A stretch of DNA of 36,101 nucleotides from an uncultured Spirochaetaceae bacterium (GTDB lineage: Bacteria; Spirochaetota; Spirochaetia; Sphaerochaetales; Sphaerochaetaceae), in assembly GCA_944388955.1 (NCBI GenBank), contig CALXKJ010000019.1:1-36101 (forward strand), written 5' to 3'. How positions within the stretch are numbered: position 1 is the first letter of the stretch; every line of letters starts with the position of its first letter. Below the pieces are notes generated by a model. The model made no database searches. It was not told the DNA's origin and was given only the letters and a program-made list of their open reading frames with translations. Both the position numbers and the translations under genes were made by a program. Positions 1 through 36,101 of this stretch are shown piece by piece.

Positions 1-936
1 TCGATGAAGGAGAAGTGCACGATGCGCTATGATGTGCGCACTGTGACATTAAGAGGCAGTCAGCTCACATTCAGCACCTGTGACAAGAGAATAAAGACAA
101 TCATATCAATTCCTGAGTTCTTCTCTGAACGTTATCCTGAACCGGAAGGCTGGAAGCTCAAGGGAGCGAACGTAGGAATTGACAGGAAGGGACGGGTATT
201 CGTCAATCTCATCTACGAGTGCCCTGATTACGATACAGTCGAGAACGATGGGAGGATAGTGGGTCTGGACAGGGGTGTCTACAACATTGTTACGACCTCT
301 GACGGAGTCCACTATGGAGCAAAGGATGCAAGGCGGGTTAAGAGGAAATACAGCCATGTGCGCTCTGAGTTGCAGAAGAAAGGCACTCGCAGTGCGAAGA
401 GGAGGCTTAAAGCCATCTCCAGCTGCGAGAAGAGGTTTGTTCAGGACCAGAACCACTGCATTTCCAAGGAGCTTGCAAACACTGATGGGGATGTATCCGT
501 ATACGTCCTTGAGGATCTGTCATCCATGAACTTGCTGAGGCTCAGGGGAAAGAGCAACAAGACCATGAGGAAATGGCTATCCAGCTGGTCATACTCCGAC
601 CTTGAGTTTAAGCTGATCTACAAGTGCCAGAGGAACGGCATAAGGGTGGAATTCGTGGATGCGCGCTATACGAGCCAGAAGTGCTCGGTGTGCAAGACGA
701 TAGACAAGGCTTCAAGGAAGGGGAACAGATACACATGCAGGCATTGCGGCAATAATATGCATGCAGATACGAATGCCGCCATCAACATCCGCGACAACTA
801 CATCACCCGGGTCGGGCAATCCGGGCAGGCTGCAGTCAATCAGCCGCATGGATGGGGTGCCACAGGCAGACCGGAAACGGAGCCTGTGGAGAAAACACTC
901 ACGTCCAAGCCTTCAGGCTTGCCTGAAGGTTGTTGA
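1..936 (+). CDS. tnpB: TnpB RNA-guided nuclease, 5'-truncated by the window edge
   Basis: The frame is open from the window edge, so the ATG at 4 is probably internal; about 310 residues of a protein usually near 370-400 aa are present. TnpB proteins are RuvC-type endonucleases guided by the omega RNA made from the element's right end. All three RuvC acidic residues are in place: Asp in GLDRG (268-270), Glu in VLEDL (511-513) and Asp in HADTNAA (766-768). A zinc ribbon with two CxxC pairs (CSVC, CRHC) lies between the last two. The tail after the last RuvC motif is low in conserved features and overlaps the predicted RNA. The visible part has no frameshift, so the nuclease may be active if the missing N-terminus is intact. 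Confidence 0.88.
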   Translation, partial: SMKEKCTMRYDVRTVTLRGSQLTFSTCDKRIKTIISIPEFFSERYPEPEGWKLKGANVGIDRKGRVFVNLIYECPDYDTVENDGRIVGLDRGVYNIVTTSDGVHYGAKDARRVKRKYSHVRSELQKKGTRSAKRRLKAISSCEKRFVQDQNHCISKELANTDGDVSVYVLEDLSSMNLLRLRGKSNKTMRKWLSSWSYSDLEFKLIYKCQRNGIRVEFVDARYTSQKCSVCKTIDKASRKGNRYTCRHCGNNMHADTNAAINIRDNYITRVGQSGQAAVNQPHGWGATGRPETEPVEKTLTSKPSGLPEGC

Positions 937-937
937 C
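787..937 (+). ncRNA. Putative omega (right-end) RNA overlapping the tnpB 3' end
   Basis: In IS200/IS605 elements the guide-RNA scaffold covers the tnpB 3' end and right end, and the guide is the flanking DNA. Three hairpins can be read here: CCCG/CGGG (806-809 with 822-825), an 8-bp stem CCACAGGC/GCCTGTGG (860-867 with 882-889) enclosing a CCG-GAAA-CGG tetraloop hairpin, and the right-end stem at 910-929. The segment recurs without the rest of tnpB at 29184-29334. The expected guide would start at about 938 (ATAAACAAGG...), which is MATE gene sequence. The 5' limit is a guess set by the shared block. Confidence 0.6.
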
Positions 938-1417
938 ATAAACAAGGTTGATGAAATTGACGACTGTGGCGGCGATGAGTATGCGGAAATAGGCAATTCC
1001 CTCATCAATGAATTCCACTGGTGTGCTTATTGCTTTAAGAATGATAGGCACAAATGGAATCATGAGAAGGAATAATGCAGACATAACCAAGAGCAGCCTG
1101 ACCATGGTGTTCATCAGCTCTCCCGCTTTCTCCTTGTCTCCAGCACCATAGGCTCTGTTTATTAAAATCATGGAGCCTGTGATGAGTCCGGAGCCGATGG
1201 AATTCAGAATCATCCTCAGCTGTGCCATATAGCTTACCGTAGATACCGCAATTGTCCCGATATGGCTTGCCATTATTGTGTCGAGGATAGAGAAAACGCA
1301 GTTGAAGAACGCAAAAATCGCCAGCGGGGTACCTACCTTCAGTATAATCCGGTAGTAATTTCCCGATAGTGAATATTCCCTGAATTCTGTTTCAGACAGC
1401 TTTCTCATTTCAGGCAT
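938..1417 (-). pseudogene. MATE-family efflux transporter, 5' fragment cut by the tnpB element
   Basis: About 160 residues of a multidrug and toxic compound extrusion (MATE) transporter remain, against roughly 450 for the family. The N-terminal part (GTPLAIFAFFNCVFSILDTI, then GAGDKEKAGE) is typical, with four hydrophobic segments. The reading frame then enters the right end of the tnpB element after NLVYVN and stops some ten codons later at 899. More than half of the 12-helix protein is missing, so it should not transport. There is no convincing ribosome-binding site before the ATG at 1417; the ATG at 1408 is an alternative start. Confidence 0.85.
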
Positions 1418-1503
1418 TGTGCATCAGAGGCTGAGATAATGGAAGTACTCATCTCATGGAATTTCACTGTACTTATTGTCCCCGCTTTGCGTAGAATGAT
1501 TGT

Positions 1504-2094
1504 ATGGATTTCACATTGACGCTTGTCCGTCATGGTGAGAGCGAGGCTAATGTCAGACATATGCTCTCAGGATGGATGGACGTGGAGCTTACGGCACGAG
1601 GTATCGAGGAGCTGAAGAGGTTGAGAACTGAAGCTCTTTATCCGCAGAGTGATGCCTATTTCTCATCATCTCTCAAACGGTGCGTTGATACGTGCCACAT
1701 ACTTTTCCCTTATGTAAAGCCTGTCATCAGTGACATATATAAGGAAATCAATTTCCATTCGCTTGAAGGCTGGATACTCTCGACAAAAGATGAAATAGAC
1801 TCGTATTTTGAATCCTGGATAGAGGATGAGCCATATCTGGATGAGGAAACGCTCTCTGATGTCAAGGAGAGAGGTATGAATGCAATCATGGAGACTGTAC
1901 ATGATTGTGAGGGCAGGGGAATGCATTCAGCTACGATTGTCATGCACTCTGGTATCATGCGTGCATCAATAGTCGCCCTCTTCAGATTGGAGAGGAAGGC
2001 ATTTCTCGAGATGAGCGTGCCTAATGGGCTTGGCTACATACTCTCATTCAAGGATTCTTCACCTGTCTCTTTCTGCCCGATTCCAGTGAAATGA
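1504..2094 (+). CDS. Histidine phosphatase (phosphoglycerate-mutase-like) family protein
   Basis: The 196-aa protein opens with LVRHGESEAN, the family's catalytic RHG motif (His10 is the nucleophile), and has the second catalytic histidine in VMHSG (His148). Members include cofactor-dependent phosphoglycerate mutases, GpmB-like phosphatases and cobalamin or RNA-linked phosphatases; the length and weak similarity outside the motifs suggest a small-molecule phosphatase, not a glycolytic mutase. It stands alone, convergent with the aminotransferase gene. The ATG at 1504 is the only sensible start, although its ribosome-binding site is poor. The exact substrate cannot be told from sequence. Confidence 0.85.
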   Translation: MDFTLTLVRHGESEANVRHMLSGWMDVELTARGIEELKRLRTEALYPQSDAYFSSSLKRCVDTCHILFPYVKPVISDIYKEINFHSLEGWILSTKDEIDSYFESWIEDEPYLDEETLSDVKERGMNAIMETVHDCEGRGMHSATIVMHSGIMRASIVALFRLERKAFLEMSVPNGLGYILSFKDSSPVSFCPIPVK

Positions 2095-2098
2095 AAAA

Positions 2099-2118
2099 GA
2101 GCGGCTTTGAAACCGCTC
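2099..2118 (-). terminator. Rho-independent terminator of the importer-racemase-aminotransferase operon
   Basis: Read on the minus strand, GAGCGG and CCGCTC form a 6-bp stem with an A/T-rich loop and are followed directly by TTTTTC. It lies 5 bp past the aminotransferase stop codon and 4 bp past the stop of the convergent phosphatase gene. The T-run favours the minus strand. Confidence 0.75.
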
Positions 2119-2123
2119 CTTCA

Positions 2124-3311
2124 TTACTTCTCTTCAAGCACATCCCTGAGTTTTGCCAGTCTTTCAAGTGCAAGATCCAGCGTCTCGACTGAGCGCGCGA
2201 AATGCAGCCTGATAAGATTGTTGACTTCTTCCCTGAAGAAGCTTGAGCCGGGAACTGCCGCAACACCGATGTTCTCCACCATCCATTCGCAGAACTGGAG
2301 ATCTGTCCAGCCTTTGAAGCGCGGAAGTGCCAGGAAGTCTGAGATGTCGACGAGGACAAAGTAAGAGCCCTGCGGCACATTGTGCTTCAGTCCTATTTTA
2401 TCGAGTCCCTTCAGGAAGTAATCACGCTTCTTCGTGTAAAGAGCCCCAAGTTCCTCGTAGTAGCTCTCTGGAAGAGTGAGGCCGGCAACGGCAGCCTCCT
2501 GAAGCGGTGCAGCGGCGCCGACAGTGAGGAAGTCGTGGACTTTCTTCGCAGATTCGATTACATTCTCAGGCCCTATGAGATAGCCGAGTCTCCATCCTGT
2601 TATTGAATAGGTCTTTGAAAGTGATGAGCATGTGATAGTATGCTCGAACATCCCCGGAAGTGAAGCTACGGACACATGCACGTTTGGCGCGTAAATGATG
2701 TGCTCATAAACCTCATCAGTCACGACAAACGCGTCATATTTCAGCGCTAGGGAGCCAATAGCCATCAGCTCGTCACGCGTGAATACCTTGCCGCATGGGT
2801 TGGATGGATTGCATACGATGATGGCCTTCGCTCCGTTCTTGAAGCCATCTTCGATAAGATTGATATCAAAATCGTATGTCGGAGGAACGAGTGGAATGAA
2901 GATTGGCTCTGCTCCTGAAAGAATGGCATCGGCCCCATAATTCTCATAGAAAGGTGAGAAGACCATTACCTTATCTCCAGGATTGCATATTGTCATCATC
3001 GCGCACATCATCGCTTCAGTGCCGCCGCATGTGACTACAATCTCTGTCTCCGGATTGATTTTCCTCTTTATAGAGCTTTCAGCCTTCTTCGCAAGTGCTT
3101 CTCTGAAGTTCTCAGCTCCGAATGTGACTGAATACTGGTGTGGTCCTTTATATGCCACCTCGCTCAGGGCATCCAGAAGCTCCTTCGGGGGATCGAAATC
3201 AGGGAATCCCTGTGAAAGATTTATGCTTCCGGGGCAGGCATCGCTTATGCGTGTCATGCGTCTGATGACTGAATCAGTGAATAATCCGACTCTTCTGCTT
3301 AATTCTGGCAT
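2124..3311 (-). CDS. Class I/II pyridoxal-phosphate aminotransferase
   Basis: A 395-aa fold-type I aminotransferase of the AspC/kynurenine aminotransferase group. Visible motifs are NLSQGFPDFDPP near the N-terminus, VCNPSNPCG, the TDEVYEH segment, SLSKTYSITGWRLGY with the PLP-binding lysine, and an Arg-containing C-terminal motif (NLIRLHFARS) that binds the substrate carboxylate. It is the last gene of a five-gene minus-strand operon, 20 bp after the LarA-like gene, with AAGGAG before the ATG. Its likely job is to interconvert the amino acid brought in by the upstream ABC importer and its 2-oxo acid. The specific substrate is unknown. Confidence 0.9.
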   Translation of the reverse strand: MPELSRRVGLFTDSVIRRMTRISDACPGSINLSQGFPDFDPPKELLDALSEVAYKGPHQYSVTFGAENFREALAKKAESSIKRKINPETEIVVTCGGTEAMMCAMMTICNPGDKVMVFSPFYENYGADAILSGAEPIFIPLVPPTYDFDINLIEDGFKNGAKAIIVCNPSNPCGKVFTRDELMAIGSLALKYDAFVVTDEVYEHIIYAPNVHVSVASLPGMFEHTITCSSLSKTYSITGWRLGYLIGPENVIESAKKVHDFLTVGAAAPLQEAAVAGLTLPESYYEELGALYTKKRDYFLKGLDKIGLKHNVPQGSYFVLVDISDFLALPRFKGWTDLQFCEWMVENIGVAAVPGSSFFREEVNNLIRLHFARSVETLDLALERLAKLRDVLEEK

Positions 3312-3331
3312 TTTTATTCTTTCTCCTTCTA

Positions 3332-4615
3332 TTATCTGCCACTGTCCGTGACTACCGGTAGGACGGTGGAGCCGGATGGGATTATATAAACCGACTTTCC
3401 TTCAATATGGGCATCTTCCATCAGCTTATCCAGATTGTCATATGCCTTGATACCCATCGGTGCCACAGTCTCTGCGGGGATTGATGAGTACATGAGGATA
3501 TTGAATCTCGCCGCCTGCTCGCAATTGAGGAAGAAGATATACCCTCCAACTGTGAAGTTATTCCTAAGCTCCTCTTCGAATGTGCCGCCCACAAGAGGCT
3601 TGATCCAGTCGAAGTAGTCAGGGCTGCCTCCGCCGTTCCTGCCTTCCAGCATAAGTATAAGCGTACCTCCGTCCTTGAGCGCGGATATGACGTTATCTAC
3701 AGCCTTTGTCCCCTGATAAAGCGATTCATCTTTCGGGAAGCCTCCGCAGCTTGTTATGACAACATCAGCTTTCTTCTCGATAGGGACGGTGTAGATTCTC
3801 TTTACTTCTTCGCATGCCTTTTCCCATGAAGTTCTCCAGTGGCCTGCGTAAATCGATTCAAGCTGGAATTCGGTATCGGTAACGAGCGTGATCATGAAAA
3901 GATTCTTCATCATCGCTGCCGCTTCAAGCATATCCTCGTTAAGCGGATTGCCTTCAAGCTTGCCGTTGCCGATTTCAGGATTGGTGATAAAAGCATCCGG
4001 TGCGAGGCTGTAAGCATGGTTGTGCTTTATAGTCTCAAGACTGGAGATTCCCGGAAGAATGCTTTTCCTGCCACCTCCGAAGCCTGCCATTACATGATAA
4101 GTCGCCGCTCCGAGACAGATGACAAGATCCGCATCCGCGGCTTCTTTGTTGATACTTACAGGTGTGCCATAGCTCGTGGTGCCAAGATATACCAGATTCT
4201 TGTCATGGCAATCATGGTTTATTGTCCTGACTTTATCGAAAACAGGGGACGTGACAAGCGTACGGAGGTCCTCCTCGCTGCCGCCGACATGTGTTCCTGT
4301 GGCGATGACGATAGTCAGATCCTCATAGCTCTTTCCGCACTTTTCCACAAGGTAATCCACGATAAGAGGGACAATGAGATCCTGCCTCATCCAGTATCGT
4401 GTCATGTCACTTACTATTATTGCGATTGATGAAGCTTTTGCTGCCACTTCCGATAGCGGTGCTGAGTCTATAGGATTATCTATCGCATCCATAAGCGCAC
4501 CGCTTATATTGCTCAGTGGCGTTGTATCGTTGCCTTCAATCACTCCTATAACCTGGCTTTCATCCACAGGTATGGAGACAGACGTATTTCCGTATCTGAA
4601 TTTATATTCCTTCAT
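3332..4615 (-). CDS. LarA-family (DUF2088) nickel-pincer-dependent 2-hydroxyacid racemase/epimerase
   Basis: This 427-aa protein has the LarA signature residues. They include SDMTR (69-73), GTH with His109, HVMAGFGGGRK with His174 and Lys184, and His200 in KHNH. Lys184, His174 and His200 fall at the same numbers as the cofactor-binding lysine and catalytic histidines of lactobacillary lactate racemase. The family racemises or epimerises 2-hydroxy acids with a nickel-pincer nucleotide made by LarB, LarC and LarE, none of which is in this window. LarA paralogues act on lactate, malate, phenyllactate and others, so lactate should not be assumed. It lies between an amino-acid ABC transporter and an aminotransferase in one operon, with a ribosome-binding site AGAAGG. 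Confidence 0.85.
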   Translation of the reverse strand: MKEYKFRYGNTSVSIPVDESQVIGVIEGNDTTPLSNISGALMDAIDNPIDSAPLSEVAAKASSIAIIVSDMTRYWMRQDLIVPLIVDYLVEKCGKSYEDLTIVIATGTHVGGSEEDLRTLVTSPVFDKVRTINHDCHDKNLVYLGTTSYGTPVSINKEAADADLVICLGAATYHVMAGFGGGRKSILPGISSLETIKHNHAYSLAPDAFITNPEIGNGKLEGNPLNEDMLEAAAMMKNLFMITLVTDTEFQLESIYAGHWRTSWEKACEEVKRIYTVPIEKKADVVITSCGGFPKDESLYQGTKAVDNVISALKDGGTLILMLEGRNGGGSPDYFDWIKPLVGGTFEEELRNNFTVGGYIFFLNCEQAARFNILMYSSIPAETVAPMGIKAYDNLDKLMEDAHIEGKSVYIIPSGSTVLPVVTDSGR

Positions 4616-4633
4616 TGCTGAAAACCTTCTGTA

Positions 4634-5368
4634 TTAAAGAACCTTCTCCAGAAAACTTATGAGCCTTGGGCTATGCGGGTCGTCAAAGAACTCATCTGCA
4701 GTTCTGTCCTCGTCGATTTTCCCGCCGTCAAGGAAGAGAATCCTATCGCTGACTTCGCGTGCAAAGCGCATCTCGTGAGTAACGATAAGCATTGTCATGC
4801 CTTCATCAGCAAGCTGCTTGATGACATCGAGGACTTCCCCGATCATCTCCGGATCAAGAGCGGATGTAGGCTCGTCAAAGAGCATTACATCAGGCTCCAT
4901 CATCAGCGATCTGACAATTGCGATTCTCTGCTTCTGACCACCTGAAAGCTGGGAAGGGTAGGATGAGGCTTTGTCTTCAAGTCCCATTCTCCTTAAGAAT
5001 GACATGGCTTTTTCCTCGGCCTCTTCCTGAGACTTGCCTTTGATTCTCATCGGTGCGATTGTCAGGTTCTTCATCACATTCATATTGTTGAAGAGATTGA
5101 AGTGCTGGAAGACCATGCCGATCTTCTGTCTCTGCTCGTTTATATCTATTTTCGAGCAGAGGTTGACACCTTTGAAAATGACAGAGCCAGCTGTGGGAGT
5201 CTCGAGAAGATTGAGACAGCGGAGGAATGTGCTCTTTCCGCCACCGGAAGGCCCTATTATGGAAACAACCTGCTTTTCCTTGAAATCTGCGGAGATATCA
5301 TTGAGAACCTGCAGATCCCCGAAGCTCTTGGAGAGATTCCTTACCTGAATGATGTTATTTTCTTCCAT
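4634..5368 (-). CDS. Polar amino-acid ABC transporter, ATP-binding protein (GlnQ/HisP type)
   Basis: A complete 244-aa ABC ATPase with Walker [11 protein letters not shown]-loop VFQHFNLF, signature LSGGQKQR, Walker [13 protein letters not shown] and the switch histidine in IVTHEM. The sequence and length are those of the PAAT (polar amino-acid) group, which powers import of Gln, Glu, His, Arg or cystine. Its start overlaps the permease gene by 14 bp, which points to translational coupling. It is the third gene of the operon, upstream of the larA-like gene by 18 bp. Confidence 0.93.
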
Positions 5369-6050
5369 GCTTCATCCTCTTTTCCAGCAATGCGATAAGA
5401 CGGCTGCTGATGAATGTAAGAATAAAGTACATACAGGCAGCAATCGCGAGACATGGAAGGCTTCTGTATGTAAGCGCTATAACGCCGTTTGTTCCGTACA
5501 TCAGATCTGATATACCGATAACAGAGACGATTGATGACTCCTTGATGACAGTAACGAACTCATTGCCGAGTGCCGGGAGGATATTCTTGATAGCCTGAGG
5601 AAGTATAACAAGCCTCATCGATTCACCGTATTTGAATCCGATGCTCCTTGCAGCCTCCATCTGGCCCTCATCAACTGACTGTATACCCGATCTGATGACT
5701 TCCGCGACATAAGCGCAGCTGTTGATGCTCATAGCGACAATACCGGCCATGAAGCGGGAGAAATTCGGAATCCATGGCACATCCGGAAATGTTATCCCTG
5801 CCATTGGAAGACCATAGAAGATGAACATGAGCTGTACCATCAGAGGTGTGCCTCTGACGAACTCGATATAAGCCACTGCCAGCCATCTGAGCGGTTTGAT
5901 GCGGCACATGCGCATGATAGCCATCAATGTACCGAAAACCACCCCCAGCATGACGCTCATGGCGGCAATGATGAGGGTGTTTTTTACTCCGTCAAGGAAG
6001 TAAGGGTAATACCGCTCGAGAAGAACTATAATCTGCTCGAAGAAACCCAT
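5355..6050 (-). CDS. Polar amino-acid ABC transporter, membrane permease (HisM/GlnP type)
   Basis: The 231-aa integral membrane protein has about five hydrophobic segments and the EAA loop ([20 protein letters not shown]) that contacts the ATPase. Family hallmarks include [13 protein letters not shown] and [12 protein letters not shown]. Only one permease gene is present, so the transporter probably uses a homodimer. The start lies 2 bp past the stop of the binding-protein gene and the end overlaps the ATPase gene, so the three are one transcription unit. Confidence 0.92.
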
Positions 6051-6052
6051 AA

Positions 6053-6865
6053 TCAGAGCCCAAGCTCCTTCTGGAGCGCAACAGCTTCATCATAAGCCTT
6101 AGCATATGAGCCGTCTGCGAGGATTCTCTGGATTACCTTGTTCACTTCAGCCTTGAGGTCGTCGCTTCCCTTCTTGAGGACAACAGACTTACCGAATGTG
6201 GCTTCCTCGGAATCGAATGTGTAGTTTGCCTTAACAAGCTTGCCATCGCTGGAAGAGATGATGGAATCACCGACAGCAGCGTCTACAACGAGACCAGCGA
6301 TATTCCCATTCTGCACTTCGATTGAAAGCTCAGGATACTTTGCAAGCTCGAAAAGCTCTGAATCCGGCATTGTCTTCATGATAAGCTGGGACTGGATAGT
6401 GCCTCTCTGTGCACCGACTTTGAGACCAGCAAGGGATTCAGGTGTTGTATAGACATCCTCGTTTCCCGCAGCGACTACGAGATACTGGAGGCTTTCCTCG
6501 TAAACATCGGAGAAGTCGATGACTTCAGCTCTTTCCGGAGTGTTTGTGAATGCCGCGATACCAAGATCGACCTGACCTGACTGCACAGCTGGGATGATAC
6601 CGTCGAATGCCATATCGACAATCTCAAGGCCTACGCCAAGCTCATCAGCAATCTGCTGGGCAATGTACATATCGCAGCCAACGATGTTCGCATCCATATC
6701 CTTAAACTCATATGGCGCATACTGTGCTTCTGTACCGACAATGAGCCTGCCTCTGTCTTTTACAGTCTGAAGTGCAGACTTGTCGCTGGCACCACCGGCA
6801 AAAGCCATTGCAGGAACTGTTATGAGAACTAACGCAATAACAAGAACATTCAGAAGTTTTTTCAT
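6053..6865 (-). CDS. Polar amino-acid ABC transporter, periplasmic substrate-binding protein
   Basis: A type II periplasmic binding protein of family 3 (SBP_bac_3), 270 aa. The ATG at 6865 is chosen because AGGAG lies 7 bp upstream; starting further upstream at 6883 would place this ribosome-binding site inside the gene. Residues 1-24 form a signal peptide ending in AFA, with no lipobox cysteine, so it should be soluble in the periplasm. Motifs include GTEAQYAPYEF, GCDMYIAQQIADELG and the VDLGIAAFTNTPERAE segment that lines the ligand pocket. It is first in the operon and presumably the most strongly translated. The ligand is an amino acid of unknown identity. Confidence 0.92.
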   Translation of the reverse strand: MKKLLNVLVIALVLITVPAMAFAGGASDKSALQTVKDRGRLIVGTEAQYAPYEFKDMDANIVGCDMYIAQQIADELGVGLEIVDMAFDGIIPAVQSGQVDLGIAAFTNTPERAEVIDFSDVYEESLQYLVVAAGNEDVYTTPESLAGLKVGAQRGTIQSQLIMKTMPDSELFELAKYPELSIEVQNGNIAGLVVDAAVGDSIISSSDGKLVKANYTFDSEEATFGKSVVLKKGSDDLKAEVNKVIQRILADGSYAKAYDEAVALQKELGL

Positions 6866-6909
6866 CTTTTCACTCCTAACCAAACTTATGGTTTATGAAT
6901 TCGTGAATA

Positions 6910-6939
6910 TTTATACATACTTACCACCCCAATATGCAA
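6910..6939 (-). promoter_or_regulatory. Candidate sigma-70 promoter of the ABC importer operon
   Basis: Read on the minus strand, TTGCAT (6934-6939) and TATAAA (6910-6915) are separated by 18 bp and sit about 45 bp upstream of the start codon. Surrounding DNA is AT-rich. Prediction from consensus match only. Confidence 0.5.
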
Positions 6940-7114
6940 GACCTTTTGTTATAAATATTCAAAAATATTTAGAAAAATGAATAAAAATGTCTGAAATAGC
7001 ATTAGGCTTCCATTTTTGATTATTTCACGATACCGATTTTCATTGTTATCTTTAAAAGGTGCACGGCTCTAGGGCTATACCAAAATTCCTATTTGTGTGC
7101 AATAATACGGAAGG

Positions 7115-7125
7115 TTCAGACTGAA
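7115..7125. promoter_or_regulatory. Small palindrome before the radical SAM gene, possible operator
   Basis: TTCAG-A-CTGAA is a perfect 11-bp dyad lying 27 bp before the start codon and just downstream of an AT-rich CAATAATAC stretch that could be a -10 region. A TetR-type regulator is encoded at the other end of the radical SAM gene and could bind here, but nothing ties the two together. The other bases between 6940 and 7114 hold no gene or element that I recognise. Confidence 0.3.
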
Positions 7126-7152
7126 GGTATTTAGTTAGGAGACTTTTATTTT

Positions 7153-8499
7153 ATGAATACTGTTAAGAATGCGCTTGTTGAAGCTGCGGTCAAAGCTGCG
7201 CTCAGCTATCTGGAAAGCGACCCCGAGAAAAATATCCCGAGGCTGATGGATCTTGTTGATAAGGCTCTTCCTAAGGACCGCTATCCAAGTCAGAGAAAGA
7301 TGTTCAGGAAAGTGATCGAGGAGAAAGGCAACTGGTATCAGCTGATGATGAAGTTCTATGAGCTTGATCCGGGTGTGAGAAAGACGTTCTTCAATAACTT
7401 CCTTATCAACGCGACGCTCAAAGGCCGCGCAATCGGCAAGGACATCGAGAAGAAAGAGGATTGCAATGTACCATGGACAATCCTTCTCGATCCTACATCC
7501 GCATGCAATCTTCATTGCACTGGATGCTGGGCTGCTGAATATGGCCATAAACTCAATCTCTCATTTGAGACAATTGACAGAATCATCACTGAAGGCAAGA
7601 AGCTCGGTGTATACTTTTATATTTATACTGGCGGTGAGCCACTTGTGAGAAAGGCTGATCTGATGAAGATATGCGAGAAGCACTCCGATTGTATCTTCCT
7701 TTCATTCACTAACGGCACGCTTATCGATGAGGCATTCTGTCAGGATATGCTGAGAGTGAAGAACTTCGTTCCTGCAATCAGCGTTGAAGGCTTCGAGGAG
7801 AGAAACGATAGCCGCCGTGGAAACGGCATCTACAGGAAAGATATGGAAGCGATGAAGCTGATGAAGTCACATCACCTTCCATTCGGAATCTCCACATGCT
7901 ACACAAGCGTCAATTATGATGATGTAAGCAGCGAGAAGTATTTTGACCAGATGATAGAGTGGGGCGCACTCTTTGTATGGTTCTTCCATTACATGCCTGT
8001 CGGACAGGGCGCTGTGACAACGCTTCTCCCGACACCTGAGCAGAGAACTCAGATGTATCATCGCATCAGGGAGTTCAGGAAGACAAAGCCGATCTTCAGC
8101 ATCGACTTCCAGAATGATGCTGAGTATGTCGGAGGCTGTATCGCTGGAGGCCGCAGATATTTCCATATCAACGCGAAAGGCGATGTGGAGCCTTGCGTAT
8201 TCATCCATTACTCCAATGTGAACATCAACGATACAAGTGTGCTTGACGCGCTCAAGGCACCTCTTTTCAAGGCATACCGCAAAGGCCAGCCATTCAATGA
8301 GAATATGCTCATGCCTTGCCCGATGCTTGAGAATCCTGAATGCCTGAGAGGAATGGTCAAGGAGACAGATGCTGTCTCTACTGATTACGAGAGTCCTGAG
8401 AGTGCAGATGTCCTCTGTGACCGCACAACTCCATATTCCCAGAACTGGAAACCTACGGCAGATGAGCTGTGGGAAAAGTCAGGAAAAGGCAATTGCTGA
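7153..8499 (+). CDS. Radical SAM protein with SPASM-like C-terminal cysteine cluster
   Basis: A 448-aa protein. About 100 residues of helical N-terminal region with no recognised motif precede the radical SAM core, which has CxxxCxxC as CNLHCTGC (Cys118, 122, 125) for the 4Fe-4S cluster that cleaves S-adenosylmethionine. YTGGEPL is the glycine-rich SAM-binding motif. The C-terminal part (GGCIAGGRRYFHI, DVEPCVFIHYS, CPMLENPEC) resembles a SPASM/Twitch auxiliary cluster domain. Such proteins modify peptides or act in cofactor synthesis; the substrate here is unknown and no precursor peptide gene was found nearby. The start has TAGGAG 11 bp upstream. Its stop codon directly abuts that of the convergent TetR gene. 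Confidence 0.85.
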   Translation: MNTVKNALVEAAVKAALSYLESDPEKNIPRLMDLVDKALPKDRYPSQRKMFRKVIEEKGNWYQLMMKFYELDPGVRKTFFNNFLINATLKGRAIGKDIEKKEDCNVPWTILLDPTSACNLHCTGCWAAEYGHKLNLSFETIDRIITEGKKLGVYFYIYTGGEPLVRKADLMKICEKHSDCIFLSFTNGTLIDEAFCQDMLRVKNFVPAISVEGFEERNDSRRGNGIYRKDMEAMKLMKSHHLPFGISTCYTSVNYDDVSSEKYFDQMIEWGALFVWFFHYMPVGQGAVTTLLPTPEQRTQMYHRIREFRKTKPIFSIDFQNDAEYVGGCIAGGRRYFHINAKGDVEPCVFIHYSNVNINDTSVLDALKAPLFKAYRKGQPFNENMLMPCPMLENPECLRGMVKETDAVSTDYESPESADVLCDRTTPYSQNWKPTADELWEKSGKGNC

Positions 8500-8976
8500 T
8501 CAGAGGTCAAGCAGTTTAATGCAATCTTCGAGGGGCTCTTCAATGGGTCCCTCAATTTGTTTATCAAGCCATTTCGCAACAAGGCCGGCAAAGCCGTGGA
8601 TAGCGAATATGGCTTTCGCATCGCTTTCGTATACCTTCCCGAATTCTCTTGCGATAAGCGATGATACATAATCACTGCCAGCGATTCTGGAAAGCTGTCT
8701 CCACTTTCTGGGATTCTTCGTTATGGCTTCGCAGGAAGCTTTCAAAGTGGCGCCTAAATCACTCTCATCACTGAGTGGTATTTCCCTGACAAGGTTTCTG
8801 GAATATTCACTGAGTATGCTCTCGGGCTCTTTGTAATATCTGTAGAATGTAGCCCTGTTGACAGATGCCACGCTGCATATCTCACTTACAGAGACAGTAC
8901 CTGCAGGTTTTCCCTCGATAATCGAGAAATAGGCCTTCCTTATCGCATCCCTTGTCCTGAGCGTGCGTTTATCCAT
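8500..8976 (-). CDS. TetR/AcrR-family transcriptional regulator
   Basis: A 158-aa protein with a TetR DNA-binding domain in residues 5-50, including VSVSEICSVASVNRATFYRYYK split as helix, turn and recognition helix (NRATFYRYY). The C-terminal ligand-binding part is short (about 105 residues), close to the DhaS-like subgroup. Its ATG overlaps the end of the upstream sensor kinase gene (ATGGATAA), so the two are translationally coupled. It converges with the radical SAM gene. Its ligand and target are unknown. Confidence 0.85.
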   Translation of the reverse strand: MDKRTLRTRDAIRKAYFSIIEGKPAGTVSVSEICSVASVNRATFYRYYKEPESILSEYSRNLVREIPLSDESDLGATLKASCEAITKNPRKWRQLSRIAGSDYVSSLIAREFGKVYESDAKAIFAIHGFAGLVAKWLDKQIEGPIEEPLEDCIKLLDL

Positions 8977-10234
8977 TCTCTCTTCCGGTTACAGGGACTT
9001 CTGCATAAATGCGGAAGATACCGCCATCTGTTTCTATCTCAATCTTTCCATTGAGTCTCGCTACAGCGTCCTTTATATTCCTGAGCCCGAATCCATGGTT
9101 TTGGCTATCAGGTTTTGATGTGGCGAATGAGCCATCCCTGTTTTTCTTTATCGTATTCTCGTATCTGTTTGATATGCAGTAATAGAGCATAGAGTCATCG
9201 TCTGCGATTTCCACACAGATTTTCCTGTCTGGAGGATCTGCTTCTATGGCGTTATCGAGGGAGTTTGAGATAAGCGTGCAGAGCTCAGTCTCATCAACCG
9301 AAAGCGGTACTGACACATCAGCTTTTATCTCTATCTCGAGACCCTTTGTATTTGCTTTCTGCGCTTTCGCGTTGAGTATTGCGTTTATAAGCGTGCTTGA
9401 TGTGTACTGCTCCGTCAGCTTTGAGAATGATGCTCCGATTTCCTTGAGGTAGCTGATGGCTTTGTCATTCTCTCCCAGATCAAGATATGTCGCTATGACA
9501 GTGAAGTGATTCATCAGATCATGCTTGAGCTTCCTTATCTCCTCCTGCTGTGATTCAATCCCCTGATAGTATTCCGTTCTTGCTTTCAGCTGGGAGTTTT
9601 CCTCAGATAGCTTCGCGCTTCTTCCCATCTGATGAATCAGCGGGAAGACCATGGTTGATGCAAAGAGCGCGAAGATGGCGATGGATGAAAGCAACAGGTG
9701 GTTCTTAGGTGGATTTGCAACCGCTGTCAGCACAAGAACGGAAGGTGAGAGGGCTATTATCGTGGAGTATCCCCACATCCGCCGCGTGAATGAGCTGAGA
9801 ACCATGCTTGAAGATACAAGGGATGAGTAACTTCGGAATATGCTGAAATACAGAAGCGCGAATATCACGAGAAGTGCCGCTGTAATCATGAAAAGCCATA
9901 ACGGCGTGCCGCTGACAAGAATAGCCTCTATCCATGAGACAGTGAGAAATGACCAGGAGCCTATGACAGAGAAGAAGATGACAGCGAAGGCGATGATCTT
10001 CTCAATCCTGTCCCTGAAGAACAGAAGCATGTAGAGCGCGAACAGAAGCGATGATACGATATATGTGAGCGTGAATTCCGGCACGATGGGAAACATGCAT
10101 ATAATGCACAGCATCACAACAGAAAGAATCCTTGCCCATGTCTTATCTGATCGTGGGGATAGGAAAGAAGGTATGGCCTCGCTTATATTCGTCGCGAGAA
10201 TCGCGGATAGCACTACATACAGCAGCATGCGCAT
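8969..10234 (-). CDS. AgrC/CitA-like sensor histidine kinase with GHKL ATPase domain
   Basis: The 421-aa protein has six or seven hydrophobic segments in the first 200 residues, a linker helix, a dimerisation helix with the phosphoacceptor motif LKHDLMNHF (His near 239), an N-box NSLDNAIEAD (near 325) and a G-box GFGLRNIK (near 383). This is the architecture of peptide-sensing AgrC-type kinases (HPK10 group), which normally pair with LytTR response regulators. No response regulator gene is adjacent; a TetR gene follows with overlapping stop and start codons. The start at 10234 is followed two codons later by a second ATG (10228). Only about 65 bp separate it from the divergent reductase gene. 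Confidence 0.85.
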   Translation of the reverse strand: MRMLLYVVLSAILATNISEAIPSFLSPRSDKTWARILSVVMLCIICMFPIVPEFTLTYIVSSLLFALYMLLFFRDRIEKIIAFAVIFFSVIGSWSFLTVSWIEAILVSGTPLWLFMITAALLVIFALLYFSIFRSYSSLVSSSMVLSSFTRRMWGYSTIIALSPSVLVLTAVANPPKNHLLLSSIAIFALFASTMVFPLIHQMGRSAKLSEENSQLKARTEYYQGIESQQEEIRKLKHDLMNHFTVIATYLDLGENDKAISYLKEIGASFSKLTEQYTSSTLINAILNAKAQKANTKGLEIEIKADVSVPLSVDETELCTLISNSLDNAIEADPPDRKICVEIADDDSMLYYCISNRYENTIKKNRDGSFATSKPDSQNHGFGLRNIKDAVARLNGKIEIETDGGIFRIYAEVPVTGRENG

Positions 10235-10299
10235 AAGAAAATGATAGCATAAAATCGAAAGTCTTGAATCGCATTTCCCTGAAAGATTATCCTCAGAAC

Positions 10300-11199
10300 A
10301 TGAGAGTCAGGATAATAGGTGCCGGCGCTGTAGGTGCAGTTGTTGGCTGGAAGCTATATAAAGTGTGTGATCTTGCTTTTGTCGCCGATAAAGAGCGCAA
10401 GGAGAAGTACAGCTCCGGTATCGTTGTTAACGGCGATCTCGTTCATTTCCCAGTATTGACGCCGGACGAAGCCGACAAGGCGGATCTGCTTATCTTCGCT
10501 GTAAAGAATTTCTCCCTTGATGAGGCAATGGATGAAGCTGAGCCTTTTGTTGATGATAATACTGTAATCCTGCCGCTTCTCAACGGCATTGAAGCTGAGT
10601 CGAGACTCTCCTCAAGATTCGGAGAAGAGAAAGTGCTTTATGGCTTCATAACGGATTTATCATCTGTCCATGAAGGGAATGAGATAACGTGCTTCTCGGG
10701 TGGCGGGAATATAGTGTTCGCCGAGAAAAACGGTGTGGAGAGCGAGCGTGTAAAGGCCCTATGTGCTCTTTTTGACAAAGGGGGCCAGCGATACACGGTT
10801 CCTGATGATATTCTTCATGAGAAGTGGTGGAAGTTCATGCTCAATACATGCTTCAATACGCTTTCCGCGATTCTGATAGCAGATTATGCCGCTATCGCAT
10901 CGAATCCTGATTTCATCCGTCTTGTACGTCTTGAAGCAAGGGAAGTGCAGCAGATTGCACGTTATGAAGGTGTCACTATAAGCCAGGATGACATTGAAGA
11001 GATGATAAGACGCGTCACATCGCTTCGCGACCATGGAAAGACTTCGATGCTTCAGGATATGCTTGCACATCGTGAGACGGAGAACAGGTATTTTGCAGGT
11101 GCGGTCTCGAGACTTGGCAAGAAACATTCAGTGGAGACGCCTTTCTCTGATTTCCTTTCGATTCTTCTGGAGGCGAAGCGCCGTGTCCTCTCAGTTTGA
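10300..11199 (+). CDS. panE: 2-dehydropantoate 2-reductase (ketopantoate reductase) family protein
   Basis: A 299-aa NADPH-dependent dehydrogenase. It has the Rossmann motif GAGAVG at residues 7-12, the ILPLLNGIE segment, the catalytic-lysine region EKWWKFMLNTCFN and the C-terminal GKTSMLQDMLAHRETE motif (family form: SMLQD..R.TE). The family reduces ketopantoate to pantoate in pantothenate synthesis, but many members act on other 2-oxo acids and no other pantothenate gene is here. The ATG at 10300 puts the glycine-rich loop at the correct distance from the N-terminus; an upstream TTG at 10264 would add 12 residues. It overlaps the dprA-like gene by 17 bp. Confidence 0.8.
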   Translation: MRVRIIGAGAVGAVVGWKLYKVCDLAFVADKERKEKYSSGIVVNGDLVHFPVLTPDEADKADLLIFAVKNFSLDEAMDEAEPFVDDNTVILPLLNGIEAESRLSSRFGEEKVLYGFITDLSSVHEGNEITCFSGGGNIVFAEKNGVESERVKALCALFDKGGQRYTVPDDILHEKWWKFMLNTCFNTLSAILIADYAAIASNPDFIRLVRLEAREVQQIARYEGVTISQDDIEEMIRRVTSLRDHGKTSMLQDMLAHRETENRYFAGAVSRLGKKHSVETPFSDFLSILLEAKRRVLSV

Positions 11200-12076
11200 T
11201 AAAGCCCAGGCGGCTCTTTATGAGACGATTTACTCATTCATCCAGGATAGCACCAGAGCGTTTTCTTTGATGAGGGCAGTGCCTGATGCTTCTGCGTTCA
11301 CCTCTTCAGATGCCGCGGCCCTCTCAGATATCATCGGGTATAGCGGCAGCGAGATTGAGAATCGCTACAGGAATATTATGGAAGCATTCTCGTCTGAAGT
11401 GCTCCGCTACTCTGTGATACTCCCCGAGTCCATTTGTTTTCCTGAAGAGAAGGGAGATTGGTTTCCCGTAATCTATGGAGCTGGTGATATAACGCTCTTG
11501 AAAAAGCCACGCGTGACTGTGATAGGCATGCCACGGCCTTCTATGCAAGGCAAGCAGGATACAGCGGAGGCCATTTCCTATTTCTCTAAACATGATGTCG
11601 CTGTCCTTGTGCCTCTTGATCCGGGGATAGGGCTTCTTGCCGCGGCTTTGGCGCTTAAGGCTGGCTGCCGTGTAATCGGAGTCCTGTCCACACCTCTCTC
11701 CGCTTCAAGCTCGGAATTCCAGGAGAAGGTGGAAGCTGAGATTTACTCTACCGGCCTGCTCCTCTCTGTTTTCCCTCCACGGCAGAAGACAGAGAGATGG
11801 CATGTAATGATAAGAAACAGGTTCATCGCATCGATATCAGGCTCGGTGCTCCTTGCTGAAGAGAAGGATGGAGGCCCTAGCTGGGCAATCTTCGATAAGG
11901 TGCTGGAAAATGGCGGACGCGCGATGCTATCGCGTTCGATGCTTGATGTTCCATCATATAGATGGGCTAGGGAAAGAATGGAGTCAGGGGCGCTCTCTTA
12001 CGCCACTGACTCGGATCTGAAGAGAATCGTGCCTAAAGTGAAAAGCATCTCATTTGAGCCCGATCTCTTCTCTTGA
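11183..12076 (+). CDS. Divergent DprA/Smf-like DNA-processing protein
   Basis: A 297-aa protein starting at GTG 11183, with GGAGG ten bases upstream and overlapping the previous gene. The middle and C-terminal part follow the DprA Rossmann-like order: VTVIGMPRPS (family VGSR..S), a degenerate PLDPGIGLLAAALALKAGCR where DprA has SG.A.GID..AH..AL..GG, then VIGVLSTPL, and RNRFIASISGSVLLAEEKDG for the family NR.IAGLS..v.v.E. DprA loads RecA on single-stranded DNA during natural transformation; its loss of the SGxxxGID residues suggests altered DNA binding. It lies just before alaS. Confidence 0.65.
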   Translation: MSSQFDKAQAALYETIYSFIQDSTRAFSLMRAVPDASAFTSSDAAALSDIIGYSGSEIENRYRNIMEAFSSEVLRYSVILPESICFPEEKGDWFPVIYGAGDITLLKKPRVTVIGMPRPSMQGKQDTAEAISYFSKHDVAVLVPLDPGIGLLAAALALKAGCRVIGVLSTPLSASSSEFQEKVEAEIYSTGLLLSVFPPRQKTERWHVMIRNRFIASISGSVLLAEEKDGGPSWAIFDKVLENGGRAMLSRSMLDVPSYRWARERMESGALSYATDSDLKRIVPKVKSISFEPDLFS

Positions 12077-12127
12077 CCGTCACTGAAGCGGTGAATACGA
12101 TATAGCGGAAATAATAAGGAAGAGAAT

Positions 12128-13921
12128 ATGAAAGAGATAACAGCTGATCAGCTAAGAAAACTATACATTGACTTCTTTGTCTCCAAGGGACATAAGCAGA
12201 TATCAGGGGCATCCCTGATCCCGGAGAATGATCCTACAGTCCTCTTCACGACTGCTGGAATGCATCCTCTCGTGCCATATATCCTTGGACAGGAGCACCC
12301 GGCAGGAAAGAGACTCTGTGATTACCAGAAGTGCATCCGTACCGGAGATATCGACAGTGTAGGAGATCCGCACCATCTCACATTCTTCGAGATGCTTGGA
12401 AACTGGTCTCTCGGTGATTATTTCAAGAAGGAGATGATTGGCTACAGCTTCGAGTTCCTTACAAAGGTGCTTGGAATACCTGTAGACAGACTCTCTGTAA
12501 CAGTCTTTGAAGGTGATGATACAGTTCCCCGTGATGAGGAAGCTGCCGCTAGATGGAAGGAGCTTGGAATAGATCCGTCGCACATATATTTCATGCCGCG
12601 TGAGGATAACTGGTGGGGACCGGCGGGAGAGACAGGACCATGTGGCCCTGACTCCGAGATGTTCTTCGATACAGGACGCCCTGCTTGCGGCCCTGATTGC
12701 CGCCCCGGATGCAAGTGCGGAAAGTATTTTGAAATCTGGAATGATGTCTTCATGCAGTATAGGAAGGAGAAGGATGGCACTTACCATGAGATGGAAAGAA
12801 AGTGCATCGATACTGGCATGGGCATTGAGAGAACAGTTGCTGTCCTTCAGGGCAAGAAGAGCGTCTATGAGACAGAAGTCTTCCAGCCTATCATCAGGAG
12901 AATCGAGGAGCTTTCCGGCAAGAAGTATGGTGATAATGAGGATGATGATATCTCAATCCGCATCATAAGCGATCATATCAGGACTTCTGTCTTCATTCTC
13001 GGGGACCAGAAGGCTATCGCTCCATCGAATGTCGGACAGGGCTATATCCTCCGCCGTCTCATAAGAAGGGCTGTACGCCATGGAAAGAAGATCGGTATCG
13101 ACCATCCATTCCTCTCAGAGCTTTCTGAAGTAGTGCTTTCTCTCTATGGAGAGCCTTATCCGGAACTGCTGAGCCATCGCGAGTTCATCCGCGAGGAGCT
13201 TGAGAAGGAAGAGGAGAAGTTCTCAATCACACTAACAAAGGGCGAGAAGGAATTCGAGAAGATGATTCCGAATCTGCTTAAAGGCAAGGACAGGATTATC
13301 TCAGGCCGTCTTGCCTTCAGGCTCTATGATACATATGGATTCCCTATCGAGCTGACAAAGGAGCTTGCTTCAGAGCATGGCTTCACAGTCGATGAGAAAG
13401 GATTTGAGGAGGCTTTCGAGAAGCATCAGGCACTCTCCAGAGCTGGTGCAGAGAAGGAGTTCAAGGGAGGTCTTGCCGACCACAGCGGTGAGACAACGGC
13501 ATTGCATACAGCAACGCACCTTCTCCATGCAGCACTCCGCCGTGTCCTTGGTACACATGTCGGACAGAAAGGCTCAAATATAACAGCAGAGCGTCTTAGA
13601 TTCGATTTCACGCATCCAGCTCCGATGACAAAAGAAGAGCTGAAGGAAGTTGAGGATCTTGTAAATGATGCAATCAAGAGAGATCTTCCTGTCACTGTCG
13701 AGACAATGACGCTCGATGAAGCCAGAAAAGCGGGCGCAATCGCTTTCTTTGACTCAAAGTACGGTGAGAAAGTCACTGTCTATACAATCGGGGATTTCTC
13801 TAAGGAAGTATGCGGAGGTCCGCATGTCACGCATACCGGCGATATGGGTCACTTCAGGATTCTAAAAGAGCAGTCATCATCGGCTGGTATCAGAAGAATA
13901 AAGGCTGTACTTGAGAAATAG
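12128..13921 (+). CDS. alaS: Alanine-tRNA ligase, short form without C-Ala domain
   Basis: At 597 residues it is about 275 shorter than bacterial AlaRS such as that of E. coli (876 aa). The class II catalytic core is at the N-terminus (TTAGMHPLVPY, FEMLGNWSLGDYF, GMGIERT, SNVGQGYILRRLIRRAVRHG). The editing domain follows, with its zinc-binding HTATH and CGGPHVTHTG motifs. The protein ends after SSSAGIRRIKAVLEK, so the oligomerisation/C-Ala region is absent. Short AlaRS of this kind is known from spirochaetes, which supports the taxonomic assignment. The start has an AAGAG ribosome-binding site and the gene ends in a strong terminator. Confidence 0.95.
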   Translation: MKEITADQLRKLYIDFFVSKGHKQISGASLIPENDPTVLFTTAGMHPLVPYILGQEHPAGKRLCDYQKCIRTGDIDSVGDPHHLTFFEMLGNWSLGDYFKKEMIGYSFEFLTKVLGIPVDRLSVTVFEGDDTVPRDEEAAARWKELGIDPSHIYFMPREDNWWGPAGETGPCGPDSEMFFDTGRPACGPDCRPGCKCGKYFEIWNDVFMQYRKEKDGTYHEMERKCIDTGMGIERTVAVLQGKKSVYETEVFQPIIRRIEELSGKKYGDNEDDDISIRIISDHIRTSVFILGDQKAIAPSNVGQGYILRRLIRRAVRHGKKIGIDHPFLSELSEVVLSLYGEPYPELLSHREFIREELEKEEEKFSITLTKGEKEFEKMIPNLLKGKDRIISGRLAFRLYDTYGFPIELTKELASEHGFTVDEKGFEEAFEKHQALSRAGAEKEFKGGLADHSGETTALHTATHLLHAALRRVLGTHVGQKGSNITAERLRFDFTHPAPMTKEELKEVEDLVNDAIKRDLPVTVETMTLDEARKAGAIAFFDSKYGEKVTVYTIGDFSKEVCGGPHVTHTGDMGHFRILKEQSSSAGIRRIKAVLEK

Positions 13922-13943
13922 AGCCTTTACAATCTGAAAACTG

Positions 13944-13980
13944 CCCCTTCGGACAACAAAAACCGAAGGGGTTAGTTTTT
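13944..13980 (+). terminator. Rho-independent terminator after alaS
   Basis: CCCCTTCGG (13944-13952) pairs perfectly with CCGAAGGGG (13963-13971) over 9 bp with a 10-nt A-rich loop, followed by TTAGTTTTT. The stop codon of the convergent regulator gene lies inside the T-rich tail. Confidence 0.88.
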
Positions 13981-14313
13981 GCTCTCATCACTCTCGATTC
14001 TGATCTCTATTCCGTATTTCCTGCAAAAGCTCATGTATGCTTCCCTGAGCTCTTCGGAAGCTGTCATCTGGATTGCTTTCTGGTTGCTGCCGAAAGATGA
14101 TCTGTCAAGGAAGAGGACACCGAGATCAACGCCGAAGAAATCCGCGATTCTGTCGATATTCTTTCCGCTGGGTGAGTTTATGCCCCTTTCCAGCTTGCTT
14201 AGGGAATTCGAAGCTATACCGATCTCAGCTGCAAGCTCTTCCTGCGTCAGCTTCCTCGATAAACGAAGTTCCCTCAGATTTTCCCCGAATCTTTTTCCAG
14301 CACGAGATTTCAT
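13972..14313 (-). CDS. Xre/Cro-type helix-turn-helix regulator
   Basis: A 113-aa protein with an HTH_3 domain in residues 9-63 (LRELRLSRKLTQEELAAEIG, then SNSLSKLERG) and a 45-residue C-terminal tail with no recognised motif. It probably acts as a dimeric repressor. No partner toxin or enzyme gene is adjacent, and it is convergent with alaS. The start ATG at 14313 is preceded by GGATAG, a modest ribosome-binding site. Confidence 0.8.
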   Translation of the reverse strand: MKSRAGKRFGENLRELRLSRKLTQEELAAEIGIASNSLSKLERGINSPSGKNIDRIADFFGVDLGVLFLDRSSFGSNQKAIQMTASEELREAYMSFCRKYGIEIRIESDESKN

Positions 14314-14490
14314 TCTATCCAGAATTGTAAAAATGAGCCGCTTTGACGGGCAATGAATTACAGAGCACAGAATTATGGGTTGAAATTCGCCTTGAAAAGT
14401 TGAATCTGGGATTATGGATATGCTACCATGGCGATGGGGAAGAGCATCCCCTTTTTATTCTGCACCCGTTGGCGTAAGCTGACGGGATTA
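14314..14490. other. Intergenic region with two hairpins
   Basis: No ORF. Two hairpins can be read on the plus strand: GGGGA/TCCCC (14436-14440 with 14447-14451) followed by TTTTT, and CCCGTTGGC-GTAA-GCTGACGGG (14465-14486, with two G-T pairs) ending 5 bp from the hflX stop codon. The second may be a weak hflX terminator but lacks a T-run on that strand. The first looks like a plus-strand terminator with no gene upstream of it. Confidence 0.4.
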
Positions 14491-15723
14491 TCATTTTCTG
14501 TATTTTGCGGTGATATCCTTTCTCAACCTTAGAGTCACAGTGATTTCAGTCTCAGAATACTCTATTGAGCGTATATCGCCGTCTTTTGAGGCTCTCTGGA
14601 TGATATCTGAATCAATGGGCTCAGTGACAGTGATGGTCTCGAATGCACTGTCAGTGACTCTTGCCATCGCCTCCAGAAGCTTTTCTTTTCCTTCCCCCCG
14701 CTTCATGCATGTCTCAACAATGATATATGGCTCATTCAGAAGGGACGAGTAGGCAATCTCATCGTAGATATCATCGATCTTGTTGATTACAAGGATTTTT
14801 GCTTTATCAATCGCTCCAAGCTCCTCAAGCGTGGTTTTTGTCTTCAGATATGAGCCATAGGCATCGGGATGGGATGCATCTGCGACGATGATGATGGCAT
14901 CGGATGAGAGCGCTTCCTCAAGTGTTGAGGAGAATGCCTTTATGAGCACCTCCGGAAGATCTGAGATGAAACCCACGGTATCAGAGAGGAGAACACCCTG
15001 CCCGTTTGGAAGGCGGAGGGCCCGTGTTGTCGTGTCCAGTGTCGCGAAAAGCTTGTCTTCAGCAAGCACGGAAGCATTTGTAAGCGTGTTGAGGATTGTC
15101 GATTTTCCCGCATTTGTGTAACCAGTGAGGGCAAAAGAGAAGACTTTGCGTCTTTCTCTCTCTTTGCGTTTTGTTTTTCTGACGTTCGCGATTGAGTTTA
15201 TCTCCCTGTCAAGCGAATGGATGCGCTGGTCGATAAGCCGCCGTTCAAGCTCGATGCGCCTCTCTCCTTCGCCTTTTGCACCCCTTACGCCGCCACGCTG
15301 CTGTGAAAGCCTTGCTTCCCTGTCCGCTAACCGTGGCCTGAGATATTCCGCTTCCGCTTTCTCGATCTGAAGCCTCGCTTCCCTCGATCTTGCATTCCTG
15401 AAGAATATTGCGAGTATGACAGCTTCCCTGTCTGAAATAGGAAGACCGAAGATGGCTTCAAGATTCTTCTCCTGCCGCGGAGAGATGAATGCGTTGATAA
15501 TCACCTCATCGGCTTCAGCCGCTCTCAATGCGATAAGCACTTCCTCAGCCTGTCCGCGACCGATATATGTGCCTACGGAAATCTCCTTCTGGGTAAATGC
15601 TATCTCTCCGGCAAGCTCAAGGCCTAGTGTGGATATAAGGCTTTTCATCTCTTCATTCCTGATATCCACAAGGCGCTCATTCTCGCCGGGTTTTCTGAGT
15701 GTGATGAGAAACGCTCCGCTCAT
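14491..15723 (-). CDS. hflX: Ribosome-associated GTPase HflX
   Basis: A 410-aa TRAFAC GTPase with an N-terminal HflX domain (residues 1-195, ending with the conserved GGVRGAKGEGERRIELERRL linker) and a GTPase domain: G1 GYTNAGKST, G3 DTVGF, G4 NKID. HflX splits or rescues stalled 70S ribosomes under stress and its N-terminal domain binds ATP. The linker reads GxGExR where most members have GPGETQLE, a modest deviation. It is transcribed divergently from the M3 peptidase gene, with a gap of only 37 bp that must hold both start regions. Confidence 0.92.
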   Translation of the reverse strand: MSGAFLITLRKPGENERLVDIRNEEMKSLISTLGLELAGEIAFTQKEISVGTYIGRGQAEEVLIALRAAEADEVIINAFISPRQEKNLEAIFGLPISDREAVILAIFFRNARSREARLQIEKAEAEYLRPRLADREARLSQQRGGVRGAKGEGERRIELERRLIDQRIHSLDREINSIANVRKTKRKERERRKVFSFALTGYTNAGKSTILNTLTNASVLAEDKLFATLDTTTRALRLPNGQGVLLSDTVGFISDLPEVLIKAFSSTLEEALSSDAIIIVADASHPDAYGSYLKTKTTLEELGAIDKAKILVINKIDDIYDEIAYSSLLNEPYIIVETCMKRGEGKEKLLEAMARVTDSAFETITVTEPIDSDIIQRASKDGDIRSIEYSETEITVTLRLRKDITAKYRK

Positions 15724-15760
15724 ATGTGCATATTAGCATTCTTTGGAGTATGATTCCCAT

Positions 15761-17461
15761 ATGGAAAGAAAGCTTCCCCATTGGGACATGACAGGGATAT
15801 ATCCCGCACCTGATTCCAAGGAATTCCTGGATGATATAGCACTTCTTGGCAGAATCGGCGATGAGATCATCAGCGAAACAGAAAAGGAATTCCCATCTGC
15901 AGAAAGACTGATCAACCTGAAAGACAAGGGTGATTCGCTTGAAATAACACTCACTGCGTATACAGATGCCCTCATCTCGGCAGATTCAGAGAATCCTGTC
16001 CTCCTAAGGGCATCTGCCTTGGCAGAAGATGCATCCATCCGTTATGACAAGGCTGATGACGCCTACATCAGATGTATAGATGAAAAAGCAGATATATCCT
16101 CAGTTCCCGAGCGTTTCAGATATAGCATCTACAGAATAAAGAAGATGGCTGGACACTTGATGACGAGCGAGGAGGAATCACTTGCATCCGAGCTGTCGAA
16201 GACAGGGGAGAAGGCCTGGGAAAAACTCATGGAGTCGGTGACATCGGTGGCTGCCGATGGCGGTATGACACTCACATCACTCCGCGCGGAAGCTATGAAC
16301 CCCGATAGGGAAAAACGGGAGTGCGCTTATAGGCGAGAGCTTAAGCTTCTTGAAACGCATAAGACAGCTGTTGCAGCTGCTCTCAATGGTGTGAAAGGCA
16401 CAGTTCTAACGCTTGAGAAGAGAAGAGGCTGGGATGATCCGATTGAAAGATCCCTCTTTTCGTCAGCTATATCAAAAAAGACGCTGGAAGCACTTCTTTC
16501 TGCCATGGAAGATTCCCTTCCGATGTTCAGAAGGTACTTCAATCTGAAAGCGAGGATGCTGGGGCTTGATAAACTCAGCTTCTTCGATCTTTTTGCTCCT
16601 GTCGGAAGCGGCAGCAGAAGCTACAGCTTCGAGGAAGCTATGAATCTTGTTATAGATTCCTATTCATCTTTTTCGCCTGAGATGGGCAGATTCGCAGAAA
16701 TGGCGTTTGAAAAAGGATGGCTTGATGCCGAGCCTCGCCATGGCAAGGCGGGAGGTGCGTACGACGTCTACTTTCCTGAGCGCGGAGAGAGCAGGGTATT
16801 CCTTAATTTCGACTCAAGCTATGATAGCGTCGCAACCATCGCTCATGAGCTTGGGCATGCTTACCATGACTCAGTTGTCAGGGATCTGCCACCTTCGCTT
16901 TCTGCATATCCGATGACGCTTGCTGAAACTGCCTCGATATTCGGTGAGATGCTTTTATTCGATAAAGTCCTCTCAACCTGTGACAAGGAAGAATCTGTCA
17001 CAATCATCGAATCATTCGTGCAGAATGCCGCACAGGTCATTGTCGACATCCTTTCGAGATATCTTTTTGAGAAACGCGTTTTCGAAAGAAGAAAAGAGGG
17101 GGAGATAACCGCTGATGAGCTTTCTGATATGATGCTTCAGGCGCAGGAATATACATATGGGGACGCGCTTGATGAGAAGCATAAGTACATGTGGGCGGTG
17201 AAGTCACACTACTACAGTGCAGATTTCTCATACTATAACTACCCATATGCATTCGGTGAGCTTTTCGCGCTTTCTCTCTATTCAAGGAAGAATGAGGAAG
17301 GTTTTCCAGAGCTTTACAAGGCAATCCTGAGAAGCACAGGCATGATGGATGCGGAATCTGTAGCGGCTGCAGCGGGCTGTGACACAAAGGATAAAGCATT
17401 CTGGATGGCGGGACTTGGCGTGATAGAAAAGTATATCGAGGAGCTTGATAAATGGAATTGA
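15761..17461 (+). CDS. pepF: M3-family oligoendopeptidase (PepF type)
   Basis: A 566-aa cytoplasmic zinc metallopeptidase with the catalytic HExxH in TIAHELGHAYHDS (near residue 362) and the third zinc ligand region in TLAETASIFGEM downstream. It lacks a signal peptide. The family cleaves oligopeptides and helps recycle peptides or clear signal peptides. The ATG at 15761 is chosen because GGAG precedes it by 12 bp; an upstream TTG at 15743 includes that ribosome-binding site. The gene overlaps the following methyltransferase gene by 10 bp, so the two are likely cotranscribed. Confidence 0.9.
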   Translation: MERKLPHWDMTGIYPAPDSKEFLDDIALLGRIGDEIISETEKEFPSAERLINLKDKGDSLEITLTAYTDALISADSENPVLLRASALAEDASIRYDKADDAYIRCIDEKADISSVPERFRYSIYRIKKMAGHLMTSEEESLASELSKTGEKAWEKLMESVTSVAADGGMTLTSLRAEAMNPDREKRECAYRRELKLLETHKTAVAAALNGVKGTVLTLEKRRGWDDPIERSLFSSAISKKTLEALLSAMEDSLPMFRRYFNLKARMLGLDKLSFFDLFAPVGSGSRSYSFEEAMNLVIDSYSSFSPEMGRFAEMAFEKGWLDAEPRHGKAGGAYDVYFPERGESRVFLNFDSSYDSVATIAHELGHAYHDSVVRDLPPSLSAYPMTLAETASIFGEMLLFDKVLSTCDKEESVTIIESFVQNAAQVIVDILSRYLFEKRVFERRKEGEITADELSDMMLQAQEYTYGDALDEKHKYMWAVKSHYYSADFSYYNYPYAFGELFALSLYSRKNEEGFPELYKAILRSTGMMDAESVAAAAGCDTKDKAFWMAGLGVIEKYIEELDKWN

Positions 17462-18597
17462 CGATAGAGAAACTCGCATCAGATGCTATAGCGATGGCTC
17501 ATTTCAATGGAAAGACGGTATTCGTACCTGGTCTTCTTCCGGGTGAGAGAGCTGAATGCGAAGCGAAAGAGGAGAAGAGCGGATATATCATCGCTGAGGC
17601 TACGAAGCTTATTGAAGCATCCTATCTGCGTACTGAGCCGCGCTGTCCTTATTATTCCATATGCGGTGGATGCTCTTTCCAGATTGTCAGCGAGAAAGAC
17701 AGTGCAATGCTTAAGGAGGAGATTGTAAAGGATAATCTCAGGCGGATTGCGAAGCTTGATGAGCTTCCCGAGTTTGATGCGCCGGTATATGGCTCTTTCG
17801 ATTGCTATAGGCACAGGGCCCGCTTCCATGTCGATTTCTCCGCAAGGAGAGCAGGATTCCTGGGAAGGAAATCATCAGAGCTAGTGGAAATCAATCATTG
17901 TCCTGCTCTATCTAAGCAGCTTGATGCCCTTCTTTCCGATTGCAAGGATAAGCTTCTCCGTCAAGCCCGCTCCGAGATGTTCCAGAACAGGATTGACCGC
18001 AGCACAGGATTTGCGGAAGTGAGTGCATTCGAAGGTGATGATGCAGTGACTATGAATGAGGTGGCTATCCCGATAACAATCTCAGGAGTGCGTTATTACG
18101 TCTCATCCCGCGTCTTCTTCCAGTCCAATCCAGCGCTTCTGCCACCGCTTTTTGATTTTGTGACCTCCAATGCTATAGGCTCCACCATAATGGATCTCTA
18201 TAGCGGGGTAGGCACGTTCTCAGCTCTTTTTGAAGGGAGCGGGAAAAAGGTATTCGCTGTCGAGAGGGAGAAGGAGTGTCTCTATCTTGCGAAGAAGAAC
18301 GCGCCTTCAGCGATTTCCTTCTCCTCTGATGTCGCTCTATGGGGAAGGAAGAACAAGGAGAGAGCCGATACGATAATCGTCGATCCTCCCCGCACCGGAA
18401 TAGGGGATGAAGCGCTTTCTATGATTCTCTCCTGGAAGCCGGAGAGGATAATCTACGTATCCTGCAATAGCGCAACTGCCGCTAGGGATATAGGAAGAAT
18501 GAAAGGCTACAGAGCAATAAAAGCCAGAGTCTTTGATTTCTATCCAGGAACAGGACACGATGAGAGCGCTTATGTGATAGTCAGAGAAGAGATTTGA
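17452..18597 (+). CDS. 23S rRNA (uracil-5-)-methyltransferase, RlmD/RlmCD (TrmA) family
   Basis: A 381-aa enzyme with an N-terminal TRAM-like region, a 4Fe-4S site (C-x5-C-x2-C in RCPYYSICGGC, with a fourth Cys in NHCPAL), the SAM-binding motif DLYSGVGTFS, DPPRTG, and the catalytic nucleophile in YVSCNSAT. The family makes 5-methyluridine in 23S rRNA or tRNA; which position this one modifies cannot be told from sequence. The ATG overlaps the end of the peptidase gene, and the 3' end overlaps the convergent AAA-ATPase gene by 17 bp. Confidence 0.9.
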   Translation: MELTIEKLASDAIAMAHFNGKTVFVPGLLPGERAECEAKEEKSGYIIAEATKLIEASYLRTEPRCPYYSICGGCSFQIVSEKDSAMLKEEIVKDNLRRIAKLDELPEFDAPVYGSFDCYRHRARFHVDFSARRAGFLGRKSSELVEINHCPALSKQLDALLSDCKDKLLRQARSEMFQNRIDRSTGFAEVSAFEGDDAVTMNEVAIPITISGVRYYVSSRVFFQSNPALLPPLFDFVTSNAIGSTIMDLYSGVGTFSALFEGSGKKVFAVEREKECLYLAKKNAPSAISFSSDVALWGRKNKERADTIIVDPPRTGIGDEALSMILSWKPERIIYVSCNSATAARDIGRMKGYRAIKARVFDFYPGTGHDESAYVIVREEI

Positions 18598-19753
18598 ATA
18601 ATTCCTCAGCTTCCCTATTCGGGAACTTTGTCATGAGTAAGTCATAGCTGTATTCGCATACACCATCAATCGTAAGAAGTCCGCTTGAATAGAGAAACAC
18701 ACATGCAGACTCGTGTTTGTCTGGCTCGTATTCCATCCAAGATGGTTTGGGAAAGTCGAAATCGACAAAGTCATCTTCTCCAATTGAGATATACTCATTC
18801 TCAATACCGATTTTATCGACAATCCCTGCTTCTTTCGCGTTCTCGATGCCAAGTCTCATATCCTCTGTCGCTTTCATGTAGGTATCAAAGCAGCAGCCAT
18901 TTCTGAAGAAAGCGTCGATTGAGGATGGGTTGTATAGCCTATTATGCTCATAATCCGTCACGAATCTGTAGCCGCCATAGTATTTTCTCAGGTTATCCAT
19001 GAATGCATCACGCGATGGGAATTCCTCTGGATTATCCTTAACAGCCTTATCAATCATCATTCCATAGCGCTGCTCAATCTCTTCATCAGTGTAGCCGAAT
19101 GCCTTATCCGCATACTTGTCGAATGTGATGTCGACATATGTGAAAGTAGAGGCAAACATCGACGGATCTGGTATCCTTACAGTTCCGGTAACGAGCAGTG
19201 CCCTGAGATTCTCCATGTTCTTCACGATCCGCATAAAATTGATAAAGAGCATTTGGATCTTATGGAATAGCTCTTCATCTTTCATAGACGTTGTATAGAG
19301 AGCATCGTAATCATCGATGATGATGATGACGCATTCTTTTCCTGTCTTTTTATAGCTTTCGTAAGTGAGCTCGTTCAAAAGGCCTGACGGAGAGTAATCA
19401 GCGTTATCAAGTGTAATTCCCACCGCTTCCGCGTTGCTTCTTACCATCTCTATCATTGCCGCGTAAAAATTATCGAATGTGTCTGTCGGGATATCACTGA
19501 AAGAGAAATAGAAGACAGGATATGGTTTGAAATCGTAATCTGTGTTCTCTGCGATGAAGAGTCCTTTGAATAGATCCTTTCTGCCTTCAAAGAGCGCTTT
19601 GTATGTGGAGCAGAACACAGTCTTGCCAAAACCTTCAGGTCTCGTAATACAGATTGATGTCGGGTGTTTTGCAAGCCGATAGATGTACTCAGTCTTGTCT
19701 ACGTAGGAGCCCTTCCGTATAAGTGTTTCAAAATCATTATTTTCTTGTATCAT
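18581..19753 (-). CDS. AAA-ATPase-like protein (PF09820 type) lacking the nuclease domain
   Basis: A 390-aa paralogue of the 547-aa protein encoded next to it. They share YVDKTEYxYRLAK, the Walker A region (RPEGFGKTVFCS here; RPRRFGKSLFCS there), LFEGRK, AExTDYDF and YYxGYRF. Two differences stand out: the Walker B acidic pair reads IIIDDYDA where the neighbour has IIIDEYDN, so the catalytic Glu is Asp, and the protein stops after TKFPNREAEELFKSLL where the neighbour continues for about 150 residues into a PD-(D/E)XK nuclease. The last codons overlap rlmD-like sequence, which suggests 3' loss by rearrangement. ATG 19753 has GGAG upstream; the TTG at 19768 lies inside that site. Confidence 0.8.
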   Translation of the reverse strand: MIQENNDFETLIRKGSYVDKTEYIYRLAKHPTSICITRPEGFGKTVFCSTYKALFEGRKDLFKGLFIAENTDYDFKPYPVFYFSFSDIPTDTFDNFYAAMIEMVRSNAEAVGITLDNADYSPSGLLNELTYESYKKTGKECVIIIIDDYDALYTTSMKDEELFHKIQMLFINFMRIVKNMENLRALLVTGTVRIPDPSMFASTFTYVDITFDKYADKAFGYTDEEIEQRYGMMIDKAVKDNPEEFPSRDAFMDNLRKYYGGYRFVTDYEHNRLYNPSSIDAFFRNGCCFDTYMKATEDMRLGIENAKEAGIVDKIGIENEYISIGEDDFVDFDFPKPSWMEYEPDKHESACVFLYSSGLLTIDGVCEYSYDLLMTKFPNREAEELFKSLL

Positions 19754-19835
19754 ATGATTAATCTCCAAAAATAGCTTGTTTATTCTTAAAGATTAACCAT
19801 GCAAATCAGTTTTGTGAAGTGCTCAGGCAAAAATA

Positions 19836-19863
19836 ATGGCAGGAGAGGAATTCTCCGTGCCAT
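19836..19863 (-). terminator. Probable terminator of the AAA-ATPase/nuclease gene
   Basis: Read on the minus strand, ATGGCA and TGCCAT pair, with an inner GGAG/CTCC stem and one bulged base, followed by TATTTTTG. It lies 6 bp after the stop codon of the 19870-21513 gene and would insulate the smaller paralogue downstream. Confidence 0.65.
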
Positions 19864-19869
19864 GTAGAC

Positions 19870-21513
19870 TCATTCACTTAAGCATTTCCACTCAGCAATC
19901 TCTCTTGTCTCTGATGATATCGAGAGTCCTATCTTGTGAATGGTTATCCCTTGCTTCTTGAGATACGCATAGCGCCCTGCATAGTCCTTCTCCTCAATCT
20001 GCTTCAACGCATCATCAGCGCTCCCATCTACCTTCAGTTCAAATATCCACAAGTGCTTTCCTGCCGCAACCACAGTGTCTATCCTTCCCTTATATGTCCG
20101 TTTCTCGAAGTCATTCGGCACTGAGAGCATGACGAATACAGCGTTGAATGCTATCTGGTAGTTCTTCTTCCTCCCTTTGGGGAACGCGTCATACGGGAAT
20201 GCCGCATAGTAGTCCCTCATGCATCTCTCGACCCCATCCTCATCGCCGCCATAGCATGCGGTGCGGAGAGCCATGAGCCAGGAGGCTCTGATGTCATCGT
20301 TGCCGATGAAGCGCATTATGAGGTTATCTGTGAATGTGCTTCTTATCTCCAGATTCGGGAAGCCAAGGATATAAGTATTCCTGTCAAACTCCGGCACTCC
20401 CTGTATCGTGAGATAGCCTGAATAGTAGGCGAGGGCTATGACTGAAGAAGCTGAGAGATTGCTGCTTCCTATGCTGCTTATGTCGAAATTGATGAATGAT
20501 GACTTATTGAGGAATGTGTCACCATCCTTCAGGATGCTCATGAGATTGAAATCCTTTGCAAGTTTCACGACAAGTGTTGAAAGCCCGGTTGCTTCCCAGT
20601 AGTTGTTGAATCTGCACTTATTCTTGAAGAAGAATCCGATTGACACAGGATTGTATACAGTCGTCTCCGAATCAGGCGAGAATCGGTAGCCGTCGTAGTA
20701 TTCCTTTATCATCTCTCTGAATTCAGCACGTGACTCATACTTCTCCGGATTCGCTTCAAGGTATTCATCAATGCCTTCAGAGAAGTATTCATCAAGCTCC
20801 TCTTCCGTATACCCGAAGGTCCCAGCGAAGTCCTCATCCATCGTGAGGTCGACAAGGTTGTTCATAGCGGAGAATATTGAGAGATGAGATAGCTTCACGA
20901 TTCCCGTGATGAAGCAGAAGCTTACGTACTCGCTTGAGTTCTTTATCATCTTGAAGAAGTCGTTGAGCACCTTCCTCATCTCTTCCGCAATCTCTCTGTC
21001 TTTCTCCTCGAGATTGGATGTGATGTTGTTGTCATACTCATCGATGATGATGACAGCCTTCTTGCCTGTCTTCCTCACGATTTCCTCAAGAAGAATGCCG
21101 AGAAGCAGTGAAGGGCTTCCATCGGCAGAAAGCTGTATACCGAGCTTGTTCGCAGAGTCTATGACACTGTACTTCAATTCCGAGTAAAAGTCCTCGAATG
21201 TGGCGGATGATACATTCGCGAAGTTGAAGCTCAGGACCGGTAGCTTCTCAAAGTCATAGTCAGTCTTCTCCGCGATATAGAGACCTTCAAATAGCTCCTT
21301 GCGACCCTCGAAGAGAGCCTCAAGCATCGAGCAGAAGAGCGACTTGCCGAACCTTCGGGGCCTCGAGATGAAGTAGAAGCCTTCTTTCTCCTTTGCAAGC
21401 CTGTAGGCGTACTCTGTCTTGTCGACATAGAGTCTGTTCTTCTTCCTGAAGGATGCGAAATCCTGCCGTGACAACACAAGATCTTTCATGTCATCAGTAT
21501 AAATGTTTTCCAA
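19870..21513 (-). CDS. AAA-ATPase-like/PD-(D/E)XK nuclease fusion protein (PF09820-PF08011 type)
   Basis: The 547-aa protein has an N-terminal P-loop ATPase (Walker A RPRRFGKSLF near 51-60, Walker B IIIDEYDN near 160) and a C-terminal nuclease of the PD-(D/E)XK type with GRIDTVVAAGKHLWIFELKV, where Asp and ExK form the active site. The family is found in many copies in anaerobic gut bacteria and spirochaetes; its function is unproven, though STAND-like ATPase plus nuclease suggests defence or mobile-element control. The start is TTG at 21513, supported by AGGAGG eight bases upstream; the next ATG is eight codons in and lacks a ribosome-binding site. It has a smaller paralogue immediately downstream. 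Confidence 0.85.
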   Translation of the reverse strand: MENIYTDDMKDLVLSRQDFASFRKKNRLYVDKTEYAYRLAKEKEGFYFISRPRRFGKSLFCSMLEALFEGRKELFEGLYIAEKTDYDFEKLPVLSFNFANVSSATFEDFYSELKYSVIDSANKLGIQLSADGSPSLLLGILLEEIVRKTGKKAVIIIDEYDNNITSNLEEKDREIAEEMRKVLNDFFKMIKNSSEYVSFCFITGIVKLSHLSIFSAMNNLVDLTMDEDFAGTFGYTEEELDEYFSEGIDEYLEANPEKYESRAEFREMIKEYYDGYRFSPDSETTVYNPVSIGFFFKNKCRFNNYWEATGLSTLVVKLAKDFNLMSILKDGDTFLNKSSFINFDISSIGSSNLSASSVIALAYYSGYLTIQGVPEFDRNTYILGFPNLEIRSTFTDNLIMRFIGNDDIRASWLMALRTACYGGDEDGVERCMRDYYAAFPYDAFPKGRKKNYQIAFNAVFVMLSVPNDFEKRTYKGRIDTVVAAGKHLWIFELKVDGSADDALKQIEEKDYAGRYAYLKKQGITIHKIGLSISSETREIAEWKCLSE

Positions 21514-21630
21514 TGTATTTTCCTCCTATTATCTATACGCAATAAGAGGCTCTTTTTGTTGGCTTTCATGAAGAATTCCTTCCCGATATTCATTTGCCAT
21601 TATCCATAGGTGTTTGAAATCGGCAATTCC

Positions 21631-21660
21631 TTGACTTAAATAGGATTTCAGATGAATATT
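21631..21660 (+). promoter_or_regulatory. Candidate sigma-70 promoter of eno
   Basis: TTGACT (21631-21636), 18-bp spacer, AATATT (21655-21660), in an AT-rich stretch about 35 bp before the start codon. The -10 match is modest; TATTAT two bases on is an alternative with a 20-bp spacer. Confidence 0.5.
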
Positions 21661-21685
21661 ATCAATAACGAAATTTACTAATTAG

Positions 21686-22990
<1,305 letters not shown>

Positions 22991-23012
22991 TATATAAAGC
23001 TGGAATAACAGG

Positions 23013-23041
23013 AACGGGCTTGAGAAATCAGGCCCGTTTTC
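23013..23041 (+). terminator. Rho-independent terminator after eno
   Basis: AACGGGCTTGA (23013-23023) pairs with TCAGGCCCGTT (23028-23038) over 11 bp (one G-T pair) around a GAAA tetraloop, followed by TTC. A strong terminator 23 bp after the stop codon. Confidence 0.85.
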
Positions 23042-23233
23042 ACTGCCTTCACATTTCTTTCACAATCTTCATAAACAGAAATCAACAAAGCCAGCAAATC
23101 AGCCTAAAACACCAAATCAAGCGAAAAGTTACCGAACAAATCAATAAAAATCTGTATTAATAACCACATCCCAAAATAAATAAGAAAAATATAACTTTTA
23201 TTGTGTAACCAATGTGTTGAATATGAATTTAAC
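23042..23233. other. AT-rich gene-free stretch upstream of the major OMP gene
   Basis: With the flanking terminator and promoter this is a 348-bp gap without a gene. It is strongly AT-rich and asymmetric (A-rich on the plus strand). The hexamer AAATCA occurs four times (23079, 23096, 23114, 23138). No ORF, RNA gene or mobile-element end is apparent. It probably serves as an upstream activating or UP-like region for the strong promoter at 23234. Confidence 0.5.
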
Positions 23234-23263
23234 TTGACAGTTGAATGTAGTGGTTGCTACAAT
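23234..23263 (+). promoter_or_regulatory. Strong sigma-70 promoter of the outer-membrane protein gene
   Basis: A perfect TTGACA (23234-23239), 18-bp spacer and TACAAT (23258-23263). The predicted transcript starts near 23270 and has a leader of about 70 nt in which AGGGG (23286-23290) and CCCCT (23316-23320) could pair. Confidence 0.8.
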
Positions 23264-23338
23264 TCAGCTCAGAATAACGGAAAGAAGGGGAAAATAGGTT
23301 TCTGTATGAAGCTTACCCCTAAATAATTGGAGGAAGTA

Positions 23339-24454
23339 ATGAAAAAGGTACTTGTATCTCTGCTGGTTCTCGCTCTTGCAATGACAAGCGTGTTTGCTGC
23401 AGTGAATGTAAACGGTGTATTTGAAGCTGGTTATACATTCAATAAGCCAAACAATGGTGATTGGCAGATTGGAGCTTGGGGAAATGATAACATCTATTCT
23501 AGTCCAGTAAAGCTCAATGTTGGAATCAGCGATGACGCTGGAATCTGGTCTGGCTCTCTTAAGGGTGCGCTTGTTGCTGACAGCAGACTTGAAGGTAACA
23601 TTACAGTAGATTTTGGCAAGCTTTTCCTTGGTGAGGATAGCGATATAGCAATTAAGCTCGGTGCAACAGCTAACGGAAGAGTTGCTGGTCTTAACGCATT
23701 CAACAATGCTTCTGGTCTTAACACATCCAGAATCAGAACAAACGAGAAAGGACTTTGGTTCGCTCTTAATGTTGCTTATGGCAACTATGTAGAAGTACAG
23801 GTAGCAGGTGGTCCGAAACTTTATCTTCCTATGAAGGAAGGCAAACCTGATAGCGAGAGTTCAAACTGGGCTACTGACAATGGTGACTTCCTTGCATCTG
23901 CAATCGTAAGACCTATCGATGGACTTGCTGTATCTCTCGGTTATGTTCTCAATGGTGAGGGCAAGATGATTTACTCGAAAGACGGAGGCAAGGGTGCTCT
24001 TAATGCTGCTTTAGATGCAAACATCGGCAAGCTTGCAAACCTTGATTTTGATCTTGGCGTAAGTGCAGCATACAAGATTGGCTTCGAAAATAAGTACAAT
24101 GCTGTTGTTGCAGCAGTGTATGGTGGTGTAGATGTTGTTGACGTTGCAATTGAGTATGGTCTTGGAATTCCTGAGAATGATTCTCTCAAGAACGCTCTCT
24201 ATGCTGGCGTTGATTTCAATGTTGTTGAGAATCTCCTTCTCAATGTATACGCTGGTTCTACAAACTTCGGCGTGAAAGATTCATTCTATGTTGGTGGTAA
24301 TGTAGGTTACACAGTATCTGGTGTTACGCTTAATGCGAACCTCCAGTATGCTGGTGTCGGAGCCGATATGGGTGATATTGGTGGTGATATCGGAGAAGGT
24401 GCTGTTAAGGCTAAAGGTTTCTCAATCACACCGTCTATCTCTGTTGCATGGTAA
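23339..24454 (+). CDS. Major outer-membrane beta-barrel protein (porin-like)
   Basis: A 371-aa protein with a clear signal peptide (residues 1-21, ending SVFA) and a mature part full of short alternating hydrophobic strands rich in Gly, Asn, Val and Tyr, such as VNGVFEAGYTF and LLLNVYAGSTNFGV. The final residue is Trp after SITPSISVA, the C-terminal aromatic signature read by the BAM machinery. It has no recognised enzyme motif. The ATG at 23339 follows GGAGG with ideal spacing. Strong promoter, biased codons and strong terminator suggest an abundant surface protein, probably a porin of the Sphaerochaeta/Treponema type. It is likely a single-gene transcript. Confidence 0.8.
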   Translation: MKKVLVSLLVLALAMTSVFAAVNVNGVFEAGYTFNKPNNGDWQIGAWGNDNIYSSPVKLNVGISDDAGIWSGSLKGALVADSRLEGNITVDFGKLFLGEDSDIAIKLGATANGRVAGLNAFNNASGLNTSRIRTNEKGLWFALNVAYGNYVEVQVAGGPKLYLPMKEGKPDSESSNWATDNGDFLASAIVRPIDGLAVSLGYVLNGEGKMIYSKDGGKGALNAALDANIGKLANLDFDLGVSAAYKIGFENKYNAVVAAVYGGVDVVDVAIEYGLGIPENDSLKNALYAGVDFNVVENLLLNVYAGSTNFGVKDSFYVGGNVGYTVSGVTLNANLQYAGVGADMGDIGGDIGEGAVKAKGFSITPSISVAW

Positions 24455-24484
24455 TTAAGCCACAGCTATACAAAGCTTAAATAC

Positions 24485-24512
24485 AAATGGCCGCTGGAAA
24501 CAGCGGTCATTT
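24485..24512 (+). terminator. Rho-independent terminator after the OMP gene
   Basis: AAATGGCCGCTG (24485-24496) pairs with CAGCGGTCATTT (24501-24512) over 12 bp with one G-T pair and a GAAA loop. The T-run is within the stem's 3' arm only. Confidence 0.8.
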
Positions 24513-24583
24513 GCTGTTTATAGGAGTTTCTGACTCGTTATATGTCATTAGGAAAATAGTTATTTTCATGTAGTAGAAGATAT

Positions 24584-25342
24584 TTGAAACAAGCAGTCTT
24601 TGGTGATTTCATTGCAAAACGTAGAGGTGCGGAAGGTGAAAAGAGAATTGCGAAGATTGCTGATCTTGCTTGTTCTGGTACTTCTGCTGTTCCTATCAAG
24701 AATCTGTATCTTCCATGGCCTGATGGAAGGACTTGCCAGATTGATGAGTTGATTATCGCAGATAGTGGTATCTACGTAATTGAGATGAAGAATTATAAAG
24801 GCTGGATATTCGGTAATGAGAAGAATCAATACTGGACACAGGTGCTTTCTTCTGGATATTACGGTGAATCTATCAAGAACAGGTTGTATAACCCAATTAG
24901 ACAGAATGCGTCTCATGTATACTGTATCAGAAAGAACCTGAAAGGTTATAAGGGTCCTATTCATTCACTTATCGTTTTCAGTAACGAGGCAGAGTTCAAG
25001 GATATTACCGTGTGTTCATCTGATGTCTATGTTCTCAATCAAAGCAGGATTCATGATGTCTTTCAGCTTATTGCGGATAAACATAAGAATTGTCTTACTG
25101 CTGATGAGATTCAAGATATCAAAGCACAATTGTACCAAGTTGCTATTCCTGCAGATGAAAAGCGTCACGTTGAGAATATAAAGATGCATATTGCTGACCA
25201 AGAGGATAAGCTTGAGAAAGGTATATGTCCTCGCTGTGGTGCCAATCTTGTGCTGCGATCAGTAAAGAAAGGAAATAATGCCGGAGCAAGTTTTATCGCT
25301 TGTTCAAGATATCCAGAGTGTAAATATACCCATAGCCTGTGA
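24584..25342 (+). CDS. NERD-domain nuclease-related protein with topoisomerase-type zinc finger
   Basis: A 252-aa protein with an N-terminal NERD domain: GAEGEKRI near the start and a putative catalytic set CQIDELII then YVIEMKNYKG (Asp, and ExK), as in PD-(D/E)XK-like nucleases. The C-terminal 35 residues form a C4 zinc finger of the topoisomerase I type (CPRCGANL, then CSRYPECKY). No ATG is available in frame: an in-frame TAG lies at 24557 and the first start is TTG at 24584 with only weak AGAAG before it. Either TTG is used or a short 5' part has been lost. It opens the AT-rich accessory region. The role is unknown; NERD proteins are frequent in defence and plasmid loci. Confidence 0.75.
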   Translation: MKQAVFGDFIAKRRGAEGEKRIAKIADLACSGTSAVPIKNLYLPWPDGRTCQIDELIIADSGIYVIEMKNYKGWIFGNEKNQYWTQVLSSGYYGESIKNRLYNPIRQNASHVYCIRKNLKGYKGPIHSLIVFSNEAEFKDITVCSSDVYVLNQSRIHDVFQLIADKHKNCLTADEIQDIKAQLYQVAIPADEKRHVENIKMHIADQEDKLEKGICPRCGANLVLRSVKKGNNAGASFIACSRYPECKYTHSL

Positions 25343-25447
25343 GATTTTATTATCAACTGCTTAGATACTGCTGTGCAGCTGATACAAAGAGATGTTTATG
25401 TTGGCTGTGTTCTTTATGAATAGTTTCATATTTGAAAGAAAATAGAT

Positions 25448-26254
25448 TTAACTCATCATTTCAGCTATCACATCAGGAATAGTCTTTGACAGATAACTTT
25501 TCGTATACCCATACATTGCTGTCCTGAAGGAGTTACCTTCAAAACTTCTCGTCAGTTCTCTGTGGTTCGCAGCGGCATTCAGTTTATTGATGAGTTGATT
25601 CAGGGAAGTATATTGATACTGCAGCTTTGCTTCATATTCAGCCAGATCAGATGCGAATTTTCTGAACATCTGTGAATATGTTCGTATTCCATTCATAAAC
25701 TGGGTTTCACCTTTATACAAATCGCCAAGCATGTGGATGTAATATCCAATTATTGCAATTATAGTAGCTCTTGGGTCATCTGGTTTCATATTGAAAGCAA
25801 TGCAGACCGAGGGAATCAGTATTGAATCTCTTCTATTTGTCCATATCGTTCGACTGTATTCAGGTATATCACCATTGATAATAAATCCCTGATGGCAATA
25901 TTTTCGATGGGCAGCACCTCCAGGGGCAGAAATGTTCTTCAGAGGAGGCAGTATAGCAATGCTTTTGGTGGCTTTCCTTATATTCAACGCTAGTTGCTCA
26001 TATTTATGTGAATCTCGCTTTTCCGTTGTGTGGTCTATTGAGATCATCAAAGCGTCGGTGAATATGTAATACGAATTTAAAATTTCCTCTGATGCGTTCT
26101 TATGAAGTTCTTTCCATGAATGGAAACCATAGATGATGTGACCGATATCAGTGTTGTGCCCTTTAGAGTTCATACATAAAGTTAGTACAACTAATATAGT
26201 TACGCTACAAGATATTTTCTTGTAAATGTGTATTTTATTGGCTCCAATCAACAT
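25448..26254 (-). CDS. Exported or membrane-anchored protein of unknown function
   Basis: I do not recognise this 268-aa protein. Residues 10-28 are hydrophobic (ISCSVTILVVLTLCM), consistent with a signal peptide or anchor. The rest is rich in His and Asp motifs spaced as in zinc-dependent phospholipase C / S1-P1 nuclease folds: GHNTDIGHIIYGFHSW after the leader, GAAHRKYCHQGF in the middle, and YYIHMLGDLYKGE later (HxxxD). That assignment is only a pattern resemblance. The ATG at 26254 has AGAAG upstream. It is divergent from the DUF234-type ATPase gene, with 73 bp between the start codons. Confidence 0.55.
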   Translation of the reverse strand: MLIGANKIHIYKKISCSVTILVVLTLCMNSKGHNTDIGHIIYGFHSWKELHKNASEEILNSYYIFTDALMISIDHTTEKRDSHKYEQLALNIRKATKSIAILPPLKNISAPGGAAHRKYCHQGFIINGDIPEYSRTIWTNRRDSILIPSVCIAFNMKPDDPRATIIAIIGYYIHMLGDLYKGETQFMNGIRTYSQMFRKFASDLAEYEAKLQYQYTSLNQLINKLNAAANHRELTRSFEGNSFRTAMYGYTKSYLSKTIPDVIAEMMS

Positions 26255-26266
26255 GGTAACTTCTTG

Positions 26267-26295
26267 TTGCTGAATTGATTTATTCTGTATATAAT
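26267..26295 (+). promoter_or_regulatory. Sigma-70 promoter of the DUF234-type ATPase gene
   Basis: TTGCTG (26267-26272), 17-bp spacer and a perfect TATAAT (26290-26295), about 33 bp before the start codon. The transcription start would fall inside the 26-bp repeat that follows, making that repeat a candidate operator. Confidence 0.65.
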
Positions 26296-26320
26296 TTCTC
26301 TGAAATCAAATTCAGAAAGA
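26295..26320. repeat. 26-bp direct repeat with internal palindrome, copy A
   Basis: Identical over 26 bp to 29981-30006. The core is the dyad TCTGAA-N6-TTCAGA with spacer ATCAAA. It covers the predicted transcription start of the ATPase gene, as a repressor site would. Confidence 0.75.
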
Positions 26321-26327
26321 GGAAGAG

Positions 26328-27710
26328 ATGTTTATTGCACGTAAGAATGAATTGAGAAAGGTGAAGAGTTTCTTATCCTCAGATGATAATGCCATGCTTG
26401 TTTATGGTAAGCGGCGTGTTGGTAAGACACGGCTTATTAAAGAGGCTCTGAAGGATTTTGATGGGATTGTTGTTTCCTACCAATGTACAGCAGAATCATA
26501 TGAGATAAATCTTGAGTATTTCACTGCTGAGGTGAAAGCGTCTTTTTCAATACCCTTCCTGTCATTCAAGACATTCTATGAAGCTTTTGTATTCTTTGTT
26601 TCACAGAAGAAAAGGATTTTAGTGGTTATCGATGAATATGGAGAGTTGAAGACAGCATATGGAGCATATGCCACTGATTCAATGTTCCAGAAGATAATAG
26701 ATAGCCTGAATGGGACTGATGTAAAAGTAATCATTACAGGTTCTGCAGTTGGTGCCATGAAAGAGCTTCTTGATAGAGATAATCCGCTTTATGACCGCTT
26801 TGGCTGCATTATTCATCTCAATGAGTTCGATTACTATGATGCCTCATTGTTCTATCCCGGACTTTCAGCAAGAGAGAAAGTCGCTTTCTATTCAGTATTT
26901 GGAGGAAGCCCTAATGTTCTTGAGCGGTTGGATGCATCCAGAAATCTGGAAGAGAATATAAAGATGTTATTGCTTGCTCCTGATGGACGTGTCAGGAGTT
27001 TTGTTGAAAGTTCATTGATACAGGAGTATTCAAAGATTGGCCCGGCCTTGAGTCTCTTCAGTATGCTTGGTAATGGTAAGCATACCTATACGGAAATCAA
27101 AGATAAGCTTGATCCATCAAATACGGGCAACCTTTCAAAGCAGCTTAGCAGGTTTATGGATAACGATGCCATACGGAAGGTAAGTCCAATCAATCATAAG
27201 GATGAGAAGAAGAGGACTTTCTACACATTGAATGAGAATCTTATGAGATTCTATTTCACATATGTGCACCCGAATCGCTCGATGATAGAGAGCGTGGGCG
27301 AGGAGGCTGTATTCAATGGGAGAATCAGAGGATCGCTGAATACTTATATCAGTTACAGATTCGAGGAAATTGTACGCTCTTATTTTTCCCGATTGGCAAA
27401 GCGAGGCAATTTACCTGATATCATGGATATCGGAACATATTGGTATGATGACAAGAAGCTGAAGAGGAATGGGGAATTTGACTGTGTTCTGGAGTTTGTG
27501 AATGGATATGATGTCTATGAAGCAAAATATCTAGAGAAGCCGATGTCCCAGACTCTTGCTGAAAGCGAGATAGAAGAGATTGAGGCGATCAGTGATTTCA
27601 AACCTCGCGGTATTGGGTTTGTCTCAGTTTCTGGATTTGATTTTCATAATGATAACATTTCTCTTATTTCAGGCGAGGATTTATATTCAGAGGGAAATCT
27701 TGCTGATTGA
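26328..27710 (+). CDS. ATPase of the archaeal-type (PF01637/DUF234) family
   Basis: The 460-aa protein begins with a STAND-like P-loop ATPase: Walker A YGKRRVGKTRL (near 27-37), Walker B ILVVIDEYGEL (near 98-108) and the sensor VIITGSAVG. The central part is a winged-helix region (SMLGNGKHTYTEI...). The C-terminal DUF234 domain holds a PD-(D/E)XK-like GEFDCVLEFVNGYDVYEAKY motif with Asp and ExK. Family members are widespread in archaea and anaerobic bacteria in variable numbers; their function is not established. AGGAAGAG lies right before the ATG at 26328. It is a monocistronic accessory gene with its own promoter and a dyad over the start point. Confidence 0.85.
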   Translation: MFIARKNELRKVKSFLSSDDNAMLVYGKRRVGKTRLIKEALKDFDGIVVSYQCTAESYEINLEYFTAEVKASFSIPFLSFKTFYEAFVFFVSQKKRILVVIDEYGELKTAYGAYATDSMFQKIIDSLNGTDVKVIITGSAVGAMKELLDRDNPLYDRFGCIIHLNEFDYYDASLFYPGLSAREKVAFYSVFGGSPNVLERLDASRNLEENIKMLLLAPDGRVRSFVESSLIQEYSKIGPALSLFSMLGNGKHTYTEIKDKLDPSNTGNLSKQLSRFMDNDAIRKVSPINHKDEKKRTFYTLNENLMRFYFTYVHPNRSMIESVGEEAVFNGRIRGSLNTYISYRFEEIVRSYFSRLAKRGNLPDIMDIGTYWYDDKKLKRNGEFDCVLEFVNGYDVYEAKYLEKPMSQTLAESEIEEIEAISDFKPRGIGFVSVSGFDFHNDNISLISGEDLYSEGNLAD

Positions 27711-27770
27711 AATGTCTACTGACTAACTACTCCATGAATTGGGCTTCATTATAATAACTTTCTTGTCCTT

Positions 27771-28037
27771 TCATCGATAGATACCTCTTCGATGCCCTAT
27801 ATCAACAGCAACAATCACAAGTTCTTCATCCATGATATCCACAATAAGCCTGTAGTCACCTATACGATATCTCCATAGCCCCTTCAGATTGCCTGCAAGC
27901 GCCTTACCTTGGCGTCGTGGATTATCTGTATTCTCAAGATTCTTCAAGATCCAACGGGAGATTATGCGTTGGGTGACAAAATCCAGCTTGTGGAACTTCT
28001 TCTTGAATCCCTCGCTTACTTTTATTGAGTAGCTCAT
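27771..28037 (-). CDS. relE: RelE-family mRNA-interferase toxin
   Basis: An 88-aa toxin of the RelE/ParE superfamily with LKGLWRYRIGDYRLIVDI and a basic C-terminus (GHRRGIYR). RelE toxins cleave mRNA in the ribosomal A site; the Arg and Tyr residues of the YRIGDYR motif and the C-terminal Arg/Tyr pair are those expected for catalysis. It is encoded downstream of its antitoxin with an ATGA overlap, so translation is coupled. Length is usual for the family. Confidence 0.9.
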   Translation of the reverse strand: MSYSIKVSEGFKKKFHKLDFVTQRIISRWILKNLENTDNPRRQGKALAGNLKGLWRYRIGDYRLIVDIMDEELVIVAVDIGHRRGIYR

Positions 28038-28273
28038 AAGGTTTCCTTATTGATTCCACATTCTTTCATAAGATCGTCAAAGCTGCTGAGGCGCAGTGTT
28101 CCGGACTTCTTCTGTGCTAGATAATCCTCCGAGACTTTCATGTCATACTCATCTTCCAGTTTCTCAAATGTGAGTCTCTTAATAAGGGCAGACATATTGC
28201 AGTTATAGACTCTTGCAGCATCCTCGAGGACTGCTTTCTCCTCATCACTGACACGAAGACTGATTATACTCAT
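28034..28273 (-). CDS. relB: RelB-type (DUF6290-like ribbon-helix-helix) antitoxin
   Basis: The 79-aa protein starts at ATG 28273, which has AAGGAG seven bases upstream; reading further upstream would run through the promoter. MSIISLRVSDEEKAVLEDAA is a ribbon-helix-helix DNA-binding start, followed by NMSALIKRLTFEKLEDEYD and a toxin-wrapping C-terminal part. It should repress its own operon and neutralise the RelE protein encoded 4 bp overlapped downstream. The dyad in the promoter fits that autoregulation. Confidence 0.88.
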   Translation of the reverse strand: MSIISLRVSDEEKAVLEDAARVYNCNMSALIKRLTFEKLEDEYDMKVSEDYLAQKKSGTLRLSSFDDLMKECGINKETL

Positions 28274-28292
28274 TTCAATACTCCTTAGATTC

Positions 28293-28321
28293 AATATAGC
28301 ATACATTTGTATTACAAGCAA
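28293..28321 (-). promoter_or_regulatory. relBE promoter with overlapping operator dyad
   Basis: On the minus strand TTGCTT (28316-28321), 17-bp spacer and TATATT (28293-28298). The perfect dyad TTGTA-N-TACAA (28307-28317) lies in the spacer and overlaps the -35 box, a suitable place for repression by the RelB ribbon-helix-helix protein. Confidence 0.65.
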
Positions 28322-28408
28322 ATATGCTTATCTTGCATCTTTATATTTGATAGGGAGTTCTGCTGCCGTATACACAAGCTCAGTTTCTTTGTTATCTGAC
28401 ACTGTGAC

Positions 28409-29188
28409 TTACTCCCTGGCTTTCTCTTCCCAACCTTCAATAAAGGATTGGACTTCTTCTTCCAGAGCTTTCTTTTCGGGAAGATAGAGAACATATTCTG
28501 AAGCGAAGATTCTATTCTCAAGTCCTCCGAGAACATACTCAATCTTTGCAGATGGCTTATCAGTACAGAGAATGATACCGATTGGATCGTTATCATCGGG
28601 ATCATTGACTTCTGCTTTGTAATAGTTGAGATACATATTAAGCTGACCTACGGCAGCAGGGAGCGGTTTTCTTGTCTTCAGCTCAATTATCACATAGGTC
28701 CTGAGAATCTTGTTGTAGAAGACCATATCAGCATAGTAATGCTCATTATCGAACGTGATTCTCTGCTGTCTTCCTACGAACATGAATCCTTTTCCAAGCT
28801 CAAGAAGGAATTTCTCAATATGATTGATAAGAGCATCCTCAAGATCAGCTTCCAGCACAGGTTTGTTCTCAGGTAGCCCCATGAACTCAAATACATAAGG
28901 ATCTTTCAGAATATCTTCAGGTTTCTCTATTTCCTGTCCTTTCTCGGCAAGTCTTTTTACTTCTTCCTTGTTCTCTTTTCCACGGGAGAGCAGAAGACGC
29001 TCATATAGCGATGAATCAAGCTGCCGTTTCAGCTCTCTTACAGACCACTTTGAAGCAATGCATTCCTCCTCATAGAAACTGCGTTTATTATCATCAGAGA
29101 TTGTCAGAAGTTCACAGTAATGTGACCAGCTCAATTTAACAGACTGTGTCTGTTGATTTGGATAGGATAGGAACAGACGGCGCGTCAA
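28409..29188 (-). pseudogene. YhcG/DUF1016 PD-(D/E)XK nuclease, N-terminally truncated
   Basis: About 254 residues of a YhcG-type protein (usually near 340-350 aa) remain. Present are LSWSHYCELL, WSVRELKRQL and the C-terminal nuclease domain with YADMVFYNK, VIIELKTRK (Asp and ExK) and VGQLNMYLNYY. The N-terminal DUF1016 part, about 90 residues, is gone: the gene begins at the right end of the tnpB-type remnant. The final TTGAC of that element gives a TTG start in frame (first residues MTRRLFLSYPN), with GAAGG three bases upstream. So the nuclease half could still be made. The C-terminus is intact. Function of the family is uncertain, often tied to defence loci. Confidence 0.85.
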
Positions 29189-29334
29189 CGACCTTCAGGC
29201 AAGCCTGAAGGCTTGGACGTGAGTGTTTTCTCCACAGGCTCCGTTTCCGGTCTGCCTGTGGCACTCCATCCATGCGGCTGATTGACTGCAGCCTGCCCGT
29301 GTTTCTGGACCCGGGTGATATAGTTGTCGCGGAT
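29184..29334 (-). mobile_element. Solo right end of a tnpB-type element
   Basis: 143 of 151 bases match 787-937, by hand alignment. It carries the tnpB 3' end (frame open through KTLTSKPSGLPEGR) and the 9-bp right-end palindrome (29192-29211), but no left end and no other tnpB sequence. The homology starts abruptly within the abiEi remnant and stops at the yhcG remnant. Confidence 0.88.
29184..29334 (-). ncRNA. Putative orphan omega RNA
   Basis: All three hairpins predicted for the 787-937 copy are kept: the 8-bp stem with its GAAA tetraloop hairpin and the right-end stem are unchanged, and the CCCG/CGGG stem is unchanged while five of the eight differences fall in its loop. The guide position would begin at 29183 reading leftward (GCGCCGTCTG...), which is yhcG sequence. 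A promoter for such an RNA is not evident; it might be read from the abiEi side. Confidence 0.45.
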
Positions 29335-29904
29335 TTAATAGTTTCGTAAGAAAATCTAGGTTCGTTGAGTGATACAAAGGTGAGACAAATTGTATATCAT
29401 CTTTGTTAAGTGACCAGAAATCTTCTTCATCTATTCTCAGGTCTTCGAAAAGAAGATATTCAAACTCCTTCATGTTCTTAGCAGGGGATATGGTGTATAG
29501 CTTGTCGCATAATGCTTTTTCAGGAGCGGCAATATGATAAGAGTATTCACCGTCGGTTTTTGCTATGACACCATATGGGAAAGCTGCTTTCGGGATATCT
29601 CGAAACGTATAAGTCCCGAATCGGTTTATGAAGGTTTTTGTCTTTCTCTTGCCGAATGTTGCTGATGTATATACATATACAGCTTCTGGAATCAGGTTGT
29701 AGATGTATAAAGCATAATCAAAAGACAGGTATGATGGATTATATATCTGTATGGCAAGGTATGAAGGATTGACTTCAGGATCATCCTCATAGAGACCTCT
29801 GGTGATCTTGATGAGCTTACCTTCCCTTGTAAGTCTCATGATCTTGCCTTTCACATCTGAATATGGTTTGTATTTGTTTTCTAACTCTGCGGTAGAATTA
29901 TCAT
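29335..29904 (-). pseudogene. AbiEi-type (type IV toxin-antitoxin) antitoxin, broken at both ends
   Basis: The reading frame has the winged-helix start of AbiEi-like proteins (ENKYKPYSDVKGKI, LTREGKLIKITRGLYE) and the following antitoxin core (NPSYLSFDYALYIYNLIPEA, YHIAAPEKALCDKLY). It ends after LTKLLN where the tnpB right-end remnant begins; the frame then runs 44 codons through that remnant and stops at 29195. At the 5' end the only ATG with a good ribosome-binding site (TGGAG, ATG at 29904) is out of frame by two bases with the protein, which suggests a frameshift. The cognate AbiEii nucleotidyltransferase gene is missing. Internal GTG (29854) could give a shortened product. Confidence 0.75.
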
Positions 29905-29980
29905 ATTTACTCCAGTTAGTTGTATATTCTCCACTTATTGGAGCAAATCAAGGATTTTGATTAATTTCTACTGAATTCAT

Positions 29981-30006
29981 TTTCTCTGAAATCAAATTCA
30001 GAAAGA
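29981..30006. repeat. 26-bp direct repeat with internal palindrome, copy B
   Basis: Identical to 26295-26320. The sequence before it also resembles the promoter of copy A but the -10 box is not kept (TTCATT in place of TATAAT). It lies in the 244-bp gap between the abiEi remnant and the Fic gene, so it may be a leftover of a lost ATPase gene's promoter. Confidence 0.7.
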
Positions 30007-30034
30007 TGGAGAATTACTTGTGTTTCACTTCACA

Positions 30035-30065
30035 TTGTTTGTGCAGATATGCACTCTAGTAGAAT
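30035..30065 (+). promoter_or_regulatory. Candidate promoter of the Fic gene with spacer palindrome
   Basis: TTGTTT (30035-30040) and TAGAAT (30060-30065) with a rather long 19-bp spacer. The spacer contains the dyad GTGCA-GATA-TGCAC (30041-30054), which could be an operator. Consensus-based guess. Confidence 0.4.
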
Positions 30066-30092
30066 GGTTTGTCCCAATCAACAGTGTTGTAA

Positions 30093-30123
30093 TCTCCATC
30101 ATTTTATGGTTAAATGATGGAGA
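30093..30123. repeat. Perfect 12-bp inverted repeat in the Fic gene leader
   Basis: TCTCCATCATTT (30093-30104) and AAATGATGGAGA (30112-30123) are exact inverted copies around a 7-nt loop, ending 14 bp before the AGGAG of the Fic gene. It could be a dimeric repressor site or an RNA hairpin affecting translation. There is no T-run, so a terminator is unlikely. Confidence 0.8.
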
Positions 30124-30148
30124 TATAGTATGAATGAAGGAGATTTGC

Positions 30149-31195
30149 ATGAGAAGATTCGATTATGTGGAAACCTCAAAGAAACTACTTACACCGGAAA
30201 TTGTCCAGATGCTGACCTCTCTTCATGAACATAAGGGACGGCAGGATTTATTTCTGGAAGCTCATATAGATGACTTGAAAACACTTCTGGATGTGGCAAT
30301 GATTCAAAGTACCGGAGCCTCGAACAGAATAGAAGGTATCTTCTCTACGGATAAACGTCTGGAAGAGCTTGTTAAGCAGAACGCTGAACCTCGTAATCGC
30401 TCTGAACAGGAGATTGCGGGATATAGGGAAGTTCTAGCGACAATTCACGACAGTTATGAATATATAACACCACGTCCAAATGTCATTCTGCAGCTGCATA
30501 AGGAGCTATATTCCTATTCAGATGCGGGCACTGGCGGTGTTTATAAGAATTCAGATAATCTCATTGCTGAAATGGATGCGGAAGGCAAGCAGAGGGTGAG
30601 ATTCGTGCCTGTTCCAGCTTGGCAGGCTGCAGAAGCTATGGATGAGATGTGCTTCAGCTTCAATGAAGAATGGAATGCTGGCAAGATAGATAAGCTGCTT
30701 CTGATTCCTATGTTTATTTTGGATTTCCTATGCATTCATCCTTTTTCTGATGGTAATGGACGTATGAGCCGCCTTTTGACATTGCTGCTTTACTATAAGG
30801 CAGGTTTCATAGTTGGAAAGTACATTAGTATCGAAATGCTTATTGAAAAGAGCAAAGAAACATATTATGAAGCATTGCAGTCAAGTTCTTTTGGATGGCA
30901 TGATGGTGAAAACAACTATGAGCCATTTGTAAAATATTATCTTGGAGTTGTTTTAAAAGCATATAATGAGTTTGAATCTCGGGTTGAGTATCTAAGATAC
31001 AAAGGCCTCTCCAAACCGGATCGGATCAAGGCTGTGATCGGACAGAATGTTGGGAAAATTACAAAGAAGGAGATTATGGCTCTCTGTCCCGATATAAGCA
31101 GGGTGACTGTGGAGAGAACCCTTACGGAGCTGGTAAAGAGCGGATATATCGTAAAAGTCGGAGCAGGGCCATCTACAGGGTATATAATTCCTTGA
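30149..31195 (+). CDS. Fic-family AMP transferase with winged-helix C-terminus
   Basis: A 348-aa class II Fic protein. The N-terminal Fic_N part holds the inhibitory helix motif SNRIEGI (S-x-x-x-E-G type), which blocks ATP binding until released. The catalytic loop is HPFSDGNGRMSR, a full match to HPFx(D/E)GNGRxxR, so it should AMPylate or otherwise modify a target. The last 70 residues look like a winged helix (ITKKEIMALCPDISRVTVER). The start at 30149 follows AGGAG by six bases; ATG at 30134 would contain that site. It stands alone, convergent with the LPP20-like gene pair, and closes the accessory island. Confidence 0.9.
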   Translation: MRRFDYVETSKKLLTPEIVQMLTSLHEHKGRQDLFLEAHIDDLKTLLDVAMIQSTGASNRIEGIFSTDKRLEELVKQNAEPRNRSEQEIAGYREVLATIHDSYEYITPRPNVILQLHKELYSYSDAGTGGVYKNSDNLIAEMDAEGKQRVRFVPVPAWQAAEAMDEMCFSFNEEWNAGKIDKLLLIPMFILDFLCIHPFSDGNGRMSRLLTLLLYYKAGFIVGKYISIEMLIEKSKETYYEALQSSSFGWHDGENNYEPFVKYYLGVVLKAYNEFESRVEYLRYKGLSKPDRIKAVIGQNVGKITKKEIMALCPDISRVTVERTLTELVKSGYIVKVGAGPSTGYIIP

Positions 31196-31239
31196 TTAAT
31201 GTACTTTGGTGCAGAGAGCTTGTATGGTTCTAAGACTGG

Positions 31240-33447
31240 CTATAGCAATGCCATTCCCACTCCTATGGAGCCTCCGATAACAAAGCTTTTCTCAACAAGT
31301 CCTAAATCAATGCCTGCATGCATGTAGAATGAGTCGAAGTCGATGAAGATGCCAGCATCGCACATCATATAGAAAGAGAAATCAGGTTTTTGCAATACCA
31401 GGTCGAGGAATCCGCCTTCTATAGGTGTTCTTCCTGAGAAACCGAGTTTTGTGCCCAGAGTGATTGCGGCTTCAGTCGAGAAGGGGAAGAACACGTCAAG
31501 ATCTGCTGTGAGCATACCTCCAGCGCGGAGAGAGTAGGTAGCTTTATCTTTGAAATCCCCACTGCCAAAAAGTGAGCCTGTCAGGCCAATCGAAGCTGCG
31601 GCAGTGCTTTCCCCGAAATGGAATCGCACAAGCGGAACGTTTATATCAAGCATGTTATATGCCACTCCCTTCATTGTGGAGACTATTCTGTAATTGAGTC
31701 CAATGCCGAATACGGGCGGCTGGAATTCAGCAAGCTGTGAGCGCTTTGCTTCCTTTTCCTGCTTTCTGAAATCCGCTGCAATCCTGGCTTCCTCTGCTTT
31801 TATTTCTTCCTGTTTTGCCTGTTCTGCCGCGTTTTTCTTCATTTCATTGAAATTGCGCAATGTGTAACTGTCGACGCGGCTTTTTATTTCCCTGATGCGG
31901 TTCGAGGGGTAGCCCATGCTCATTGGATCCATGAGCTCGCTTTCGAGGCTTAAATCGCTGAAATCGACTTTCGAAGGGAATGATATAGTGGCTGTCTGCT
32001 TCTCTCTTGAAAAATACTTGACTGTGCCGTCGCTTTTGTTGATTACGCTGTAATCAAGGAGCGTGAATTCGTAATTGCTTGTATCTGCATATGTCTTTAT
32101 CGAGTATGAAAGCCTTACGGAGATGAATGCTGTAGGATACTCTCTCAGCATCTGATCCCAGTATGCTATTTCAGTATTGTAGTTCACCCAGTTGGATGCT
32201 GTCACATCCACGCCAAGCCAATATGACAGTGGTATGCTGAAATGGAATATGACAGGTTTTCCTGCAATGAGAAGCGTTGTCTCTCCATCCCATTGAAGGG
32301 TCTCCAGATTGAAAGCTTCCACTTTGACTGAAGCAAGCACGTTGCTTGATGTGTCGACTGTATAGGTAGCGCTGTTTATCTTGTCTATGCACTCTGTTGC
32401 GCTATCTATGATTGATGAGAAGGACTCAAGCTGTTCTTCGTAGGCTGCGTTGGTATCTTTCGTATATTCATTCTCGAGCCTTGATATCTCATCTTTCGCG
32501 CTTACCATACGCATTTCCCGCGCACCTTCAGGATCCGACATCTCAAAAGGCCGCAAAGGCTCGTTTATCGCATCGTTATAGATTTTCTCACCATCGGCGC
32601 TGAATTTCACATCGATATCCGTGATGATTTTCTGTGCTGATACTTTCGCTTCGGCAAACGCTTTCTTATAGGCTTCAAGTTCAAGGATATACTCTGCTCC
32701 AGATTCTCTGGTTGAATCTGAATAGCTGTCAGAGATTATTCCGTACCCCTGATGATACGCTTCAAGAAGCGCTTCATTGATTTCCTCGTCATAGAAGCCT
32801 GAAAGCTCCGCGATAAGATTCTCGATTCTCCTGGCTTCAGCCGAGCCCGCGTTGCTTACGTTATTGCCAAGCGCTTTGCTCACTGTCTCATCCTGACGGA
32901 GCGTGTTGAGCCTGTCTGTCAGAAGCTCTGTGTATTCGTTGATTGATGTCTCGTAGCTCATCGGCAGGGAAGGGGCTTTGTAGCTAGGTTTCAGCTCTCT
33001 CATGATGAATTCATCTGTCCTTTCATCAAGAAGCTCGCTTCTGAGACGCTTGAATGTATTGAGGTCATCAGCCTCCAGAAGTGAAGCATATAGATCATTT
33101 ATACGTTTTACACGCTCGTTGATCCTTGCTTCGTAATCCTTCGCGGCTTTTGATGGTATGATGACTTCAGCTGTCCATGTGCCATCCTTATTCTTCTTCG
33201 CCTTACCATTCTCAAGGGAGAGGAGGATGATGTCCGATGATGAGCCTGCTATGGAGCTCATCGCCTCGTCCTGTGTGTTTAATTCAGAATAGGAAGAGTA
33301 TGAGATATAGGAGCTGAGATTCTCTCTTGCATTGATATAAGCCTCCTTCTCTGTTGCTCCGATTCCTTCAGCTTTCATATCTGCGGCAGATAGCTCTGTG
33401 ATGAGAATCAGCGACAGAATGAGAAGAATAGCTTTCCTCAATCCCAT
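31240..33447 (-). CDS. Exported LPP20-like protein with helical middle and C-terminal barrel-like domain
   Basis: A 735-aa protein starting at ATG 33447 (GGAGG six bases upstream). It has a signal peptide (residues 1-22, ending LSAA, no lipobox Cys). The N-terminal region (GIGATEKEAYINARENL, then GTWTAEVIIP) resembles the LPP20 / flagellar-assembly-T fold. A long helical, Glu/Lys-rich part covers about 110-370. A beta-rich domain near 380-535 has FNLETLQWDGE. A short charged helix precedes about 160 C-terminal residues of short amphipathic strands (GIGLNYRIV, AAASIGLTGSLFG, SIGVGMALL) that look like a small outer-membrane barrel. I know no function. It is second in an operon with a paralogue 64 bp upstream. 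Confidence 0.65.
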   Translation of the reverse strand: MGLRKAILLILSLILITELSAADMKAEGIGATEKEAYINARENLSSYISYSSYSELNTQDEAMSSIAGSSSDIILLSLENGKAKKNKDGTWTAEVIIPSKAAKDYEARINERVKRINDLYASLLEADDLNTFKRLRSELLDERTDEFIMRELKPSYKAPSLPMSYETSINEYTELLTDRLNTLRQDETVSKALGNNVSNAGSAEARRIENLIAELSGFYDEEINEALLEAYHQGYGIISDSYSDSTRESGAEYILELEAYKKAFAEAKVSAQKIITDIDVKFSADGEKIYNDAINEPLRPFEMSDPEGAREMRMVSAKDEISRLENEYTKDTNAAYEEQLESFSSIIDSATECIDKINSATYTVDTSSNVLASVKVEAFNLETLQWDGETTLLIAGKPVIFHFSIPLSYWLGVDVTASNWVNYNTEIAYWDQMLREYPTAFISVRLSYSIKTYADTSNYEFTLLDYSVINKSDGTVKYFSREKQTATISFPSKVDFSDLSLESELMDPMSMGYPSNRIREIKSRVDSYTLRNFNEMKKNAAEQAKQEEIKAEEARIAADFRKQEKEAKRSQLAEFQPPVFGIGLNYRIVSTMKGVAYNMLDINVPLVRFHFGESTAAASIGLTGSLFGSGDFKDKATYSLRAGGMLTADLDVFFPFSTEAAITLGTKLGFSGRTPIEGGFLDLVLQKPDFSFYMMCDAGIFIDFDSFYMHAGIDLGLVEKSFVIGGSIGVGMALL

Positions 33448-33511
33448 AATAGACCTCCCTTGCCCTGGATACTGAAAGTCTATTTGCAAAGGAGGTTTAA
33501 ATCAATGAATA

Positions 33512-35785
33512 TTACATAAGGACGCCGATTCCAGCATACGCTCCGCCATAGAAAGTGCCATGCATGTAGGCAGCGTTTATGCCTATTGATAATGTCAGGC
33601 TGGAATCAAATATATGATAGTATCCTGCATGTACCATCGCTGTAAGCTTTGTCCAGATTGGTGCTTTCTCTGTAATAGAGCCGCAGAATCCGAAGTGGAC
33701 AGCAGCCTCAAGGGCGCTTTTGTCGCTTAGAGGGATGTATTTGACAATGTACATCGTTCCTATGAGTGCAGAATCCCAATCAGGGACAAAGAATCCAAAG
33801 CCGAATGACAATCCGAGATGGAAGCCAAGGAAGCCCTGTGCCATGACGCCTTTTGTCATAAATGCAGTGAACCATGTGTCATCCGTGAAAGATTTCATTT
33901 CTGTAATGCCTAAAAGATCAAGGCTCCCGGTAGAGCCAAGGGAGAACTGTGAGGTTTCGGCTTTTTTCTTCTCCCTGCGCTCTGCTTTTTCAATTGAGGC
34001 TTGTAGCTCAGCCTCTGCTTTCTCTGCCGCTTCCTTCTTTGCCTTTTCTTCGCGAGCGGCTTTTACAGCAGCTTGCTCTGCATCGTAGTTCTCGCGGAAG
34101 ACATTGGTTATGACACGGATCCTCTCTATCTCTTCCATAGGATAATCTGGATTGTTTTCATCAATCAGCTCGCTTTCGACGATGACATCGCTGAAGTCGG
34201 CTTCTGTGTCATATGTAAGATAACCTGTTGTATCAACATCAGCGGAGTGGACAACGCTCATATCACTTGTTCTCATCAGATCATAGTGAGAGAACTCCAC
34301 AAGATATGTCTTTGCATCCGAATATGCCCTGATTGTGAAATCTATGTTCAGTGAGTAGATATCAGGGTTGGCGATAAACGTGTCAGAAAGCTCCTGAATC
34401 TGGTCAAGGTACGGTATGTAGTTGTGGTTTTCACCTGTGTCGATTCCCGTCCAGGCTTCGAATGGTATGACAAAAGGCAGCGTTACAGTGTTTTCACCTA
34501 TTGTAAGACGTGCCTCTCCTGTCCACTCAAGAGTCTTGAGATTGAATGATGTTATTTCAGTTGCAGCAGCTTCATTTGGTGTCCTGATTGAAAATGATTC
34601 CTGATTTATCGCTCTAATCGCGTCTGTGCCTTGCTCTGCCAGTGCCTCGAAGCTTTTGAGTGCCGTGCTGTATATTCTTGTAGCGTCGGAAGAGAATGCT
34701 GCTTTCTGCTCAAGGACTTTGCTCCTCGCGTTGTCATTCCTGGCTTTCAGCGCGATAGCCTGCGGTTTTCCATTCTCATCGAGCTCGAATGACATATATG
34801 GCCTTGAGAGTTCTTCTTCGTAGATTGCCATTGTCTTCTCTTCATAGTCCTTGTCGAGCTTCTCGAGAGCAGCATCAAGTCTCGCTTTCGATTCAATGAA
34901 GGCAATCTTCGTCGATTCAACATTCCTTACCATCGATGATGCAATATCGTCAGTGTTCTCGATGATGATTAAATCGAGTCTGCTGTAGATATCCTGCAGC
35001 TCTTTCTGTGTTGTCTCGCTCAGGCGCTTGTTGCTCTCATCAATCTCAGCTTTCAGCTGACGGTCTCGCTCACTGCGCTCCCTTCTATTCTCTTCCATGC
35101 GCTTCTCGATTTCAGCCATGTCGGCCATAATCTGTGCCCTGGCTGTGTCATCGCCTGAGTCAAGCTGAAGAGCAAGCGCCGCGTATCGTGTCTCATCGGC
35201 GTTGCGGGAACTGCGGAGATAGTTCTCGTACATGATTTCCACATCCCTTGATGATGTGGGAATCGCAGTTACCGAGTTTCCTTTCTCCGGGTTGAGCAGG
35301 GTAATGACAGCTCTGTATGTCTCATATTCCTCGACAAGGGGCTTGAGGCGATGATAATCATTGCTTTCGATTGAGCTTGTCCTGGCAGCGGAACTTGAAT
35401 TGTAAAGACTTATAATCCTGGATGCGTTGTTTTCAGCGGCGGTTATGTAGCTATCTATCCTGCTTTCTGGAATCGTTATTGCTGCGCTCCAGCTTCCATC
35501 GCTATTTCTTGAAGATGACACGTCACCTCCAAGAATGCTTATGTCAGCAGTCTCGACGCGTCTGAGATCCATTATCTGGGATGCTGATGTGGAGCCATCA
35601 TCGACGCTTCTGAGGCTCATTCTCGATGATGCTGTCATTCTTATAGTGCTTGCAAGCTTCTCTGTGGCATTCTGCCTTGCTTCGGCTTCAGTCTTTCCAA
35701 TACCTGTCTCTGTGATATCATCAGCATATACTGCTGTTAAAAGCAGAATGCAGAGAATGAACATCATTATCTTCCTGATTCTCAT
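33512..35785 (-). CDS. Exported LPP20-like protein, paralogue of the downstream gene
   Basis: A 757-aa protein starting at ATG 35785 (AAGGGG upstream) with a signal peptide ending AVYA. Domain order matches the next gene: LPP20-like start (TGIGKTEAEARQNATEKLAS, then GSWSAAITIP), long coiled-coil-like region about 115-395, beta domain with FNLKTLEWTGE near 413, a Lys/Glu/Ala-rich helix about 570-605, and a C-terminal barrel-like part (LGFHLGLSFGFGFF, AGYYHIF, GAYAGIGVLM). Several motifs are shared between the two (ADFSD and SLESEL/VESEL, FNLxTLxWxGE), but overall divergence is high, so the duplication is old. Function unknown; the two proteins may form a hetero-oligomer in the envelope. No gene or element is visible between 35786 and 35905. 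Confidence 0.65.
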   Translation of the reverse strand: MRIRKIMMFILCILLLTAVYADDITETGIGKTEAEARQNATEKLASTIRMTASSRMSLRSVDDGSTSASQIMDLRRVETADISILGGDVSSSRNSDGSWSAAITIPESRIDSYITAAENNASRIISLYNSSSAARTSSIESNDYHRLKPLVEEYETYRAVITLLNPEKGNSVTAIPTSSRDVEIMYENYLRSSRNADETRYAALALQLDSGDDTARAQIMADMAEIEKRMEENRRERSERDRQLKAEIDESNKRLSETTQKELQDIYSRLDLIIIENTDDIASSMVRNVESTKIAFIESKARLDAALEKLDKDYEEKTMAIYEEELSRPYMSFELDENGKPQAIALKARNDNARSKVLEQKAAFSSDATRIYSTALKSFEALAEQGTDAIRAINQESFSIRTPNEAAATEITSFNLKTLEWTGEARLTIGENTVTLPFVIPFEAWTGIDTGENHNYIPYLDQIQELSDTFIANPDIYSLNIDFTIRAYSDAKTYLVEFSHYDLMRTSDMSVVHSADVDTTGYLTYDTEADFSDVIVESELIDENNPDYPMEEIERIRVITNVFRENYDAEQAAVKAAREEKAKKEAAEKAEAELQASIEKAERREKKKAETSQFSLGSTGSLDLLGITEMKSFTDDTWFTAFMTKGVMAQGFLGFHLGLSFGFGFFVPDWDSALIGTMYIVKYIPLSDKSALEAAVHFGFCGSITEKAPIWTKLTAMVHAGYYHIFDSSLTLSIGINAAYMHGTFYGGAYAGIGVLM

Positions 35786-35905
35786 ATGATCCCCTTTCAA
35801 GCTCTCTGGTAATTCTAACATATCTACCACAATCAGCCGAGAGGACTCCACCTTCAAAACGGAGATTAAGGAGGAGAAGAATCGGCAGCCATGTTATAAT
35901 AAACC

Positions 35906-36101
35906 ATGCTCACAGGATACGTTGTCAGGATATACCCGACAGAGGAACAGGAGGGCCAGATCAGGCGCTCGGGCGGTTCATGCCGCTTCCTGTACAATGC
36001 TCTCCTGAGCTTGGAGAAGAGCGTATTCTCGTCGTGATTCCCCGGTTTGCCAGAAGCACTCAGACCTGCAGCCGCTGCGGATATGAGAACAGGGAGCTGA
36101 A
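35906..36101 (+). pseudogene. Internally deleted tnpB of a second subfamily, cut by the window edge
   Basis: The ATG at 35906 opens a 43-codon frame with the TnpB N-terminus (LTGYVVRIYPTEEQEGQIRR, then CRFLYNALL), ending at a TGA at 36035. From about 36031, in another frame, comes VVIPRFARSTQTCSRCGYEN, the zinc-ribbon part near the C-terminus of TnpB. So some 250-300 codons in between, with the first two RuvC residues, are deleted. The zinc-ribbon sequence differs from that of the tnpB at 1-936, so this is a separate lineage. The right end, with a possible omega RNA, would lie beyond 36101. A TATAAT at 35895 may be the remnant promoter. Confidence 0.75.

Follow-up and report, generated by a model that had tools for sequence, protein, structure and literature searches.

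A probable left-truncated relic of a tnpB-carrying IS200/IS605-type element between abiEi and DUF1016 genes in an uncultured spirochaete

In ISDra2-type elements, the closest described TnpB/omega-RNA systems, the scaffold in the right end overlaps the 3' end of tnpB, an AT-rich 5-base motif stands before the left end, and the flank of the element is taken as the guide (PMC8612924, PMC10278001). TnpB proteins also process longer transcripts to omega-RNA (PMC10278001). Reduced forms of IS605 elements have been described as well. The palindrome-associated, ends-only unit of Halanaerobium hydrogeniformans has lost most of tnpB while keeping its last bases, the whole right end and the left end (PMC7290912), and Borrelia plasmids carry free-standing IS605 stem-loops, which are short hairpins reported as conserved across plasmids and lie in some cases at the 3' ends of genes (PMC2775950). 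The locus described here, a solo 151-bp block between an abiEi-like gene and a DUF1016/YhcG gene, shares with the ISDra2 type a parent family with TnpB domains, the overlap between right-end scaffold and tnpB, and the motif-and-flank arrangement, but it differs in that tnpB and the left end are missing beside the solo, in that the motif is TTTAT and not TTGAT, and in that the guide function is a prediction. Like the Halanaerobium unit, the solo keeps the last tnpB bases and a complete right end, although it lacks the left end that both this unit and one copy in a relative (L098) retain; like the Borrelia stem-loops, it is a spirochaetal end structure lacking a transposase gene, but a single, unshared 151-bp scaffold rather than a conserved short hairpin. 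The solo fits the kind of IS605 remnant already known from Halanaerobium and Borrelia.

The window, that is, the whole stretch of DNA analysed, is the complete 36,101-nucleotide contig C19 of a 2.1-Mb genome in 33 contigs (G000), and its features are collected in Table 1. The original prediction, made from the sequence alone, was that the 151-bp block closing the element copy at the start of the window (copy A) recurs at 29184-29334 on the minus strand with 143 of 151 identical positions, and alignment bears this out (E = 1.4e-63, far above chance). That it recurs alone is correct in one sense, since no tnpB or left end lies beside the solo, but the genome holds four copies of the block and not two, the further ones adjoining tnpB at contig ends (C13 and C1). 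Identity to these three tnpB-linked copies supports the proposal that the block is the right end and guide-scaffold region of a tnpB element; a search of the block against Rfam matched no family. The eight substitutions between solo and copy A fall at block positions 15, 28, 29, 31, 34, 35, 70 and 145. Five of them lie inside the first hairpin, as had been counted, yet not all are in its loop, and one, which is also present in the C1 copy, breaks a pair of the consensus structure. Seven of the eight are common to the C1 and/or C13 copies, leaving position 15 (C to T) as the only change private to the solo among the four. Its closest copy is that on C1 (146/151), and it has an exact run of 109 bases in common with that on C13.

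Table 1. Features of the window at the two block copies (position 1 is the first nucleotide of contig C19)
Feature	Position	Strand	Basis
3' part of tnpB, truncated at the contig start; N-terminal part on C28	1..936	+	Cas12f1-like_TNB and OrfB_IS605 domains; 77-base overlap
Right end of copy A with scaffold region; overlaps 3' end of tnpB	787..937	+	Block alignment, structure
matE-type gene interrupted by copy A	938..1417	-	Frame restored on joining the C28 flank to 938
DUF1016/YhcG nuclease gene without its 5' part	28409..29183	-	Pfam YhcG_C 1.3e-55; DUF1016_N from profile position 74 of 137
Would-be guide GCGCCGTCTGTTCCTATCCT, the DUF1016 target-site flank	29164..29183	-	Same sequence, with few changes, after TTCAT/TTTAT in relatives
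Solo right end with omega-RNA scaffold region (block positions 1-151)	29184..29334	-	Identity to copies, pairs kept, no left end or tnpB body adjoining
abiEi/tnpB codon-region junction (inferred deletion junction)	29334..29335	.	Element homology stops; abiEi upstream
AbiEi-like antitoxin gene ending a few residues short, without abiEii	29335..29854	-	PADLOC AbiEi 5.1e-58, profile 21-190 of 192

The parent of the block is a ~1.5-kb tnpB element of IS200/IS605 type. The end of contig C28 is identical to the start of C19 over 77 bases, and joining the two yields a 1,505-bp element composed of a left end, a 414-codon tnpB beginning near position 260, and a right end, with the last 151 bp overlapping the tnpB 3' end. 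An intact TnpB had been placed at the very start of the window; the reading frame there is open at its 5' end, but it becomes complete once joined to C28, and the intact 414-aa TnpB obtained in this way confirms that the genome carries the gene. Its Pfam domains (PF07282, 2e-20, and PF01385, 6e-8) give the protein the RuvC-type and zinc-finger TNB composition of the family, and it matches the solved TnpB chains 9nzp (9.9e-21) and ISDra2 8bf8 (1.8e-4). Between the ends there is only tnpB and no tnpA (Y1 transposase), and tnpB-only elements are a known subgroup of the IS200/IS605 type; two Y1 genes are present elsewhere in the genome, and their loci (L223, L224) did not match the element profile. 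All readable left ends are directly preceded by TTTAT, nine in relatives and four in the genome itself (C28, C7 and both ends of C22). When the flanks of copy A are joined (C28 flank and window position 938), a continuous MatE frame of 403 codons is restored after TTTAT, from which it follows that this copy inserted precisely 3' of the fixed motif and without target duplication. Contig C22 ends on both sides in an element left end (L220, L221), which brings the left ends in the genome to at least four. The tnpB-element repeat is the site of many contig breaks in the genus, and since several genomes are fragmented there, the counts of full and truncated copies given below are lower bounds.

Read along the minus strand, the solo locus runs from the AbiEi-like gene through block positions 1 to 151 directly into the DUF1016/YhcG fragment, and neither a left end nor a tnpB body was found beside 29334, the solo therefore having one end only. 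Five relatives (L065-L069) have a DUF1016 gene that continues through the site without interruption, with TTCAT or TTTAT followed by GCGCCG or GCGTCG. Because these genes span the site, the comparison of sequences shows an insertion with 29184 as the true element end and makes the supposed guide an ordinary target flank; that this flank differs from the one after copy A had been correctly noticed. Complete abiEi-abiEii pairs are present in relatives L071-L074, and abiEii is absent at the solo locus. In the AbiEi-like region (29335-29960, minus strand) the ATG at which homologues start does not lie in frame, and an in-frame start first occurs at 29854, as a GTG, so that the gene may be decaying. 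The surroundings (27771-31195) form a defence/toxin-antitoxin-like run that includes the DUF1016 fragment, AbiEi and a Fic-domain gene, with a small RelE/ParE-like pair, recognised by eye, at 27771-28321.

We consider it very probable that the solo block is a relic, truncated on the left, of an IS200/IS605-type element with tnpB and, as such, ordinary transposon debris. The element inserted inside a DUF1016/YhcG gene after a TTTAT-type motif, and one or more deletions, which we infer, would then have joined abiEi to the tnpB 3' region, removing abiEii, the 5' part of DUF1016, the left end and ~1.35 kb of the element. No genome with the full element at the solo site was found. The relic is young, hence a scaffold that is still nearly perfect, and if read-through from abiEi transcribes it, the RNA could be bound by TnpB encoded elsewhere in the genome. 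As the genome retains no TAM-flanked site that matches its guide, the relic is most likely inert. We also considered that the left part of the solo had moved elsewhere and rejected this, as the left-end flanks on C7, C28 and C22 show, as inspected, no DUF1016 5' part.

The genus holds many truncated and decaying copies, which counts for the reading of the solo as a relic. The block is present in 31 of the 48 genus genomes searched, a genus of chicken-gut spirochaetes whose named carriers are spirochaete MAGs (Candidatus Ornithospirochaeta, Candidatus Aphodenecus and uncultured Spirochaetales), and in none of the 52 searched outside it. A consensus structure of 45 pairs was computed with RNAalifold from 39 tnpB-linked copies, which keep between 42 and 45 of these pairs; the solo keeps 44, in agreement with the claim that its stems are preserved. 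With one private change in 151 bases, however, this near-perfect scaffold says only that truncation was recent. Among the relatives' copies without tnpB, L098 keeps 43 pairs and both L124 and L150 keep 41, whereas the others without recognisable tnpB keep 18 to 35, several of them having lost the terminal hairpin. Fragments without the right end are also present in the genus, and the many partial matches of 122-127 bp (block 30-151) were rejected as solo units, as they lie at contig ends. Most solo copies in relatives thus show loss of stems, the very observation that the original prediction had named as speaking against it.

That prediction had seen in the solo a possible guide unit, detached from its transposon and with potential for domestication or regulation. 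In a fully working form, a transcript from the abiEi promoter would be processed, loaded by the TnpB of the full copies and used to cut intact DUF1016 alleles, for example in incoming DNA, a scenario that we regard as very unlikely. It agrees with the intact scaffold, with the presence of an intact TnpB gene, with the position of the block downstream of abiEi on the same strand, and with the processing of longer transcripts by TnpB proteins (PMC10278001). Yet its guide is a plain insertion flank, and the proposed genome search for targets next to the TAM returned no second site for GCGCCGTCTGTTCCTATCCT behind a TTTAT-like motif in this genome, the best other site (C6:100329, 17/18 matches) being preceded by AGGAT, not TTTAT, and not being a DUF1016 gene. 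The relatives' intact DUF1016 genes, moreover, differ from the guide at several positions (about three of the first 20 bases in L065 and L066, by eye), no solo was found at the abiEi/DUF1016 site in relatives, and a promoter and terminator scan gave sites at chance level. Conservation of unit and guide across relatives, as in TldR-like or other regulatory systems, was not found, and with the other solos decaying, domestication is not supported. In principle, abiEi transcription could extend through the block, and TnpB could mechanistically use the scaffold in trans, though this is not indicated. A genus-wide version, to which we give equally little credence, holds that solo scaffolds are kept as trans guides for resident TnpB, with truncations stopping just 5' of the scaffold and abiEi read-through RNA targeting DUF1016 alleles. 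Of 23 left breakpoints of right-end-bearing truncated copies, 8 (L003, L098, L122, L124, L128, L135, L138 and L150, with mutually dissimilar upstream flanks) cluster in a 43-nt interval directly 5' of the scaffold (p = 0.0001 against a uniform distribution over the element and 0.03 within its last third). The interval was picked after seeing the data, short fragments tend to be missed, and two of the 23 copies (L115, L141) share their upstream sequence. This bunching is mild and is not predicted by plain random decay, a point against the relic reading; we treat it as a lead, not a result.

There are two further explanations. An assembly artefact, in which flanks were swapped inside the shared repeat, is suggested by the exact run in common with C13, which at 109 bases exceeds the 77-base contig overlap, and by the other contigs that do break in the element. 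A stretch of 109 bases is, however, within the span of ordinary reads; the contig is unbroken here, the solo has its own combination of variants, and an exchange of flanks would still place a left-truncated block behind abiEi, so that we find this hardly credible. The least credible account is that a non-autonomous mini-element, an ends-only unit, transposed whole into the DUF1016 gene. Units of this build exist, both in a relative, where L098 consists of left and right ends with the tnpB middle deleted, and in Halanaerobium (PMC7290912), but at the solo no sequence separates abiEi from block position 1, and the DUF1016 gene lacks its 5' part, a loss that clean insertion would not cause. The solo was rejected as a mini-element for want of a left end.

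As a relic, the solo provides a clean example of how a tnpB element breaks down, in which the end with the guide scaffold can persist after the nuclease gene is gone. The family, with its TTTAT motif, its full, mini and decayed copies and 48 searchable genomes, is well suited to the question of how often a solo scaffold remains usable. If such scaffolds do load TnpB in trans, transposition would produce dispersed guides, although nothing here shows loading.

Other copies and fragments of the family illustrate further forms of reduction. L098 (G010:C14, locus positions 1266-1505) is a compact mini-element, in which the left end, preceded by TTTAT, is joined to the last ~190 bp, the tnpB middle having been deleted at a shared TGCGGCA-like stretch; with this motif and 43 of the 45 scaffold pairs kept, it could move and guide in trans. 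At G000:C12:61192-61227 (L005, about positions 1493-1528) we observed a perfect 36-bp palindrome, GTCAACGACCTTCAGGC-TT-GCCTGAAGGTCGTTGAC, the right half of which equals the last 28 bp of the element right end and which may be an end fusion or a terminator-like repeat. Finally, in the genome of one relative (G061), four dispersed stretches of 21 bp (C36:3721, C32:9625, C14:53217 and C8:47765) exactly match the terminal hairpin region of the element's right end and are possibly freed hairpins.
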